NCBI RefSeq assembly: GCF_001570405.1
Contig: NZ_BBYM01000025.1
Span: forward strand, 1 to 64,000
Direction: 5' to 3'
Source: Microtetraspora niveoalba
GTDB lineage: Bacteria > Actinomycetota > Actinomycetes > Streptosporangiales > Streptosporangiaceae
Length of the DNA stretch: 64,000 bases
Both the position numbers and the translations under genes were made by a program. This document shows positions 1 to 64,000 of this stretch, one piece after another. The notes below the pieces were generated by a model. The model made no database searches. It saw nothing but the letters and a program-made list of their open reading frames with translations, and had not been told where the DNA came from. Within the stretch, counting starts at the first letter, position 1; each line of letters opens with the position of its first letter.

Positions 1-1273
1 TGAGCTTCTGGTGTTGATCAACGCGGAGTCCCTGCCGGATGACCCGCCCGCCCAGACTCACGACAGCGGGGACATCCGGGGCACGTCCAACACCTTCGAC
101 GCGACCGATACCTTCGACGTGACCGATACCTCGGACACGTTCAAGGCCGCCGAGGCCGCCGACACTACCGACGCGGCTGACGCGGCGGATGTCTCCGACA
201 CCCTCGAGGACACCGAGGCCGCCGAGGACACCGAGGCTGTCGGCATCTTCGCCACAGCGGACAGCGACGACACCGTCGACGCGGCGGATACCTCCAACAC
301 CCCCAAGGACACCAAGGCCACCAAGGCAACTGACACCTTCGCCACGGCGGACAGCGACGACGCCGTCGCCCCCTTCGACGCAGCGGGCATGGACGACACC
401 GCCGACGCGATCAACACCCGCAACGCCGCTGACGAGGGCGAGACATGCGAGACATCCGAGCCCGACGACACCGCCTTCCTGGATCAGGGGCCCGAAGCCA
501 CGCCCGCGTCCCCTGCCGGGGAGACGACGGCGTCCGACGCCGACTGCCCGGACGCCCATGCTTCTCAGGACACGACCGCGCAGGAGCAAGGCGATCTGCG
601 GGTGGGCGACCGGGACGGCCGGAATGACGTCACGCAGCGCCGGGACCACCGCGATGACCGAGAGGGCCTCCGAGACCGGGACAACCGAGGCGCACGAGCG
701 GGCATGCGGGGCCGGGATGACCCGAAGGGCCTCCGTGATCCGGGCGACCGAGGCGCCAGAAAAGACAGGCAGAGCCACGGTGGCGTGCAAGACGGCCGCC
801 GAGGGAGCGGACGGCGGGGCGCCGACTGGGCCACGCCGGGCGGGCTCGTCTCCGGACGCACCCTGCCCGGGCTGCTGCTGGCCACCGGACAGTTCCTCCC
901 CGTCACCGACATCCACCGCCTGGCCCGCACCTCCAGCCTCACGCGCCTGGTCATGAACTCCGACGGTGAAGTCCTCGACGTCGGACGCAAAGCCCGCCAA
1001 GCCACCAGAAGGCAACGCCGGGCCATCCTCGCCCGCTACACCAAGTGCATGGTGGATGACTGCGCCCTGCCCGCCCACCTCTGCCAGATCGACCACGTCA
1101 TGAACTGGTCCGACGGAGGCGCAACCGACCTGCGCAACCTCGGGCCCACCTGCCAGTTCCACAACCGCGACCGCTACCGCAACCCCCAGAACTACCGGCT
1201 CCACCGGGTGGGCAAAGACCGATGGGGATTCACCTACATCGGCCCCCGAGCCCAACGCCTACAAGCCGGATAA
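1..1273 (+). CDS. HNH endonuclease of the DUF222/13E12 type, 5' end outside window
   Basis: The reading frame is open to the left edge, so the N-terminal part is missing; a GTG at 11 is inside the frame and probably not the true start. The C-terminal ~90 residues carry an HNH nuclease signature: a CMVDDC zinc-knuckle-like pair, QIDHVMNWSDGG, then NL..TCQFHNRDRYR. This matches the C-terminal HNH domain of DUF222 (13E12 repeat) proteins, which are numerous in actinobacterial genomes and of poorly known function. Upstream is an unusual linker: about 130 residues almost entirely Asp, Thr, Ala and Glu, made of short repeats, then about 60 residues rich in Arg, Asp and Gly. A decayed copy of the gene's 3' end lies 147 bp downstream. 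The family call is firm; the biological role is not known. Confidence 0.85.
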   Translation, partial: ELLVLINAESLPDDPPAQTHDSGDIRGTSNTFDATDTFDVTDTSDTFKAAEAADTTDAADAADVSDTLEDTEAAEDTEAVGIFATADSDDTVDAADTSNTPKDTKATKATDTFATADSDDAVAPFDAAGMDDTADAINTRNAADEGETCETSEPDDTAFLDQGPEATPASPAGETTASDADCPDAHASQDTTAQEQGDLRVGDRDGRNDVTQRRDHRDDREGLRDRDNRGARAGMRGRDDPKGLRDPGDRGARKDRQSHGGVQDGRRGSGRRGADWATPGGLVSGRTLPGLLLATGQFLPVTDIHRLARTSSLTRLVMNSDGEVLDVGRKARQATRRQRRAILARYTKCMVDDCALPAHLCQIDHVMNWSDGGATDLRNLGPTCQFHNRDRYRNPQNYRLHRVGKDRWGFTYIGPRAQRLQAG

Positions 1274-1348
1274 CACCACCGCGCGCGCAAGGGGCCGGCG
1301 GGGCTCCACCACGTCGGCCCCAGCCGATGGGTGCGGGCCGGTTGACAC

Positions 1349-1406
1349 CACCGGCCCGGCAAGGACCAGCGGAGATCCACCTACATCCGCCCCCGCTTCA
1401 GACGCC
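1349..1406 (+). pseudogene. Remnant of a second HNH gene 3' end
   Basis: These 58 bases align without gaps to 1202-1259, the last coding part of the upstream HNH gene. I count 43 of 58 identities. The frame is kept: HRxGKD...TYIxPR is readable in both. It looks like the tail of a decayed tandem paralogue or of a partial duplication. Confidence 0.6.
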
Positions 1407-1598
1407 ACCATGAACGGCGCGGCCAAGCACGACGTCCCGCATGACCAACACAGCCGCGAGACCTTCAGCACCACCGGGTAGACGATCAGCCTCCAGCACC
1501 ACAGGAGCATGCGCACCGGGACCGGCCTGAGCGGCGACCTGACCAGGCATCAATCGCCTCGCCAGCCCTAGCAAGGGTCGAGCAAGTGCGCCCGACCT

Positions 1599-1688
1599 CA
1601 GCAACACCGAGGGCGGGCGACTGGCCTCCAGCAACGCCGGGGGCGGACGACTGGCCTCCAGCAACGCCGGGGGCGGACGACTGGTCTC
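1599..1688. repeat. Three tandem copies of a 30-bp unit
   Basis: Copies run 1599-1628, 1629-1658 and 1659-1688. Copies 2 and 3 differ at one base; copy 1 has three further differences. The unit begins CAGCAACGCCGGGGGCGGAC. It lies outside any credible gene. Confidence 0.85.
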
Positions 1689-1814
1689 CAAGACCACTCC
1701 CGGGAGCAGGGGCACCGAGTCCTACATGACCGGCGGCCTACCTGCACCGCCCGAGGCAGCGGTCGTCCGACCGCGACGGGCACCGCGGTGACGAGGCCCG
1801 GAGTCCGGCAGCAG

Positions 1815-2085
1815 AACCAAGTTGAGCGCCCCCTGGCAGCCCCGGCCTGAGCGAACCCCTGGCAGCCCCGGCCTGAGCGAACCCGTGCCCGAACCAAGTT
1901 GGGCGACCCCATGGCAGCACCGGGCTGAGCGAACCCGTGCCCGAACCAAGTTGGGCGACCCCATGGCAGCACCGGGCTGAGCGAGCCCGTGGCAGCACCG
2001 AGCTGAGCGATCCGGCCGCAATACCGGGCTGAACGAAGCCGCAGCAAGACCGGGCTGAGCGAGCCCGTGGCAGAGCCGGGCTGAG
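1815..2085. repeat. Degenerate 26-bp tandem repeat array
   Basis: About ten units of roughly 26 bp, with consensus starting GGCTGAGCGAGCCCGTGGCA. Two successive 52-bp stretches (1871-1922 and 1923-1974) are nearly identical double units, showing recent expansion. There is no spacer/repeat alternation, so this is a minisatellite, not a CRISPR array. A 26-bp period is not a multiple of three, so it does not encode a repeat protein. Confidence 0.85.
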
Positions 2086-2099
2086 GGGGGATCGTACGT

Positions 2100-3371
2100 C
2101 TAGGGAACGCTCTTGATCTTCCAGACGAGGATCGCGCCGAGCAGGACGAGCCCGCCCGCCGTCAGATAGAGCACGGTGTAGCCGCCGAGGCCGGCAACGA
2201 TCGGCCCTGCGATGACCGGGCCGAGCACCTGCGGCCCGGAGTTGGCGATGTTGATGAGGCCGAGGTCCTTGCCACGGCCCTTCGCGGCGGGCAGGACCTG
2301 GGTGATGAGGGCGTTGTCCACCGCGAAGTACGCGCCGAACCCGATCCCGAGGATCAGCGCCGCCACCATGGTCACGTTCCATTCCGGCCAGAACGCGAGC
2401 ATGAGCGCCGGAACCGCGCTGATGGTGCCGGCGACCGTGACCACGAGCTTCCGCTTGCCCAGCCGGTCGGAGAGCATCCCGGCCAGTACGGCGGTCAGCA
2501 CCACGGCCCCGGTGTAGACGAGGATCAGCAGGAACAGGCCGTCGCTCGCCTTCTCCCCCGGGAACCGCCGCTCGTAGCCCACCGCGTCGGTCAGGAAATA
2601 GAGCAGGTACAGCAGCGCCATCGCGTTGCCGAGGCTCATGAGAAAGCGGGTGGCCCACGCCCACGCGAAGTCGGGGTGTTTCCTCGGGCTGATCCAGAAG
2701 TGCCTGAGCGTGAAGGTCGGGCGGTGCTCGCGCGGGAGGGCCGGGTCCGGCGTCGTCAGCACGAACGGCAGCACGCACAGCGGCAGGATCAGGCCGATCA
2801 GCAGATATCCGGACGTGCTCCCGGTCGCGACCATGGTGACGAGGCCGACGCCGACCACCACGCCGAGCGACTGCGTGATGCCGATCCATCCCGACACCCC
2901 GCCGCGCTGGCTCACCGGGACGTGGTCGGGGACCCCGGCGGACAGCGCCGCCTGAAGGCAGTTGAGCCCGATCTGCGCCGCGCACCAGCCCAGTGCCACG
3001 CCCGCGACCGTGTTCTGCATGGAGAGGAACAGCAGGCCGAGGCAGGCGAGCAGCGCGCCGGACAGCGTCCAGGGGTGCCGCCGGCCGAACCTGCCCGCCG
3101 TACGGTCCGACAGTGCGCCGGCGATCGGGTTGGCGATGAGGGCGGCCGCCGCGCCGAGCCCGGTGACCAGGGCGAGCGCGGCCTCCTTGCCGCCGCCGGC
3201 GATCTCGCCGACCTGCTCGGGAAGGAGCACCTGCAACGGCCCGAAGTACCCCATCCAGAGGACGAGGTTGCCGAGGGAGATGAAGGCGATCCAGCGCGGC
3301 CCGACCCGGCGCACCGGCTCGGCGAGGGCTGCGGGGAGTTCGGAGGCCTGACCGGTGACGTTCATGGGCAT
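2100..3371 (-). CDS. MFS transporter
   Basis: A 423-residue integral membrane protein with about twelve hydrophobic segments and a major facilitator motif A in the first cytoplasmic loop (GALSDRTAGRFGRRHPW). It is probably a secondary transporter of sugars, drugs or other small molecules; the substrate cannot be read from the sequence. The overall look, with a long loop near the middle, recalls the cation-symporter-like MFS group. Two start codons are possible, ATG at 3371 and ATG at 3365; neither has a strong ribosome binding site. It is divergent from the chitinase gene, with 407 bp between them. The end of the gene runs into the 26-bp repeat array. Confidence 0.85.
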   Translation of the reverse strand: MPMNVTGQASELPAALAEPVRRVGPRWIAFISLGNLVLWMGYFGPLQVLLPEQVGEIAGGGKEAALALVTGLGAAAALIANPIAGALSDRTAGRFGRRHPWTLSGALLACLGLLFLSMQNTVAGVALGWCAAQIGLNCLQAALSAGVPDHVPVSQRGGVSGWIGITQSLGVVVGVGLVTMVATGSTSGYLLIGLILPLCVLPFVLTTPDPALPREHRPTFTLRHFWISPRKHPDFAWAWATRFLMSLGNAMALLYLLYFLTDAVGYERRFPGEKASDGLFLLILVYTGAVVLTAVLAGMLSDRLGKRKLVVTVAGTISAVPALMLAFWPEWNVTMVAALILGIGFGAYFAVDNALITQVLPAAKGRGKDLGLINIANSGPQVLGPVIAGPIVAGLGGYTVLYLTAGGLVLLGAILVWKIKSVP

Positions 3372-3778
3372 CCCGTTCGCAAGGTGAGGGGTGCTCGGAT
3401 GCTACGCCGCCCGGCCTCCTGGATGAATAGGCCGTTCCAATACTGTGATCACCATAATTCCCACGTTGTAATCTCGCAGCCGCCCTCCGCGTCCCCTCCG
3501 GCGCCCCGGTCGCCGGCCCGCTGCCGGGCCGCGCTCACGACTTTGACACTTCCGTCACACCGGTGTCATCGAGACGGCCGCCCGGCACGGCCGCAGGCCG
3601 GCGGGACCTGCCGAGACGCGCGGCGGGGGCGAAACACCATGGAGCCAGGGTTATCTTTTTGGAAACTTTCCTAAAAGAAAGCATTGACTGCCCAGGCGGG
3701 AGCGCCTAGCTTCCAGATCGACGACCCCTGGGGGCGGGGTGCGCGCGAAGTCCTGTCGCCTATGGAGGTGGCCCGCCC
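3372..3778. other. Divergent intergenic region, MFS transporter and chitinase
   Basis: No gene is seen. The right part carries the chitinase promoter (listed separately). Near the middle is a 10-bp palindrome ACACCGGTGT within a longer TGACAC...GTGTCA arrangement (about 3544-3568), a possible regulatory site of unknown function. Confidence 0.5.
3661..3712 (+). promoter_or_regulatory. Chitinase promoter with upstream palindrome
   Basis: A -35 box TTGACT (3684-3689), a 17-bp spacer and a -10-like TAGCTT (3707-3712) lie about 65 bp before the GTG start. Just upstream is the palindrome GGAAACTTTCC (3661-3671), overlapped by CTTTC-6-GAAAG (3666-3681). The spacer contains CGGGAGCGC, half of a CebR/CelR box (TGGGAGCGCTCCCA) but not the full palindrome. 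The sites are seen directly; regulation by a sugar-responsive repressor is inferred. Confidence 0.6.
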
Positions 3779-6175
3779 GTGTTCTCCTCACGACCGTCCT
3801 CATCCCGATCGCCCGCCCAGCCGCCTGCCCGGCCGCCCGCCGTGTCCGCGCGCCCGACCCGGCGCGTACGCGGGGTGCTGGCCGCGGCCGCCGCGTCGCT
3901 GGCCCTCGTCGCCGGCGCCCTCACCGGCGCCGCGGCAGCGGCCGCCGACAACGAGACCTGCCGCCCCGACGGCCTCTACCGGACGCCCGGTGTGGACGTG
4001 CCGTACTGCCTGACCTACGACGAGTCCGGCAGGGAGAAGATGGGCGCCGACCACCCGCGCCGGATCATCGGCTACTTCACCGGATGGCGTGACGGGAAGA
4101 ACGGCCAGCCGTCCTACCTGGCCAAGGACATCCCGTGGAGCAAGATCACCCACATCAACTACGCGTTCGCGCACGTCGGCTCGGACAACAAGATCTCGGT
4201 CGGCGCGAACGGCCCGGACAACGCGGCGACCGGCATGGAGTGGCCGGGCGTCGCCGGGGCGGAGCTCGACCCGGCGCTGCCGTACAAAGGGCACTTCAAC
4301 CTGCTCAACAAGTACAAGAAGGCCAACCCGCACGCCAAGACGCTGATCAGCGTGGGCGGCTGGGCCGAGACCGGCGGCTACCTGGAGGGGAGCGGCCGGG
4401 TGGCCTCCGGCGGCTTCTACAGCATGACCGTCAACGCGGGCGGCGGCGTCAACCAGGCCGGGATCGACACGTTCGCCGACTCGGCGGTGAAGTTCCTGCG
4501 CGACTACGGCTTCAACGGCGTGGACATCGACTACGAGTACCCCACCTCGATGAAGGACGCGGGCAACCCGCTCGACTGGACCATCGCCAACGCGCGCCGG
4601 GCGAACCTGATGAAGGGCTACGCGGCGCTGATGAAGACGCTGCGCGAGAAGCTCGACCGGGCCTCCGCCGCCGACGGCAAGTACTACATGCTCACCGTGG
4701 CCGCGCCCGCCTCCGGCTATCTGCTGCGCGGCATGGAGACCTTCCAGGTCGCCCAGTACCTCGACTACGTCAACATCATGTCGTACGACCTGCACGGCGC
4801 GTGGAACGAGTTCGTCGGCCCCAACGCCGCGCTGTACGACGACGGCAAGGACGCCGAGCTGGCGAAGTGGGGCGTCTACACCACCTCGCAGTACGGCGGC
4901 ATCGGCTACCTCAACACCGACTGGGCCTACCACTACTTCCGCGGCGCGATGCCGGCGGGGCGGATCAACATCGGTGTGCCGTACTACACGCGCGGCTGGA
5001 AGAACGTCAACGGCGGCACCAACGGCCTGTGGGGCACGTCGAACGGCTCCAACTGTCCGATCGGGCTGACCACCTGCGGCGACGGCGCCCGCGGCGTGGA
5101 CAACCTCTGGCACGACGAGGAGAACGGCAAGGAGGTCGGCGCCGGCTCCAACCCGATGTGGCACGCCAAGAACCTGGAGAACGGCATCACCGGCTCGTAC
5201 GGCCCGGCCTACGGCCTCGACCCGGCGAACGACCCCGAGGACCGGATGACCGGCACCTACACCCGCTTCTACGACTCCACGATGGCCGCCCCCTGGCTGT
5301 GGAACGCGAACAAGAAGGTGTTCCTCTCCACCGAGGACGAGCAGTCGATCGGCGTGAAGGCGAACTACGTCAAGGACAAGGGCCTCGGCGGCATGATGAT
5401 CTGGGAGCTGGCCGGCGACTACCGGTGGACCGGCTCCGAGTACTTCATGGGCGACACGCTGACGACGCTCGCCTACGACACGCTCAAGACCGCCTCGCCG
5501 TACGGCGCGACCACGGCGAAGGTGAACATCCCGGCCGAGAAGCTGGACGTCACCGTGGAGGCGACCGGGTTCCCCGTCGGCGACAGCAACTACCCGATCA
5601 ACCCCAAGCTCAAGATCACCAACAACTCGCAGACGACGATCCCGGGCGGGGCCGAGTTCCAGTGGGACTACGCGACCTCCGCGCCGAACAACGCCAAGGA
5701 CCAGTCCGGCTTCGGGCTGCGGGTGATCGCCAGCGAGCACACCGGCACCAACGTCGGCGGGCTCAAGGGCGACTTCCACCGGGTCTCGGTGAAGCTCCCC
5801 ACCTGGCAGTCGCTCGCGCCGGGAGCGTCGGTCACGCTCGACTACGTCTACTACCTGCCCGCCCCCGGCCCGGCGAACTACACGCTGACCTTCGGCGGCA
5901 AGACGTACGGCCTGGTCTTCGAGAACGCCAGAGGCGGGACGATCTCCAACCCCTCCCCCAGCGCCAGCCCGAGCGCGTCTCCCAGCGCCTCACCGAGCGC
6001 CTCGCCGAGCGGCGGCACGTGCTCCGCGCCCGCCTGGGCGGCCGGCACGGTCTACAACGGAGGCCAGCAGGTCTCCCACAAGGGCCACACCTGGCAGGCC
6101 AAGTGGTGGACGCAGAACGAGGAGCCGGGAAGCACCGGAGAGTGGGGTGTCTGGAAGGATCTCGGCGCCTGCTGA
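3779..6175 (+). CDS. Secreted GH18 chitinase with chitin-binding domain
   Basis: A 798-residue exported endo-acting chitinase. Residues 1-56 form a long signal peptide: Arg-rich n-region with RRVRG, Ala/Leu core, then Ala-rich cleavage zone. A GH18 TIM barrel spans about 75-565; the active-site strand reads [11 protein letters not shown] with catalytic Glu253. The first Asp of the usual DGxDxDxE is Asn here. A chitinase insertion region with YTRGW follows. A beta-sandwich, CBM-like module spans about 580-712, then a Ser-Pro-Ala linker (about 724-745), then a CBM5/12 chitin-binding module (747-798) with AKWWT. The GTG start is preceded by GGAGG. It releases chito-oligosaccharides from chitin outside the cell. 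A palindrome-bearing promoter lies upstream. Confidence 0.95.
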
Positions 6176-6242
6176 CCCGCCCCGACCCGTGTGATCTCCA
6201 AGGGGCCAGGTCTCGAAGGTCCGCCGAACCGCCCTGACCCCC

Positions 6243-6278
6243 GTGGTCTCCGTGATCACCGTGATCTCTGTGATCTCC
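6243..6278. repeat. Four 9-bp tandem repeats
   Basis: Units GTGGTCTCC, GTGATCACC, GTGATCTCT and GTGATCTCC lie head to tail. No function is evident. Confidence 0.7.
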
Positions 6279-6394
6279 GAGCGCCGAGACGTGGGCGAGA
6301 GCCTCGGCGCCCATGGAACCGCCCCTCCTGACCCTCCCACCGGCCCACCCGCCCCGAGCCCTCCCGGCTCGGGGGCGGGCGGAGCCCCTCGACA

Positions 6395-6438
6395 CCCCGG
6401 GCCGCGTGACCCTAACGCCCCCCACGCGCGGCCCGGGG
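6395..6438 (+). terminator. Hairpin terminator downstream of chitinase
   Basis: CCCCGGGCCGCG(TG) pairs with (CA)CGCGCGGCCCGGGG, leaving a 2-nt bulge and a loop of about 14 nt, followed by CTTTCC. The stem is very stable and lies about 220 bp after the chitinase stop and before copC. The lack of a long U-tract is normal for actinobacterial terminators. Confidence 0.6.
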
Positions 6439-6746
6439 CTTTCCCGTCCCGGCACGGTTGCCCGGCACGGCCGGCCCGCCCTCGCCGGTCCTGGGGAAAG
6501 GCCGCCTCACGGGTCCCGCAGGTCTCACCGCCCGGAACCTCACGTCTCCGGCCCGTCTCCCTCGGGCGGCCGGCCGGAAGCCCGCACGGCCTCCCCCGCT
6601 TCCCCGCGCCGGAACTTTTCTCTCCCTTCGAAACCGCGGCGCCGTAGGCGATGCGGCCCTCGCCCCGTCCCGGCGGGAGCCGTACTCGTGCCGGACAGAT
6701 GGGACCATGTCTGGGTCAGCAAGCATCCAACGGAAGGTCATCATCG

Positions 6747-7385
6747 GTGAGGCGGCTACTCACGGTCCTGCTGCTCGCCTGCGCTCCCCTGCTGGGCGTC
6801 GCGGCACCGGCGCAGGCGCACAACGTGCTGGTCGGCAGCGACCCCAAGGACGGCGCCCAGGTGTCCACCGCTCCGGAGCGGATCACGCTGAACTTCGACC
6901 AGCCCGTACGCCGGGACTTCGCCCGCGTCGCCGTCACCGGCCCGGACGGGGTCGACTACGCGCGGGGCGAGATCGCGGCGAAGGGCGACGACATCTCGGT
7001 CGGCCTGGCCCCGCTCGGTCCGGCCGGCGCGTACGTGATCGGCTACCGCATCGTGTCGAACGACGGCCACCCGGTCACGGGCACGATCACCTTCACCCTG
7101 ACGACCGCCGGGACCGCCGCCGGGCAGCCCTCCCCCGCGGCGAGCGCCTCGGCCGACCCGAGCCCGTCGCCTGGCGGCACGCCGCCTCCGGTCACGGGGG
7201 GAGAGCCGGGCGCGGGTGGGGAACCGGGCGCAGGTGGAGAGCCGGACGCCTACGCCGCCGACCTCGCCGCGCAGAGCTCGTCCGGGGGCTGGGTGTGGGG
7301 CCTGCTCGTCGCCGCCGGCGCGCTGCTCGCCCTGTCCGCCTACGTGCTCGTACGCCACGACCGCCGTCTGCGAGGCGCGGCATGA
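6747..7385 (+). CDS. copC: CopC-like copper-binding protein, membrane anchored
   Basis: A 212-residue protein with a signal peptide (residues 1-24, ending APAQA) followed directly by His25-Asn, the N-terminal copper ligand typical of mature CopC. The CopC beta-barrel continues to a conserved SNDGHPVTGTITF strand, whose DGH supplies further ligands. A Pro/Gly/Ser-rich linker leads to a C-terminal transmembrane helix and a short Arg-rich tail, so the copper domain sits on the outer face. The GTG at 6747 was chosen over an in-frame ATG at 6651 because it has GGAAGG nine bases upstream and places the signal peptide at the N-terminus. The stop overlaps the copD start as ATGA. The likely role is copper binding and delivery to CopD. 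Confidence 0.9.
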   Translation: MRRLLTVLLLACAPLLGVAAPAQAHNVLVGSDPKDGAQVSTAPERITLNFDQPVRRDFARVAVTGPDGVDYARGEIAAKGDDISVGLAPLGPAGAYVIGYRIVSNDGHPVTGTITFTLTTAGTAAGQPSPAASASADPSPSPGGTPPPVTGGEPGAGGEPGAGGEPDAYAADLAAQSSSGGWVWGLLVAAGALLALSAYVLVRHDRRLRGAA

Positions 7386-8560
7386 CCACGACCGGAGCCG
7401 CGAGGGACGCCGGGCCGCAGACCCCGCCGGACGCCCCCATGAACCCCGAGACCCCCGAGACCTCCGAGAACGCCACGAACCCCGGGAACGCCGGGAACCC
7501 GGCGAACGGCGAGGACGGCGCGAAGGCCGAGACGGCGATCGCGGCCACCGGGACGGACGGCGGGGAACCGGTGGCCCGCCCCAGGCTCGCCGTCGCCACG
7601 CTGGTCCTCGCGGGGCTGGTCGCCGCGCTGGTGTCGACCTGGGCGACCCTCCCCAGGGCCGCGCAGGGCATCGTTATGCCCGGCCCGCTCGTCGAGTACG
7701 GCCTGCCCGTCATGCGGCTGGTCCTCGACGTGGCGGCGACCGCGACGGTCGGGCTCAGCCTGCTGCCCAAGCTGCTCGGCTTCGCCGATCCGGAGCGGAC
7801 CGAGCCGGTGGCGGCGCGGGCGAGGCACTGGGCGGTGCTGTCCGCGCTGGTGTGGGCCGCGTCGGCGCTCGTCTCCACCGTGCTGAGCGCCGCCGAGCTG
7901 AACCCGGGCCAGGCGCCCGACGTCGCCGCGTTCGTCGAGCGGATCGGCTCGGGCCAGGGGCTCATCGTCAGCGCCTCGTGCGCGGTGGTGAGCGCCGCCG
8001 TGGGCATGTTCGCGGTCAGGTTCGGCGAGAAGGTCCCGGCCGAGTTGCGCGTGCTGGTGGCCGCGTTCGGCCTGCTGCCGCTGCCGGTGACCGGTCACGC
8101 CTCCAACTGGTACTGGCACGACATGAGCATGGTGTCGATGGAGCTGCACGTCATCGGCTCGGCCGCCTGGGTGGGCGGCCTGCTCGCGTTCGCCGTGCTG
8201 CTCGCGGGCGACCGCGGCCTGCTGGCGGCGGCGCTGCCGCGGTTCTCCCGGCTGGCGACGGTGGCGCTGCTCGTCGTGGGCCTCACCGGCCTGTTCAACG
8301 GCGTGGTCGAGCTGCTGCTGACGCCGGGGCAGGAGTTCCCGCTCTCGCTGGTGACCACCGGCTACGGCCGGCTCGTCGTCGCGAAGATCGTGTTCGTCGG
8401 GGCGGTGGCACTGCTCGGGGGCAACATCCGCTGGCGGCTGCTGCCCGCGATCAGCCGGCGGGCCCCGACGGCGTTCGCCGCCTGGGTGGCGTTCGAACTC
8501 GCCGTCATGGGCCTCGCCTACGGCGTGGCGGTGGCGCTGACCCGCGCGCCCGTCTCCTGA
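7382..8560 (+). CDS. copD: CopD-like copper import membrane protein
   Basis: A 392-residue multispanning protein with about eight transmembrane helices after a roughly 70-residue N-terminal tail rich in Pro, Asn and Glu (repeats like NPxTPE), which is not part of the family core. CopD hallmarks are in the middle: GHASNWYWHDMSMVSMELHV followed by SAAWVGGLLAF, with His and Met residues in membrane segments. It is translationally coupled to copC by an ATGA overlap. Known CopCD pairs move copper into the cytoplasm or to membrane cuproenzymes. The 3' end overlaps the convergent gene at 8518-9717 by 43 bp. Confidence 0.88.
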   Translation: MTTTGAARDAGPQTPPDAPMNPETPETSENATNPGNAGNPANGEDGAKAETAIAATGTDGGEPVARPRLAVATLVLAGLVAALVSTWATLPRAAQGIVMPGPLVEYGLPVMRLVLDVAATATVGLSLLPKLLGFADPERTEPVAARARHWAVLSALVWAASALVSTVLSAAELNPGQAPDVAAFVERIGSGQGLIVSASCAVVSAAVGMFAVRFGEKVPAELRVLVAAFGLLPLPVTGHASNWYWHDMSMVSMELHVIGSAAWVGGLLAFAVLLAGDRGLLAAALPRFSRLATVALLVVGLTGLFNGVVELLLTPGQEFPLSLVTTGYGRLVVAKIVFVGAVALLGGNIRWRLLPAISRRAPTAFAAWVAFELAVMGLAYGVAVALTRAPVS

Positions 8561-9717
8561 TCCCGGTCGCCGTCACGCAGGCGGTACTTCCACGTCGCCA
8601 GCTCGGCGGCGAGCCAGACGGCGACGAGGAGACCGCCTGCCAGCGGCCACGAGTCCACCGGGTACGGCGGCGCGGAAAGGAACCGTGCCTGCAGGGCGAG
8701 GCCGCCGTAGGTGCCCGCGGTGGCCAGGGCGCCGCCGAGCACGGGCCGCGCCAGGCGGGCGAGCATCGTGTCGCCGAGCGGCAGGCAGCCCATGAACGCC
8801 AGGTCGACGCCGACGGCGGCGAGCACGAAGAAGAACGGGACGGCCGAGGCCGGGAAGCCCATCCCGACGAAGAGCGGCCAGACCAGCGCCCGGTAGGCGA
8901 CGTACGCGCCCGCGACGGCCGTGGCCGTCCACGCCCGCCCCACCATGAGGCGGGCGACGACCAGGATGAGCAGGCCCGCGACGCCGGCCCACAGCGGATA
9001 GAGCAGGTCCGGCACCGGCAGCGAGAACTTGACGATCATCTCGCGGTCCACCGCGCGGCCGAGCTGGTTGGCGGCGAACTTCAGCAGGCTCGGCTCCGCG
9101 TACGGCTCGCCGCGATCCCACGAGGCGATCTCCAGCACGCCGTACTCCTGCTGCTGGGCGGGGAAGTGCAGGTTCTCGAGGAAGAAGAGGAACAGCGCGC
9201 CGAGGACGACGCTGCGCCGCCGCTCGGTCCGCGCGTCGCCGCGCGGCGCGCCGAGCCACCAGCCCCGGATCACTCCGGCGATCATCAGCGCGGTGCCGAT
9301 GAACAGCAGCGCGTGCGACGGGCTCCACGCGGTGATGTCGAGGCCGTTGACCCGGTGGTTGATCAGGTCGAGCGGGATCGCGATGAGGAAGACCCCCGTG
9401 CCCCAGACGATCAGCCGGGAGGCCAGGCGGTCCACGCCGTAACCGGTGTACCAGTGGACGATGGTCAGGCCGACGGCGATGACGGTGCCGACCGTGTTGA
9501 GCAGGTGCGGCGGGGCCAGGTCGTCGCGCAACCATCGGAAGTGCCAGGACACGTCCCAGGACGCCCCGAGCACCTTCAGGACGAACGCCGTCAGCCAGCC
9601 GAGGTAGAGGACCCGGAACAGTTCCGCCGGGGTCTCCCTGCCCGCCTCCCCCCTCGTCCAGTACGGGAGGGCCCAATCGAGGATCCGATGAGGTGTTTGC
9701 CTGAGCGTTCCAATCAC
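8518..9717 (-). CDS. Ten-helix membrane protein of unknown function
   Basis: A 399-residue protein with about ten hydrophobic segments and several polar residues inside or beside them, including WDVSWHFRW, IVHWYTGYG, LINHRVNG and WSPSHALLF. I do not recognise the family. Conserved-looking His/Asp/Trp clusters in membrane segments suggest metal, heme or proton chemistry rather than simple transport, but this is speculation. The gene is convergent with copD, and their 3' ends overlap by 43 bp. The start is a GTG at 9717 with only a weak upstream purine stretch; a start a few codons later is possible. Confidence 0.75.
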   Translation of the reverse strand: MIGTLRQTPHRILDWALPYWTRGEAGRETPAELFRVLYLGWLTAFVLKVLGASWDVSWHFRWLRDDLAPPHLLNTVGTVIAVGLTIVHWYTGYGVDRLASRLIVWGTGVFLIAIPLDLINHRVNGLDITAWSPSHALLFIGTALMIAGVIRGWWLGAPRGDARTERRRSVVLGALFLFFLENLHFPAQQQEYGVLEIASWDRGEPYAEPSLLKFAANQLGRAVDREMIVKFSLPVPDLLYPLWAGVAGLLILVVARLMVGRAWTATAVAGAYVAYRALVWPLFVGMGFPASAVPFFFVLAAVGVDLAFMGCLPLGDTMLARLARPVLGGALATAGTYGGLALQARFLSAPPYPVDSWPLAGGLLVAVWLAAELATWKYRLRDGDRDQETGARVSATATP

Positions 9718-9864
9718 GCGCGAAATGATGCCGGTCCCCTCACCTGATACGCAATCGGGAACAACCCCGATACGTCCTGGATATCCGGCCAGGGACCGGC
9801 TCGGACGGCCCCGCCGGGCGGGCGTCTCAGCCGGTTCTCAGGACGGCCTGAGTAGGCTCCCCGC

Positions 9865-12594
9865 ATGACGCTTCGGGGTGGGCGGCGCACCTTCGCCGCC
9901 GCGGTGGCGCTCGCGCTGGTGGTCGCGGGCGGGCTCGCCTGGTCGTTGTGGCCGTCCGAGCCGCGGGTGCGCGGCCAGGATGTGGCCGTCTCCGTGATGG
10001 ACGGCCCGGCCGGCGACCAGCGGGTGACGTTGGACGCCACCTTCTTCCCACCCGCCTCGGGCGGGAAGGCCCCGGCGGTGCTGCTCGCCCACGGCTTCGG
10101 CGGCAGCAAGGACGACCTGCGGGACGAGGCGGCGCGGCTGGCCGGGCGCGGCTACGCCGTGCTGACCTGGTCGGCCCGGGGGTTCGGGCGGTCCACCGGT
10201 GAGATCGCGCTGAACTCGCCGGACTACGAGGTGAAGGACGTCCGGGCGCTGGTCGACTGGCTCGCCCGCCGCCCCGACGTGCGGCTGGACGCGAGCGGCG
10301 ACCCCCGGGTGGGCATCGCGGGCGGCTCGTACGGCGGGGCGATCGCCCTGATGGCCGCCGCGTACGACGACAGGATCGACGCCATCGTGCCCCAGATCAC
10401 CTGGTACGACCTGGCCGACGCGCTCTTCCCCGAGTCGACGGGCCAGGGGCCGGAGCACGGTGTGTTCAAGAAGATGTGGGCCGGCCTCTTCTTCAGCGCG
10501 GGCGGCAGCGCGTTGTCCGGAGCCGCGGCCGGGGGTCCGGCCGCGCTCGCCGGAGGAGCGCCCGGCTCGACCCGGCCGAACGCCGACCAGGGCGCGGGCG
10601 GAAGCACGGATACGAGCACGGGCACGAGCACGGGCACGGCCGACGGCCCGGCGAAGGACGGCAAGACGGGCGACGGGACCGGCGGCAAGATGGGCGGCGG
10701 GACCGGCGACGGGAGCGGGACGTCCGGACGGGCCCAGTGCGGGCGGTTCCGGCCGGAGATCTGCGACATGTACCTGACCGTCGCGGAGACCGGCCGGGCC
10801 ACCCCCGAGGCCGTGAAGCTGCTGCGGGCGTCCAGCCCGGTGTCGGTGCCGGGCCGGATCAGGATCCCCACCCTGCTGATCCAGGGCCAGCGCGACTCGC
10901 TGTTCCCCCTCGCGCACGCCGACGCCAACGCCCGCGCGATCGCAGCGACCGGCGCGCCGGTGGAGATGGCCTGGATCAGCGGCGGTCACGACGGCGGCGG
11001 CTCCGAGGCCGACGACGAATGGGTGGAGGAGCGCACCGCGGCCTGGCTCGACCGCTGGCTCAAGGACTCGCCGGTTCCCGGCGTGCGGGCCGGCCGGACG
11101 TCCGCGGGTGTCGAGGGCTTCACGGTGTCCCGCGACGGCGGCAGGGACCCGGGCACACGGCGCTCCGTCGTGGTCCACGCGGCCGCGCCCTCGTACGCCG
11201 GTCTGGCGGGCGCCTCGCGCACCGAGGTGCCGATCGCCGGGCCGGTCCAGCCGATCGCGAACCCTCCCGGAGGCTCCCCCGCGTCCGTCTCGGTCGTGCC
11301 GGGCCTGAGCAGCCTGCTCGGGGGCGCGAGCGCGAGCGCCGGCGTCTCGGTGGACATTCCCGGCCAGGCCGCGGTGTTCGAGAGCGCCCCGCTGACGAAG
11401 CCGGTCCACGTCACCGGCTCCCCCAGCGTCAAGATCAAGGTGTACGGCACGGGCGAGGTCACGCTGTTCGCCAAGCTCTACGACGCGAGCGGCGGACGGC
11501 TCGCCGTGCTGCCGTCGAGCCTGGTCTCGCCGCTGCGCGTCACCGCCTCCGAGTCCGGCGCCGAGACGACCGTCACGCTTCCCGCGATCGACCGGCGCTT
11601 CGACGCGGGCCACCGGCTGCGGCTGGTGGTGGCGACCACGGACATGGGGTACGCGACGCCGTCCGCGCCCGCCGCGTACCGGGTGGGCCTCGCCGGCGGA
11701 GCCGTCTCGCTGCCCGTGGACGCGTCGCTCGTCACGCCGGCGACGGGGCCCGCCTGGTGGACGTGGGCGGCGCCGCTGGCCGCGATCGTGGTCGCGGCCG
11801 GGCTCCTGCTCGCCGGCCGCCGCCGTACCGTCCCGGACGGGGGCGGCGAGCCGGACGGCGTTCCGCTGCGCATCACCGGCCTGACCAAGCGCTATCGCAA
11901 CGGCGAGAAGGCGGTGGACGGCCTCTCCTTCCACGTCGAGAAGGGGCAGGTGCTGGGCCTGCTCGGGCCGAACGGCGCGGGCAAGACCACCACGATGCGG
12001 ATGATGATGGGCCTGATCCACCCGGACGAGGGCGAGATCCGCATCTTCGGCCGCCGGGTCGTCCCCGGCGCGCCGGTCCTGTCGCGACTCGGGTCGTTCG
12101 TGGAGGGGCCGGGGTTCCTGCCCCACCTCACCGGCCGGGCCAACCTGGAGCTCTACTGGCAGGCGACGGGACGGCCCGCCGAGGACGCCCACATGGAGGA
12201 GGCGCTGGAGATCGCCGGGCTCGGGGCGGCGCTGGAGCGGGCGGTGCGCACGTACTCCCAGGGGATGCGCCAGCGGCTGGCCATCGCCCAGGCGATGCTC
12301 GGCCTGCCCGACCTGCTCGTGCTCGACGAGCCCACGAACGGTCTCGACCCACCCCAGATCGCCGAGATGCGGGCCGTGCTCAAGGCGTACGCCGAGGGGG
12401 GCCGCACGGTGATCGTCTCCAGCCACCTGCTCGGCGAGGTCGAGCAGACCTGTACGCACGTGGTGGTCATGCGGCGCGGGCGGCTCGTCTTCCAGGGGCC
12501 CGTCGGCGACCTGCTCGCCACGCGCTCCCCCTCCGGCGGTCCCGGCCCCCGCCTGGAGGACGTCTTCCTCGACCTGATCGGAGAGTCCCGATGA
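9865..12594 (+). CDS. Alpha/beta hydrolase fused to ABC transporter ATPase
   Basis: A 909-residue fusion. Residues ~8-28 are a signal-anchor helix. Residues ~35-400 are an X-Pro dipeptidyl-peptidase (S15)/CocE-type hydrolase with nucleophile motif GGSYGG (Ser155), an acid in QGQRDS and a His in ISGGHDGG. A Gly/Thr/Asp-rich insert of about 75 residues interrupts it near 217-290. The C-terminal beta-sandwich of this hydrolase class follows (~430-625). Next are a second membrane helix (~632-653) and a complete ABC ATPase: Walker A GPNGAGKTT (701-709), signature YSQGMRQR and Walker B LLVLDEPTNGLDPP. The predicted topology puts the hydrolase outside and the ATPase in the cytoplasm. The stop overlaps the permease start as ATGA. 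The substrate is unknown. Confidence 0.9.
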   Translation: MTLRGGRRTFAAAVALALVVAGGLAWSLWPSEPRVRGQDVAVSVMDGPAGDQRVTLDATFFPPASGGKAPAVLLAHGFGGSKDDLRDEAARLAGRGYAVLTWSARGFGRSTGEIALNSPDYEVKDVRALVDWLARRPDVRLDASGDPRVGIAGGSYGGAIALMAAAYDDRIDAIVPQITWYDLADALFPESTGQGPEHGVFKKMWAGLFFSAGGSALSGAAAGGPAALAGGAPGSTRPNADQGAGGSTDTSTGTSTGTADGPAKDGKTGDGTGGKMGGGTGDGSGTSGRAQCGRFRPEICDMYLTVAETGRATPEAVKLLRASSPVSVPGRIRIPTLLIQGQRDSLFPLAHADANARAIAATGAPVEMAWISGGHDGGGSEADDEWVEERTAAWLDRWLKDSPVPGVRAGRTSAGVEGFTVSRDGGRDPGTRRSVVVHAAAPSYAGLAGASRTEVPIAGPVQPIANPPGGSPASVSVVPGLSSLLGGASASAGVSVDIPGQAAVFESAPLTKPVHVTGSPSVKIKVYGTGEVTLFAKLYDASGGRLAVLPSSLVSPLRVTASESGAETTVTLPAIDRRFDAGHRLRLVVATTDMGYATPSAPAAYRVGLAGGAVSLPVDASLVTPATGPAWWTWAAPLAAIVVAAGLLLAGRRRTVPDGGGEPDGVPLRITGLTKRYRNGEKAVDGLSFHVEKGQVLGLLGPNGAGKTTTMRMMMGLIHPDEGEIRIFGRRVVPGAPVLSRLGSFVEGPGFLPHLTGRANLELYWQATGRPAEDAHMEEALEIAGLGAALERAVRTYSQGMRQRLAIAQAMLGLPDLLVLDEPTNGLDPPQIAEMRAVLKAYAEGGRTVIVSSHLLGEVEQTCTHVVVMRRGRLVFQGPVGDLLATRSPSGGPGPRLEDVFLDLIGESR

Positions 12595-13505
12595 GCGTGA
12601 ACGGCGCCCCGGTCCCGGCGTCCGGGACCCGCGCGGCCGGCGTCCGGACGGCGGCGGGCGGCGGGACGGCGCGCGGGTACGCGCCCGGCCGCACCCTGCC
12701 GCTGCGCGTGGAGTTCGTCCGCCAGTTCCGGCGCCGCCGGACGATGGCGATGTTCGGGCTGCTGCTCGCGCTGCCGTGGGTCCTGGTGGTGGCGTTCCAG
12801 TTCGGCCCGGCGCCCGGGCGGGGCGGCGGCGGCCTGCGGATCTCCGACCTGGCCACCCAGGGCGGGCTGAACTTCGCCGCCTTCGTTCTGTCGGTGTCCG
12901 CGAGCTTCCTGCTGGCCGTCGCGGTGGCGCTGTTCTGCGGCGACACGGTGGCGAGCGAGGCGAGCTGGTCGTCGCTGCGCTACCTGCTCGCCGCGCCGGT
13001 GCCCCGCGACCGGCTGCTGCGGCAGAAGCTGATCGTCGCGATGGCCTACTCCGCGACCGCGGTGACCGTGCTGCCGCTCATGGCCCTGCTCGCGGGCACG
13101 GTCGCCTTCGGCTGGCACGACATCCAGGTCCCGGGCACCGGCGAGACGATCCCGGCCGCCGACGTGCTGCCGAGGTTCGCCGTGGTGGTGGGCTACGCGC
13201 TGGTGAGCCAGCTCGTCGTGGCGTCCCTCGCGTTCCTGCTGTCGGTCGGTACGGACTCGCCCCTCGGCGCGGTCGGCGGCGCGGTCGGACTGGTGATCGT
13301 GAGCACCATCCTGCAGGCGGTGGAGGCTCTGGGCTCCGTCCGCGAGTTCCTGCCCACGTTCTGGAACACCGCCTGGCTCGACGCCCTCTCCCCCGACCCC
13401 GACTACAGCGGGATGATCAAGGGCGTGGCCGTGTCCGTGACGTACGCGGTGATCCTCGTCGCGTTCGCCTTCCGGCGGTTCCGGGCCAAGGACGTGGTGT
13501 CCTGA
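12591..13505 (+). CDS. ABC-2 type permease, partner of hydrolase-ATPase fusion
   Basis: A 304-residue protein with a ~40-residue Gly/Ala/Arg-rich cytoplasmic N-terminus and six predicted transmembrane helices, in the arrangement of ABC-2 exporter permeases. FVRQFRRRRT before helix 1 and SWSSLRYLLAAPVPR after helix 2 match the coupling region of this family. Its ATG overlaps the stop of the fusion gene, so the two are translationally coupled and almost certainly form one exporter. The gene ends before a long hairpin. The exported compound cannot be deduced. Confidence 0.85.
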   Translation: MSVNGAPVPASGTRAAGVRTAAGGGTARGYAPGRTLPLRVEFVRQFRRRRTMAMFGLLLALPWVLVVAFQFGPAPGRGGGGLRISDLATQGGLNFAAFVLSVSASFLLAVAVALFCGDTVASEASWSSLRYLLAAPVPRDRLLRQKLIVAMAYSATAVTVLPLMALLAGTVAFGWHDIQVPGTGETIPAADVLPRFAVVVGYALVSQLVVASLAFLLSVGTDSPLGAVGGAVGLVIVSTILQAVEALGSVREFLPTFWNTAWLDALSPDPDYSGMIKGVAVSVTYAVILVAFAFRRFRAKDVVS

Positions 13506-13506
13506 G

Positions 13507-13570
13507 GCGGGCGGGCGCCGCATCCCGGTCCCGTTCGCGGGGCGGCGGGATCGGCGCTCCCGCCCGCCCG
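13507..13570. terminator. Long imperfect hairpin between convergent genes
   Basis: GGCGGGCGGGCGCCG(C)ATCCCG pairs with CGGGATCGGCG(CT)CCCGCCCGCC, a stem of about 22 bp with small bulges. It lies between the permease stop (13505) and the stop of the L11-like gene (13582), so it probably terminates both strands. Confidence 0.65.
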
Positions 13571-13581
13571 GGCGCGACCGC

Positions 13582-14007
13582 TCATCCCCCCTCGATCGTC
13601 ACGCCCATCGAACGGGCGGTGCCGGCGATGATCCTCATGGCCGTCTCGACGTCCGTCGTGTTCAGGTCGGGGAGCTTGCGTTCGGCGATGCTCCGGAGCT
13701 GGGTGGAGGTCAGGCTTCCGGCCCGGATGTGACCGGGACGCGCCGACCCCTTCGCCCCCAGCGCCTGCCGGATCAGGAACGAGGTCGGAGGCGTCTTGTA
13801 CCGCAACGCCACGGACCTGTCGTCGAACACGGTCACCACCACGGGCACGACCTGGCCGCGCTGCGCGGCCGTCGCCTCGTCGTACTCCCGCTTGACGGCG
13901 ACGATGTTCGCCCCTGTCGGGCCGAGCACCTTCCCGAGCTCGGCCACGGCGGCGTTGCCCGCCTCGAGCTGGATGGTCGCCTCGTGAAGCCTCCGCTTCG
14001 GTGGCAT
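13582..14007 (-). CDS. Divergent ribosomal protein L11 (uL11) paralogue
   Basis: A 141-residue protein of normal L11 length. The C-terminal rRNA-binding half is well conserved: KTPPTS, KGS.RPG, DLNTTDVETA and the terminal IAGTARSMGVTIEG. The N-terminal half differs in the segment that normally reads PAPPVGPALGQ; here residues 19-29 read AAVAELGKVLG, so all its prolines are gone. In ordinary L11 those prolines line the thiopeptide (thiostrepton, micrococcin) site at the GTPase centre. The gene is not in a rplK-rplA setting. It stands alone, divergent from a MerR gene, with a MerR-type promoter. ATG at 14007 has GAAGGGA upstream. It may be a conditionally expressed, drug-insensitive L11; regulatory or moonlighting roles are alternatives. 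Confidence 0.85.
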   Translation of the reverse strand: MPPKRRLHEATIQLEAGNAAVAELGKVLGPTGANIVAVKREYDEATAAQRGQVVPVVVTVFDDRSVALRYKTPPTSFLIRQALGAKGSARPGHIRAGSLTSTQLRSIAERKLPDLNTTDVETAMRIIAGTARSMGVTIEGG

Positions 14008-14041
14008 CGTTCATCCCTTCACTGGAACGTGTTTCGGGTGA

Positions 14042-14072
14042 ACGCTAGGAATTCCAGCCGCTGGAGACTCAA
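14042..14072 (-). promoter_or_regulatory. MerR-type promoter of the L11 paralogue
   Basis: On the minus strand, -35 TTGAGT (14067-14072), a 19-bp spacer and -10 TAGCGT (14042-14047). The spacer holds TCCAG-CCG-CTGGA (14053-14065). A 19-bp spacer with a centred dyad is the mark of promoters activated by MerR-family DNA distortion. Confidence 0.8.
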
Positions 14073-14087
14073 CCCGTCGGGGTCGGC

Positions 14088-14118
14088 TTGACTCTCCAGT
14101 CGCTGGAGGGTCCAGGCT
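14088..14118 (+). promoter_or_regulatory. MerR-type promoter of the merR-like gene
   Basis: -35 TTGACT (14088-14093), 19-bp spacer, -10-like CAGGCT (14113-14118). The spacer contains the dyad CTCCAG-TCG-CTGGAG (14094-14108). The sequence is nearly the same as the opposing promoter read on its own strand. The expected transcription start falls on the GTG at 14125, giving a leaderless mRNA. Confidence 0.8.
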
Positions 14119-14124
14119 GTCGGA

Positions 14125-15063
14125 GTGGACGACAGCACGGAGCCGCTGACCATCGGACAGCTATCGAAACGGACGAAGGTGCCGGTCCGCACCATCCGCT
14201 TCTGGTCCGACATCGGCCTCATCCCGCCCAGCGCGCGGAGCGCCGGCGGTTACCGGCTCTACGCGCCGGAGGCGGTGGCCCGTCTGGAGCTGGTGGCGAC
14301 ACTGCGCGACCTCGGAATCGATCTGCCAACCGTCCAGCGGGTCCTCTCCGACCGGGCCACCGTCGCGGAAGTGGCCCGCACCCACGTCGCCGCCCTCGAC
14401 GCCGAGATCAGGATCCTTCGCATACGTCGTGCGGTGCTGCGGTCGATGGCCGAACGTGACAACCCACCAGAGGAGATGAGGACCATGCACAAGCTCGCAC
14501 GCCTGTCCACACAGGAACGGCAGCGCATCGTCGGCGCGTTCATCGGCGAGGTGTGCGACGGAGCCGACCCTGAATCATTCGGCGCGCGGATCGCCCATAC
14601 GATGGCCCAGAGCGTGGTCGAGCTACCCGACGATCCGACGACGCAACAGGTCGACGCGTGGGTGGAGCTCACTGAACTCATGAGCGACCCGGGGTTCCGG
14701 CAGCGCGTACGCCAGATGATGGTGGCCGCCGCCGAGAATCCCGCGGAGCCCTGGCAACCGCCGTTCGACCCGCAGATGGTCCTGGAGCGGGCCTGCGAGG
14801 CGCTCGACTCGGGCGTCGCACCCGAGTCCGAGCGGGCCGGAGCGATCCTGGACGGCCTGATCGACCCGGATATGCCCGTCGACGAGCGCGTCAGGCTCGC
14901 CGATGAGTTGGAGACGTTCACGGACCGGTCGGTGGAGCGGTACTGGCAGCTCGCGGGAATGATCAACGGACGGCCGCCGTTCCCGTCGAAAGTGCCCGCT
15001 TTCGAGTGGTTCATCGCGGCGCTGCGCGCCGGCGACCACCGCGCCCCGGCCGACCGCCCGTAG
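14125..15063 (+). CDS. MerR family transcriptional regulator
   Basis: A 312-residue protein. Residues ~8-76 form the MerR winged helix (TIGQLSKRTKVPVRTIRFWS, then GYRLY), followed by a dimerisation helix. Residues ~120-300 form an all-helical, acidic effector region that I cannot assign; it is not the TipAS fold and lacks the metal-binding cysteines of CueR/MerR. The GTG start has no ribosome binding site and coincides with the predicted transcription start, so a leaderless transcript is likely. Its own promoter and that of the divergent L11 paralogue carry the same dyad in 19-bp spacers, so it most likely controls both. The inducing ligand is unknown. Confidence 0.9.
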   Translation: MDDSTEPLTIGQLSKRTKVPVRTIRFWSDIGLIPPSARSAGGYRLYAPEAVARLELVATLRDLGIDLPTVQRVLSDRATVAEVARTHVAALDAEIRILRIRRAVLRSMAERDNPPEEMRTMHKLARLSTQERQRIVGAFIGEVCDGADPESFGARIAHTMAQSVVELPDDPTTQQVDAWVELTELMSDPGFRQRVRQMMVAAAENPAEPWQPPFDPQMVLERACEALDSGVAPESERAGAILDGLIDPDMPVDERVRLADELETFTDRSVERYWQLAGMINGRPPFPSKVPAFEWFIAALRAGDHRAPADRP

Positions 15064-15067
15064 CCCG

Positions 15068-15087
15068 CGCCCGGCCTCGGCCGGGCG
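15068..15087 (+). terminator. Hairpin after the merR-like gene
   Basis: CGCCCGGCC-TC-GGCCGGGCG, a perfect inverted repeat five bases after the stop codon. Confidence 0.6.
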
Positions 15088-15120
15088 GTTCAGCGCCGGG
15101 ATTCACGGACGGGTGCTTCA

Positions 15121-15149
15121 CGGCCCGGCTCCGGGAACGAGCCGGGCCG
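15121..15149. terminator. Second hairpin between convergent units
   Basis: CGGCCCGGCTC, a 7-nt loop, then GAGCCGGGCCG: a perfect 11-bp stem. It may stop transcription coming from the large aromatic operon on the minus strand. Confidence 0.55.
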
Positions 15150-15187
15150 AGATTCGCCGGCCGCCTCACTGGGTCGCCGATCTCGGT

Positions 15188-15314
15188 TCATGGCGGCACG
15201 AGCAGCTCCTGCTCGAACGACCGGTAGAGGACGTCGAGCTCGGGTGTGCGTTCGGGCCGTCCCGGGCCGTCACCGCCTCGATGTGGACGACCCGGAGAAG
15301 CCATCGCCGGACAT
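15188..15314 (-). pseudogene. Possible short gene remnant at operon end
   Basis: Directly after the flavin reductase stop, the minus strand shows protein-like, GC3-rich codons in two different frames: one reading RWLLRVVHIEAVTARDGP and then another reading PERTPELDVLYRSFEQELL before a stop. A single-base shift near 15255 would join them into about 42 residues. I cannot assign a family. It may be the last piece of a decayed thirteenth-gene neighbour, or chance. Confidence 0.3.
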
Positions 15315-15315
15315 G

Positions 15316-16329
15316 TCAGGACTCCTCACTCGGGGGGCACAGGCGCCGGTGCACCACGGTCAGGTGCCGCGCCATCGCGTCGCGGGCGCGTACGGCGTCG
15401 CCCGCGGCGATGGCGTCGTAGATCTCCTGATGGGCGGCCAGGGTCCGCTCGGTCGCCTGCGGGCTCGTCCCCGCCGAGTAGTGGGCGTGGCGCGAGCGGG
15501 CGAGCGACTGCAGCGAGGCCGCGATGGCGGGGTTGCCGCTGGCCATGCCCAGCGCCGCATGGAACCGCACGGACTCGGCGGTGAACAGGTCGGGCGCCGG
15601 TGCGGCACGGCGAGCCTCGTCGAGGGCCTCCCTCAGCGCGGTCAGCCCGTCAGGGAGCCGGCGGAACGCCGCCAGTTCGGCCGCGGCCGGTTCGAGGGCA
15701 CGCTGCGCCTCGATCAGCTCATCGGGCGACAGCCCGCCTTCGTGCAGTTGCGCGGACAGGGCGTCGGCGAACTCCTCGATCCGGCCGTCGGGGGTGCCCT
15801 CGTCGTCGGGGTCGAGCCGCCGGTAGCCGCCCGCCCAGTACAGCAGCGGGTCGCCCTCGGTCCCGCCCGCCGCGACCACCTCCCCGATCAGGATCCGGTG
15901 GTCGCCGCCGGGGAGGATGGCATGCAGCCGGGTGTCGAACCAGCTCAGGCAGCCGGAAACGACGGGGGCGCCGGTCCGCTCCGGGGCGGTGATGACACCG
16001 GGAAACGCGCCCTCGGCCCGGCCGCGGCCCCGAGTGGAGAAGTACTGCGACACGTCGCGCTGCCCGCTCGCCAGCACACTGATCGAGAAGCAGCCCGCCG
16101 CCTCCACCTCGTCGAGGAAGGGGCTGTGGGCGTTGATCGATACGGCGACCAGCAGGGGGTTCAGCGAGAGCGAGACGAACGAGGTGGCGGTGATGCCATA
16201 GAGGTGCTCGCCGTTGCGGGTCGCCACCACCGTCACGCCGGAGGCGAACCGGCCCGCCGCCCGCCGGAACGCCGCGGCCGTGTTCACCGAGACGTCAGCC
16301 GCGACGCCGGACGCGGTGTCCGCGGTCAT
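15316..16329 (-). CDS. Flavin reductase fused to an FCD domain
   Basis: A 337-residue protein of unusual make-up. Residues ~17-170 are a flavin reductase-like FMN-binding split barrel (FASGVTVVATRNG, GITATSFVSLSLNPLL, the family signatures), as in the small components of two-component flavin monooxygenases. Residues ~205-330 are an all-helical FCD domain (ALEPAAAELAAF, SVRFHAALGMASGNP, AHQEIYDAIAAGD), normally the ligand- and metal-binding half of FadR/GntR regulators. No DNA-binding domain is present. It is the last gene of the aromatic operon and overlaps the upstream gene by 4 bp (ATGA). It probably supplies reduced flavin to the HpaB-type hydroxylase, with the FCD part perhaps sensing the aromatic substrate. 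Confidence 0.85.
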   Translation of the reverse strand: MTADTASGVAADVSVNTAAAFRRAAGRFASGVTVVATRNGEHLYGITATSFVSLSLNPLLVAVSINAHSPFLDEVEAAGCFSISVLASGQRDVSQYFSTRGRGRAEGAFPGVITAPERTGAPVVSGCLSWFDTRLHAILPGGDHRILIGEVVAAGGTEGDPLLYWAGGYRRLDPDDEGTPDGRIEEFADALSAQLHEGGLSPDELIEAQRALEPAAAELAAFRRLPDGLTALREALDEARRAAPAPDLFTAESVRFHAALGMASGNPAIAASLQSLARSRHAHYSAGTSPQATERTLAAHQEIYDAIAAGDAVRARDAMARHLTVVHRRLCPPSEES

Positions 16330-16946
16330 GACGTGACCACCGGACGTCCGAGCGGGCGGAGTCCGTACAGGTCGAGGGTGAGCTCCCCGTCCCGCAGCCG
16401 GGCCATGTACGCGTCCTCCTTGGCGGCCCGCCGCCGGGCCGCCGCCACGACGTCGTCCACGGAGGCGGAGGGGAGTACGACGATCCCGTCCTCATCCGCC
16501 ACGACCAGGTCGCCGCGGTTGACCACCCGGCCCCGCATGATGACGGGAGAGCCGACGGTGCCGGGCCACTCCTTGCCGGTCCCTCGGATCGCCACGGACG
16601 TGCTGAACGCCGGGAACCCGATGGCGCGCATGCGGTCCGTGTCGCGCACCCCGCCGTCGATCACCAGGCCGACGACGCCGCGCGCCTGGGCGGCGACCGC
16701 GAGGACCTCCCCCCAGTAGCCGAACGGCGCGCCGCCCGCGTCGACCACGAGGACGTCACCGGGCTCGGCCTCCTCCAGGGCCCAGTGCAGGGGGAGGTTG
16801 TCCCCCGCCGCGGCCTGGACGGGCAACGCCCAGCCGGCGAGCCGGGCTCCGGCCCACGCCGGGCGGAACGCCGGGTCGAGGTCGCAGCTCAGGCCGGACG
16901 CCTCGAACAGCGTCGCCGCCCCCATCTCCAGCAGCTCACTGGTCAT
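16326..16946 (-). CDS. RraA/LigK-like aldolase family protein, copy 1
   Basis: A 206-residue RraA-fold protein. The family core GLVIDGGVRDT carries the Arg-Asp pair that binds substrate and divalent metal in 4-hydroxy-4-methyl-2-oxoglutarate / 4-carboxy-4-hydroxy-2-oxoadipate aldolases. A second conserved part reads NRGDLVVADEDGIVVLP. ATG at 16946 is two bases after the stop of the preceding gene and has GGAAGG upstream. With its two neighbours it likely cleaves the hydrated ring-fission product to pyruvate and oxaloacetate. Its N-terminus is less like the family than that of copies 2 and 3, so it may have a different substrate. Confidence 0.82.
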   Translation of the reverse strand: MTSELLEMGAATLFEASGLSCDLDPAFRPAWAGARLAGWALPVQAAAGDNLPLHWALEEAEPGDVLVVDAGGAPFGYWGEVLAVAAQARGVVGLVIDGGVRDTDRMRAIGFPAFSTSVAIRGTGKEWPGTVGSPVIMRGRVVNRGDLVVADEDGIVVLPSASVDDVVAAARRRAAKEDAYMARLRDGELTLDLYGLRPLGRPVVTS

Positions 16947-16948
16947 GA

Positions 16949-17599
16949 TCACGCCTTCCGCTGCAGGTTGTGGTAGCCGTACGCGGCACGGGCCTCGGCG
17001 ATAGAAGAACCGGCCAGCGCCATGCGCAGAATCCCGTCCTCGCGCTCGGCGATCTCCTCCGCCACCGCGAGCACCTGCTCCTCGCAGTCCTGCGGCACGG
17101 CGACGACGCCGTCCTGGTCGCCGATGAGCAGGTCTCCGGGGCGGACCTGCACCCCGCCGATGTTCACCGGTCCCTGCACCTCCGCGACCTCGACGCGGTC
17201 CTTTCCGGTGCGCATGAACCGGCCGCGACTGTAGATCGGGTACGCGAGGTCGAGCGCCCGGTGCACGTCGCGGCACACGCCGTCGATGACGGTTCCGGCG
17301 ATTCCGCGGGCGTTCGCGACCGCGGTGAGGATGTCGCCCCACACGGTGCAGTCGGTCCTGCCGTCGTTGTCCAGCACGACCACCCCGCCCGCAGGCACGT
17401 CGTCCAGGTAGTCGCCGACGGTGCCGGGCGGCGTGCTCGCCGACACGTACCTGATCGTGTACGCGCGGCCGGCCATGCGCTGCCCGGGGCCGAGCGGCGC
17501 GAGGCCCAGCAGGCTGCCCGTACGGCCGAGCCGGTCCAGGGCGTCGGAGATGGTGGCGGTGGAGAAGCGGGCGAGCCGCTCGTCGACGGTGCCGGTCAT
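16949..17599 (-). CDS. RraA/LigK-like aldolase family protein, copy 2
   Basis: A 216-residue protein with the RraA fold: FSTATISDALDRLG at the N-terminus, GTVIDGVCRDVHRA with the catalytic Arg-Asp, and RPGDLLIGDQDGVVAVP near the C-terminus. It overlaps copy 3 by 4 bp and lies 2 bp before copy 1, so all three are co-translated. Predicted to be a class II (metal-dependent) pyruvate aldolase acting on CHA/HMG-type substrates in meta-cleavage pathways. Enzymes of this fold were first described as regulators of RNase E in E. coli, but the context here is clearly catabolic. Confidence 0.85.
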   Translation of the reverse strand: MTGTVDERLARFSTATISDALDRLGRTGSLLGLAPLGPGQRMAGRAYTIRYVSASTPPGTVGDYLDDVPAGGVVVLDNDGRTDCTVWGDILTAVANARGIAGTVIDGVCRDVHRALDLAYPIYSRGRFMRTGKDRVEVAEVQGPVNIGGVQVRPGDLLIGDQDGVVAVPQDCEEQVLAVAEEIAEREDGILRMALAGSSIAEARAAYGYHNLQRKA

Positions 17600-18282
17600 G
17601 AGGCCGCCTCCGCGGTGATGGTCGGGAACTGGGAGTCGTGCATGACGTCGATGACGTCGCGGCCGGAGCGGACGGCCCGCGCCATGTCGAGCTCGCGGGC
17701 CGCGATGCGCTCGGCGAGCTCCAGCACCCGCGCGATCTCGGCCCTGGCGACGAACGCGACGCCGTTGCGGTCGGCGATCACGAGGTCGCCGGGGTTCACC
17801 CGGACCGTGCCGACCTGGATCGGCACGTCCATGTCCTCCTGGACGATCCGGCCGCGGGCGCTGACGGGCACGGCGGCGCGGGCGAACACGGGAAGGTCCA
17901 CGTTCTCGCAGTCCTGCACGTCACGGCAGGCGCCGTCGACGATGACGCCGGCGACCCCGCGCTGGGCGGCGGCCTCGGCGAGCAACCCTCCCCAGCAGGA
18001 GACGTCGACTCGTCCGTGGTTGTCGATGACGACCACGTCGTCGCGGTCCGCCTTGGCCACGAGCGGGGTGGCGATGTGGGTGGTCGGGCCGGCGGCGGAC
18101 TTGGGCGCCGCCTTGACGGTCCGTACGACACCTGCCATGACGCGGGTCGCGGGCCACATAGGCCGCAGGCCTGTCACCGCCCCGGGCAGGCCGAGCGTGT
18201 CGAGCGCGTCGGAGATCGCGCACGAGTCGAGGGCGCGGAGCCGGGAGACCTCGCTCGCCGCGCCGGAGGTGTTCTCTGTCAT
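17596..18282 (-). CDS. RraA/LigK-like aldolase family protein, copy 3
   Basis: A 228-residue RraA-fold protein: DSCAISDALDTLGLPG, then GVIVDGACRDVQDC with the Arg-Asp pair, then NPGDLVIADRNGVAFV. It is first of the three tandem family members in transcription order and overlaps the dioxygenase gene by 4 bp (ATGA). Direct coupling to a ring-cleavage dioxygenase and a LigJ-like hydratase makes CHA aldolase (LigK role) the best guess. The three copies are quite diverged, so this is not a recent duplication; division of labour among isomers or substrates is possible. Confidence 0.85.
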   Translation of the reverse strand: MTENTSGAASEVSRLRALDSCAISDALDTLGLPGAVTGLRPMWPATRVMAGVVRTVKAAPKSAAGPTTHIATPLVAKADRDDVVVIDNHGRVDVSCWGGLLAEAAAQRGVAGVIVDGACRDVQDCENVDLPVFARAAVPVSARGRIVQEDMDVPIQVGTVRVNPGDLVIADRNGVAFVARAEIARVLELAERIAARELDMARAVRSGRDVIDVMHDSQFPTITAEAAS

Positions 18283-19310
18283 CGGTCAGACTCCTCACTG
18301 GTGGGTGACCAGGTCACGAATCCCATGGCGTTGCCCGTGCCGGCCTCGGTCCGGTAGCAGGGCTGGTAGTCGACGGAGCTCACCGACAACCCGGTCTCCG
18401 CGGCGATCCCGGCGACGGCGATCCAGTTGCGCAGCTCGGAGCTGCCGGACCGCATCTCCGATGCGGGAAGGGACGCGAGACGCCGCTCGTCGAAGGTCTC
18501 CAGGGCGCGGATGAAATCCCGGTCGAGGTCCTCATCGATCACGAAGTGGGACAGGCCGCCCGACGCGACGACGCCGACGCGCAGGTCCCGGGGGAAGGAC
18601 GTGATCGCCCGGCCAAGCGCCCGGCCGAAGTCGAGGCAGCGCCGCGCGCTGGGCGGGTTCGGCTCGAAGAACGTGTTGATGAAGACGGGGACGAGCGGCA
18701 CCTGGGACCGCTCGCCCATGATCCGCTGGTAGATGAAGCCGTAGCCGTGCGGGATGCCGTGGTTCTCGTACCGCCCGGCGGGCAGGGTGCGCGACGCCGC
18801 GATGTCGAAGCCGTCCTCCATCACGGAGGCGATGAGGTGCAGGGCCAGCTCCGAGTGGCAGGGGCGGGAGACGGTCCGCTCGGGCACGTCGCCGAGCGCC
18901 GCCTCCCCCAGACCCGGCTGCATGGCGGCGATCTGCTCGGGGGTGAACGGCACGTGGTCGACGGCGTCCCCCCAGTAGAGCGCGAACGCGGGCAGCAGCT
19001 CGTCGCCGTAGACCTCTTTGTGGTCGCTGCTGACGATCACGACGATGTCCACCTCGGCGGCGGCGAGGTGAGCGCCGAGGTGATCCATCGCCCGCTGGCA
19101 GGCCGCCCACCGCTCCGCCTGGACGTTGGGCGCGCACTCATGGGAGAAGTCCTCCCGCGCGGCCTTGAGCTGCTCGAATGTGTACCGGCCGCCGCGGAAC
19201 TCCAGGGTGGAGCTCCGGCGGTCGGCCTCGCCCCGCTCCGGCCAGCGGATCGAGGGCGTCTTGAGCTGGGGACCGTGTGAGGTGCCGATACCGGCTACGA
19301 CCCTTGCCAT
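18279..19310 (-). CDS. Class III extradiol ring-cleavage dioxygenase (LigB type)
   Basis: A 343-residue LigB-superfamily enzyme. The iron-binding and catalytic signature is spread as in the family: GIGTSHGPQ near the N-terminus (His12), IVIVSSDHKEVYGDE mid-protein, and VGVVASGGLSHFVIDEDL toward the C-terminus. These non-heme Fe(II) enzymes open protocatechuate or gallate at the 4,5 bond. No separate LigA-like small subunit is visible in the operon. As there is also no LigC dehydrogenase or LigI lactonase, cleavage of a trihydroxybenzoate such as gallate, which gives 4-oxalomesaconate directly, fits best. The ATG start at 19310 has an AAAGG-type site upstream. Confidence 0.9.
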   Translation of the reverse strand: MARVVAGIGTSHGPQLKTPSIRWPERGEADRRSSTLEFRGGRYTFEQLKAAREDFSHECAPNVQAERWAACQRAMDHLGAHLAAAEVDIVVIVSSDHKEVYGDELLPAFALYWGDAVDHVPFTPEQIAAMQPGLGEAALGDVPERTVSRPCHSELALHLIASVMEDGFDIAASRTLPAGRYENHGIPHGYGFIYQRIMGERSQVPLVPVFINTFFEPNPPSARRCLDFGRALGRAITSFPRDLRVGVVASGGLSHFVIDEDLDRDFIRALETFDERRLASLPASEMRSGSSELRNWIAVAGIAAETGLSVSSVDYQPCYRTEAGTGNAMGFVTWSPTSEESDR

Positions 19311-19343
19311 GATCTGCCTTTCTTCGGTGTCGCGCTGCGGGAC

Positions 19344-20348
19344 TCAGAGGCGGAACAGAGCGCTCGCGTTACCGCTGAAGATCGCCTCGCGGTCGGCGTC
19401 GCCAAGCCAGTCGATGTCGCGGACCAGCAGGTGGATGTCGTCGAACCAGCGCCCGTTCTCGGGGTTGATCTGGGAACCGGTGCCGGGCTTCTCGGTGCCG
19501 AACAGACAGCGGTCGACGCCGACGACCCGGACCAGCAGCTCGATGGCCTCCTGGGTGTAGAGGCAGGTGTCGAACCAGAGGCGGCGCAACTTCTCGATGT
19601 ACGGCGTGCCGCCGCCCCGGACGCCGGACGGCAGGAACCGGCCGGCCTGGTACGGGACGGCCCCGCCGCCGTGGGAGACCACGATCTTCAGGTCGGGGAA
19701 GTCGCGCAGCACGTCGGACGACAGCAGGCTCCAGATCGCGACCGTCTCCTCCTGAATGAAGTGGAGGCTGTACGGCTCGCGCGCCGGGGGCCGGCAGCCC
19801 GCGGCGTGGATCAGCGCGGGCACGTCCAGCTCGCACAGCGCCTCGTAAACGGGGTACCAGTAGCGGTCGCCGAGCGCCGGCGGCGTCGCCGTGCCCTCGT
19901 ACGGGTCCGGGTTGAGCAGCGCGCCGACGAAGCCGAGCTCGGTGACGGTGCGGCGCAGCTCGCCGACCCACTCCGCGGGCGTCAGATCGGGGCTCTGCGG
20001 CAGCCCGGCCACGCCCTTGAACCGGCCGGGGTACAGCTCGCAGGAGCGGTGGATGATGTTGTTGGTCTCCTCGGTGAACCACCGGACGATCTTGTTCGGC
20101 TGCTCGCTGTGCATCATCTGGTACGGCCGGGGCGAGATGAGCTGGACGTCCACGCCCGCGCCGTCGATGTGGTCGAAGTGGGAGACGTCGCCGAAGCTGG
20201 GGTGCGGCTCGGTGTGCGCGGCGCGGATCTGGTCGTCGCTGATCTTCGGGGCCTTGCCGCCGTGCGCGCCGCGGTGCGAGAGCAGCCCGGCCTTCCACGC
20301 GTACAGCTCGGCGGGGGCGGACACGTGTCCGTGAACGTCGATGATCAT
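19344..20348 (-). CDS. Amidohydrolase, 4-oxalomesaconate hydratase (LigJ)-like
   Basis: A 334-residue member of the amidohydrolase_2 (ACMSD/LigJ) family. The metal ligands appear as MIIDVHGHV at the N-terminus, IHAAG mid-protein and VSHGGGAVPYQAGR later; LLNPDPYEGTATPPALGDR and YWYPVYEALCELDVPALIH resemble LigJ closely. LigJ hydrates 4-oxalomesaconate to 4-carboxy-4-hydroxy-2-oxoadipate. The ATG at 20348 has a textbook AGGAGGAAC site. It lies between the HpaB-type hydroxylase (29-bp gap) and the dioxygenase (33-bp gap). Aromatic decarboxylases belong to the same superfamily and remain an alternative. Confidence 0.85.
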   Translation of the reverse strand: MIIDVHGHVSAPAELYAWKAGLLSHRGAHGGKAPKISDDQIRAAHTEPHPSFGDVSHFDHIDGAGVDVQLISPRPYQMMHSEQPNKIVRWFTEETNNIIHRSCELYPGRFKGVAGLPQSPDLTPAEWVGELRRTVTELGFVGALLNPDPYEGTATPPALGDRYWYPVYEALCELDVPALIHAAGCRPPAREPYSLHFIQEETVAIWSLLSSDVLRDFPDLKIVVSHGGGAVPYQAGRFLPSGVRGGGTPYIEKLRRLWFDTCLYTQEAIELLVRVVGVDRCLFGTEKPGTGSQINPENGRWFDDIHLLVRDIDWLGDADREAIFSGNASALFRL

Positions 20349-20377
20349 GGTGTTCCTCCTGGGTACGTGGCGCCGGG

Positions 20378-21835
20378 TCAGGCGGTGAGCGGGGCGGAGA
20401 CGAGTTCGGTGAGCCGGCTGTCGACCGCCGAGCGGTCGTAGGTCCGCAGCAGTCGGGTGCGTCCGGCGCCCGGGTCGCCCCGGTGCAGGTACTCGTAGAG
20501 TTCCTGGCGGGAGCCGAACCCGTCGCCGACGAGCTCCCAGGCGATGCGGAACAGGCGTGCCTTGCGGTCCACGTCGATCTCGTGGCCGCGCATGTACTTC
20601 TCCAGGAACGGCCGCAGCTCCGGGTTGGCCAGGTCGGCCTCGGTCGGCTGCATGATCAGGCCGGAGGCGCCGATGCGGCGGACGATCTCGACCACGCGGG
20701 CCGAGACGTCGGCCGACCAGAAGCCCAGGCCGTAGCTGGGCGCCGGGGCGAGCAGCCCGCCGGGAGTGGACCGGGCCGACGCCTCCGCGCCGACGATGCC
20801 CAGGCGCAGGGTCTCGGCGTAGGAGATCAGCTCTCCGAGGTTCTCCTGGATGCCGCGGAAGCCGTGCACGCCGATGCTCTCGGCGATCATGGCCGCCACG
20901 GACACGAAGACCTTGAGCCGCTCGTGGAAGCGGATGTGGGTGCTCTGCATGCTCCAGGCGTTGATGCGGCTGAGGCCGCGCACCGCGAGCATGCTGTCGC
21001 CGAGGAGGAACAGCCGCTCCCATGGGATCTCGACGTCGTCGAAGAACAGCATGGCGTCCTGCTCGTCGAACCGGCGTCCCAGCGGGTGGCTGTGGCCGTT
21101 GCCGTGGTCGCCGAGCGGCTCACGGCACAGGATCTTCAGACCTTGGGCGTTCATCGGCAGCGCGAACCACAGGACGAACTCCTCGGCGCCGCGCTGGGCG
21201 GTGACGCCGTTGAGGTAGACGAGGACCTCGTGCGAGAACGGCGCGAGTGTGGCGAGTTGCTTGGCACCGCGGATCACGACACCGCGCTCGTTCTCCTCCA
21301 CCACGCGCAACGCCAGGTCGGGGTCGTCGAGCGGGCTCGCGCCGCGGTCGATCTGCGGGTCGCCGAGGGCGTGGGTGAGCACCAGGTCGTGCTCCATCGC
21401 GTACCGGTGGTAGTTCACCGCGTTGGCGCCGAAGCCCGACCGGCCCTTCTCCAGTTCGTCGCGGTAGTCGTAGAGGCCGACCACGACGTTGGCCATGAAG
21501 TCGGGCGAGCGGCCGAGCTGCCCCCAGCTCTCCCGCATCCACCACTCCGCCGCGGCGAACTTCGCCCGCAGCTCCTCCGCGGTGGTGGGCAGCGCGTACG
21601 AGCGGCTCACCCGGTTGCCGGTCTCCGGCGAGATGAAGGTGTTGAGATCGCGGGCCTCCGGGTCGGACAACCGCAGGTCGAACAGCCGCGCGAACTCGTC
21701 CACCACGCCGCGGAAGGCGGGGTGCTCGGCGACGTTCTCCACGCGCTCGCCGGCCAGCCACACCTCGCGCCCGTCGTTGAGGCTCCGGCGGTACCTGTCG
21801 CCGGTCATGGCGCCGAGGGCGTTGGATATGTCCAT
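20378..21835 (-). CDS. HpaB-type FADH2-dependent aromatic hydroxylase
   Basis: A 485-residue member of the 4-hydroxyphenylacetate 3-monooxygenase (HpaB) family, with an acyl-CoA-dehydrogenase-like fold. Family features include MTGDRYRRSLNDGREVW at the N-terminus, the GANAVNYHRYAMEHDLVLTH stretch, VIRGAKQLATLAPFSHE and DEQDAMLFFDDVEIPWERLF. Such enzymes ortho-hydroxylate phenols with FADH2 made by a separate reductase, here likely the FCD-fused one at the operon end. ATG at 21835 follows GAGGAG by seven bases. The substrate is not readable; conversion of a dihydroxy- to a trihydroxybenzoate would fit the downstream enzymes. Confidence 0.9.
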   Translation of the reverse strand: MDISNALGAMTGDRYRRSLNDGREVWLAGERVENVAEHPAFRGVVDEFARLFDLRLSDPEARDLNTFISPETGNRVSRSYALPTTAEELRAKFAAAEWWMRESWGQLGRSPDFMANVVVGLYDYRDELEKGRSGFGANAVNYHRYAMEHDLVLTHALGDPQIDRGASPLDDPDLALRVVEENERGVVIRGAKQLATLAPFSHEVLVYLNGVTAQRGAEEFVLWFALPMNAQGLKILCREPLGDHGNGHSHPLGRRFDEQDAMLFFDDVEIPWERLFLLGDSMLAVRGLSRINAWSMQSTHIRFHERLKVFVSVAAMIAESIGVHGFRGIQENLGELISYAETLRLGIVGAEASARSTPGGLLAPAPSYGLGFWSADVSARVVEIVRRIGASGLIMQPTEADLANPELRPFLEKYMRGHEIDVDRKARLFRIAWELVGDGFGSRQELYEYLHRGDPGAGRTRLLRTYDRSAVDSRLTELVSAPLTA

Positions 21836-21869
21836 CGTTGACTCCTCATGAGTGTCGGGATGTGCGGGG

Positions 21870-23110
21870 TCAGGGGCGGGCGAGCGCGGCGTGGGAGTAT
21901 CCGGCGACCGCCTGGTAGCTCTCGCTGAACCGCCTGATCTCCTCCGGGGACATGACGTCGTCGATCCGTTCGAACGGGCGGTCACCGGTGCGGTCGTAGA
22001 CCTCCCGCAGCAGGGCGTCCGGCGGGTTCACCCGGTTGGTCAGCACGACGCGGGATGTTGCCGCGAGGCGCTCCGTCTCGTACGCGCGCAGGGCCTGGTA
22101 CGGGTCGCCGCTCTCGGCCAGACGGGCGGCCAGGACGCGCCCGTCGAGGATGGCCTGGGCCGCGCCGTTGGAGCCGCGCGGCACCATCGGGTGCGCCGCG
22201 TCGCCGAGGAGCGTGACCCGGCCGACCGTCCAGTGGTCGAGGGGGTCCTGGTCGACCATGGGGTACTCCAGCACCTCTTCGGCCGCCCGGATCATGGCCG
22301 GCACGTCCAGCCAGTCGAAGGCCCAGTCGGCGAAGGGCTCGATGAAGTCCTCGATCAGCCCCGGGCGGTTCCAGTCGCGTGCGTCGCGGATGGGCCCTCG
22401 ACCTCGGCCACCCAGTTGACCAACTGGTCCCCGCGGGCGTTGACGCCGTCGCGGATCGGGTAGATCACCATCTTCCCGGTGGCGAGCCACCCGGCCCGCA
22501 CCATGCTGGCTCCGGTGAGGAAGCGCGGCCACACGGTGGTGCCGCGCCACATCATGTAGCCCGTGTAGTGCGGGGCCGCGCCGCTGTGGAACTGCTTGCG
22601 CACGACCGAGTGCACGCCGTCCGCGCCGACGACGACGTCGCCGGCGACCTCCGAGCCGGAGCCGTCCCGGTGCGTGACGTGGACGGTCGCCGACCGCTCG
22701 TCCTGGGTGACGTGCGTCCCGCGGTGGTCGAGCAGCACCGCGTCGCGACCGAGCCGGTCGTACACGGCGGCGAGCAGCACCTGCTGCAGGTCGCCCCGGT
22801 GGATCGAGAGCTGCGGCCAGTCGTACCCGGCGAATCTGCCGGCGGGCTCGCGGGCGACCAACTGGCCGAACCGGTTGAAGAACGCCGACTCCCGTGTGGT
22901 CACGGCGACTTCGGCCAGGGCGTCCTCCAACCCGAGCCGGGCCAGGTTCCTGGTCGCGTGCGGGAGCAGGTTGATGCCGACGCCCAGGGCGCCCAGCTCT
23001 GGGGCCGCCTCGAGCACCACGCACTCGATCCCCGACCGGTGGAGTTCGAGCGCCAGGGTGAGACCTCCGATCCCCGCCCCGAGGACGATGACCCTGGGCT
23101 TGGTCGCCAT
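21870..23110 (-). pseudogene. FAD-dependent aromatic monooxygenase, frameshifted
   Basis: Salicylate hydroxylase-like flavoprotein split over two frames. The first part, from ATG 23110 with AAAGGAG, holds the FAD-binding VIVLGAGIGGLTLALELHR and VVGADGVHS and reads to NWVAEVEGP. The second part, from about 22390 to 21870, begins IRDARDWNRPG and carries the second FAD motif GRVTLLGDAAHPMVPRG. A missing C in the run at 22392-22397 (GGGCCC) explains the break: adding one base restores a 413-residue protein of normal length. Both parts keep normal codon bias. It is therefore a fresh mutation or a sequencing error. The enzyme would hydroxylate or decarboxylatively hydroxylate an aromatic acid using NAD(P)H. 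Confidence 0.85.
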
Positions 23111-23226
23111 CTGCGACTCCTTTCGTGTGGTCCGACTAGAAGAGATCCGGCTGACCACGGCATGACGGCATGGCCCGTCGGCGCCCTGGCACCGCGAACT
23201 TCGCGAATCTGGGGTGGATCCGGAGG

Positions 23227-24267
23227 TCAGGCCGTCCGGAGGATCGCCTTCAGCGCTGTGCCGCCGTCCATCCCGGCATAGCCTTGGGCGAGGTCGTCGA
23301 GGTCGTACACCCGGTCGACCAGCGGCGAGGGGTCGAGGCGGCCGTGCACGACGTCGTCGATCAGGCCAGGCAGGTAGTGCCGGGCCGGGGCGACGCCGCC
23401 CGCGAGCCGTACCTGCCGTCCGAACAGCCGCATCGGCGGGATCGCGCCGACGCCGTGCGGGACGCCGACGAAGCCGACCGAGCCGGCCGGGCGTACGACG
23501 TCGAGAGCCGTGTCGAAGGCCGCCTGCATGCCGACGCATTCGACGACCCGGTCGGGCAGGCGGCCGCCGAGCAGCTCGCGCACCGCGGGGACCGGCGACT
23601 CCTCGCGCGAGACCCGCAGTGTCAGAGCGCCGGCCTCCTCCGCGACCTTCAGCCGCTCGGCCCGCTCGCCGAGCAGGACCACACGGTCGGCGCCGGCCCG
23701 GGCCGCGGCCATCGCGGCGGAGATGCCGACCGCGCCGTCCCCGATCACCGCGACCGTGTCGCCGCGCTCCACGCCGGCGAGCGCGACACCGTGCGTACCC
23801 GTCGCGAACACGTCGCAGAGCGGGATCAGCTTGCGGGCGAGGTCGTCGTCGATCTGCGGCTCGTCCCAGGGCAGCGTCACGAGGGTCGCGTCGGCGTGGG
23901 GGACGCGGATGCTCTGCGCCTGCGCGCCCTCCCAGTCCTTGCCCCAGATCCCGGCGTGCGCGCAGAGCGGCTGCAGGCCGCGCCGGCACTCCTCGCAGTC
24001 GCCGTCGGAGAACAGGAACGGCGCGATGACCGTGTCACCAGGGCGCAGGGTGCGCACGGCGCCGCCGACCTCGCGCACCCGGCCGATGAACTCGTGTCCG
24101 ATGCCGCCCTCGCCGTGCGGGACGAGACCCCGGAAGGTCCACAGGTCGGACCCGCAGATGCCGGCGTAGCGGATGTCGACGACGACGTCGTCCGGATCCG
24201 CGATCCGGGGTTCGGGGAGGTCCCTGACCTCGATCCGCCCCGGCTCGGAGAACCACGCTCCACGCAT
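23227..24267 (-). CDS. Zinc-dependent alcohol dehydrogenase (MDR family)
   Basis: A 346-residue medium-chain dehydrogenase. The catalytic zinc site is visible (AGICGSD, then GGIGHEFIGRV), as is the Rossmann motif VAVIGDGAVGISAAM. The structural-zinc lobe reads DGDCEECRRGLQPLC, with three of the usual four cysteines; the first is replaced by Asp, as in some subfamilies. A likely role is oxidation of a benzylic or side-chain alcohol ahead of the aldehyde dehydrogenase. It sits between the P450 gene (18-bp gap) and the frameshifted monooxygenase (116-bp gap, the widest in the operon). The substrate is inferred only from context. Confidence 0.88.
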   Translation of the reverse strand: MRGAWFSEPGRIEVRDLPEPRIADPDDVVVDIRYAGICGSDLWTFRGLVPHGEGGIGHEFIGRVREVGGAVRTLRPGDTVIAPFLFSDGDCEECRRGLQPLCAHAGIWGKDWEGAQAQSIRVPHADATLVTLPWDEPQIDDDLARKLIPLCDVFATGTHGVALAGVERGDTVAVIGDGAVGISAAMAAARAGADRVVLLGERAERLKVAEEAGALTLRVSREESPVPAVRELLGGRLPDRVVECVGMQAAFDTALDVVRPAGSVGFVGVPHGVGAIPPMRLFGRQVRLAGGVAPARHYLPGLIDDVVHGRLDPSPLVDRVYDLDDLAQGYAGMDGGTALKAILRTA

Positions 24268-24285
24268 GATGCTGCTTCCGACCTT

Positions 24286-25479
24286 TCAGGCTGTCTCGGC
24301 GACCGGGCGCACGGTGGTGGGCAACGCGTCGAGCCCGCGGATGAGCTGGTTGATCCGCCGGACCGGAGCGCCGACCTCGAACCTCTCGACCCGGCGGGCC
24401 AGAGCGGCGAGGATCGAGTGGCCCTCGAGGCGGGCCAGCCCCTGGCCGGCGCAGCCGTGCATGCCGTACCCGAACGCGAGGTGGTCCACGGGGTTGCGCC
24501 GCACGTCGAAGCGGGTGGGGTCCTCCCATTTGCGCTCGTCGCGGTTGGCCGAGGCGTACAGCATCATCACTCGCGACCCGGCCGCGAGCCTCAGGCCGTC
24601 GACGTCGACCTCGCGGGTGGCGACCCGGCAGAAGAACTGCACCGGGGACTCGATCCGCAGCACCTCGTTGAGCGCGGAGGGGATCAGCGTGGGGTCCTGG
24701 CGGACCAGGTCCCACTGCTCCGGGTTGTGTGCGAAGTACCAGACCGCGTTGCTGATCGCGTTGATCGTCGTGTCCAGACCGGCGGTGACGTACGCCGACA
24801 TGAGGGGGACGCACGACTCCTGGCGGATCTGGCCGGCCGCCGCGGCATCGTAGATGGCGCGGCCCATGCTGCCGGGGGTGAGCTGGTCCGGCTCGATGCT
24901 CGACAGGTACGCGAGCTGGTCCTCCAGGAGGGGGAACGCGGCGTCGGTGCGCGGTCCGGGCGGACCGCTGGCCGAGAACGCGGCGTCGGCCCAGCCGAGC
25001 ACCTTGTCCCGCCCGTTCTGCGGCAGGCCGATCAGGTCCAGGACGATGGAGATGGGGAAGGCCCGCGCGAGGTCGTTGACCGCGTCGAAGGCGCCCTGTC
25101 GTACGAGGGGCGCGACGAGCTCGTCCGCGCGCCGCTCGATGTCGGCCTTGAGCTCCCGGATCGCCTTGGGCGACAGCCGCGACGCCAGGACGTCGCGCAG
25201 CTGGTCATGCTCCGGCGGGTCGGTCGCGATGATCATTCCCTGGGTGGCCTCGTTCGCGAGGTCGTTCAGCCCGATGCCACGGGCCGAGCTGAAGGACTCC
25301 CAGTCGGCGAGGCCCGCCCGGACGTCGGCGTACCGGCCCATCGCGTACGACCGGTAGCGCGGAAGGTAGACGACGGGACCGGCGTTCCGGATTCGCTCAT
25401 AGATGGGGAACGGGTCGGTCAGGACGTCGTCGGTGAAGAGGTCGAGGTCCAGAGACGGGATCTCGGAGATGCTGGTCAT
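24286..25479 (-). CDS. Cytochrome P450
   Basis: A 397-residue soluble bacterial P450. The heme-binding loop FGYGMHGCAGQGLARLE has Cys343 as thiolate ligand; the I-helix reads AYVTAGLDTTINA with the oxygen-activating Asp-Thr; the K-helix has ALNEVLRIESP; DPPEHDQLRDVLASRLSP is typical of class I enzymes. Heme-loop features recall P450s acting on methoxybenzoates and guaiacol, so aromatic O-demethylation is a reasonable guess, but family assignment needs a search. The reductase and 3Fe-4S ferredoxin directly upstream complete an electron-transfer chain. ATG at 25479 has AAGGAG. Confidence 0.92.
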   Translation of the reverse strand: MTSISEIPSLDLDLFTDDVLTDPFPIYERIRNAGPVVYLPRYRSYAMGRYADVRAGLADWESFSSARGIGLNDLANEATQGMIIATDPPEHDQLRDVLASRLSPKAIRELKADIERRADELVAPLVRQGAFDAVNDLARAFPISIVLDLIGLPQNGRDKVLGWADAAFSASGPPGPRTDAAFPLLEDQLAYLSSIEPDQLTPGSMGRAIYDAAAAGQIRQESCVPLMSAYVTAGLDTTINAISNAVWYFAHNPEQWDLVRQDPTLIPSALNEVLRIESPVQFFCRVATREVDVDGLRLAAGSRVMMLYASANRDERKWEDPTRFDVRRNPVDHLAFGYGMHGCAGQGLARLEGHSILAALARRVERFEVGAPVRRINQLIRGLDALPTTVRPVAETA

Positions 25480-25507
25480 CCTGTACTCCTTCGGGAGGCG
25501 AGGCAGG

Positions 25508-26680
25508 CTAGGGGGTGGTTGCGATCTTGCGTAGCTTGACCAGGGGCGTCCGGTGGTTCACCGTCGCGGCGGCCACCGGGACGCCGTCTCGGGTCCACTG
25601 GATGAGCGCGCTGTGTTCTTCGAGAGATCCGGTGAGGACGTTCGGCGTGGATCCCGGCACGATCTCGCCGCAGACCTTGATGTCGAGTCCCCACTGTTCG
25701 GTCCAGTAGTACGGCGACGGGCGGTAGGCGGGCGCCTCGTCGCCCATCAGCAGCGCCGTGGCGGCGGCACGCGCCTGGGCTATCGCGCTCCCCCAGTGGG
25801 GCGAGCGCCGGGGCCGGCTGATGCGCTCGCTCACGCGGGCCACGACGTCACCGGCCGCGACGATGCCCGGGGCGACTCGGCACCGCTCGTCGACGAGCAG
25901 GCCCGCCGGGCCGCCGAGCCCGGAGTCCGCCAGCCACTCGACGTTGGGCAGGTCGCCCACGGCGCTGACCACCACGTCGGCCTCCAGGAGCTCCCCTTCG
26001 AAGGTCCGCACGGCCGTCGGGCGGCCGTCACCCGGCAGTTCCACGCCACCGGGCGCGCGGACCAGCCGCACGCCCTCGTCCAGGGCGGCGCGGGTCATGT
26101 GCTCGGCCAGGAAGGCGCCGAACTGCCGCACCAGCGGAGGGTCCTGGTCGACGACGGTGACGGCGAGCCCGATCCCGCGCGCCGTCGAGGCGATCTCCAT
26201 GCCGAGGAATCCGCCGCCGACGACGATCAGCGAGGTCGCCTCGGCGAAGATCGCGCGCAGCCGAACCGCGTCGTCCAGGTCGCGAACCACCAGCTCACCT
26301 GCGTCGCCCGCCTGCGGGTCGTACGGCCGCAGCCGCCGGGCCCGCGCCCCCGAGGCCACCACCAGGCCGTCGTACGGGAGCTCTTCCCCGCCGTCGAGCA
26401 GCACCCGGCGGCGGCCGCGGTCCAGGCCGACGGCGCGGGACTCGGTGCGGAGGTCGATATCGGCGCGCAGCGGCGATATGAATACGGATTCCGGTGTCTC
26501 TGCGCCCTTGAGCATCCCCTTGGACAGCGGCGGCCGGACGTAGGGCGCGTGACGCTCGTCGCTGACCACGGTGATCGAGCCCTCGTGGCCCTGCTGGCGC
26601 AGGGCGTCCGCTGCGGTGACGGCGGCCACCGAGCCGCCGACCACCACGACGTCCCCGCCGCTCCCGATGCCGCCCGTCAC
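25508..26680 (-). CDS. Ferredoxin reductase (FAD/NAD(P)H)
   Basis: A 390-residue pyridine nucleotide-disulfide-type ferredoxin reductase of the PdR/BphA4 class. The first dinucleotide motif is VVVVGGSVAAVTAADALR; the second, for NAD(P)H, is IVVGGGFLGMEIAS; a later ATG-like region includes GIVAAGDVVA. The C-terminal reductase domain contains YYWTEQWGLDIKVCGEI. The GTG start at 26680 overlaps the ferredoxin stop (GTGA), so the two are translationally coupled. It passes electrons from NAD(P)H to the ferredoxin and so to the P450. Confidence 0.9.
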   Translation of the reverse strand: MTGGIGSGGDVVVVGGSVAAVTAADALRQQGHEGSITVVSDERHAPYVRPPLSKGMLKGAETPESVFISPLRADIDLRTESRAVGLDRGRRRVLLDGGEELPYDGLVVASGARARRLRPYDPQAGDAGELVVRDLDDAVRLRAIFAEATSLIVVGGGFLGMEIASTARGIGLAVTVVDQDPPLVRQFGAFLAEHMTRAALDEGVRLVRAPGGVELPGDGRPTAVRTFEGELLEADVVVSAVGDLPNVEWLADSGLGGPAGLLVDERCRVAPGIVAAGDVVARVSERISRPRRSPHWGSAIAQARAAATALLMGDEAPAYRPSPYYWTEQWGLDIKVCGEIVPGSTPNVLTGSLEEHSALIQWTRDGVPVAAATVNHRTPLVKLRKIATTP

Positions 26681-26868
26681 GGCTCCAGCCTCAGCGCCGC
26701 TACCGGGCACACCCGCACGGCGGCCTCGGCCTGCGCGGCGTCGCCGGACGCGACCTCCTCCGACAGAACCTTCAGGTCACCCTCGTCATCGAGCTCGAGC
26801 AGGTGCGGCGCGGCCTCGGCGCAGAATCCGTAGCCCTCGCAGCGCGCCTCATCGACGATGATCCTCAT
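26677..26868 (-). CDS. 3Fe-4S ferredoxin
   Basis: A 63-residue small ferredoxin: CEGYGFC, a mid-protein acidic stretch, then AVRVCPVAAL. With three cluster cysteines and no fourth in the first motif, it should hold a [3Fe-4S] cluster, as do many actinobacterial P450 partners. It lies directly upstream of the reductase, with a 4-bp overlap, and two genes before the P450. GAGGTGC precedes the ATG. Confidence 0.93.
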   Translation of the reverse strand: MRIIVDEARCEGYGFCAEAAPHLLELDDEGDLKVLSEEVASGDAAQAEAAVRVCPVAALRLEP

Positions 26869-26900
26869 GTCAGCACCTCAGTCAGGAAATATCCGGAAAA

Positions 26901-28361
26901 TCAGACGGGGTAGGTGGGCGGGGCGGGCCGTGCCGTGACCCACTGCCAGAAGGTGAACTCGTCCAGGTTCCAGTGGCCGCCATAACGGCCGCCGTTCCCG
27001 GACGCACCCATGCCACCCATGGGGATGTGCGCGGCGTCGTTGATGGTCTGCCCGTTGATGTGGACCATGCCGGTGCGCAACCGCTCGGCCAAGGCGAGAC
27101 CCCGCGACACGGACCCGGTGTGGATCGCCGCGGACAGGCCGTACTCGGTCAGTCCGGCCAGTTCGACCGCCTCCGCGTCCGAGGAGAACCGGGTCACGGG
27201 GATCACCGGACCGAAGATCTCCTCGCGGAACGCGCGCACGCCGGGCGTGACCCGGTCGAGCACGGTGGGCTGGTAGAAGGGCCCGTCGTGGGAGCCGCCG
27301 GTGCGCAGCACCGCGCCCGCCTCGACCGAGCCGGTGACGATGTCGTGGACGCGCCGCGCCTGGCGCGCGTCGATGAGTGGGCCGACCCGCACCTCCGGGC
27401 GTCGCGGATCACCCATGACGAGGGACCGGGCGTGCGCGGTGAGCCGCTCGACGTACTCGTCCGCGATGCTCTCGTGCACGAGGTGGCGGCCGGTCGCCAT
27501 GCAGATCTGGCCCTGATGCAGCAGCGAACCCCAGGCCGCGTTGTTGACCGCCGCGTCCAGGTCCGCGTCGTCCAGGACGATGAGCGCGTTGTTCCCGCCG
27601 AGCTCGAGCACGACCCGCTTGAGCAGGCCACCGGCGATCTCGCCGACCCGGCGTCCGGTCGCGGACGACCCGGTGAACGAGATCACCCGCGTGTGCGGCG
27701 AACAGACGACGGCCTCGCCGACCTCGGGGCCGCCGGGCAGCACGTGCAGCAGTCCGGACGGCAGGCCCGCGGCCTCGAACACCCGGGCCAGCGCGACGCC
27801 GCCACTCAGCGTGGTCTTCACGTCCGGCTTGAGCAGGACGGCATTGCCCAGCGCGAGCGCGGGAGCCACCGACCTGATGGCGAGCATGAGCGGAGCGTTC
27901 CACGGCGCGATCACACCGACGACGCCGACAGGAACCCGCCGGGCCATGCTCAGCACGGACACGTCCTCGTGCGGCAGGAGCTGACCGTACGGCTGGTCCG
28001 TCAGGCCGGCGGCCGAGCGCAGCTCGTCCAGGGCCTTGGTCACCTCCTGCTCGGCCTTGACCCTGATGCCCCCGGTCTCCCTGATCATCATCTCGACGAT
28101 GTCGGCCCGCATGGACTGAAGGGCGAGCGACGCCCTGGCCATCACGGCGGCGCGCTCCTTGTAGGAGGCGCGGGCCCATTCACGCTGGGCCTCGGCCGCG
28201 ACCGCGCCGGCCCGCTCGACGTCCGCCTCGTCGGCGAGACCGATCTCACCGATGCGCTCGCCGGTCGCGACCTCCACCACGTCCGCGGTCCCGCCGCCGC
28301 CACGACGCCATCCGTCCGAGAACAGGTGTGCGGAGACCGAGGCGAAGTCACATTGGCTCAC
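26901..28361 (-). CDS. Aldehyde dehydrogenase, aromatic aldehyde type
   Basis: A 486-residue NAD(P)-dependent aldehyde dehydrogenase. APWNAPL and FTGSSATGRRV form the nucleotide pocket; VVLELGGNNALIV supplies the general base Glu; HQGQICMATGRHLVHE carries the catalytic Cys. The GQICM form is typical of benzaldehyde and vanillin dehydrogenases. It is the first gene of the operon. The GTG start at 28361 follows GGAG; an in-frame ATG does not occur nearby. Its promoter faces the PucR regulator, and a palindrome lies 29-44 bp upstream of the start. Confidence 0.92.
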   Translation of the reverse strand: MSQCDFASVSAHLFSDGWRRGGGGTADVVEVATGERIGEIGLADEADVERAGAVAAEAQREWARASYKERAAVMARASLALQSMRADIVEMMIRETGGIRVKAEQEVTKALDELRSAAGLTDQPYGQLLPHEDVSVLSMARRVPVGVVGVIAPWNAPLMLAIRSVAPALALGNAVLLKPDVKTTLSGGVALARVFEAAGLPSGLLHVLPGGPEVGEAVVCSPHTRVISFTGSSATGRRVGEIAGGLLKRVVLELGGNNALIVLDDADLDAAVNNAAWGSLLHQGQICMATGRHLVHESIADEYVERLTAHARSLVMGDPRRPEVRVGPLIDARQARRVHDIVTGSVEAGAVLRTGGSHDGPFYQPTVLDRVTPGVRAFREEIFGPVIPVTRFSSDAEAVELAGLTEYGLSAAIHTGSVSRGLALAERLRTGMVHINGQTINDAAHIPMGGMGASGNGGRYGGHWNLDEFTFWQWVTARPAPPTYPV

Positions 28362-28362
28362 T

Positions 28363-28422
28363 GAAAACGCTCCAATCAGCGGGGGGCGACCAGCGAAAAC
28401 GCTGGCCTACGTCGGCGTTTCC
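28363..28422. promoter_or_regulatory. Probable operator region between operon and PucR gene
   Basis: GAAAACGCT occurs at 28363-28371 and again at 28395-28403. The second copy is the centre of a perfect palindrome CCAGCG-AAAA-CGCTGG (28390-28405). A related inverted element GGCGTTTCC is at 28414-28422. They lie just upstream of the aldehyde dehydrogenase start and about 100 bp before the regulator start. Binding by the PucR protein is inferred from position. Confidence 0.55.
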
Positions 28423-28518
28423 AGGAGGTTACGCCGCACGATCTGGCGCCACCTCGCCACGAGTGAACTAATCTGCGTGCCAAAACTCCGACACGGTGTC
28501 GCAACGGGAGGGATCGGC

Positions 28519-29697
28519 GTGAGCCTCGACGACATGGTCCAGACGCTCGCGGAGCAACTCGGCGGCCCGGTCGTCCTGTACGACGCCGACCTGAACCTCG
28601 TGGCATTCAGCGTCCACGAGGACGACGTCGACGAGGCCCGCCGGTCGGTGATCCTCTCCCGCAGAGCGAGCGTCCGCGCCAAGGAGATGATCGCGGCTTA
28701 CCAGGTGCGCAAGGCCCGGTCCCTGGTCCGGCTGCCCCCGCACGGGGACACGCCCGCCCGCATCGTGTACCCCGTGTGGCATGCGGGGCACGTCCTTGGA
28801 TATGTCTCCTATATCGACAAAGGAGCCGACGAGGAGCCGAGGCCTCAGCACCAGCGGGTCCTGTCCGCGGCGGAGCCGGAGATCGGGGCGATACTGGCTC
28901 TGCGCGCCCTGCAGCGCCACCATTCGTCGGACGAGTCGCGCCGCCTGCTGTCCGAGCTCCTCTCCGATGACGTCGCCGCCAACGAGGCCGCCGCGGCCGA
29001 GCTGCTCGAAAGTGGTCTGGTGAGCTCGGCCGCCCGCTACTCCGTGATGGTCTTCCGGCCGGCCCAGCAGCCGATCCGTCCGTCGGGCGCCGCCAGGCTG
29101 GCGATCGAGCAGGCACTTTCGATGATCGCCAGGTCGACGTCGCTCAAGGCGTGCGGGGCCGTGCTCGGCAATGAGGGCGTGCTGGTGATCCCCCGGCCGG
29201 TGAACCCCGAACGGCTTGCGGGCCTGCTCAGCGGGCCGGGACTGGAGTCCCTGCGGGCCGGAGCCGGCGGGCCGCGTGAGTGCCTGGCGCTGGTGCGCGC
29301 GTCGTACCGCGAGGCGGTCATGGCCTGGCGCGTGGCGACGGCGGACCCGACCGGCTACGGCGTGTCGGCGCGCTGGGAGGACCTCGGGATCGACCGCCTG
29401 CTCATCCAGTTGCCGCTCGACTCGCTCACCGTGGAGGACCTTCCGGTCACGGTACGGCGGCTGCTGCAGGCCCCCTCAGGTGAGAAACTCGCCGACACCC
29501 TGGAGGCCTACCTCGACCACGGCGCCGACGCCCAGGCCACAGCCCGCGATCTCGTCATCCACCGCAGCACGCTGTACTACCGGCTCGGCCGGATCAACGA
29601 CATCACCCAGTGCGACCTGGCCGACGGCCGGGTACGGCGCGAGCTACACACCGGTCTCCGCGTCGCCACCCTCGCCGGCCTGCGCGTCGCGGTGTGA
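28519..29697 (+). CDS. PucR family transcriptional regulator
   Basis: A 392-residue regulator. The N-terminal ~150 residues look GAF-like (VVLYDADLNLVAFSVHE, HAGHVLGYVSYID) and probably sense a small ligand. The C-terminus carries the PucR-type helix-turn-helix: LADTLEAYLDHGADAQATAR followed by DLVIHRSTLYYRLGRIND. GTG at 28519 was chosen because GGAGG is eight bases upstream and the protein then begins at the conserved domain; the frame is open further upstream but overlaps the divergent promoter. Divergent placement makes it the likely activator or repressor of the 13-gene aromatic operon. Confidence 0.9.
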   Translation: MSLDDMVQTLAEQLGGPVVLYDADLNLVAFSVHEDDVDEARRSVILSRRASVRAKEMIAAYQVRKARSLVRLPPHGDTPARIVYPVWHAGHVLGYVSYIDKGADEEPRPQHQRVLSAAEPEIGAILALRALQRHHSSDESRRLLSELLSDDVAANEAAAAELLESGLVSSAARYSVMVFRPAQQPIRPSGAARLAIEQALSMIARSTSLKACGAVLGNEGVLVIPRPVNPERLAGLLSGPGLESLRAGAGGPRECLALVRASYREAVMAWRVATADPTGYGVSARWEDLGIDRLLIQLPLDSLTVEDLPVTVRRLLQAPSGEKLADTLEAYLDHGADAQATARDLVIHRSTLYYRLGRINDITQCDLADGRVRRELHTGLRVATLAGLRVAV

Positions 29698-29712
29698 CCG
29701 ATCGGGGTCGGA

Positions 29713-29886
29713 CTAGTCCCAGTGCGGGGGGCGTTCCTCGATCAGTCGCGCGTCGTCGGACTCGGCGTCGCCGCGCCACTCGCCCCATCCGAGGTCGGTG
29801 TCGTCGCTGGTCTGGTCAGGCAGCACCGACAGACCCTCGTCGAAGAGGTCCACCGGCCGCATGTCATCCGGATGCCGCTCAGTCAC
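29713..29886 (-). CDS. Small conserved acidic actinobacterial protein
   Basis: A 57-residue protein starting with GTG at 29886 (VTERHPDDMRPV) and ending IEERPPHWD. The pattern of acidic residues, central LGWGEWRGD and a terminal RPPHW is typical of a small protein of unknown function widespread in actinobacteria, recognised from memory. Asp and Glu are abundant and there is no membrane segment. No strong ribosome binding site is seen. It is convergent with the PucR gene, with 15 bp between the stops. Confidence 0.7.
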   Translation of the reverse strand: MTERHPDDMRPVDLFDEGLSVLPDQTSDDTDLGWGEWRGDAESDDARLIEERPPHWD

Positions 29887-30143
29887 ACGACGATGGTAAC
29901 CGGCCCCGCTCTCGCCCGCGGGCCCGCCGCCGCGAGGTCGAGGCCCCGGCGGGGTGGTTCCGGTCGTGCGTTCCGGCCACGCACGGAGGGCGGAAAATCA
30001 CTAGAAATCCCCGCATAATCGGGCGAGAGCGAATATTTCCCCCTGCGGTAGAGGTCGAAGATCCCGGACCCGAACATTCAACCGTCAGCAAAGGTACGAT
30101 GCGGAAACAGGTAGCAGGCCGGACGCGACCCCCGTGAGGCGGC

Positions 30144-32255
30144 ATGGCAACGCCAGCAGGATGGCGTGGAGAGGGCAACCTGCCCGCGGAGCTGACCAGC
30201 TTCGTGGGCCGGAGCAGGCTTCTCGCGACCATCAGACAGCGACTGCACGACTCCCGACTGGTCACCGTGACCGGGATCGGAGGTGTGGGCAAGTCCCGGA
30301 CGGCTCTGCGCATCGCCCACCTGGTGCGCCAGCAGTTCAAGGACGGTGTCTGGTACGCCGACCTCGCGCGGCTGCAGGACGCCGGCATGGTCCAGCACAC
30401 GATCACCTCGTCGCTCGGCATCGCCGACCAGTCGCACCGGGCGGGCTCCGAGACCCTCGCCGAGTGGCTGGGCGACCGCGAGATCCTGCTCATCCTGGAC
30501 ACGTGCGAGCACCTGGTCGACGCCTGCGCCGAGCTGACGCAGGACCTCCTCACCCGTGCGCCGAACCTGCGGATCGTCGCCACGAGCCGCCGCTCGCTCA
30601 ACGCCCCCGGTGAGTTCACGATCGCGATCCCGCCGCTCGCCGTGCCCGGCGACGACCCCTCGGAGAGCCCGTACACGAACGAGGCGGTGCAGCTCTTCGC
30701 CGAGCGGGGCAGCGCGGTCGTCCCCGACTTCGTGGTGGACGAGAGCAACGTGTCGGCCGTGTCCGAGCTGTGCCGGCGGCTGGACGGCATCCCGCTCGCC
30801 ATCGAGCTCGCCGCCGTACGGCTGCGCGCGCTGTCGGTCGAGCAGATCCTCGCGCTGCTCACCGACCGGTTCAGCCTGCTGGCCGGCGCCAGCCGTACGG
30901 CACTGCCGCGGCACCAGACGCTGCGCGCCGCTATCGGCTGGAGCCACGAGCTGTGCGAGCCGGCCGAGCGGCTGCTGTGGGCCCGGCTGTCGGTGTTCGC
31001 CGGCGACTTCGACCTGGACGCGGCCCGGTTCGTCTGCGCGGGAGACGGCCTGGAGGCCGCGACCGTCCTCGACGTGATCTCCGGGCTGGTCGACAAGTCG
31101 ATCCTGTTCAGCTTCCCGACCCCGGTCGGCCAGCGGTACCGGCTGATCGACACGCTCCGGCAGTACGGCGCCGAGTGGCTGGAGAAGCTCGGCGAGACCG
31201 AGGCGCTGCGCCGCCGCCACCGCGACCACTACCTCCAGCTCGCCCAGCGCGGCGAGCACTCCTGGTCCGGTCCCCGCCAGGTGCAGTGGTACGCGCGGAT
31301 GCGGCAGGAGCACGACAACGTCCGGGTCGCGCTCGACTACTGCCTGTCCGACGCGGTCGAGGCCCGCACCGGGCTGGAGCTGCTGTCGTCGTTGTGGTTC
31401 CTCTGGGTCGCGTGCGGGTTCGCCCGGGAGGGCGCGGTCTACCTGGAGCGGGCGCTCGCGGCGTCCCGCGTGCCGAGCAAGGAACGATGCAAGGCCCTGT
31501 GGGTGCTCGCGTACATCCGCAGCGCGCAGGGCGACCTGCCGGGCGCGCTCGCGGCGGCCGAGGAGTGCAGCAGCGAGGCGGTGCGGGCCGGCGACTCGGG
31601 CGCCGTCATCCTGGCGACCAAGATGCAGGGCACCACCGCGATGCTCCAGGGCGACGCCAAGAAGGCGACCGCCCTGCTCGGCGTGGCGATCGAGTTCCAC
31701 CGGGGCGGGCGCGAGCTCAACCCCGGGCTGCTGCCGGCGATCGTCGAGCTGTCCATGGTCCTGTTCGCGCAGGGCGACTTCAGCGAGGCCGAGGGCCTGC
31801 TCGACGACTGCCTCAAGGTGTGCACCGAGCGCGGCGAGCAGTGGCTGCGCTCCTACGCCTGGTACGCCAAGGCCCAGGTGCAGCGGGCCACCGGCCTCCG
31901 GGACGAGGCGCTGGAGAGCTGCAAGTCCTCGGTGCGGATCAAGCGCCACTTCCACGACGTCCTCGGCATCGTGCTGTGCGTGGACGCGATGGCCGGGCTC
32001 TACCTGGAGATGGGGCGGCCCGAGCACACCGCCCATCTGCTCGGCGCGGCGCAGACGAACTGGCGGACCTTCGGGCTGCCGCAGTTCGGGTCGCCGTTCT
32101 TCACCAACGAGCACGAGCAGTGCGTCAAGGAGTGCAGGAGGCTCCTCGGGGACGCGGCCTACCAGGAGGCGTACAACCGGGGCACGCGTCTCTCGCTCAG
32201 CGAGCTGATCGAGTACGCACTGGACGACTTCGACGAGTCGCCTCTCCCGGGCTGA
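30144..32255 (+). CDS. STAND/NB-ARC ATPase with TPR-like repeats
   Basis: A 703-residue protein. N-terminal FVGRSRLLATIRQ leads to Walker A TGIGGVGKSRTAL, Walker B ILLILDTCEH, RIVATSRRSL (sensor) and CRRLDGIPLAIELAA (GLPL-type motif): the NB-ARC/AP-ATPase order seen in AfsR- and LuxR-type regulators. The C-terminal ~300 residues form TPR-like helical repeats. No DNA-binding domain is visible at either end, unlike AfsR (N-terminal) or LuxR-like (C-terminal) relatives; it may act through protein contacts. It ends at a 13-bp hairpin shared with the convergent terpene cyclase gene. A gap of 257 bp precedes it; an AT-richer part (29990-30080) may hold its promoter. Confidence 0.88.
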   Translation: MATPAGWRGEGNLPAELTSFVGRSRLLATIRQRLHDSRLVTVTGIGGVGKSRTALRIAHLVRQQFKDGVWYADLARLQDAGMVQHTITSSLGIADQSHRAGSETLAEWLGDREILLILDTCEHLVDACAELTQDLLTRAPNLRIVATSRRSLNAPGEFTIAIPPLAVPGDDPSESPYTNEAVQLFAERGSAVVPDFVVDESNVSAVSELCRRLDGIPLAIELAAVRLRALSVEQILALLTDRFSLLAGASRTALPRHQTLRAAIGWSHELCEPAERLLWARLSVFAGDFDLDAARFVCAGDGLEAATVLDVISGLVDKSILFSFPTPVGQRYRLIDTLRQYGAEWLEKLGETEALRRRHRDHYLQLAQRGEHSWSGPRQVQWYARMRQEHDNVRVALDYCLSDAVEARTGLELLSSLWFLWVACGFAREGAVYLERALAASRVPSKERCKALWVLAYIRSAQGDLPGALAAAEECSSEAVRAGDSGAVILATKMQGTTAMLQGDAKKATALLGVAIEFHRGGRELNPGLLPAIVELSMVLFAQGDFSEAEGLLDDCLKVCTERGEQWLRSYAWYAKAQVQRATGLRDEALESCKSSVRIKRHFHDVLGIVLCVDAMAGLYLEMGRPEHTAHLLGAAQTNWRTFGLPQFGSPFFTNEHEQCVKECRRLLGDAAYQEAYNRGTRLSLSELIEYALDDFDESPLPG

Positions 32256-32300
32256 CCACCCGCGGGCCGGGACGGCGGCGGCGGGGACGACCCTCGCGGG

Positions 32301-32332
32301 AGGCCCGGGGCCGCGATCCCGGCCCCGGGCCT
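32301..32332. terminator. Bidirectional terminator hairpin
   Basis: AGGCCCGGGGCCG, loop CGATCC, CGGCCCCGGGCCT: a perfect 13-bp stem between the stops of the convergent ATPase gene (32255) and terpene cyclase gene (32353). Confidence 0.75.
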
Positions 32333-32352
32333 TCCGCGCGCCATCCCCCGGC

Positions 32353-33348
32353 TCAGTCCACGGGGACCGGGCAGACGCCCACATAGCGGGAGCTGGTCAG
32401 CGAATAGTCCACGCTCCCGCTGATCCAGCGTTCGAGGCCCTTGACGTACGCGTCGACCGCGGGCGAGCCGAGGGCGTCGAGCGCGGGCCTGAGGGCGACC
32501 ATTCCGGCGACCGCCTCGTTCCGCATCCCGCCGATGAGGTCCATCGCCTCCTGCGTCGAGCACCCCTTGTGCCGCCGGAGCACGCTGACGAGGTTGTTGT
32601 TGATGTTCGGGCCCGAGCGTTCCTTGGCGTACGAGATGAGGTCGTTGTCCCAGACGACGACGTCGTTGGCGTGCTCGGTGATGGCCCGCACGTGCGGGTG
32701 GCGCCATTCGCCGGGGGTCAGGTAGACGCCGGCGGCCACGTCGACGAGCGCGAAGACCGTGAGCATCGCGCCGGTCCTGCGCCGCATGACGATGTAGTCG
32801 TCGAAGGAGGGGACGATGTCGTGCTCCCTGTTGGCGGCCTCCCAGACCTGGGCGAAGAGGTAGTCCTTGGTCATGGCCCGCCACCGGTCGAGCTGGTCGG
32901 CGTTCCCGGCGGCGGCGATCCTGCTCTTGATCTCCAGCAGCGAGCGGGCGAAGACGTTTCCGACCGCGTCACCCTCGTCGAGGTCGTCGATGACGGAGAT
33001 GAACTGCGGGAGCGCCCTGGCGATCTCGCCCGCCGCCCGGTCCGACTCGCAGAAGGCGTCGTCGAAGGCGAACAGCCACACGCACCAGTCCGTGACGAGC
33101 CGGCACAGCTCCCGGGCGGCGTACGGGTAGGTTCGCCCGCCCAGCCACCCGTACCTGGCCCTGCCGTACCGTTCGAGGTTTTCGGCCCCCTCGATCATTC
33201 CGGACGCGGCCAGCCAGGCCAGCGTGTCCCTGTCCACTTCCTCGACGTACGGATTGACCTCGCTGGGGAACGGGCAGGTCAGCGCGGGGATACGCAACGG
33301 CGCTCTGTTTTCGGCAATTGTGGAAGGATTCGACACGCCCAACAGCAT
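32353..33348 (-). CDS. Class I terpene cyclase
   Basis: A 331-residue bacterial terpene synthase. The metal-binding motifs are complete: WLFAFDDAFCE (Asp96-Asp97...Glu101) and the NSE triad NDLISYAKE (Asn234, Ser238, Glu242). An Arg-Tyr pair near the C-terminus (SSRY, 321-322) contacts diphosphate in this family. It cyclises a prenyl diphosphate, most likely FPP or GPP, to an unknown hydrocarbon or alcohol. There is no prenyltransferase or P450 next to it; the nearest partners are the LLM oxidoreductase upstream (95-bp gap, same strand) and the STAND ATPase on the other side. Confidence 0.93.
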   Translation of the reverse strand: MLLGVSNPSTIAENRAPLRIPALTCPFPSEVNPYVEEVDRDTLAWLAASGMIEGAENLERYGRARYGWLGGRTYPYAARELCRLVTDWCVWLFAFDDAFCESDRAAGEIARALPQFISVIDDLDEGDAVGNVFARSLLEIKSRIAAAGNADQLDRWRAMTKDYLFAQVWEAANREHDIVPSFDDYIVMRRRTGAMLTVFALVDVAAGVYLTPGEWRHPHVRAITEHANDVVVWDNDLISYAKERSGPNINNNLVSVLRRHKGCSTQEAMDLIGGMRNEAVAGMVALRPALDALGSPAVDAYVKGLERWISGSVDYSLTSSRYVGVCPVPVD

Positions 33349-33443
33349 GACTACGGAACCGACAAATCGCTACACCTTTCGTTGACATTTATGGGCTGTC
33401 GCAAGCTTTATGAGGTTGCGAGGCGTGATGAGGGAAATGCGGC

Positions 33444-34358
33444 TCAGCGGCCCTCCTTCGCGATCGCCTCGCGTACGGCGGGGACGATCTCTCCGGCCCA
33501 GCGGCCGAGGAGGACGGAGTCCGGCGCGTCGTGGCCCGCGGAGAAGAGCGTGAAGCCCGAGGCGCCGTGCTCCAGCACGGCCCCGGTCAGTTCCTCGACC
33601 CACTGGCCGGCGGAACCGCCGATCCAACGGCCCTCCCGGTCGCGCGTGGCGGGCAGCGGCCGGTCGGTGACGCGTCCGGGGAGATTGAAGACGGTGCGGA
33701 TCTCACGCGGGTCGCGGCCCGCGGCGGCCGCCGCTTCGTCGATGACCGGCCGCGACGTCCGGTATCGCTCGCTGAGCCAGTCCGCGGCGTGGCCGGGGAT
33801 CCAGCCGTCGGCCACCCGGCCGGTGGCGGCCAGGGATCTGGCGCCGACCGACCCGGTCCACACGGGAGGCGCGGCCACGGGAGCCGGCTCGATCCCGTTC
33901 ACCTGGTAGTGGCGGCCCCGGAAGGTGACCGGCGAGCCCCCGCCCGACAGCGACTTGATCAGGACGATCGCCTCCTCGAAGGCGTCCACCGCGTCGCCCG
34001 GCGACAGCCGCGGCACTCCCATGTCGGAGATCCGGTCCCACAGCCCGCCCGCGCCCATGCCGAGCACGACGCGCCCGCCCGACAGCGCCGACAGCGACGT
34101 CACGGTCCGCGCCAGCATGGGAGCGGGCCGGGTCGGCAGGTTGGTGACGTTGGCGAAGCCGGAGATGTGCCGGGTGCGTCCCAGGACGAACCCGAGGGAG
34201 GCGTAGGCGTCCAGGCGTCCGCCGACGTAGGGGTGGTCCGACAGGGAGAAGTGGTCGAGCCCGTCACGGTCGGCCTGCTGAGCCATCTGCAGCAGTCGCG
34301 GCGCCTCGTCGATGCCGCTGTGCGCGCCGAAGCCGAAGACGACGTGTTGTTCGGACAA
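33444..34358 (-). CDS. LLM-class F420-type oxidoreductase
   Basis: A 304-residue luciferase-like TIM-barrel protein (FGFGAHSGIDEAPRLLQMAQ, DHFSLSDHPYVGG, GRVVLGMGAGGLWDR). Enzymes of this group in actinobacteria usually use coenzyme F420; FMN is an alternative. I chose the TTG at 34358, which has AGGAAAGG seven bases upstream; a GTG at 34430 would extend the protein into the MarR operators with an unlikely FFVRRFRSFR leader. It lies downstream of the marR-like gene behind two palindromic operators, so it is the main predicted target of that repressor. The substrate is unknown; tailoring of a terpene or detoxification of a phenolic or electrophile are both possible. Confidence 0.85.
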   Translation of the reverse strand: MSEQHVVFGFGAHSGIDEAPRLLQMAQQADRDGLDHFSLSDHPYVGGRLDAYASLGFVLGRTRHISGFANVTNLPTRPAPMLARTVTSLSALSGGRVVLGMGAGGLWDRISDMGVPRLSPGDAVDAFEEAIVLIKSLSGGGSPVTFRGRHYQVNGIEPAPVAAPPVWTGSVGARSLAATGRVADGWIPGHAADWLSERYRTSRPVIDEAAAAAGRDPREIRTVFNLPGRVTDRPLPATRDREGRWIGGSAGQWVEELTGAVLEHGASGFTLFSAGHDAPDSVLLGRWAGEIVPAVREAIAKEGR

Positions 34359-34419
34359 TGCTCCGCCTTTCCTGGTGGCCGGCAGCCGGAACGACCGGAA
34401 CCGCCGGACAAAAAAATCA

Positions 34420-34434
34420 GTTCGTGGCACGAAC
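34420..34434. promoter_or_regulatory. MarR operator, site 1
   Basis: Perfect palindrome GTTCGTG-G-CACGAAC upstream of the LLM gene. Its centre is 22 bp (two helical turns) from site 2. Confidence 0.75.
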
Positions 34435-34440
34435 CATATT

Positions 34441-34457
34441 AGTTCGTGCCACGAACT
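34441..34457. promoter_or_regulatory. MarR operator, site 2
   Basis: Perfect 17-bp palindrome AGTTCGTG-C-CACGAACT, just after the marR-like gene and before the LLM gene. It matches sites 1 and 3 in half-sites and spacing. Confidence 0.75.
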
Positions 34458-34490
34458 GCAATTCCCGGCGCCGGGCGAGGCGGCGCGGTC

Positions 34491-34973
34491 TCAGCGCCCG
34501 CGGCCGCCGGCGGCTCCCTCGTCGGGCTCCAGGAACACCGCCGGAACCTTGTTGTCCAGCACGACCCGGCCGAGCAGTCCGGCGAGCGTCTCCTGTTCGG
34601 CGGCGGCGAGCCCCGCCGCCAGTTCCCCGACCCGCCGGCAGGTCTCGGCGTAGAACTCCTCCGCCAGCACGCCGCCCCGACGGGTCAGCGCGACCCGCAC
34701 CGCGCGCGAGTCCTGCGGGTCCGGCCTGCGTTCGACCAGGCCGTTGCGCTCGGTGCGGTCCACCAGGCCGGTGAGGCTCGACTTCGCCAACCCCAGCATC
34801 GCGCCCAGCTCGCTCATGCCGTACGGCTGCGCCATGAGCACGCAGAGCAACTGCCCCTGCTGCGCGGTGAGGCCGTGATCCCGGGCGGAATCGGCGTACA
34901 CGGCGTTCACCAGGAACGTGGACCGCACCAGCGCGGCCACGGCTCCCATCCGGCCCTCATCATGCTTTCCCAC
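34491..34973 (-). CDS. MarR family repressor
   Basis: A 160-residue winged-helix protein. LTAQQGQLLCVLMAQPYGMS, then ELGAMLGLAKSSLTGLVDR (recognition helix), then RRPDPQDSRAVRVALT (wing) are the MarR pattern. Cysteines occur in LLCVL and ETCRRV; whether they sense oxidants is unknown. One palindromic operator (35002-35020) lies just upstream of its start and two more lie after its stop, before the LLM gene, so autoregulation and repression of the LLM gene are likely. Confidence 0.92.
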   Translation of the reverse strand: MGKHDEGRMGAVAALVRSTFLVNAVYADSARDHGLTAQQGQLLCVLMAQPYGMSELGAMLGLAKSSLTGLVDRTERNGLVERRPDPQDSRAVRVALTRRGGVLAEEFYAETCRRVGELAAGLAAAEQETLAGLLGRVVLDNKVPAVFLEPDEGAAGGRGR

Positions 34974-35001
34974 GCGGCCAGGCTAACATCGAAACGCCCG
35001 G

Positions 35002-35020
35002 TAGTTCGCGAGACGAACTA
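35002..35020. promoter_or_regulatory. MarR operator, site 3 (autoregulatory)
   Basis: TAGTTCG-CGAGA-CGAACTA, a perfect inverted repeat with the same AGTTCG/CGAACT half-sites and 5-bp spacing as sites 1 and 2, located 29-47 bp before the marR-like start. Confidence 0.75.
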
Positions 35021-35080
35021 GCCGCGTTCCGCACACGAGAACGCATGGGAGCGGCGCCGCGCGCGTATCCCGACCGGGGC

Positions 35081-37348
35081 TCAGGCGCGGCTCAGGGTGA
35101 GCGTTCCCTCCCCGCTCCGCCTGATCACGATGACGGCGTAGACGCCGGACACCTTCGGGTCCGCGATGGTGACACGTTCGGCCTTGCCCGGCCCGCCCGC
35201 CGCGGAGCGGCGGGCCTTGGAGCGCGGCAGCCCCCAGGTTCCGGAGTCCGGCGCCATCACGAAGAGGTCGACGTCCTGCCCGCCCTGAGGCGTGACGGTG
35301 AACGTCGCGGGCACGCCCTGTTCCACCCGGGTCGTACGGATCTCGACCAGCCGGTCGGCGCCCATCGCGACCTCCATGGGCGTGCCCTTCTCCAGGTCGC
35401 CCTCGGGCGCCTCGGCCACCTCCAGCGCGTACTCCTGGTGGTCGGCGTCCCCGGGGGCGCTCGCGATTAAGGCGTCGTCGGCGGAGGCCGGCTGCACGGC
35501 GACGAAGTCCGCGTTGGCCGCGGCCGGATCCGAGCTGCCGACCGGCGTCTTGGAGTGATCGGGAGGGTACACGTCGAGGTCGACGTTCCCGCCGCTCGCG
35601 GGGGAGGCGACCGCCGCCACCACGGACCACCTGCCGGCCGTGGTGGCGAAGACCGGCAACATCGGGACGTTCGCGGGCCAGCGGGCGATCTTCCGGTCGA
35701 AGACGTCCTCGTAGCGGTGCCCTTCGCTGATGGTGTTCTGGAAGAGCACCGACTTCGCGACGAAACGGTCCTGCTCGCTCAGCCCCGCCACGAACTGGCC
35801 GACGGTGTCGGCGGGCGCCTTCCTGAACGCGGCCACCACCGCCGCCGGGCCCCAGCCGGCGACGTCCCAGTACTTCTCGTTCCGGGCCCCGGAGTCGGCC
35901 AGGTCGAGGAGCGCGCCGGCCACCCGGCCCTCGACGTCGGCCCCGCTGTCCCAGCCCTGGGTGAACCAGGTCGGGCTCTCCATGTCCTCCGGAGGGTCGG
36001 TGGGCTTCCACCGATAGTGCGTGTCGCCGTAGGTCTGGACCGCGAACCAATCGGCCCATCCCTCCGTCCAGGCGCACCTCTCGCCCGACCGGATCGGTCC
36101 GTAGTGCTGCGAGCAGGAAGCCTCGGTCGGCGGCATGTGGCCGTAGGTGTAGTCCATGATGAAGTGACCCACCTCGTGGGCGACCGTCATCTTCTCCAGA
36201 TGCTCCGACGCGTCCAGATGGATCTGGAAGCGGTCGGTGCATTTGCCGGAGACGACGCCCGGGCAGTAGTGCGAGAGGGGCACGACGACGTCGGGCTTCC
36301 ATTTGACGGTCAGCCGCTGACAGGCGGCCTCACCGGGCTTCCAGCAGTCGTTGCCCGGCTGACCCAGCCATCCGGTGTACGCGCTCCACGCGTCGTGGAG
36401 GCGGGCCATGATCCGGAACGCGCCCTCCATCTCGTCGCCGGGCGCGGCCGCGTAGTCGATGATCGTCGTGTCGGTGGCCAGGGGCACGTCCTTCACCACG
36501 GCGCTGTTGGCGAAGTAGTCGAGGCCGGCGCCGGTGCCCGGCTCCTCCACCGTCCACAGCGGGGCCACCGTGGACACCATGAGATAGACGTCCTGGCCGG
36601 TGCCGTCCTCCTCGATGCCGGGGAAGCACGCCCTGTAGCCGCCCGTGGCGTCGGACGTGACCTTGCCGAGCAGGTCGGGGGACCCGACCTCGTCCTTGTC
36701 CCACACCTCCACGGACACGCTGGGCGTACCCCTGACCGCTCCCGTGTCCGGCTCGACGTGCGTGACGCGCCCGCGCACGCAGGTGTCGCCGGCGAGGGTC
36801 GCCGCCGGCGCGAGGGTCTGCTCGGGACGGCTGGGGCGCTCCCGTCGCAGCCCGAAGGTCGACGACTTCTCCCCGATCGTGAGATAGGCGAGCCCCTCGC
36901 TGCTCGGGCCGGGCCGTTCGTCCCGCGCCCGGACGTAGATCGAGGCGGGGCCGGGCGTGACCGCGGTGACCACGCCCTCGAAGCGGACGGGTTTCCCGCG
37001 CCGGGCCCGTTCCGTACGGCTCGCGCGGTCCACGGGGCTGCGCCCGATCATCGCCGCCGTGTGGTCGAGGCCGGCGGGCGGGCGCACCCAGCGCAGGGTG
37101 TCCGGCAGTTCGATGGTGGTCATGGCGTCCGGAACGTCCTGTTTCGGGACCACCTCGACGGTGAGCGTCGCGTTCTGCCCGACGGCCGGAGCCCGGTCGA
37201 GCGAGACGGACACGGTGAAACAGTCCCCCGGAGCGCACGCGGGCGCCGCCGCGTGGGCCGGGGCGGGGACCGCCGCGGTGAGCCCCGCGGCGATCCCTCC
37301 GACGATCAGCAGGTCCGCCAGGGCGGCGGCCGTCAGTCGGCGTAACAT
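35081..37348 (-). CDS. Secreted zinc metalloprotease
   Basis: A 755-residue exported protein with a signal peptide (LTAAALADLLIVGGIAAGLT...AHA). The zincin motif VAHEVGHFIMDYTYGH (His391, Glu392, His395) is followed by CAWTEGWADWFAVQTYGD, which supplies a Glu-type third ligand region. Before the protease are two beta-rich modules with paired cysteines (APACAPGDCF, FPGIEEDG); after it is a long beta-rich C-terminal part with Asp-rich loops (VDLDVYPPD, DVDLFVMAPD) like pre-peptidase C-terminal domains. I cannot give a MEROPS family. It starts 15 bp after the giant RTX gene stop and is surely co-transcribed with it. Processing of the RTX protein, or joint attack on external protein, is possible. 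Confidence 0.85.
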   Translation of the reverse strand: MLRRLTAAALADLLIVGGIAAGLTAAVPAPAHAAAPACAPGDCFTVSVSLDRAPAVGQNATLTVEVVPKQDVPDAMTTIELPDTLRWVRPPAGLDHTAAMIGRSPVDRASRTERARRGKPVRFEGVVTAVTPGPASIYVRARDERPGPSSEGLAYLTIGEKSSTFGLRRERPSRPEQTLAPAATLAGDTCVRGRVTHVEPDTGAVRGTPSVSVEVWDKDEVGSPDLLGKVTSDATGGYRACFPGIEEDGTGQDVYLMVSTVAPLWTVEEPGTGAGLDYFANSAVVKDVPLATDTTIIDYAAAPGDEMEGAFRIMARLHDAWSAYTGWLGQPGNDCWKPGEAACQRLTVKWKPDVVVPLSHYCPGVVSGKCTDRFQIHLDASEHLEKMTVAHEVGHFIMDYTYGHMPPTEASCSQHYGPIRSGERCAWTEGWADWFAVQTYGDTHYRWKPTDPPEDMESPTWFTQGWDSGADVEGRVAGALLDLADSGARNEKYWDVAGWGPAAVVAAFRKAPADTVGQFVAGLSEQDRFVAKSVLFQNTISEGHRYEDVFDRKIARWPANVPMLPVFATTAGRWSVVAAVASPASGGNVDLDVYPPDHSKTPVGSSDPAAANADFVAVQPASADDALIASAPGDADHQEYALEVAEAPEGDLEKGTPMEVAMGADRLVEIRTTRVEQGVPATFTVTPQGGQDVDLFVMAPDSGTWGLPRSKARRSAAGGPGKAERVTIADPKVSGVYAVIVIRRSGEGTLTLSRA

Positions 37349-37363
37349 CGGCGTCTCTCCTGA

Positions 37364-40300
37364 TCAGCCCGCGCAGGCGACGGGCGAGTCGAAGTGTCCG
37401 GGTGAGGTGGGGTACGGCGAGCCGCTGTCGTTCGCGGGGATCGCCAGCTCGCGCGCGCCCGAGGCGTCGCCCGCTCCGCGGCCCGCGCCGGCGCCCCAGG
37501 CCACCTTGGCCAGGAAGTCGAGCATCGCCGGGGAGTGCTGGCGGACGATGTTGTGGCCGCCGTTGGCCGGACCGCAGTGCGTGTAGAGGTTGAACGAGCC
37601 GTTCCAGTCGATCATCTTGTCGCCGGGGTTGGGTCCGTTGGCGGTCCGGTCGCCCTGCAGCACGTCCCGATCCGCGCCGCCGTACTGCCAGTCGACGCCC
37701 TGGTGGTGCTGGTCGTCGGCGGCGGACGCGTTGTCCTTGTCCGTCATCCGGAACCACAGGCAGGGGTCCACGACGGTCGTGAGCGTGCCGTCGGGCATAC
37801 GCCCGGGGGCGCACGCGTCCGGGTAGGAGCCGCGCGGGTTGTAGTCGAGCAGGTCGGCCCCGGCGCCTCCGAAGAGGTGGTCGACGAACCGGTCGCCGGT
37901 GCCCCGGGCGGCCGGGTCGAACGCGCCGCCGGAGAGGCAGTCGGCGGTCGCGGCGTCGAGGACCGGGTCGCAGCCCTTGCCGCCCCAGATGACGTCGTCG
38001 CCGTCTCCGCCGAAGACCTCGTCGCCGCCGCTGTCGCCGTTGACCAGGTCGTCGCCGGCGCCGCCGTGCATGTTGTCGCGGCCCGGCCCGCCGCGCATGC
38101 GGTCGTCGCCTCCCGCGGCGAAGCCGTCGTGCGGCATGGCGGCGCTCACCCATGTGTCGCCGTCCGCGTCGTGCAGCAGGTCGACGCGGCGGTCGTAGGA
38201 GCCGAGCGGGAAGCCCCGGTAGGTCTCCTTCGGCGGGGCGTTGAGGCTGACCGTGAAGCCGAGCCGCTGCGCGTCCCCGGCGTCGATCCGCTCGTTCACC
38301 ACGCCGCCGCGGTCGCCGAGCATGGCGTCCTCGCCCTCGCCGCCGTACATCTCGTCGTCGCCGAGCTCGCCGAACAGGTCGTCGTCGCCGGCGCCGCCGT
38401 GCAGCCGGTCGTCGCCGTCCTGGCCCCACAGCCCGTCGTCGCCCGTGTCGCCGTACAGGCGGTCGTCGCCGTAGGCGCCCTCCGGCTCGCACGTCGCCCG
38501 GGCCTGGGTGCAGAACCGGGTGGAGTCGCCGGGCAGCGCCGGGTCGTGCGTACGGGCGCGCGTCGCGTCGGGGGGCGCCTGCCCCGCCGGGTAGCGCTCG
38601 GTGTAGACGCGCTCGCCGCTCGCGGTGAGCGTGCGCACGAGCGAGCCGTTGTCGCCGAGCAGCACGTCGGCTCCGCCGCCGCCCTCGATCGCGTCGCCCT
38701 CGTCGGCCGCGCCCGGCCGGGCCGAGCCGCCGATCAGGTCGTCCTGTCCGGGGGTGGCGTCCTCTCCCTCCAGTTCCGCGGGCTCGCTCGCGGTCCCCTT
38801 CCAGCCGGGGTCGTCGAGCGGCTCGCTCGTGGTCTGGGCGGACTCGGCCGACAGCGGGAGGTCGCCGCGGATCTGGTCCGCGCCGCCGCCGCCCTCGGCG
38901 TAGTCTCCCTGGCCGCCGCCGGAGATCTGGTCGTCGCCGTCCTGTCCCCACAGCACGTCCACGCCGGAGCCGCCGGAGACGCGGTCGGCGCCGGAGCCGC
39001 CGCCGAGGAGCGTGACCGCGCGCGGAGTCATCGGCTTTCCGTCCGACCCGGCTCTGACCGTCACCCGGGCCGGCTCGCCCTCGCGCGTCACCAGGGCGTT
39101 GTCGCCGAGGACGACATCGTCTCCGGGGCCGCCGAAGAGCGCGTCGGCGGCGTCGTCCGCCGCGACGCCCGAGCCGCCGACGAGGTCGTCGTCGCCCCGG
39201 CCGCCCTCGATCCAGTCCACGCCGGGTCCGCCCTCGGCGTGGTCGTCGCCGTCCCGGCCGTGCAGCCGGTCGGGGCCGTCCTGGCCGAGGAGGGTGTCGT
39301 CGCCGGGGCCGCCGTCGGCGACGTCCGCGCCGACGCCGCCCTCCAGGCGGTCGTCACCGGGGTCGCCGAACACCCGGTCGGGCCCGATCCCGCCGTACGC
39401 GATGTCGTCGCCGGCTCCGCCGTGGATCACGTCCGGGCCGCCGGCCTCCTCCGGCGTCCCGTCCCGGTCGAAGGGACCGGTGGCGTCGCCGTTGTCGCCG
39501 ACGAGCCGGTCGGCCCCGTCGTCGCCGTAGAGCGTGTCGCCCCCGTCGGCCCGGCCCGCCGTACGGCTGCCGCCGACGACCAGGTCGTCGCCGGGGCCGC
39601 CGAAGGCGGTGTCCTCGCCCGCCTCGCCCACGACGGTGTCGTCCTGGGCTCCGCCGTACAGGGTGTCGTCGCCGGGGCCGCCGGTCACCTCGTCGGCCCC
39701 GTCGTCGCCGAACGCGGTGTCGTCGCCCGAGCCGCCGCTGACGGAGTCGTCGCCCGCGCCGCCGGACAGCCGGTCGTCGCCCCGCTCGCCGCAGACGCGG
39801 TCCCGGCCGCCGCCCGCCTCGACCCGGTCGGCTCCGCCGCCGGCCGAGACGGTCTCCGCGCCATCGCCGCCGAGGACGAGGTCGCGGCCGTCGCCGTCGC
39901 CGTCGTGCTCCTCGCACGGCTCGGCCCGCTGCCGGTCGCCGAATATCGTCGCGCCGCCGTCGCCGCCCACGATGTGGTCGTCGCCGTCGCCGCCGACCAG
40001 CAGCTTGGCCGAGGGTTCCACGCCCGCGGGCAGCGGCAGGTGCCGCACCTTCCTGACCGGTCCGAAGTCGTCGCGGCCCTCGGCCTCGCCGACGTCGGAC
40101 GGCTCCGCGATCACCCAGTCGTCGCCGGGGCCACCGAAGATCTCGTCCTTGCCGTGACCGCCCGCGAGGACGTCGTCTCCGCCGCCTCCGAGGATCCGTA
40201 CGTGCTCGCCCGGCCGGGAGCCGCCGGCGACCAGGTCGACGGCCTGCCCGCCGTACACCGTGTCGTCGCCCGCGCCGGTGTCGACGAGGTTCGGGCCCGA

Positions 40301-43300
40301 GTCGGGCGGACCCGCCGCGTCCGGGCCGAACTCCTCGCGCGGCCCGGTGTGGATCTCGTCGGCGGCGGAGCCGCCGGTGAGGGTGTCGCGGCCCGGCCCG
40401 CCGACCAGCAGGCTCGGCTGGGCGCGGTAGCGGGGCGACGGGTCGGTCACGGCGAGCGGGCTGTCGGAGGCGACGCCGATGGTGTCGTCCCCGCCGTTGC
40501 CCCACAGGTGGTTCCGGCCGAGCCCGGCGGCGATGCGGTCGTCGCCGTCGCCCGGGCCGTCGGCGGGCGCGCCGGGCAGGCCGTCCGCGTCCCAGTCGGC
40601 GACCTCGACCTTGCCGACCTTCCGGATGGCGGGGGTCAGGCGGCCGTCACCGGCCACCCAGCCGCCCGCGCCACCCACGGTCAGGTGGTCGTCGCCGGGG
40701 CCGCCGGCCACGATCGCGACCCGCTTGCCCTGCTCGTCGTACAGGTCGGCACTGGTGATCTGGTCGTCGCCCGGACCGCCGTCCACGATGTTGGTCCCGG
40801 AGCCGGCCAGGATCATGTCGTCGCCGTCGCCGCCGAACGCCACGACCTTCCGATCGAACGGGTACGGCGCGCCGGAGTCGTCGGCGTACCCCTGGAAGAC
40901 CAGCCGCAGCGCGCCCTTCGCGCCGCGCCCGTCGGCGAGCACCCGGTCGAGGCCGCCGGTGCGGTGCTCCTCGCGCACGCCGAGCGCGCTGACGACGAAG
41001 CCCTCGTCGCCGGGGAGCTGGCTGACCGTCCACTGCTCGGCGTCGTCACTCGGCTTGGCCGTGCTGCCGCCCCTGGCCGCGCGCATCGGGCCGATGTGCA
41101 GCACCAGCGCGCTTCCGCTCTCGGTCGCGAGCTTCGGCGGGTCCTCGTCGCACTTCGGTTTCGCGGAGAAGTCGAGCAGCGTGGCCTCGACGATCGTCCA
41201 GTCGAAACGTTTCTTGAAGATCGAGAACCCGATCTCCACCCAGGCCTTCAGGTAGACCTTGAGCTTGCCGTCCATGGTGAACAGGCACAGCGGGTTGCGC
41301 AGCAGGACGCCCGAGAACTCGTAGAACCTGAACTTGCCGTCGTTGTTCGGGTCGGCCCAGAGCATGGAGACGGTCAGCGCGATGCCGCCGCTCACTCCCG
41401 CCTTGACGAGCAGCAGGTCGACCGCCGCTCCGGCCTCCAGCGTGCCGTACAGCGTGATCGCGGGCAGGGGCCGGCCGCGCTCGTCGGCGGTCCTCAGATA
41501 GAGGCTGTCGAGGATCTGGAGATCGGCCTCGCCCTGCTCGATCGCCTTGCGGATGCCGTACGTGTCGAAGCCCGCCCTGATCCGCGCCTCGACGCCGGCG
41601 GTGCCGGAGATGACCACCATGATGGGCGGCGGCGCGTACACCGGGCCGAAGGACTGGCTGTAGGTGAAGCCGAGGCGCAGCGGGCCGGAGTCGTACTCGA
41701 CCAGCTCCACGTCCTTGCCCATCAGCAGACTGAAGATCGACCGGCCCGCGTTGTCGAGCACGGGGAAGCTGAAGCCCGCGCTCTTGGAGCGCGTCATCGG
41801 TCCCTGCTCGGCGGCCGCGGCCTTGCCCTCGCCCTTGCCCTTGGCGCAGTTCCTGGCCCCCTGGTCGAGCGCCGCGAACAGGTCGTCCGTCTTCGGGGCC
41901 ACGTCCTTGATCAGGGAGTCCGCCACGTCCGGCGAGTTCGCCGTGGTGAGCGCCCGGTCCCCGGCCACGGTGAAGTCGCCGATGGGGATGTGCAGCTCGC
42001 CCTGGCAGTCGGGAAGGGAGGAGACCAGCTTCAGGATCTCGACCGCACGCTCGATGAACTGGGTCGCCTTGCCGCCGCCCAGCGTGTTGTACTTCTCGGC
42101 GATCGTCATCAGGTTGACGTCGCCGCCGCCCGCGGCCCGGCTCAGGTCGGACAGCACCGGAATCGGCGCGTAGAGCTGGTCGACCACCGGCCGGACCGGG
42201 TCGGTGAGCCGTTTGACCTGGGTCACCACCGGGCCGAGGACCGTACGGAAGAAGTCACCGGCCTCCAGGTTCACGTTCGTGAACGCGATGGACAGATTCG
42301 CCGGGTCGGGGGCGCCTCCCTTGGTGAGATCCCAGTCGAGGTGGAAGTCGCCGAACAGTCCCGGGAGCATCGGCGAGCCGGGCGTCACGGTGAAGCGCCA
42401 GTCGATCGCCGTGTTGGCGTGCAGCGAGGTCTCCACCAGGTCGCCGGCGTCGGCGAGCTGGGCGAGCCCGATCCGGCCGACGGGCTTGAGCCCGATGCCG
42501 AAGGTCCCCGCGAACAGGTCGGGCGACTGCGGCGTGCGGTTCTTCAGGGTGATGTCCAGGATGGCCAGCTTCGCCGTGATCTCCTCGGGCAGCGAGACGT
42601 TCACGCCGACGTCGGCCCGCGGCCTGCTGTCCGGCGTGGCGTCCACGTAGAAGCCGCTGGTCCTGTCCAGGCCAACAGTCGCCTCGATCCGCCAGCCGAC
42701 CTTGGCCTGCACGCCCTTTCCGGGGCCCTGGCGCAGCGCGAGGCCGGGGATGCCGATGTCCAGCCGCCGCTCCAGGCTCGCGCAGCCCTCGACGCAGCCC
42801 TTCGCCGGGTCGACGACGCCCTTGCCGACGCTGATCTTGAACGCGATGCCGGTCAGCTCGGCGCCCTTGGCCTCGTCACAGGCCTCGGGTTTGGCGGGAT
42901 CGGGGTTCGGCGCCTGGACGCAGGTGATCAGCGGTTGCACGCCGGGGCCGATCTTGGGCGCCAGCTCGGCGTTGTACCACTCGCGCAGGCCCTTGCCGGT
43001 GCCGCTCGGCACCTTGCCCATCGCCGCCTTCACCTCCGCGCGCTTGGCGCCGATGAAGTCCGCGCCCTGCTGCAGGTCGTGGCCGACCATCGGCAGCTTG
43101 CCGTCGTATGCGGCGATGCGCATGCCGGTCTCCAGCGCGGCCAGGTAGCGGTCGATGCCCTCGCCCAGGTTGCTCCAGTCCAGCTCCAGCCCCGCGGGCA
43201 GCGTGGAGAAGTCGAACGAGGGCAGCTCCAGCCGGTCGATGTCGCCGGGCAGCTTCGTGGTCAGGTCGAACATCTCGGCCAGCCGGGCCGCCCTGGGCAG

Positions 43301-46300
43301 CCGCAGGACGAGCGCGTGCTTGCCGTCCGCGGTGATCGGGTTGCCGGCCAGGTAGGCGGGCAGCACCGCGCACAGCGCGAGATCGGTCTCGTCGCGCCGG
43401 GGGTCGCGGTCGCAGGAGACCGGCTCGCTCGTCTCGTTGAGCGCCAGGTCGAGCCCGGAGAAGAAGTCCCCGACGGGCACCGGCTCCTGCGACTCACCGC
43501 CGTACCGGAGGCCCACGCCGTAGTCGAGCCTGGCCTGCAACGGGTCGTCGCCCGCCTTGCCGATGGAGAGGGGCAGCGGTCCGACGTCGGCCTTGACGAC
43601 GCCGTCGAGCCGCGCCTTCGCCTCCAGGTCGACGCTGGACCCGGTGTCGATCAGCAGGTCGCGGGCGAGGTCGAAGTCGCGCTTGAGCGCCACCTGCAGG
43701 TCGAGCCGCACCTGGCCCTCGATCTCGGCGTCGAGCGTGCCGGAGCCCGAGGCGGCGACCAGGCTGCGCTCGCCGAAGGAGAAGCGCAGCGGCTCCTTCA
43801 GCGCCGCCTTCTTGTCGTACGCCAGGGAGAGCCGCAGCCGGCCGTCCTCGTAACCGATGCGGACCTGGCCGCCCAGCGCCTTGTTCAGCTCGGCGACCAG
43901 CGCCTGCACGGTGTCCGGCGGGGCCGCGGCCAGCCGGTCGACCGCGTCCCTGAGCGGCGAGCGCAGCGCGTACGCGGCGCCCGGCTCGGGGAGCGCCTGG
44001 CCGAACTTCGCGGTGAACGCCATCGTGTGCTCGCCGCAGACGGCCGAGACGGTCATCAGACGGGTGCCGATGATCACCCCGCGGCCGATGTGCGCCCGGG
44101 TGAACGTGCGCGACGGGTCGGTGACGAAGCCGTTCTCGCCGCCGCACGCGCCGTCGCCGTACACGACGCCGGGGCCCGAGCCCATCTCCTCGGCGGCGAC
44201 CAGGTCGGAGACCGAACGGCCGAGGAGCGGCAGCTTCGTCGTCATCGCCTTGCCCACCTGCCCGCTGCCCTGGACCCGTTCGAGGTAGGTGGCCAGCGCC
44301 CCCAGCGACTTGATCAGCGCGCCGAACAGCGCGCGGGGGTTGTCGGGGTCGAAGGCGAAGCCCTTGACCTCGCCGAGCCGGTCGAATCCGCGGAAGGTCA
44401 GCGCGTCGGGCGTGCGGATGTCCGGCATCTCCACGTCGCCGGTGACCTTGCCCCCGAAGAAGTCCGCCATCCCGGGCACGCCCAGGGTCAGCCTGGCCTG
44501 GGCGGCGGCGTCCACCTGGGACGTCAGGATCGCGCCGGGATCGCTCGCCAGCCGCTCGAACAGCCGCGTCAGCGGTATGTCGCCGACGTTCTTGAGCGCG
44601 ACCTTCACCAGGTCGCCGCCCTTGCTGCCGGTCATGGAGAGGTCTCCGGTGAGCTGCACGCCCAGGTAGCCGACGACGGCGTCGACGTTGACGGAGCTGC
44701 GGACCGACACCCTCGCGCCGAACAGGTCGCGGCCGGTACGCAGCATGACCCGGTCGGCGGGCCTGGGCAGCTCGGTCACCACGGTCGAGCCGCCGTCGGG
44801 GTTGGTGTGCTTGTAGGGGCAGGCCTTGCCCTGGCCGTCCGGCCGGGTGGCGCAGGCCTGCCCGGTGGCCGCGTCCCCGAGGTCGAGCACGACCGTCGCG
44901 GAGGCGTGGTAGCCGCGCATCACCCCGGCCACCGAGGTGGCCGCGTTGGCCTGCGCGAGCCCCGCGCGGGCCTTGAAGACGTCGCCGAAGGAGACCTGAC
45001 CGATCATCGGGTCCGCCGCGGCGATCCGGTACGGCGTGCCCGCCGCGGGCACGCCTCCGCGCCACCCGTCCTCGGCGACGGTGACGGTGTCGGCGGTGTT
45101 GTCGGCCACGACGCCGGTCGACGTGCCCGCGGTGACCAGGCGTCCGGCGAACTGGCCGGGTGTCCACTTCTGGCCGGAATGCTTGAGCGTCGTGGCGGTG
45201 TAGGTGACACCCGTGCCCGCCCCGCTGCTGGTCTGTCCGGCGGGGTTGAGCGGCTCGGGCACGGGGTTGACCGTGCGATCGACGACGAGCGTGAAGACGA
45301 TCTTCTTGGTGGTGTCGTCGTAGCCCGCGTCGGCGACCTTGATGATGGCGCCCCCGGGAAGCCCGCGCGCTTTGGCGAGCGCGCCGAACATGTCCTGGAT
45401 CGAGGTGAAGGTGGGCCGGCCGGTGTTCCGGTCGACGCTCTGGGAGACGAACGTGTCGAGCGCCTCGGACACTCGGACGGCGTCGGCCAGGGAGCCGCGC
45501 ATGAACGGCAGGTCGACGTCGCCCTGGTCGCCCCAGCGGGCCCGCTGCACGGCGGTGATCGCGTTGGCCAGGTGGCCGAGCCCGTCGAGCAGGTCCTTCG
45601 GGGTGAGCGCCTGGAAGCGGCCGAGCCGGTCGAGGTCGTCCTGGCTCACGGTCACCTGGGGCCCGCCCACGGCGATGTCCGGCCAGCTCACGGCGATGGT
45701 CGCGCCCGCGCCGCCGACCTGCGCGCCGGCGAACGGCTGCGCGGTCACCTCCAGCCCGGCGGTCGCCGACCCCTTCCTGGAGAAGGCGAACAGCCCGGCC
45801 GCCGCCCCTTCCGCCCCCAGCTCCCGCAGGTCGAGCCGGCCGTCGCCGTCCGGGTCGGAGGAGGTGGAGGCGAACGCGGCGGTGAAGGAGAGCGCCGAGC
45901 CCGGCGACAGGTCGACGCCGAGGATGCCGAAGGCGGCCGACGGCTTCGCCCCCGCGACCAGCCGCCCGTCCGCCTGGACCGTCAGCGCGGCGTCCTTGCC
46001 CAGCCAGACCGACCCGGTGGCCGGGTCGTAGCCGAAGGAGAGCTTGGCGGCGAGCTTCAGCGCGACGTCGACGCCGCCCGAGGTGTCCAGCGAGATCCTG
46101 GGCTGCGCGCTCGCGATGGAGACCGGCCGGTCGGCCACGTTCCTGGTGATCTCCAAGGTCAGGTCGAGGCGTCTGGTCCGCCCGTCGGTGCCCGCCTTCG
46201 CCAGCAGCCGCCCGGCGCGCGGGCCGGGGATCTCGTACGCGTCCTCGAGATCGTCCAGGCTGGTGAGGTCCTTGAGCCGGTCGTACATCGCGACCTGGAA

Positions 46301-46540
46301 CAGGTCGGCCAGGCCCAGGGCGTCCTCACCGCCGGGGACCAGGCCGACGAGGGGCAGCGGCTCCCCCATCGGGCCGAGTTCCGCCAGTCCCTCGCCGAGT
46401 GCGGCGAAGCGCTCGACCGCGGAGAGGAACGCGGTGGTCTCCGCGTCCCTGCTCGTCGCCGCGGCGGCGGGAGGCACCCCCGTGACCAGTCCCGCCAGCA
46501 CCCCGAGCACGCACAGAACACCTAATAATCGCTGCCGCAT
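37364..46540 (-). CDS. Giant exported RTX calcium-binding repeat protein
   Basis: A 3058-residue protein. Start ATG 46540 (MRQRLLGVLCVLGVLAGLVT) follows GGGGGT and gives a clean signal peptide ending PPAAAA; an in-frame ATG at 46555 lacks a binding site. Residues ~35-1880 form a long beta-rich region with repeated blocks of the type 'L-x-L-x-A-x-L-x-x-D' and occasional cysteine pairs; I see no enzyme motif. Residues ~1890-2960 hold dozens of GGxGxDxLxG/GGPGDDxxxG nonapeptides, the Ca2+-binding beta-roll of RTX proteins. The C-terminal ~100 residues form a short cysteine-containing end (SFNLYTHCGPANGGHNIV). It uses a Sec-type signal, not a type I secretion system, in a Gram-positive cell. Likely surface or secreted adhesin, matrix or S-layer-like protein; function unknown. 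Confidence 0.88.
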   Translation of the reverse strand: MRQRLLGVLCVLGVLAGLVTGVPPAAAATSRDAETTAFLSAVERFAALGEGLAELGPMGEPLPLVGLVPGGEDALGLADLFQVAMYDRLKDLTSLDDLEDAYEIPGPRAGRLLAKAGTDGRTRRLDLTLEITRNVADRPVSIASAQPRISLDTSGGVDVALKLAAKLSFGYDPATGSVWLGKDAALTVQADGRLVAGAKPSAAFGILGVDLSPGSALSFTAAFASTSSDPDGDGRLDLRELGAEGAAAGLFAFSRKGSATAGLEVTAQPFAGAQVGGAGATIAVSWPDIAVGGPQVTVSQDDLDRLGRFQALTPKDLLDGLGHLANAITAVQRARWGDQGDVDLPFMRGSLADAVRVSEALDTFVSQSVDRNTGRPTFTSIQDMFGALAKARGLPGGAIIKVADAGYDDTTKKIVFTLVVDRTVNPVPEPLNPAGQTSSGAGTGVTYTATTLKHSGQKWTPGQFAGRLVTAGTSTGVVADNTADTVTVAEDGWRGGVPAAGTPYRIAAADPMIGQVSFGDVFKARAGLAQANAATSVAGVMRGYHASATVVLDLGDAATGQACATRPDGQGKACPYKHTNPDGGSTVVTELPRPADRVMLRTGRDLFGARVSVRSSVNVDAVVGYLGVQLTGDLSMTGSKGGDLVKVALKNVGDIPLTRLFERLASDPGAILTSQVDAAAQARLTLGVPGMADFFGGKVTGDVEMPDIRTPDALTFRGFDRLGEVKGFAFDPDNPRALFGALIKSLGALATYLERVQGSGQVGKAMTTKLPLLGRSVSDLVAAEEMGSGPGVVYGDGACGGENGFVTDPSRTFTRAHIGRGVIIGTRLMTVSAVCGEHTMAFTAKFGQALPEPGAAYALRSPLRDAVDRLAAAPPDTVQALVAELNKALGGQVRIGYEDGRLRLSLAYDKKAALKEPLRFSFGERSLVAASGSGTLDAEIEGQVRLDLQVALKRDFDLARDLLIDTGSSVDLEAKARLDGVVKADVGPLPLSIGKAGDDPLQARLDYGVGLRYGGESQEPVPVGDFFSGLDLALNETSEPVSCDRDPRRDETDLALCAVLPAYLAGNPITADGKHALVLRLPRAARLAEMFDLTTKLPGDIDRLELPSFDFSTLPAGLELDWSNLGEGIDRYLAALETGMRIAAYDGKLPMVGHDLQQGADFIGAKRAEVKAAMGKVPSGTGKGLREWYNAELAPKIGPGVQPLITCVQAPNPDPAKPEACDEAKGAELTGIAFKISVGKGVVDPAKGCVEGCASLERRLDIGIPGLALRQGPGKGVQAKVGWRIEATVGLDRTSGFYVDATPDSRPRADVGVNVSLPEEITAKLAILDITLKNRTPQSPDLFAGTFGIGLKPVGRIGLAQLADAGDLVETSLHANTAIDWRFTVTPGSPMLPGLFGDFHLDWDLTKGGAPDPANLSIAFTNVNLEAGDFFRTVLGPVVTQVKRLTDPVRPVVDQLYAPIPVLSDLSRAAGGGDVNLMTIAEKYNTLGGGKATQFIERAVEILKLVSSLPDCQGELHIPIGDFTVAGDRALTTANSPDVADSLIKDVAPKTDDLFAALDQGARNCAKGKGEGKAAAAEQGPMTRSKSAGFSFPVLDNAGRSIFSLLMGKDVELVEYDSGPLRLGFTYSQSFGPVYAPPPIMVVISGTAGVEARIRAGFDTYGIRKAIEQGEADLQILDSLYLRTADERGRPLPAITLYGTLEAGAAVDLLLVKAGVSGGIALTVSMLWADPNNDGKFRFYEFSGVLLRNPLCLFTMDGKLKVYLKAWVEIGFSIFKKRFDWTIVEATLLDFSAKPKCDEDPPKLATESGSALVLHIGPMRAARGGSTAKPSDDAEQWTVSQLPGDEGFVVSALGVREEHRTGGLDRVLADGRGAKGALRLVFQGYADDSGAPYPFDRKVVAFGGDGDDMILAGSGTNIVDGGPGDDQITSADLYDEQGKRVAIVAGGPGDDHLTVGGAGGWVAGDGRLTPAIRKVGKVEVADWDADGLPGAPADGPGDGDDRIAAGLGRNHLWGNGGDDTIGVASDSPLAVTDPSPRYRAQPSLLVGGPGRDTLTGGSAADEIHTGPREEFGPDAAGPPDSGPNLVDTGAGDDTVYGGQAVDLVAGGSRPGEHVRILGGGGDDVLAGGHGKDEIFGGPGDDWVIAEPSDVGEAEGRDDFGPVRKVRHLPLPAGVEPSAKLLVGGDGDDHIVGGDGGATIFGDRQRAEPCEEHDGDGDGRDLVLGGDGAETVSAGGGADRVEAGGGRDRVCGERGDDRLSGGAGDDSVSGGSGDDTAFGDDGADEVTGGPGDDTLYGGAQDDTVVGEAGEDTAFGGPGDDLVVGGSRTAGRADGGDTLYGDDGADRLVGDNGDATGPFDRDGTPEEAGGPDVIHGGAGDDIAYGGIGPDRVFGDPGDDRLEGGVGADVADGGPGDDTLLGQDGPDRLHGRDGDDHAEGGPGVDWIEGGRGDDDLVGGSGVAADDAADALFGGPGDDVVLGDNALVTREGEPARVTVRAGSDGKPMTPRAVTLLGGGSGADRVSGGSGVDVLWGQDGDDQISGGGQGDYAEGGGGADQIRGDLPLSAESAQTTSEPLDDPGWKGTASEPAELEGEDATPGQDDLIGGSARPGAADEGDAIEGGGGADVLLGDNGSLVRTLTASGERVYTERYPAGQAPPDATRARTHDPALPGDSTRFCTQARATCEPEGAYGDDRLYGDTGDDGLWGQDGDDRLHGGAGDDDLFGELGDDEMYGGEGEDAMLGDRGGVVNERIDAGDAQRLGFTVSLNAPPKETYRGFPLGSYDRRVDLLHDADGDTWVSAAMPHDGFAAGGDDRMRGGPGRDNMHGGAGDDLVNGDSGGDEVFGGDGDDVIWGGKGCDPVLDAATADCLSGGAFDPAARGTGDRFVDHLFGGAGADLLDYNPRGSYPDACAPGRMPDGTLTTVVDPCLWFRMTDKDNASAADDQHHQGVDWQYGGADRDVLQGDRTANGPNPGDKMIDWNGSFNLYTHCGPANGGHNIVRQHSPAMLDFLAKVAWGAGAGRGAGDASGARELAIPANDSGSPYPTSPGHFDSPVACAG
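37670..40870 (-). repeat. RTX nonapeptide repeat region
   Basis: Coding repeats of GG-x-G-x-D-D type over about 3.2 kb, interrupted by short non-repeat inserts. On the plus strand the DNA is a run of GTCGTCGCCG-like triplet-rich segments, which produces long spurious frames on that strand. Confidence 0.85.
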
Positions 46541-46718
46541 CGCCAAGACCCCCATACCGGACAGCCGAGATATCGGGGATCTGTGTATCGACGGGCTCTT
46601 GTGAACGGCTTGGCGGCCACTCCAAACGCAGCGTGCGGCCCATGCGGTCGCCCGGGCGGTCACCCGCGCGGCCGCACCCCGACGGCCGACCGCGGCGCCT
46701 CATGGCGTCACGATCGGC

Positions 46719-46767
46719 GTCAGGCGGCGGCGTCAGGCGGCGGCGTCAGGCGGCGGCGTCAGGCGGC
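46719..46767. repeat. 13-bp tandem repeats upstream of RTX gene
   Basis: GTCAGGCGGCGGC is repeated head to tail 3.8 times in the 248-bp gap between the ankyrin gene stop and the RTX gene start. It may affect spacing of the RTX promoter; no clear -35/-10 pair was found. Confidence 0.75.
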
Positions 46768-46788
46768 TTCAGGGGGCGGCGTCACGGC

Positions 46789-47175
46789 TCAGCCGACGTC
46801 GAACAGGCCGTCGAGGCCGAACATGCGCGCGGTGTCGATCGCCGACGGCGTCCCGGCGCGAGGATCGGCGCCGGCCCGCACGAGGACGTCGACCACGTCG
46901 AGCTCCTTCTTGAACACGGCGCCCGCGAGCGGGGTCTGCCCGCGGTCGTTGGCCCGGCCGGGGTCGGCCCCCCGTTCGACGAGCGCGCGCACGGTGTCCG
47001 CGTGGCCGTGGTAGGCCGCGAGCATGAGCAGCGTGTCCCCCTTGTCGTTGCTCAGGTTGACGGGCACGCCCGCGTCGACGTACGCGCACAGAGCGGCGGT
47101 GTCGCCGGCTCGCGCGAGCCCGAACAGCTTGGTCGCGAACTCTTCCAGTTCCGGGTCCGGCTCCATGCGAACCAT
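46789..47175 (-). CDS. Ankyrin repeat protein
   Basis: A 128-residue soluble protein made of about three ankyrin repeats (NDKGDTLLMLAAYHGHADTV, NDRGQTPLAGAVFKKELDVV). Small ankyrin proteins of this size are common in actinobacteria and act through protein binding; the partner is not known. The start is ATG 47175 (MVRMEP) or ATG 47166 (MEPDPELEE); the second fits relatives at least as well, and neither has a strong ribosome binding site. It is divergent from the PAC2 gene. Confidence 0.85.
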   Translation of the reverse strand: MVRMEPDPELEEFATKLFGLARAGDTAALCAYVDAGVPVNLSNDKGDTLLMLAAYHGHADTVRALVERGADPGRANDRGQTPLAGAVFKKELDVVDVLVRAGADPRAGTPSAIDTARMFGLDGLFDVG

Positions 47176-47270
47176 TGTCCACCGGTAGGGTCCAGCACAC
47201 CGACGCGGAATCCGTGGGACCTCTCGCTGGTTCTCCAGAGAAACGTTGACGAGGAAAGGCTGGGACTCAG

Positions 47271-48176
47271 GTGCTCGACCCGACGGATCTCTACAGGCTC
47301 GACGGGGACGCCCCCGAGCTGGCCGATCCGGTGCTGCTCTACCATTTCGAGGGCTTCGTGGACGCGGGCGGCGCGGGCCGGCTGGCGCTCGGGCACCTGC
47401 TCGCCGAGCTGGACCACCGTCTGATCGCCACGTTCGACGTCGACCGCCTGCTCGACTACCGCTCACGCCGTCCGGCGATGGTCTTCGACGGCGACCACTG
47501 GGTCGACTACGAGACCCCGGAGCTGGCGGTCTACCTGGCCGACGACGCCACCGGCACCCCGTTTCTGATCATGACCGGTCCCGAGCCCGACCGCGAGTGG
47601 GAGCTGTTCACCGAGGCCGTGGGCATGCTGGCGACCCGGCTCGGCGTCGGCAAGATGGTGACCGTGCACGGCATCCCGATGGGCGTCCCGCACACCCGCC
47701 CGCTCGGTCTCACCGCGCACGCCAGCCGCCCCGAGCTGGTCTCCGGGGCGCCCAGCCCGTTCGGCAAGGTCCAGGTGCCGGGCAGCGTGGCCGGTCTGAT
47801 CGAGCTGCGCCTCGGCGCCAAGGGGCACGACGCGCTCGGCTACGCCGTACACGTGCCGCACTACCTCGCCCAGGCGGAGTACCACCAGGCGGCGGTGGCG
47901 GCCCTGGAGGCGGTGACCCGGGGCACCGGCCTGGTGTTCCCCACCGACACGCTCCGCGCCGCCGCCGAGAAGACCAACGCCGAGATCGAGGAGCAGATCG
48001 AGGCGTCCGAGGAGCTGTCCGGCGCCATCCGCGGCCTGGAGCAGCAGTACGACGCGTTCCAGGCGGGCACCGAGCGGCAGAACCTCCTCGCCGAGGACAC
48101 CCCGATGCCGACGGGCGAGGAGCTCGCCGCCCAGTTCGAGGCGTTCCTCGCCGAGCGGGACGACCGCGAGGGCTGA
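47271..48176 (+). CDS. PAC2 family protein (proteasome assembly chaperone-like)
   Basis: A 301-residue PAC2-domain protein: LLYHFEGFVDAGGAG at the start, MVFDGDHWVDY, then HGIPMGVPHTRP and GLIELRLGAKGHDALGYAVH, followed by a helical C-terminus (AEKTNAEIEEQIEASEEL). In actinobacteria such proteins are thought to aid proteasome-related assembly or protein quality control; direct evidence is limited. The GTG start at 47271 has a purine-rich GAGGAAAGG about ten bases upstream. It is followed after 11 bp by the oxidoreductase gene. Confidence 0.88.
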   Translation: MLDPTDLYRLDGDAPELADPVLLYHFEGFVDAGGAGRLALGHLLAELDHRLIATFDVDRLLDYRSRRPAMVFDGDHWVDYETPELAVYLADDATGTPFLIMTGPEPDREWELFTEAVGMLATRLGVGKMVTVHGIPMGVPHTRPLGLTAHASRPELVSGAPSPFGKVQVPGSVAGLIELRLGAKGHDALGYAVHVPHYLAQAEYHQAAVAALEAVTRGTGLVFPTDTLRAAAEKTNAEIEEQIEASEELSGAIRGLEQQYDAFQAGTERQNLLAEDTPMPTGEELAAQFEAFLAERDDREG

Positions 48177-48187
48177 GGCCGCCGGTC

Positions 48188-49354
48188 ATGTCACGGGAAC
48201 CTGAGATCCGTGTCGGCCTCGTCGGGTACGGCACGGCCGGCGAGTTCTTCCACGCGCCGCTGATCGCCGCCACGCCGGGCCTCCGGCTGGCCGCGGTGGT
48301 CACCGGGGACCGGGAGCGGGCCGGCCGGGCGCTGCGGGCGCATCCGGGCGTGGACGTGGTGGCGTCGGCCGGTGAGCTTCCCGGCCGCTGCGACCTCATC
48401 GTGATCGCCTCTCCGAACCGCACGCACGTGCCGCTGGCGCGGGCGGCGCTTGAGTCGGGCCTTCCGGCGGTGGTGGACAAGCCGCTCGCCGGGACCGCGG
48501 CGCAGGCCCGCGACCTGGTGCGGCTGGCCGCCGAACGCGACCTGATGCTGACCGTGTTCCAGAACCGGCGGTGGGACGGCGACTTCCTGACGATCCGCCG
48601 CCTGCTGCCCGAGCTGGGCACGATCCGGCGGCTGGAGTCCCGGTTCGAGCGCTGGCGGCCGGTGCCCAAGGGCGGATGGCGCGAGCTGGGCGGCGCGGAC
48701 GAGATCGGCGGCGTGCTCTACGACCTCGGCAGCCACCTCGTCGATCAGGCGCTCCAGCTCCTCGGCCCGGTCTCCACCGTGTACGCCGAGACCGATGTGC
48801 GCAGGCCGGGTGTGCGGTCCGACGACGACGCGTTCATCGCGCTGACCCATGTGAACGGCGCGCGCTCGCATCTCTGGATGAGCGCGGTTGCGGGACGGCT
48901 CGGCCCCCGCTTCCGCGTGCTCGGCTCGCGGAGCGCGTACGTGAAGTGGGGCCTGGACCCGCAGGAGGCGTGCCTGCGCGCGGGCGAGCGTCCCGACTCC
49001 GCCGCGGCCCCCGGGGGGACCGGCCCCCTCGCGGGACGGGACGGCGAAGGCCGGGGAGCGGAGCCGCCGGATCACCGGGACGCGCTCCGCGTCCGGGACC
49101 ACGGCTGGGGCGTCGAACCGCCGGACCGGTGGGGCGAGCTGGGCGTCGAGGGCGACAACCGCCGGGTGCCGACGGAGCCGGGGGCGTACCAGGAGTTCTA
49201 CGCGGGCGTCGTGGCGTGTCTGCGGGACGGCGCTCCCCCGCCCGTCGACCCGCGCGACGCCGTGGCGTCCCTCGCCGTTTTGGAGGCGGCCCGGCACTCC
49301 GCGGCCACCCGCACCGTCGTCTCCGTCGTCGAACCGCCGGAGACCTCCCGCTGA
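48188..49354 (+). CDS. Gfo/Idh/MocA family oxidoreductase
   Basis: A 388-residue NAD(P)-dependent oxidoreductase. The Rossmann motif VGLVGYGTAGEFFHAPLIA opens the protein; VVDKPLAGTAAQARDL carries the conserved EKP/DKP-type Lys; QNRRWDGDFLTIRRLLPELG and GGVLYDLGSHLVDQALQLLG match the family. A region near residues 268-320 is a low-complexity Gly/Arg/Asp/Pro insert (PGGTGPLAGRDGEGRG) not found in typical members. It probably acts on a sugar or inositol derivative. Start ATG 48188 lies 11 bp after the PAC2 stop; a perfect 16-bp hairpin follows the gene. Confidence 0.88.
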   Translation: MSREPEIRVGLVGYGTAGEFFHAPLIAATPGLRLAAVVTGDRERAGRALRAHPGVDVVASAGELPGRCDLIVIASPNRTHVPLARAALESGLPAVVDKPLAGTAAQARDLVRLAAERDLMLTVFQNRRWDGDFLTIRRLLPELGTIRRLESRFERWRPVPKGGWRELGGADEIGGVLYDLGSHLVDQALQLLGPVSTVYAETDVRRPGVRSDDDAFIALTHVNGARSHLWMSAVAGRLGPRFRVLGSRSAYVKWGLDPQEACLRAGERPDSAAAPGGTGPLAGRDGEGRGAEPPDHRDALRVRDHGWGVEPPDRWGELGVEGDNRRVPTEPGAYQEFYAGVVACLRDGAPPPVDPRDAVASLAVLEAARHSAATRTVVSVVEPPETSR

Positions 49355-49434
49355 GCCGTTCACCGGATTCACCCGAACGTTGTCAGCACACGGTCATCGT
49401 CACCGACAGTCGTCCCGGCCCGGCTTCCCGGAAC

Positions 49435-49476
49435 GGCGTCGCGCCGGGACGCGTCCTTCCGTCCCGGCGCGACGCC
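49435..49476. terminator. Perfect 16-bp bidirectional terminator
   Basis: GGCGTCGCGCCGGGAC, loop GCGTCCTTCC, GTCCCGGCGCGACGCC. It lies between the convergent oxidoreductase and phosphatase genes. Confidence 0.85.
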
Positions 49477-49506
49477 GATCGACCAGTCGGTCACACGGTC
49501 ACACGG

Positions 49507-50301
49507 TCAGGCGGTGAGGCGGGAGCGGAGGGCCTCGGTGTCGCCGTCGGTCCAGCCATTGCGTTCCAGCCATCCGAAGGGGCCGCCGAACCGCGTGTCG
49601 AGGGTGCGCAGGAACTGCTCCATGTACTCCGGGCGCGGCAGGTGGTGGTCGGCGGGCTTGCCGTCGAGGTCGGCGCGGTAGGTGTCGCTGGCCCGCAGGC
49701 GGGCGAGGACGCCTTCCAGCCGTTCTCCGGTGGCGGCGTAGTCGGCGACGATCGCCTCCCGCGTCACCCCGGCGACGGCGAGGGCGAGCGCGCTCACCAC
49801 GCCGGTGCGGTCCTTGCCCGCGGCGCAGTGGATCAGCGACATGCCGTCGTCGCGGGCGAGCACCCGCAGCGCCGCCACGACCGAGTCGGGCCGGGCGCGC
49901 AGATATCCGTAGTAGTAACCGGTGACCCGCAGCTCGTCGTCGAGGCTGTGCGACCGGCCCCAGGGCAGGACCTTGTCCCCCTCGATCGTGTCCGCCTCCA
50001 CGTCGGTGAAGCGGCCGGCCTCGGCGAAGAGGCTGTGGTGGTGGTGGCCCACCTCGGGGATCCGGGTCAGCGGGCCCGGCCCCTCCAGCCGCACCTCGGC
50101 GTACGAGCGCAGGTCGACCACGTGTCTGAGCTTGAGCTCCTCGACCAGCAGGGACAGATCTCCGCCGGTCAGCCCCTGAAGGTTGTCACCTCTGAGGACC
50201 CGCCCGAAGCTCGTGGTCCCTCCGTCCTCGGTCGGCAGACCGCCGAGGTCCCTCACGTTGACGGCGCCGTCGAGTGCAATCCAACGTTCGTTCTCGTTCA
50301 T
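49507..50301 (-). CDS. Tyrosine-protein phosphatase (MptpB/LipA-like)
   Basis: A 264-residue protein. The P-loop HCAAGKDRTG holds the nucleophile Cys159 and the Lys-Asp pair typical of the atypical dual-specificity/phosphoinositide-like group to which Mycobacterium MptpB belongs. VNVRDLGGLPTEDG near the N-terminus and VVDLRSYAEV are further family marks. The protein is cytosolic (no signal peptide). ATG 50301 starts MNENERW. Substrates are unknown. Confidence 0.92.
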   Translation of the reverse strand: MNENERWIALDGAVNVRDLGGLPTEDGGTTSFGRVLRGDNLQGLTGGDLSLLVEELKLRHVVDLRSYAEVRLEGPGPLTRIPEVGHHHHSLFAEAGRFTDVEADTIEGDKVLPWGRSHSLDDELRVTGYYYGYLRARPDSVVAALRVLARDDGMSLIHCAAGKDRTGVVSALALAVAGVTREAIVADYAATGERLEGVLARLRASDTYRADLDGKPADHHLPRPEYMEQFLRTLDTRFGGPFGWLERNGWTDGDTEALRSRLTA

Positions 50302-50460
50302 CGCCTCGACCCTATCCGGCGTGTGCGTCCGCGCCGGGATGGGCGAGTGAATCCTCGGTGACGGGCCGCCGTCCTCCCTACCTGTGATCTTTGGCCGCGA
50401 CGTGCCGGACCGGGCCGGATGGCGCGACAGGTGTGACCGTTTTTCCCGGATGATTCCTCG

Positions 50461-50517
50461 TTGACTGATGCGTCAACTGTGACAATTGCCCGTAATGTAA
50501 GCCGTCGCACGGTGCGA
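50461..50517 (+). promoter_or_regulatory. Inverted repeats upstream of the SGNH esterase gene
   Basis: TTGAC-TGATGC-GTCAA (50461-50476) and TCGCAC-G-GTGCGA (50505-50517) lie between 75 and 19 bp before the start codon. The first may overlap a -35 box. No regulator is assigned. Confidence 0.4.
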
Positions 50518-50535
50518 TCAAACAGGAGGACGACG

Positions 50536-51747
50536 ATGCGACGGCCGGTTCACCGGGGGGCCATGGCGGTAGTGGTCATGACTGCGGTGATGGCGGGAGT
50601 GCTTCCCACGTCACCGGCCGGGGCCGAGTCCCGGCGCCTGGTGGGGACGTGGTCCACCGCGAGCGACCGGCTCACCCCCACCGACCGGCTGGCCGTCACG
50701 ATCGGCGGTCAGACCGTCCGCATGGTGGCGCGCACCAGCATCGGGGGATCCGCCGTGCGCGTCCGCCTGTCCAACGTCTTCGGCACCGCGCCGGTCACGT
50801 TCAAGAACGTGCACCTGGGCCTGCAGGCGTACGGGGCCGAGATCGTGGCCAAGAGCAACCGCCAACTCACCTTCGGCAAGCGGAAGTGGGTCACGGTACG
50901 CCCCGGCCAGGCCGTCTGGAGCGACCCGCTCACAGGGAAGTTCTCCGGGCGTCAGGACCTGGTGGTCAGCGCGTACGTCCCGACCGCCGTCGAGGAGGTC
51001 ACCGGCCACGACCGGGCCTACGCGACGACCTACCTCTCCACGCCCGGCGACCACGCGGCGAACGAGTCCTCGGAGGCGTTCGCCACCACCAGCACGCAGT
51101 GGTACTTCCTGGACCGGATCGCGGTGACGGCCGGCGGCGACTCGGGCTCCGTCGTCGCGCTGGGCGACTCCATCACCGACGGCACCGGCCAGGGCAACGA
51201 CGCGAACCGGCGGTGGACCGACTACCTCTACCAGCGGATCGGGCGGCTGCCGGCCAAGAAGCGGATGGGCGTCCTCAACGTCGGCATCGCCGGGAACCGG
51301 GTGCTGCAGCCGGGCGTCGGCCCCAGCGCGCTCAGCCGGTTCAAGAGGGACGCGCTCTCCCAGCCGGGCGTCCGCACGATCGTGGTCCTCGAAGGCATCA
51401 ACGACATCTCCCGCGGCGAGTACACGTCGGCGAAGCCGCTGATCGACGCGTACAAGAAGATGATCAAGCTGGCGCGCGCGAAGAAGATCCGCATCCTCGG
51501 CGGCACGCTGACGCCGTTCTACGGCTACTCGACCTGGACGGAGGAGCGCGAGGAGATCCGCCAGGAGGTCAACGTCTGGATCCGGACCAGCAAGGCGTTC
51601 GACGGCGTGATCGACTTCGACCAGGCGGTGCGCGACCCCGGGTTCCCCGCGCAGCTCGCCGCCGCCTACGACCACGGCGACCACATCCACCTCAGCGACG
51701 CCGGACGCCGCAGGCTCGCGTACGCGGTGCGGCTCTCCCAGCTCTGA
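50536..51747 (+). CDS. Secreted SGNH/GDSL hydrolase
   Basis: A 403-residue exported esterase. The signal peptide is MRRPVHRGAMAVVVMTAVMA...PAGA. The SGNH blocks are in order: VALGDSITDG (nucleophile Ser212), NVGIAGNRVL (Gly/Asn oxyanion), VLEGINDI and DHIHLSDAGRR (Asp-x-x-His). About 150 residues before the catalytic domain form a beta-rich N-terminal module (LVGTWSTASDRLTP, VRVRLSNVFG), as in Streptomyces GDSL esterases of this size. ATG 50536 follows AGGAGG by six bases. Probable substrates are acyl or acetyl esters of polysaccharides. Confidence 0.92.
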   Translation: MRRPVHRGAMAVVVMTAVMAGVLPTSPAGAESRRLVGTWSTASDRLTPTDRLAVTIGGQTVRMVARTSIGGSAVRVRLSNVFGTAPVTFKNVHLGLQAYGAEIVAKSNRQLTFGKRKWVTVRPGQAVWSDPLTGKFSGRQDLVVSAYVPTAVEEVTGHDRAYATTYLSTPGDHAANESSEAFATTSTQWYFLDRIAVTAGGDSGSVVALGDSITDGTGQGNDANRRWTDYLYQRIGRLPAKKRMGVLNVGIAGNRVLQPGVGPSALSRFKRDALSQPGVRTIVVLEGINDISRGEYTSAKPLIDAYKKMIKLARAKKIRILGGTLTPFYGYSTWTEEREEIRQEVNVWIRTSKAFDGVIDFDQAVRDPGFPAQLAAAYDHGDHIHLSDAGRRRLAYAVRLSQL

Positions 51748-51849
51748 CGCCCCTCTGACGGCCCTCTGACGACCCTTCGACGGCGCCGCCGGGCGGCGTT
51801 GGCCGCCCCCTCCCCGGGTAGTGAACGGATTCGCGAACGAGGAGGAGAC

Positions 51850-52419
51850 ATGGCAGTGGACGTCATCGGCCTGATCACCGCGGACCACCGTGACATCGAG
51901 GCGCTGTTCGAGCGGATCCGGGAGACGCCGGAGAACCGCCCGGCGCTCGTCGCCGAGCTGGCGGCGAAGTTCGTCGCGCACTCCCGCGCCGAGGAGGAGA
52001 AGGTGTACCCGGTGCTCGCGAAGAAGGACCCGTCGGAGAAGAAGGAGGTCCACCACGGCGCCGAGGAGCACCACGAGGCCGAGGAGATCCTCAGCCGCCT
52101 GATCGCGGCCGACCCCGACGGACCCGACTTCGACGGCCCGTTCCAGGAGCTGGTGGGGGCGATCACGCACCACGTCGAGGAGGAGGAGAGCGAGGTGCTG
52201 CCCGCGCTCGCGAAGGCGCTGCCGCCGCGGCGGCTGGCGGAGATGGGCCGGGAGTTCAGCGAGCGCAAGGCGCGGGAGCTGAGCGGCCCGACCAGGCCCG
52301 CGGGCCGGTCGAAGGAGGAGCTCCTCCAGGAGGCCGAGAAGGAGGGCGTCCAGGGCCGCTCCCAGATGACCAAGGAGCAGCTCATCACGGCGATCAAGGA
52401 GAAGAAGAGCGCCGCCTGA
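51850..52419 (+). CDS. Hemerythrin domain protein with SAP/Rho-N-like tail
   Basis: A 189-residue protein. Residues 1-130 form a hemerythrin/HHE four-helix bundle; iron ligands are visible in LITADHRDIEALF, FVAHSRAEEEKVYPV, HHGAEEHHEAEE and AITHHVEEEES. Residues ~150-189 (SKEELLQEAEKEGVQGR, MTKEQLITAIKE) form a small helical motif like Rho-N or SAP domains. It may bind O2 or protect against oxidative or nitrosative stress. ATG 51850 has GGAGGAG directly upstream. It is convergent with the ATPase gene at 52432, with a 12-bp gap. Confidence 0.9.
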   Translation: MAVDVIGLITADHRDIEALFERIRETPENRPALVAELAAKFVAHSRAEEEKVYPVLAKKDPSEKKEVHHGAEEHHEAEEILSRLIAADPDGPDFDGPFQELVGAITHHVEEEESEVLPALAKALPPRRLAEMGREFSERKARELSGPTRPAGRSKEELLQEAEKEGVQGRSQMTKEQLITAIKEKKSAA

Positions 52420-52431
52420 CGGGAGCCGCGT

Positions 52432-53091
52432 TCAAGGGGGCCAGGCGAGGAGCTGGAACCAGACCGACTTGCCGTACGGGGTCGGGGTCCAGCCCCAGCC
52501 GTGGGCGAAGGTCCGGACGATGGCGAGGCCGCGCCCGCCGATGTCGAGGTCGCCGGCCCGGCGCGGGCGCGGCAGCGCGAAGCACGAGTCGTGGACCTCG
52601 ACGACGATCAGCTCGCGCTCGCGGCAGACGGAGATGCGGATGGTGCTCGCGGCGGGCACCCCCTGCGCGCCGTGGGTGATGGCGTTGGTGACGAGCTCCG
52701 AGGCGAGGAGCTCGGCGACCTCCGGGACGTCCTGCGCCGCCTCCCAGTCGGCGGCGACGTCCCGCACGAACCGGCGCGCGGACGCCAGGCACCTCCCGTC
52801 GGGCGGGATCCATTTCTCGCCCAGGACGGGGGCGGGGCGGCCCGGGGCGTACGGGCGGCCGCAGATCGCCGCGCGGGCGGTGACCGCGCCGCACGCGGCT
52901 CCCCCCGCGTGCCCGCCCCATCCGAGGGCGCCGTCGAATCCGATCTGGCCGCAGAGCCCGGCGTGACCGGCGAACCCGGCCTGGCCCCCGAAGGCCCGTT
53001 GACCGGGCCCGGCCTGACCGGCGGGTCCCTGGCGCCCCGCGGACGCCGTGTGAGCGGTGGATGTCGTACGGCCGGCGGTCGCCTTTTCCAT
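52432..53091 (-). CDS. Anti-sigma-factor-like ATPase (HATPase_c) of WhiJ-type locus
   Basis: A 219-residue protein. The C-terminal ~130 residues are a GHKL ATPase fold of the SpoIIAB/RsbW type: VAELLASELVTNAITHGAQG (N-box), VEVHDSCFALPRPR (G1-like), GGRGLAIVRTFAHGWGW (G2). The N-terminal ~70 residues are a Gly/Ala/Gln-rich repeat (GQAG, GFAGHAG, GFDG) not seen in the usual short members. ATG 53091 has GGGAGAG. It is divergent from the XRE gene (133 bp between starts); the trio ATPase, XRE and DUF397 is typical of streptomycete-type WhiJ/AbaA developmental loci. Confidence 0.88.
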   Translation of the reverse strand: MEKATAGRTTSTAHTASAGRQGPAGQAGPGQRAFGGQAGFAGHAGLCGQIGFDGALGWGGHAGGAACGAVTARAAICGRPYAPGRPAPVLGEKWIPPDGRCLASARRFVRDVAADWEAAQDVPEVAELLASELVTNAITHGAQGVPAASTIRISVCRERELIVVEVHDSCFALPRPRRAGDLDIGGRGLAIVRTFAHGWGWTPTPYGKSVWFQLLAWPP

Positions 53092-53224
53092 CGGTGCTCT
53101 CCCGCGTTTCGGATTCCCGGATCCAGGTTGCCGAGCCGGGGCTACTGTCAGTAAAGGATTCGTTACCAAGGCCGCGCTTTGCGGATCGGGTCCGCGCCAT
53201 TGAACTCCGGCAAAGGAGGACATT

Positions 53225-54004
53225 GTGGTCGACTCCTATTCACCACAGGCGATATGGGGCAGGGAACTGCGCCATTACCGGCAGGCGGCGAGCCTCACCC
53301 AGGCACAGCTCGCCGAGAAGATCCACTTCAGCGAATCCCTGATCAGCGGTGTGGAGACCGGCCAGCTCCCGGCCAGTCCCGAGTTCGCCGACGCCTGCGA
53401 CCAGGCCCTCGCCACGGGCGGCGCGCTCGGCCGCCTGCTCGACTGGCGCAAGGGCCAGGTCTTCCCCTCCTGGTTCGGCAAGTGGCGCGACAAGGAGCAG
53501 ATGGCCACGACCCTGCGGACGTACGAGCCCCTGCTCATCCCCGGCCTGCTCCAGACCGAGGCGTACGCACGGGTGGTGCTGCGCGGCGACGAGACGGCGG
53601 TGGCGGGCCGCCTGCACCGGCAGCTCATCCTCACCCGCGAGGAGCCCCCGCCCCCGACCCTGAGATGCGTGATCGACGAGGCCGTGCTGCATCGGCCGAT
53701 CGGCGGCCCGGAGGTGATGCGCGAGCAGCTCGGCCATCTGGTCGCGATGACCGGCCCACGGCTGAGCGTCCAGGTGGTGCCCGAGGGCATGCACTCCGGC
53801 CTGCTCGGAGGTTTCGTAATCGCGACCCTGGAAGGCGGAGCCGACGTACTGTATGCGGAGACCGCCGTCCGTGGCATCGCCACCAGCGATCCCGACGACG
53901 TCGGCACAGCGATCGAGCGGTTCGAGGCGATACGCACTGAGGCGTTGCCGCTGAAGATGTCCCTCGGACTCATTGAGAAAACGGTGGAGGAACGATGGAC
54001 CTGA
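53225..54004 (+). CDS. XRE regulator with DUF5753 domain (WhiJ-like)
   Basis: A 259-residue protein. Residues ~10-70 hold the helix-turn-helix (LRHYRQAASLTQAQLAEKIH, SLISGVETGQ). Residues ~85-255 form DUF5753, starting at the typical LRTYEPLLIPGLLQTEAYAR and including VQVVPEGMHSGLLGGF. The GTG start has GGAGG eight bases upstream. It overlaps the DUF397 gene by 10 bp. WhiJ-like proteins repress differentiation genes and are relieved by the small DUF397 partner. Confidence 0.93.
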   Translation: MVDSYSPQAIWGRELRHYRQAASLTQAQLAEKIHFSESLISGVETGQLPASPEFADACDQALATGGALGRLLDWRKGQVFPSWFGKWRDKEQMATTLRTYEPLLIPGLLQTEAYARVVLRGDETAVAGRLHRQLILTREEPPPPTLRCVIDEAVLHRPIGGPEVMREQLGHLVAMTGPRLSVQVVPEGMHSGLLGGFVIATLEGGADVLYAETAVRGIATSDPDDVGTAIERFEAIRTEALPLKMSLGLIEKTVEERWT

Positions 54005-54291
54005 GCAAGACGCGCTGGCGCAAGTCGAGCTTCTCCGGCGACAACGGCGGCAACTGCGTCGAGGTGGCGGAGGTCACCGGCGTCGCCGGGCGCCCCGCCC
54101 ACGCCCGCGCGATCGGCGACGGAGATCCCACGAGGGGCCGCGTCTCCGGGATCGACCACAAGAGGGGCCACGACCGGCTGATCGCCGTACGCGACTCCAA
54201 GGACCCCGACGGCCCCCGGCTGTTCTTCACCCCCGCCGAGTGGGACGCGTTCGTCGCGGGAGTCAAGGCCGCCGAGTTCGACCTCGGCTGA
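53995..54291 (+). CDS. DUF397 protein with an unusual insertion
   Basis: A 98-residue protein. The DUF397 core is present as RWRKSSFSGDNGGNCVEVAE at the N-terminus and IAVRDSKDPDGPRLFFTPAE plus WDAFVAG at the C-terminus. In most DUF397 proteins these are joined directly; here about 35 residues (TGVAGRPAH... to KRGHDRL) separate them. It overlaps the XRE gene by 10 bp and is its likely partner. Confidence 0.9.
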   Translation: MDLSKTRWRKSSFSGDNGGNCVEVAEVTGVAGRPAHARAIGDGDPTRGRVSGIDHKRGHDRLIAVRDSKDPDGPRLFFTPAEWDAFVAGVKAAEFDLG

Positions 54292-54385
54292 GCGCACGCC
54301 GGCACCCCGCTTCCGGCCGTCGGCCCCTCCACTCGACGGCCGGAAATCGGGGGCCGAATCCGGCGGTCGCGGGTGAGCGCCGGGG

Positions 54386-55033
54386 TCAGGTGAGCCGGGC
54401 GGCGAGGTCGGCGAGGCCGTCGACGACCATGTCGGCCTGGGCCGCCTCCGGACGGTCCGCGTGGAGATAGCCCCATGGGCCCCGGCGCAGCAGCGCGGCG
54501 CGCATCCCCGCCCTCCTCGCCGGCAGGACGTCGTTGTCGATCCGGTCGCCGACGTAGAGGATCTCCTCCGGGCGGCGGCCCGCGACGGCGGCGACCTTGG
54601 CGAAGAACTCCGGCGCCGGTTTCTCCACCTCCCACGCGGCCGAGGTGTGGATCGCGTCCACCGGCAGGTCCATGGCGAGCAGCGCGTCGTACGCCTGGCT
54701 CGGCTGGTTGCCCGCGACGATCAGCTCGTATCCGGCGGCTCTGAGCGCGGCGAGGCTGTCGCGCACGTCCGGGTAGAGGTCGTCGCCGTCGAAGTTCTCG
54801 CGCAGGCCGCCCGGGTCCTCCTCGCGCCAGGCCGCGATCTCCGCGTCGAGGTCGAGGCCGGGCCGGATCACCTGGAACGCGTCCGCGTGCGAGCGGTCGA
54901 GCGCGGCCATCCCGCCGAGCACGCCCATGAACGTCAGGCGGGGCACCCCCAGCCGGTCGGCCCACCGCGACCAGATGCGCGTCTCGTCGATCAGCGTCTC
55001 ACCGACGTCGAACACCAGTGACCGGACGTTCAC
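54386..55033 (-). CDS. HAD-superfamily hydrolase
   Basis: A 215-residue HAD phosphatase. Motif I reads LVFDVGETLID, motif II IVAGNQPSQ (Asn in place of Ser/Thr), motif III the Lys in EVEKPAPEFF and motif IV LYVGDRIDND. A helical cap lies between motifs I and II. It follows hrpA on the same strand with a 34-bp gap and may share its transcript. The substrate is unknown. A Gly in place of the second motif I Asp is seen in several functional relatives. Confidence 0.88.
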   Translation of the reverse strand: MNVRSLVFDVGETLIDETRIWSRWADRLGVPRLTFMGVLGGMAALDRSHADAFQVIRPGLDLDAEIAAWREEDPGGLRENFDGDDLYPDVRDSLAALRAAGYELIVAGNQPSQAYDALLAMDLPVDAIHTSAAWEVEKPAPEFFAKVAAVAGRRPEEILYVGDRIDNDVLPARRAGMRAALLRRGPWGYLHADRPEAAQADMVVDGLADLAARLT

Positions 55034-55067
55034 GGCCGCTCCTCCACGCTTCTCTCACGCTTTCCCG

Positions 55068-58000
55068 TCACAGCCGCTCCATCGCCTTGCGGATGCGTTT
55101 CTCCGAGATCGGGGCCGGGGTCCCGAGCTGCTGGGCGAAGAAGCTGACCCGCAGCTCCTCGATCATCCACCGGATCTCGCGTACGGCCGGGGCGTCCCGC
55201 TCCGCCGGTTTGAGCCGGTCGAGCAGGTCGCGGTAGTCGTCCTCGACGTCGTGGACCAGGTGCATCCACTCGCGGTCGCGGTACGGGTCGTCCGGGAGCT
55301 TCTGCAGGCGGCGCTCGACCGCGCGCAGGTAGCGGTGCAGGTCGGGCAGCCGGGCGTATCCGGTCGCGGTCACGAAGCCGGGGTGGATCAGCCCGTCGAG
55401 CTGCTCCCTGATGTCGGCGACCGCGTCCGCCGGTCCGGCGATGGCGTTCTGCACGACGTGCCAGGTCGCGAGGACGCGCTCCACCTTGCCGACGACGTCC
55501 TCGGTGGTGTCGTACAGGCCGGCGCGCACGTGATCGTGCAGCCGCCGGAACCCCGCGGCGTCCCAGGCGGGCCCTCCGGCCTCGGCCATCAGCCGGTCGG
55601 CGGCGCAGGCGGTGCAGTCGTCGAACAGCTCGGCCGCGCCTCCGTGCGGGCTGCGGCTGAGCGCCAGCTTCTGCGCGGTGGTGAGCCCACGCAGGATGGC
55701 CTTGGCCGGGTTGACCGAGCCGAGCAGCAGCAGCCGCCGGGTGCCCGCCCACATCGCGCGCTCCTGCTCGGCGGGGGTGTCGAACATCCGCACCGCGACG
55801 CTGCCGGTCTCGTCGACGAGCGCGGGATAGGCCTTCATCCGGCCCTGCTCGAAGACCCGGGGCAGCGTGCCGATGGTCCACTCGCGCAGGCCGGTGCGTT
55901 CCAGGTCGTCGGCCGCCCTCGACAGCGTCGCGCGGAGCCGGGGGGCGAGCCTGCGTTTGAGCCCGTCGAGGTCCTTGTCCTCGGCGATCACGCGCTTCCT
56001 GTCGTCGATCACCCGATACGTGATGCGCAGGTGGTCGGGCACCTGGTCGGGCGCCCACGCGTCGCGCGGGATCGTCACGCCGGTCATCCGGTGCAGCTCC
56101 CGCTCCAGCACGTCGAGCAGCGGCTCGGCCGGAGCCCCACCCTCGTGCGACACCCGTTCCAGTACGGCTTTCGCGTAGTTGGGGGCGGGCACGAAGTTGC
56201 GCCGGAGCTGCTTGGGCAGCGACCTGATCAGCGCGGTGACGAGGTCCTCGCGCAGCCCGGGGATCTGCCAGTCGAACCCGGACGGCTCGACCTGGTTCAG
56301 CACGGCGAGCGGGACGTGCACGGTGACGCCGTCGGCGTCGGTGCCCGGCTCGAACTGGTAGGTGAGCCGCATCCGCTGGCCGCGCTGCCGCCACGCGTCG
56401 GGATAGTCCCTCGCGCTGACGCCCGCGCTCTCGTTGACCAGCATCTCGGGCGAGAACGTCAGCAGGTCGGGCTTGGCGGGGGCGGTCTTCTTCCACCAGC
56501 TGTCGAAGTGGCGGCCGGAGACGACGTCGGCGGGGATCCGCTGGTCGTAGAAGTCGAACAGGGTCTCGTCGTCGACGAGGATGTCCCGGCGGCGCGCCTT
56601 CTCCTCAAGCTGCTCGACCTCCTGGAGCAGCTTGCGGTTCTCGTGGAAGAACTTGTGGTGGGTGCGCCAGTCGCCCTCCACCAGCGCGTGCCGGATGAAC
56701 AGCTCGCGGCTCAGCTCGGGATCGATCCTGCCGTAGTTGACCTTGCGCTCGGTCACGATCGGCACGCCGTACAGGGTCACCTTCTCCAAGGCGACGACGG
56801 CGGCCTGGTCCTTCTCCCAGTGCGGCTCGCTGTACGTGCGCTTGACGAGGTGCTGGGCGAGCGGCTCGACCCAGCCCGGCTCGATCTTGGCGTTGACCCG
56901 GGCCCAGAGCCGCGAGGTCTCCACCAGCTCGGCGGACATGACCCACTGCGGCTGCGCCTTGGCGAGCGCCGACCCCGGGAAGATCGCGAAGCGGGCGTTG
57001 CGCGCGCCGATGTACTCGGTGACGGGACGGCGCGGCCCGTCCGGCCTGCGCGGCGCGCCCTTCGACTCCATGACGTCCTTGACGCCGATGTGCGACAGCA
57101 GCCCGGACAGCAGCGAGACGTGCACCCGCTGCGGGTCGGCGTCCACGCTGTTGACGACGACGCCGAGGTTCTTGGCGACCTGGCGGAGCTGGCTGTCGAT
57201 GTCCTGCCACTCGCGTACCCGCAGGTAGTTGAGGAACTCGGTACGGCACAGCCGGCGGAACGCGCTGGAGGACAGCTCGCGCTGCCGCTCCTTGATGTGC
57301 TTCCACAGGTTGAGGTAGGTGACGAAGTCGGATTCCTTGTCGGCGAACCTGCGGTGCTTCTCGTCGGCCGCCTGCTGCTTGTCCGCCGGGCGCTCGCGCG
57401 GGTCCTGGATGGACAGCGCCGCCGCGATGATCATCACTTCGCGCACGCAGCCGTTCTTGTCGGCCTCCAGCACCATGCGGGCCAGGCGCGGGTCCACCGG
57501 GAGCTGGGCGATCTTGCGTCCGACGGGGGTCAGGCCCTTGGCGTCCAGGGCGCCCAGCTCGTGCAGCAGGTTGACGCCGTCCTTGATCTGGCGGCTGTCC
57601 GGCGGCTCGACGAACGGGAACGCGGCGATGTCGCCGAGACCGAGCGAGGTCATCTGGAGGATGACCGACGCCAGGTTGGTGCGGAGGATCTCCGGGTCGG
57701 TGAACTCGGGTCGGCCGAGGAAGTCCTCCTCGGAGTACAGCCGGATGCAGATGCCGTCGGAGGTGCGGCCGCAGCGGCCCTTGCGCTGGTTGGCGCTCGC
57801 CTGCGAGATCGGCTCGATCGGCAGCCGCTGCACCTTGAGCCGGTGGCTGTACCGGGAGATGCGGGCGGTTCCGGGGTCGATGACGTACTTGATGCCGGGG
57901 ACGGTGAGGGAGGTCTCGGCGACGTTGGTGGCGAGGACGATGCGGCGGCCCCGGTGCTGCTGGAAGACGCGGTGCTGCTCGGCGGCCGACAGCCGGGCGT

Positions 58001-58946
58001 ACAGCGGGAGGACCTCCTCGTCGCGGCCCTTCAGCGCGTCGGCGGTGTCGCGGATCTCGCGCTCGCCGCTGAGGAAGACGAGGATGTCGCCCGGCCCCTC
58101 GGCGCACAGCTCGTCCACGGCGGCGGCGATGGCCTGCGTCTGGTCGTCGTCCTCCTCGACGGGGCGGTAGCGCACCTCGACCGGATAGGTGCGGCCGGAG
58201 ACCTCGACGATCGGCGCGTCCCCCGACGGCGAGGCGAAGTGCCGGGCGAACCGCTCGGGGTCGATCGTGGCCGAGGTGATGATCACCTTGAGGTCGGGCC
58301 GCTTGGGCAGCAGCTGCTTGAGGTAGCCGAGGATGAAGTCGATGTTGAGGCTGCGCTCGTGCGCCTCGTCGATGATGAGCGTGTCATAGCGCAGCAGCAT
58401 CGGGTCGGTCTGCATCTCGGCCAGCAGGATGCCGTCGGTCATCAGCTTGACCAGGGTGCCGTCGCTGGAGTGGTCGGTGAAGCGCACCTTGTAGCCGACG
58501 GCGTCGCCGAGGGAGATCGACAACTCCTCGGCGATGCGCTCGGCGACGGTCCGGGCGGCGATGCGGCGCGGCTGCGTGTGGCCGATCAGGCCGTGGACGC
58601 CGCGCCCCAGCTCCAGGCAGATCTTCGGGAGCTGGGTGGTCTTGCCGGAGCCGGTCTCGCCCGCGACGATCACGACCTGGTGGTCGCGGATGGCCTCCAG
58701 CAGGTCGTCCTTGCGCTGGCTGACCGGGAGTTGCGGCGGGTAGCTGATCGGCGGCACGGCCTCGCGCCTGGCCGCGACCCGGAGCTCGGCCGCCTCGATG
58801 TCGGCGGCGATCTCGGCGGCCACGGCCTGGCGCGCCTTGCCGTCCCTTATCTTGCGCATGCCGTCGATGCGCCGGCGGAGCCTGCGCTGGTCGCGCAGCA
58901 TCAGGTCAGGCAGGCTGCCCTGCAGATCGGCGAGCGTAGTTTTCAT
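55068..58946 (-). CDS. hrpA: ATP-dependent RNA helicase HrpA
   Basis: A 1292-residue DEAH-box helicase of full HrpA length. Walker A is GETGSGKTT (96-104), motif II DEAHER (193-198), motif III TSATID, and motif VI has QRKGRCGRTSDG. The long C-terminal part includes the helicase-associated (HA2), OB-fold and DUF3418 regions typical of HrpA. It acts on RNA, and in E. coli it rescues collided ribosomes. ATG 58946 starts MKTTLADLQ. It is followed by the HAD gene. Confidence 0.96.
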   Translation of the reverse strand: MKTTLADLQGSLPDLMLRDQRRLRRRIDGMRKIRDGKARQAVAAEIAADIEAAELRVAARREAVPPISYPPQLPVSQRKDDLLEAIRDHQVVIVAGETGSGKTTQLPKICLELGRGVHGLIGHTQPRRIAARTVAERIAEELSISLGDAVGYKVRFTDHSSDGTLVKLMTDGILLAEMQTDPMLLRYDTLIIDEAHERSLNIDFILGYLKQLLPKRPDLKVIITSATIDPERFARHFASPSGDAPIVEVSGRTYPVEVRYRPVEEDDDQTQAIAAAVDELCAEGPGDILVFLSGEREIRDTADALKGRDEEVLPLYARLSAAEQHRVFQQHRGRRIVLATNVAETSLTVPGIKYVIDPGTARISRYSHRLKVQRLPIEPISQASANQRKGRCGRTSDGICIRLYSEEDFLGRPEFTDPEILRTNLASVILQMTSLGLGDIAAFPFVEPPDSRQIKDGVNLLHELGALDAKGLTPVGRKIAQLPVDPRLARMVLEADKNGCVREVMIIAAALSIQDPRERPADKQQAADEKHRRFADKESDFVTYLNLWKHIKERQRELSSSAFRRLCRTEFLNYLRVREWQDIDSQLRQVAKNLGVVVNSVDADPQRVHVSLLSGLLSHIGVKDVMESKGAPRRPDGPRRPVTEYIGARNARFAIFPGSALAKAQPQWVMSAELVETSRLWARVNAKIEPGWVEPLAQHLVKRTYSEPHWEKDQAAVVALEKVTLYGVPIVTERKVNYGRIDPELSRELFIRHALVEGDWRTHHKFFHENRKLLQEVEQLEEKARRRDILVDDETLFDFYDQRIPADVVSGRHFDSWWKKTAPAKPDLLTFSPEMLVNESAGVSARDYPDAWRQRGQRMRLTYQFEPGTDADGVTVHVPLAVLNQVEPSGFDWQIPGLREDLVTALIRSLPKQLRRNFVPAPNYAKAVLERVSHEGGAPAEPLLDVLERELHRMTGVTIPRDAWAPDQVPDHLRITYRVIDDRKRVIAEDKDLDGLKRRLAPRLRATLSRAADDLERTGLREWTIGTLPRVFEQGRMKAYPALVDETGSVAVRMFDTPAEQERAMWAGTRRLLLLGSVNPAKAILRGLTTAQKLALSRSPHGGAAELFDDCTACAADRLMAEAGGPAWDAAGFRRLHDHVRAGLYDTTEDVVGKVERVLATWHVVQNAIAGPADAVADIREQLDGLIHPGFVTATGYARLPDLHRYLRAVERRLQKLPDDPYRDREWMHLVHDVEDDYRDLLDRLKPAERDAPAVREIRWMIEELRVSFFAQQLGTPAPISEKRIRKAMERL

Positions 58947-59164
58947 CCCGCCGTAAGCATAGGTACGGCCGGGTATGTCTCCGCCACCGGATTACCGCCG
59001 GGCTGATCTCCGCGTCGTGGGCCCGCCGGGGTCCTGCCCGAATCCGCGTCGCCGTGGCCGGGCGGGAACGGGGGCGTACGCGCCGCCTTCCGCATGGCCG
59101 CGCCGTGTCCGCCGGGGTCAGGCCGGCCGGCGGCGTCGGCTCCTCCCGCCCCGCCGAGTCCGCT

Positions 59165-59752
59165 TCACGCCCGGCGTGGAACGCCCTGGAACTTGTAGCC
59201 GACGTTCCGCACGGTCACGACGCGTCCGGCGTGCCGTCCCAGCTTCCTGCGCAGCCGCAGGATGTGGACGTCGACGGTGCGGGCGCTCTCGTCCCCGTAC
59301 CTGTCCCACACGGCGGCCATGATCTGGCGCCGGGTGTAGACGCGGCCGGGCGCGGAGCAGAGGAAGTCGAGCAGCTCGAACTCGCGGTAGGTGAGCTCGA
59401 TGTCGTCGCCGTCCACCCGCACCACCCGCGCCGAGCGGTCCACGACGAACCCGTCCGTCCCGGCGTCGTGCGCGTACGCCGGGGGCGGCCCGGACGGCGG
59501 CGGGGTCCCCGGGACCGGCGGGGGCAGCGGGACGACGCGCCCGACGATGATGAGCGCGGCCTCCGCCCCGGGGATGGGGACCACGCTGAGGACGGTGCCC
59601 TCGTCCGGCCCGGCCGGTTCGCCGGCGGGCGCGCCGACGGAGTCCCGGAGCGAGTCTCGGGCCGGCTCTCGGACAGGGTCTCGGACCGGCTCTCGGGCCG
59701 GTTTTCGGGTCGGCTCGCGGGCGGCGAGGTCGATGATCTTCGCCTGGCTCAT
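59165..59752 (-). CDS. Winged-helix regulator, OmpR-type DNA-binding domain only
   Basis: A 195-residue protein. The C-terminal ~95 residues are a Trans_reg_C winged helix (LTYREFELLDFLCSAPGRVY, VDVHILRLRRKLG, VRNVGYKF). There is no receiver domain. The N-terminal 100 residues are a low-complexity segment with repeats of P-x-R-[ED]-P, then a short hydrophobic strand region (AALIIVGRVVPLPPP) and Pro-rich linker. ATG 59752 has GGAGAAGG and overlaps the stop of a leader peptide gene (ATGA). Stand-alone proteins of this kind occur in actinobacteria; targets are unknown. Confidence 0.88.
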   Translation of the reverse strand: MSQAKIIDLAAREPTRKPAREPVRDPVREPARDSLRDSVGAPAGEPAGPDEGTVLSVVPIPGAEAALIIVGRVVPLPPPVPGTPPPSGPPPAYAHDAGTDGFVVDRSARVVRVDGDDIELTYREFELLDFLCSAPGRVYTRRQIMAAVWDRYGDESARTVDVHILRLRRKLGRHAGRVVTVRNVGYKFQGVPRRA

Positions 59753-59874
59753 TGCCTTCTCCTTCGGACCTGGTGACGTGCCGGATCTTGTGGAACCGGC
59801 GGCCGACACGCGGCGGCGCAGACCCGGAGCAGGTCGATGTGACGACGCTCGGTGAGTACTCGCCGTGGTCTCAT
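59749..59874 (-). CDS. Leader peptide, actinobacterial LTxRRHIDLLRV type
   Basis: A 41-residue short ORF. Its N-terminal half reads LTERRHIDLLRVCAAACR, matching the short leader peptides found before sulfur-related and other genes in actinobacteria. It has two Cys codons (Cys19 and Cys23). Its TGA overlaps the ATG of the winged-helix gene, so ribosomes finishing it can reinitiate there. No ribosome binding site precedes the ATG; the predicted promoter places the transcription start at the ATG. It may work as a cysteine-responsive translational attenuator. Confidence 0.65.
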   Translation of the reverse strand: MRPRRVLTERRHIDLLRVCAAACRPPVPQDPARHQVRRRRQ

Positions 59875-59880
59875 GCCGGA

Positions 59881-59909
59881 ATCATGACACCGAAAATCCA
59901 TGGCGTCCA
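59881..59909 (-). promoter_or_regulatory. Promoter of leader peptide and winged-helix gene
   Basis: -35-like TGGACG (59904-59909), 17-bp spacer, -10-like CATGAT (59881-59886), six bases before the leader ATG. The mRNA would be leaderless. Confidence 0.5.
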
Positions 59910-59998
59910 GGTAGGGATTTAGGAAAACTACCTCCGGTCGCCGTCCACTGCCAGACTGCGAGGCGAGGACGGCCGGACGGCACCCAGCGGGAGGAACA

Positions 59999-60898
59999 GT
60001 GATCATCGTGTGCGGCGAGGCGCTCATCGACCTCGTCCCGGCGGGCGCCGAGAACACCTGGCGCGCCGTGCCGGGAGGCGGCCCGGCCAACACGGCCGTC
60101 GCCCTCGCGCGCCTCGGAACTCCGGCGCGGCTGCTGTGCCGGTTGTCGCGGGACGGGTTCGGGCGACGGCTGCGCGACCACCTGACCACGAACGGCGTGG
60201 ACCTCTCCCTCGCCGCCGAGGCGGCCGAGCCGACGACGCTCGCCGTGGTGGATCTCGACGAGCACGGCTCCGCCGACTTCCGCTTCTACATGGAGCGCAC
60301 CGCCGACTGGCAGTGGACCCCCGGAGAGCTGCCCGCGTCGCTCCCGCCCGGCACCCGGGCCCTGCACGTCGGCTCGCTCGCTTCCGTCCTGCCACCCGGG
60401 GCCGACGTGCTGCGATCGTGGGCCGCCCGCCACCGCGGCGAGGCGACGGTGGTCTACGACGTCAACGTACGGCCGGCCGTCCTGCCCGGGCGGGAGCCGT
60501 ACCTGGAGCGGGTGGAGGCGTGGCTCACGGCCGCGCACGTCGTCAAGGCGAGCGAGGAGGACCTCCGGTGGCTGCACCCGGAGCGCCACCCGCTCGACAC
60601 GGCCCGGACGTGGCTCGCGGACCACGGCCTCGACCTGGTGCTGGTGACCAGGGGTGCGGCCGGAGCGGTGGCGCTGCGCGCGGACGGCCCTCCCGTGGAG
60701 GCGGCCGGCGTCCCCGTGCGGGTGGTGGACACGGTCGGAGCGGGGGACGCCTTCACCGGCGCGTTCCTGCACGCGACGGCCGACCGGGGCATGGGGCTCG
60801 CGGACGCCCTCGGTTATGCGGTCCGTGCCGCCGCGCTGACCTGCACACGGGAGGGCGCGGCGCCGCCGTCGCGGGCCGAGGTCGATGCCCATCGTTGA
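59999..60898 (+). CDS. PfkB family carbohydrate kinase (fructokinase-like)
   Basis: A 299-residue ribokinase-fold enzyme. IIVCGEALIDLVPAG at the start, the PGGGPANTAVALARLG substrate motif and VVDTVGAGDAFTGAFLH with catalytic Asp are all present. The best guess is phosphorylation of fructose or a related sugar with ATP. The GTG start at 59999 follows GGGAGGAAC. It stands alone, divergent from the leader peptide unit. Confidence 0.92.
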   Translation: MIIVCGEALIDLVPAGAENTWRAVPGGGPANTAVALARLGTPARLLCRLSRDGFGRRLRDHLTTNGVDLSLAAEAAEPTTLAVVDLDEHGSADFRFYMERTADWQWTPGELPASLPPGTRALHVGSLASVLPPGADVLRSWAARHRGEATVVYDVNVRPAVLPGREPYLERVEAWLTAAHVVKASEEDLRWLHPERHPLDTARTWLADHGLDLVLVTRGAAGAVALRADGPPVEAAGVPVRVVDTVGAGDAFTGAFLHATADRGMGLADALGYAVRAAALTCTREGAAPPSRAEVDAHR

Positions 60899-60967
60899 GC
60901 GATACGCACCGTTTATCCGATATTGCGGAGGGTAACACCAGAGCGAAAGCACCACCCAGGGGGGAAA

Positions 60968-61261
60968 ATGATCAGCACACTCCACAAGATGGGGCTGCGC
61001 TCCAGCATGATGTACGCGGCCGGACTCGCCTCGATCGGCCTCGCGGCCACGTCATGGTTCGTGTCGAGAAACTACGAGGCCGCGGGCCGGGATCGTGCCG
61101 ACCGCTGGGGGATCTTCATCGGAGAGTGGGCGCCCACGTTCTTCGGCATGGGGGTCGCGCTCCGCATGGAAGAGATGCGCGACATGAAGCGGCACGAGAT
61201 GTCGGAGTGGCAGGAGACGCAGCAGCAGGCCATGCGCACTCCCTCCCGCGCCGGAGTGTGA
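60968..61261 (+). CDS. Small membrane protein of unknown function
   Basis: A 97-residue protein with one N-terminal hydrophobic helix (MMYAAGLASIGLAATSWFVS), a second weakly hydrophobic part (IFIGEWAPTFFGMGVAL) and a charged, Met/Glu/Gln-rich tail. I do not recognise a family. ATG 60968 follows GGGGGG. A perfect 11-bp hairpin lies just after the stop. Confidence 0.75.
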   Translation: MISTLHKMGLRSSMMYAAGLASIGLAATSWFVSRNYEAAGRDRADRWGIFIGEWAPTFFGMGVALRMEEMRDMKRHEMSEWQETQQQAMRTPSRAGV

Positions 61262-61269
61262 GCCGATCG

Positions 61270-61300
61270 GGAGCCCGCGGTCCCACCTGCCGCGGGCTCC
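61270..61300 (+). terminator. Hairpin terminator
   Basis: GGAGCCCGCGG, loop TCCCACCTG, CCGCGGGCTCC: a perfect 11-bp stem directly after the small membrane protein gene. Confidence 0.75.
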
Positions 61301-61354
61301 GCCGTACCCGGAGGCGGTGGGAACCGGCCCGGGGCCTCCGGGGAGAATGGGCCG

Positions 61355-62056
61355 GTGAGCACTGACCTCGGCTATCCCGATCCGCCCAGCCCGGCGTTCC
61401 TCTTCGACCTCGACGGCACCCTGATCGACAGCGTGTACCAGCACGTGATCGCCTGGCGCTCGGCGCTCGCCGGGCTCGGCATCGACCTGTCGGTCTGGCG
61501 GATCCACCGGCGCATCGGCATGAGCGGGGGCCTCTTCGTCACCGCGCTGCTGCGGGAGACCGGTCTGTCCCTGACCCAGGAGCAGATCGACGACCTCCAG
61601 GACGCGCACGCCGCCGCCTACACCGAGCAGATCGAGTCCGTACGACCGCTGCCCGGGGCGTCCGCGCTGCTGTCCGAGCTCACGGAACGCGGGGTGCCGT
61701 GGGCGATCGCGACCAGCGGGTACGCCAAGACCGCCCGGCGGGCGCTCGACATGCTCGGGCTGCCGGAGGACACCCCCATGGTCACCCGCGACCTGGTGCG
61801 GCGGGCCAAGCCCGACCCCGACCTGTTCCTCGCCGGCGCCACCCTGCTGGACATCGACCCCCGGTCCGCCATGGTGGTCGGCGACAGCGTCTGGGACCTG
61901 CTCGCCGCGCGCCGCGCGGGGGCGCTCGGGATCGGCCTGCTGTCCGGCGGGTACGGCAGGGACGAGCTGGAGCGCGCGGGCGCGTTCCGGGTGTACGCCG
62001 ACCCCGCCGACATGCTCAACCGCCTCGACGAGCTGGGCGTGCGCCAGAACCCCTGA
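61355..62056 (+). CDS. HAD family hydrolase (beta-phosphoglucomutase-like)
   Basis: A 233-residue HAD enzyme of the class with an N-terminal helical cap. Motifs: FLFDLDGTLIDSVYQHV (I), IATSGYAKTA (II), RRAKPDPDLFLAG (III), VVGDSVWDLLAARR (IV). Close relatives are phosphatases or phosphomutases of sugar phosphates. The GTG start at 61355 lies after a weak GGGGAG. Confidence 0.9.
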   Translation: MSTDLGYPDPPSPAFLFDLDGTLIDSVYQHVIAWRSALAGLGIDLSVWRIHRRIGMSGGLFVTALLRETGLSLTQEQIDDLQDAHAAAYTEQIESVRPLPGASALLSELTERGVPWAIATSGYAKTARRALDMLGLPEDTPMVTRDLVRRAKPDPDLFLAGATLLDIDPRSAMVVGDSVWDLLAARRAGALGIGLLSGGYGRDELERAGAFRVYADPADMLNRLDELGVRQNP

Positions 62057-62061
62057 CACTC

Positions 62062-62076
62062 CCGGACAACGTCCGG
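62062..62076. terminator. Short hairpin between convergent genes
   Basis: CCGGAC-AAC-GTCCGG lies six bases after the HAD gene stop and before the convergent kinase-like gene. The stem is short, so the call is weak. Confidence 0.35.
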
Positions 62077-62127
62077 CGGAGGGACCGCCCGTCGAGTGCC
62101 GGTGCGCGGCATGGACCGGGGCGCCGG

Positions 62128-62760
62128 TCAGCCGGTGACGATCGTGAGGTCGGCGCGGGCCCGGACGTCGTGGGTCGCGTAGAAGCGCTCCTCCTGGTCC
62201 GCCCAGCGGGTCCAGTGGGGCAGATAGAGATCCCCGTCCCGCGCCAGCGCGCGGGACCTGCGGACGTCGTCGGGCGCCTTCACCCAGATCAGGCCGCTCA
62301 GGAACGGCGCGGCGCTCCAGGCCCCGCAGCCGACGCCTTCGACGAGGAGCGCCCCCGCCGCGGGCTCCTCGTGCCATTCGGCGTACTCGCCGGCGGTCCA
62401 GTCGAATCGCCGCCACCGGGCGGGACGGCCCAGGCTCAGCGGCCGCAGGACCCATTCGACGAGGGCCTCCACACCGCCGAGCAGGCCGTCCCAGCCGGGA
62501 TAGAGGTCGTCCATCCGGACGAGCGGCAGCCCGCGGGCGGTCGCGAGTGCCTCGGCGAGGGTGGACTTGCCCGCGCCCGACCGGCCCTCGACGGCCAGCA
62601 CGCGCGTGCGCCCCGCCCGCGCGGGACGGGCGAGCAGCAGGTCGACTCGCTGCCGTAGCGGCTGACCGCCCCCTGGGCCGACCGGGGCGGGTGGGAAGGC
62701 AGCGAGGCTCCGGTCACCCGCGCACGGCCGCTCCCCGTCCGGCCCCGCCACCTCTCGCAC
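62128..62760 (-). CDS. P-loop kinase (uridine kinase-like)
   Basis: A 210-residue protein. Walker A is VEGRSGAGKSTLAEALA, preceded by ~40 residues of Pro/Arg/Gly that may not be translated. VRMDDLYPGWDGLL (substrate/Mg Asp) and ALLVEGVGCG (second strand) are typical of uridine/pantothenate kinase-like enzymes in actinobacteria. The GTG start at 62760 is uncertain; a later GTG near the P-loop is possible. Small-molecule substrate unknown. Confidence 0.8.
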   Translation of the reverse strand: MREVAGPDGERPCAGDRSLAAFPPAPVGPGGGQPLRQRVDLLLARPARAGRTRVLAVEGRSGAGKSTLAEALATARGLPLVRMDDLYPGWDGLLGGVEALVEWVLRPLSLGRPARWRRFDWTAGEYAEWHEEPAAGALLVEGVGCGAWSAAPFLSGLIWVKAPDDVRRSRALARDGDLYLPHWTRWADQEERFYATHDVRARADLTIVTG

Positions 62761-62807
62761 GCCCTCACATCCCCCGCCCGGCGACTCCGGTCATCCATGA
62801 TGCGTCG

Positions 62808-63221
62808 TCACGCGCCGTAGAACCACTTCGAGGTCCAGATCCTGATCCACTCCCCCGGCGGGTAGACCCGGCCGTTGGCAACGATCCACCTGGTCCGCGA
62901 CCGTACGCAGTCGACGTCGGGCCAGTGCGGCGACCCGTACGCGTTGGAGTTCTTGCCGTTCGGGAGGTCCCGGTAGGGTCCGATCGCGCCGCAGGTGAAG
63001 TGGCTGTTCGCGTCCCGGCTCAGTTGCAGCGTGCCCCCGGTGCGGTTGTAGACGATCCCGCAGGGGTTGGTGATGCCGCCGCAGGACGCGCCCCGGGCCG
63101 GGACCGTCGCCGGGACGGACGACGCCGCCGCGGCCTGGGCGGCGGGCGCCCCGATCATCGTCAGGAGCGCCGCCGCGGCCCCCGCCGCCGCTGCCCCGGC
63201 TTTCGTGCGTGCAGAGAACAT
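62808..63221 (-). CDS. Small secreted cysteine-containing protein
   Basis: A 137-residue exported protein. Signal peptide: MFSARTKAGAAAAGAAAALL to APAAQA. The ~105-residue mature part has four cysteines (ASCGG, NPCG, FTCG, VDC), probably two disulfides, and aromatic-rich ends (WIRIWTSKWFYGA). I do not recognise a family. ATG 63221 has GGGGGAG. It is divergent from the FHA gene. Confidence 0.8.
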   Translation of the reverse strand: MFSARTKAGAAAAGAAAALLTMIGAPAAQAAAASSVPATVPARGASCGGITNPCGIVYNRTGGTLQLSRDANSHFTCGAIGPYRDLPNGKNSNAYGSPHWPDVDCVRSRTRWIVANGRVYPPGEWIRIWTSKWFYGA

Positions 63222-63427
63222 TTCTCCCCCATGTCTCTTCGCCTTCCGTGGAGCCGGGGAATCCGCCGTCGCCGATACGCGAATTAACGCCATGTGCCCG
63301 CTTTCCAGCGTTTTGCGGCTTTCCCGGTTTTCTCCGGTCATCGCCATGCTCGGACATGATCCCGATTTTGCTAACCTCGAAGATTCAAGGGTGCTCGATC
63401 GCCGCCCATACGGAGGACGCGGAGAGA

Positions 63428-64000
63428 ATGCGGACGATCCTCGTTCAGACCGAGGCTCCCGGTCCCGGGTCGTCCACGCTGGAGATCCGTCCGGGCCGTG
63501 AGATCAGTTTCGGCCGCGGCGACGTGGCCGCGCCGGTCGACTTCCCGCTGCGCCACCCGGGCGTGTCGCGGAGGGCCGGCGTCATCAGGGCCGTCGAGGA
63601 CTACTGGCTGCTGACCAACCTCAGCCGCTCCGCGACCCTCGTGGTGGAGAACCCCGAAGGCGGCGGCGAGTTCCTCAAGGTGCCTCCGGGGCGGGCCGCC
63701 GCGCCCGTGCCGTTCGAGTTCGCCCGCGTGGTGCTGCCGGTCGCCGAAGGGTCGTGCACGTTCCTGGTCTTCGCCTCCCAGCACAGCTACATCGACCTGG
63801 ACGCGCCCGAGAGCACGTCGGGAGAGCCGACGTTGTCGGCGTTCTCGGTGGACGAGTCGGCGAAGTACTTCCTGGTGCTGGTCGCGCTCTGCGAGCCCCG
63901 GCTGCGCGACTGCTCGTCGTCGGTCATCCCGACCGTTCCCGAGGTGCTGGAGCGCCTGGAGCGCGTCCCCGGCTGCGCCGACCTGACCCGCGCGGCCGTC
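63428..64000 (+). CDS. FHA domain protein, 3' end outside window
   Basis: The frame is open from ATG 63428 to the window edge (191 codons), so the protein is incomplete. Residues ~15-85 show the FHA pattern: EISFGRGDV, RHPGVSRRAG and LLTNLSRSATLVVEN, which bind phosphothreonine peptides. The rest visible (FSVDESAKYFLVLVALCEPR, IPTVPEVLERLERVPGCADL) looks like a helical domain often following FHA in actinobacterial proteins encoded near Ser/Thr kinases. GGAG sequences lie just upstream. Partner genes are beyond the window. Confidence 0.8.
   Translation, partial: MRTILVQTEAPGPGSSTLEIRPGREISFGRGDVAAPVDFPLRHPGVSRRAGVIRAVEDYWLLTNLSRSATLVVENPEGGGEFLKVPPGRAAAPVPFEFARVVLPVAEGSCTFLVFASQHSYIDLDAPESTSGEPTLSAFSVDESAKYFLVLVALCEPRLRDCSSSVIPTVPEVLERLERVPGCADLTRAAV

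Follow-up and report, generated by a model that had tools for sequence, protein, structure and literature searches.

A predicted MerR-regulated L11 paralogue lacking the thiopeptide-contact prolines in Streptosporangiaceae

TipA is a MerR-family activator that binds thiopeptides. The GyrB of the novobiocin producer is an inducible, drug-insensitive copy of a drug target; it resembles the case described here in being a regulated second target gene, although both target and regulator differ. The TSNR_N thiostrepton-resistance methylases would protect the same site as the protein that concerns us but, unlike it, act on 23S rRNA. The thiazole rings of thiostrepton are reported to stack on prolines of the N-domain of ribosomal protein L11, and mutations at those prolines to cut thiopeptide binding and give resistance (PMC5960728). 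The closest described counterparts are TclQ and TclT, L11 paralogues of micrococcin/thiocillin clusters in Staphylococcaceae and Bacillus cereus (PMC10704990). TclQ is reported to replace L11, giving micrococcin self-resistance (PMC6804068), whereas ribosome binding by the L11 copies of thiocillin clusters is stated to be undetermined (PMC10704990). In the literature searched, from whose reach most subscription journals were excluded, we found no report of an L11 gene paired with a MerR gene.

We analysed such a pair in a window of 64,000 nucleotides (the whole stretch of DNA under study) from a genome of 8.47 Mb. The features are listed below; L11p denotes the paralogue.

13582..14007, minus strand: L11 paralogue (L11p), an ORF with an ATG start encoding 141 aa, with the Pfam N- and C-terminal L11 domains
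13921..13953, minus strand: residues 19-29 of L11p, AAVAELGKVLG, corresponding to the thiopeptide-contact loop (from the sequence and alignment column counts)
14042..14072, minus strand: predicted L11p promoter, TTGAGT, 19-bp spacer with the dyad CTCCAGCGGCTGGA, TAGCGT (from the sequence and its genome-wide uniqueness)
14088..14118, plus strand: predicted autoregulatory promoter/operator of merR, TTGACT, 19-bp spacer with the dyad CTCCAGTCGCTGGAG, CAGGCT (from the sequence)
14125..15063, plus strand: MerR-family regulator, 312 aa, GTG start (Pfam MerR_1, PF13411, 67.8 bits; AlphaFold2 model)
14467..15027, plus strand: predicted all-helical sensor domain of MerR, approximately residues 115-301 (domain-only model; no PDB fold match)

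An earlier note, made from the letters of this DNA, had described a full-length L11-like protein, and the 141-aa ORF agrees with this: both L11 domains score above their Pfam cut-offs (PF00298 Ribosomal_L11, 82.3 bits; PF03946 Ribosomal_L11_N, 50 bits). Given that the score against TIGR01632 (125.3 bits) is below the equivalog cut-off of 141.85, L11p is a recognisable but atypical L11. For L11p to be a paralogue, another L11 had to exist in the genome, and a canonical rplK is indeed present on contig 12 (G000:C12:92392), its product being 51% identical to L11p. Like TclQ, L11p is a second L11 in a genome with a normal rplK. The translated ORF reads AAVAELGKVLG at residues 19-29, exactly as first noted. 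The usual segment had been given as PAPPVGPALG; it is proline-rich, as claimed, but the canonical L11 of this genome (loop ATPAPPVGTALG) has PAPPVGTALG, with Thr rather than Pro at position 26. In L11p, one of the prolines at positions 22 and 23 is deleted and the other replaced by Glu, and position 26 is Lys; we take these positions to follow the numbering of E. coli L11. Canonical uL11 and L11p have both domains and the C-terminal signature in common, and differ in the equivalog score, the loss of P22/P23, Lys26 and the MerR-type promoter.

We searched for second L11 copies in 149 genomes of relatives and in 341 genomes of the family Streptosporangiaceae, counting as members of the paralogue set altered-loop L11s with their surrounding DNA. 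The set comprises at least 37 members, one per genome, including that of the window. At least 36 of the 341 family genomes are represented, and two family copies fall outside the set, one truncated at the end of a contig (G392) and one decayed (G083); a further member (G091), of the clade A described below, comes from another family of the same order. The decayed copy (L224, G083:C5:129929) is a remnant in which 27 residues match; next to it lie a promoter of the MerR type and a merR match over the full length. Conservation of the pair across Streptosporangiaceae, raised as a check in the earlier note, thus holds in that the pair recurs, but its distribution is patchy. A second L11 match is present in all 37 genomes that have L11p, and six of these second L11s are 76-94% identical to the canonical query.

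The loss of the proline segment proved to be a fixed trait across the 37 paralogues examined. In every one of them, one of Pro22 and Pro23 is deleted and the other replaced by Thr, Asn, Glu, Asp, Ala or Ser; by alignment columns, both prolines are kept in 26 of 26 canonical L11s and in 0 of 37 paralogues. Position 26 is Lys in 37/37 paralogues, as opposed to Thr or Pro in 26/26 canonical proteins, and position 75 is Thr in 37/37, as opposed to Ala in 26/26. The two groups agree at Gly25, Leu28 and Gly29 and over much of the C-terminal part, GTARSMG included. TclQ keeps PAPPVGT, whereas L11p loses both prolines; TclQ thus does not work through proline loss, and L11p would represent a different solution.

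The paralogues form two clades: clade A, with eight members of the window type and loops such as AAVAELGKVLG, and clade B, with 29 members and loops such as SPATVGKDLG. In a tree of the 37 paralogues, 26 canonical L11s (six from L11p genomes and 20 from hand-picked loci) and two TclQ sequences, a single branch (98/97) sets the paralogues apart from all others, so that L11p falls outside the TclQ branch. The same split was recovered with the loop columns removed (91/86, not starred), and clade A stands on its own at 100/99 in both trees, for which the tree program gave a long-branch warning. A class-wide search of 394 genomes with a clade-B profile (E <= 1e-55) yielded nothing above canonical-L11 scores; its 14 matches (189-193 bits) were taken as canonical L11, and the nine of them placed in the trees lie outside the paralogue clade. 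This negative result is weak evidence of absence, since the search had no positive control, no known clade-B genome having been matched.

The stem of clade A measures 1.12 changes per column, and divergence of this degree would suit a protein that acts outside ribosomes, either by binding a drug or factor as a free decoy or by acting on RelA in trans. In E. coli, the L11 N-terminus is reported to activate RelA in trans by itself (PMC3138739). However, the C-domain signature is strongly conserved, and in a drug decoy the drug-contact prolines should have been retained, leaving a non-ribosomal role improbable. We also considered whether L11p might be a decaying, functionless duplicate. Only an L11p remnant survives in G083, beside a promoter and a full-length merR match, and the merR of G373 is broken. 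However, dN/dS was 0.08-0.27 in 8/8 pairs of L11p relatives (the window gene is in none of these pairs), and L11p promoters are conserved. We conclude that the L11p pairs tested are, as judged from these ratios, under purifying selection; a decaying duplicate is barely credible.

The starts of L11p and merR are separated by 117 bases, and both promoters lie within this interval. In full, the L11p promoter reads TTGAGT-CTCCAGCGGCTGGAATTCC-TAGCGT and the merR promoter TTGACT-CTCCAGTCGCTGGAGGGTC-CAGGCT, the latter ending 6 bp upstream of the GTG start, and each has a CTCCAG-N3-CTGGAR dyad in its spacer. The divergent MerR gene, the MerR-type promoters, the 19-bp spacers and the matching dyads described in the earlier note are all borne out by the sequence. 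In the window genome, the operator pattern occurs with up to one mismatch only at these two promoters, and a reversed-pattern control gave 0 matches.

A MerR-type promoter with a 19-bp spacer was recognised by pattern before 34 of the 37 L11p genes; those of the remaining three (G063, G271 and G258) were read by eye, and have TTGCGT, TTGCAC or TTGAAT as the -35 element. A related MerR gene is divergent from L11p at 30 of the 37 loci (28/29 in clade B and 2/8 in clade A). Full-length matches make up 28 of these 30 neighbours; merR is split over two frames in G238, and the merR beside L11p in G373 lacks its middle. The latter locus (L190, 5981-6270) has an intact L11p next to the merR remnant, and a second merR of the window type is found in the same genome (L059). 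The MerR-type promoter is also present at the seven L11p loci that have no adjacent MerR. In two genomes with merR elsewhere (G063 and G091), the sole other operator site in the genome directly precedes the distant merR, whose product shares 48-52% identity with the window MerR and with that of G037, and a similar element precedes a distant merR in G010 and G294. The dyad of the L11p promoter differs in G271, G256 and G263; in G256 and G263, the distant related merRs have operators that do not match, and no related MerR was found in the genome of G271.

We also ran the exact operator pattern, which is stricter, on the 341 family genomes, with controls giving 0. It occurs at 31 sites in 29 genomes, and 29 of the 31 sites lie just before an L11p, counting the decayed copy of G083 and the contig-cut copy of G392; of the 36 family L11p promoters, 9 escape this stricter pattern, including that of the window. 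The two other sites are at G010:C16 (L204), before a gene for a DUF2268 predicted protease, and at G072:C42. MerR control of L11p, as claimed in the earlier note, is supported because the pairing is conserved and the operator is nearly private, linking even genes that are not adjacent, although the wiring is not uniform (G373, G238, G271, G256 and G263 depart from it). We conclude that there is good evidence, at the level of sequence, for MerR and L11p forming a small dedicated regulon, and that its wiring is strongly supported.

What MerR would sense is less readily deduced. An AlphaFold2 model of the full protein (mean pLDDT 91.4) has a MerR head followed by a linker helix and, at the C-terminus, an all-helical domain of approximately 190 residues, and the sensor domain modelled alone gave a mean pLDDT of 90.8. 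Foldseek matched this domain to no PDB structure at E <= 0.001 (best E 0.37 among the top 50 of 58 matches), and no Pfam family matched it at E <= 0.001. Profile matches of MerR include CadR, the TipA N-domain and others, and its significant PDB sequence matches fall within residues 1-125, which comprise the DNA-binding head and the linker. Since the sensor matched no fold in the PDB and TipAS is absent from the Pfam matches, the parallel with TipA drawn in the earlier note is functional at most. The two would have in common a MerR-family activator, a similar DNA-binding head and possibly a class of ligand, whereas the window MerR shows no TipAS match and the gene it would regulate is an L11 paralogue. 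A TipA-like sensor was set aside as a candidate, given that Pfam, PDB sequences and Foldseek lend it no support.

Relatives of the regulator extend well beyond L11p. In a scan of named genomes with the sensor domain, one of the best 80 of 549 loci had an L11 gene in the flanking DNA retrieved, and the operator lies 22-38 bp before the regulator's own start in 76 of 76 full-length relatives among these 80 (up to three mismatches). The 80 loci (L049-L128) represent a MerR type common among actinomycetes, whose helical sensor domain has no PDB match; it has a TTGAGTCTCCAGN3CTGGA-like element very close to its own start and mostly no obvious second target. Given that these regulators are more widespread than the pair and self-regulated, L11p appears to be one use of the regulator type, and because regulators of this type commonly occur with no L11 gene beside them, the ligand may be something other than a drug acting at the L11 site. 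Thirty-three genomes with related MerRs but no adjacent L11p were searched for strict sites, which were found in 21; 21 of the 25 sites were merR's own, which weakens any firm statement on the ligand. Of the other four, one lies in Streptosporangium amethystogenes (G373) and is its L11p promoter; the remaining three are L264, L278 and L280, the last, in Streptosporangium minutum, preceding a gene that is VOC-like by eye. The DUF2268 gene (L204) and the VOC-like gene (L280) are possible other targets of related MerRs.

We favour, at somewhat better than even confidence, a model in which MerR induces L11p, which takes the place of L11 and reduces sensitivity to thiopeptide-type inhibitors, the pair being an inducible two-gene target-replacement module. 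Without ligand, MerR would occupy both 19-bp-spacer operators, that of merR and that of L11p, and hold L11p at a low level. A ligand, probably a thiopeptide-type antibiotic of the GTPase centre or a signal of its action, would bind the helical sensor domain, whereupon MerR would re-align the promoter, as MerR activators generally do, and L11p would be made. L11p would then bind H43/H44 of 23S rRNA through its conserved C-domain and replace normal L11 in new ribosomes; without the proline platform for thiazole stacking, these ribosomes would work despite the drug. Paralogy, proline loss, the nearly private operator, gene pairing and purifying selection can be read from the sequences; the MerR mechanism, drawn from what is generally known of MerR activators, and the ligand, ribosome incorporation and resistance are inferred. 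Counted in favour of target replacement are the loop change in 37/37 paralogues with C-terminal residues such as GTARSMG kept, the low dN/dS ratios, the second L11 present in all 37 genomes, the MerR-type promoters, divergent merR genes and operator sites, the reported stacking of thiostrepton on the L11 prolines, the reported replacement of L11 by TclQ, and the ABC-F-like gene of G010 described below; counted against it are the proline retention of TclQ, the lack of a TipAS-like match, the few L11 neighbours of related MerRs, the non-uniform wiring, the promoters that escape the stricter pattern, and the 32 loci, described below, at which no thiopeptide genes were recognised.

The same loop change could instead serve regulated ribosome specialisation, with L11p altering the function of stalk-base factors (RelA activation, EF-G, release factors). 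Ribosomes carrying it would be relaxed under a stress sensed by MerR, and drug insensitivity would be a by-product. In E. coli, RelA-dependent (p)ppGpp synthesis is reported to need the L11 N-terminus, mutation of which gives a relaxed phenotype (PMC3138739); a stringent-response function therefore stays in contention. Consistent with this, the most striking fixed changes are in the N-domain loop, with Lys26 in 37/37 paralogues, and related MerRs are widespread and mostly do not adjoin L11 (among the best 80 of 549 loci). However, the exact site is found in 29 of 341 family genomes, and so patchy a distribution is more what one would expect of an optional defence than of a core response to stress; we regard specialisation as unlikely, though worth serious attention. 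In its fuller form, an inducible and reversible switch in which an undescribed helical sensor governs a Lys-loop L11 that is both thiopeptide-insensitive and uncoupled from Rel, it is likewise a doubtful prospect.

Replacement of L11 by a drug-insensitive form, swapped in when needed by some soil actinomycetes, is the most likely role of L11p. Three points are new here: the pair is conserved, the loop change is fixed, and the operator is nearly private and connects the two genes even where they lie apart. If the model is correct, the system would be a natural, regulated L11 swap with no visible tie to antibiotic gene clusters, and a ready-made experiment on the part played by L11 prolines in drug binding and stringent control. 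Its sensor domain, which matched no solved structure, might bind a GTPase-centre antibiotic, and its operator would serve as a diagnostic mark in the search for similar systems.

The neighbourhoods bear on whether L11p is instead a self-resistance gene of a ribosome-inhibitor producer with its biosynthetic cluster elsewhere in the genome. An rplK that is duplicated, phylogenetically odd or borne on a cluster is reported as an indicator of producers of protein-synthesis inhibitors (PMC9290621), and TclQ is such a case (PMC6804068, PMC10704990). TclQ adjoins thiopeptide genes, whereas none were recognised, by clustering and by eye, around the 32 of 37 L11p loci with long flanks, and none of the four window proteins that we profile-searched is thiopeptide-related. 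Moreover, ten of these 32 loci, from six genera, have a common set of neighbours, so the pair there looks inherited with the chromosome. Judged from these neighbourhoods, a producer's self-resistance gene is improbable.

A TSNR_N methylase was found in 0 of the 37 L11p genomes and in 2 of 42 others; this is compatible with resistance, but the cases are too few to prove anything. In G010, a gene directly upstream of L11p on the same strand (L034, 5863-7752) encodes two ABC ATPase domains with no membrane domain among its matches, and is ABC-F-like; this single case fits a context of ribosome protection. ABC-type genes occur at a few other L11p loci in no common arrangement, and the ABC transporter/hydrolase genes of the window, which are convergent with L11p, were set aside as parts of the module. 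One of these window genes is a 909-aa ORF on the plus strand (9865-12594) with Peptidase_S15, PepX_C and ABC_tran domains (Pfam), an S15/alpha-beta-hydrolase fused to an ABC ATPase, and the ORF after it, which ends at 13505, has an end that by eye resembles a membrane permease. On the minus strand, positions 15316-16329 hold a flavin reductase domain and an FCD regulator-type domain in one ORF, a combination that looks unusual.
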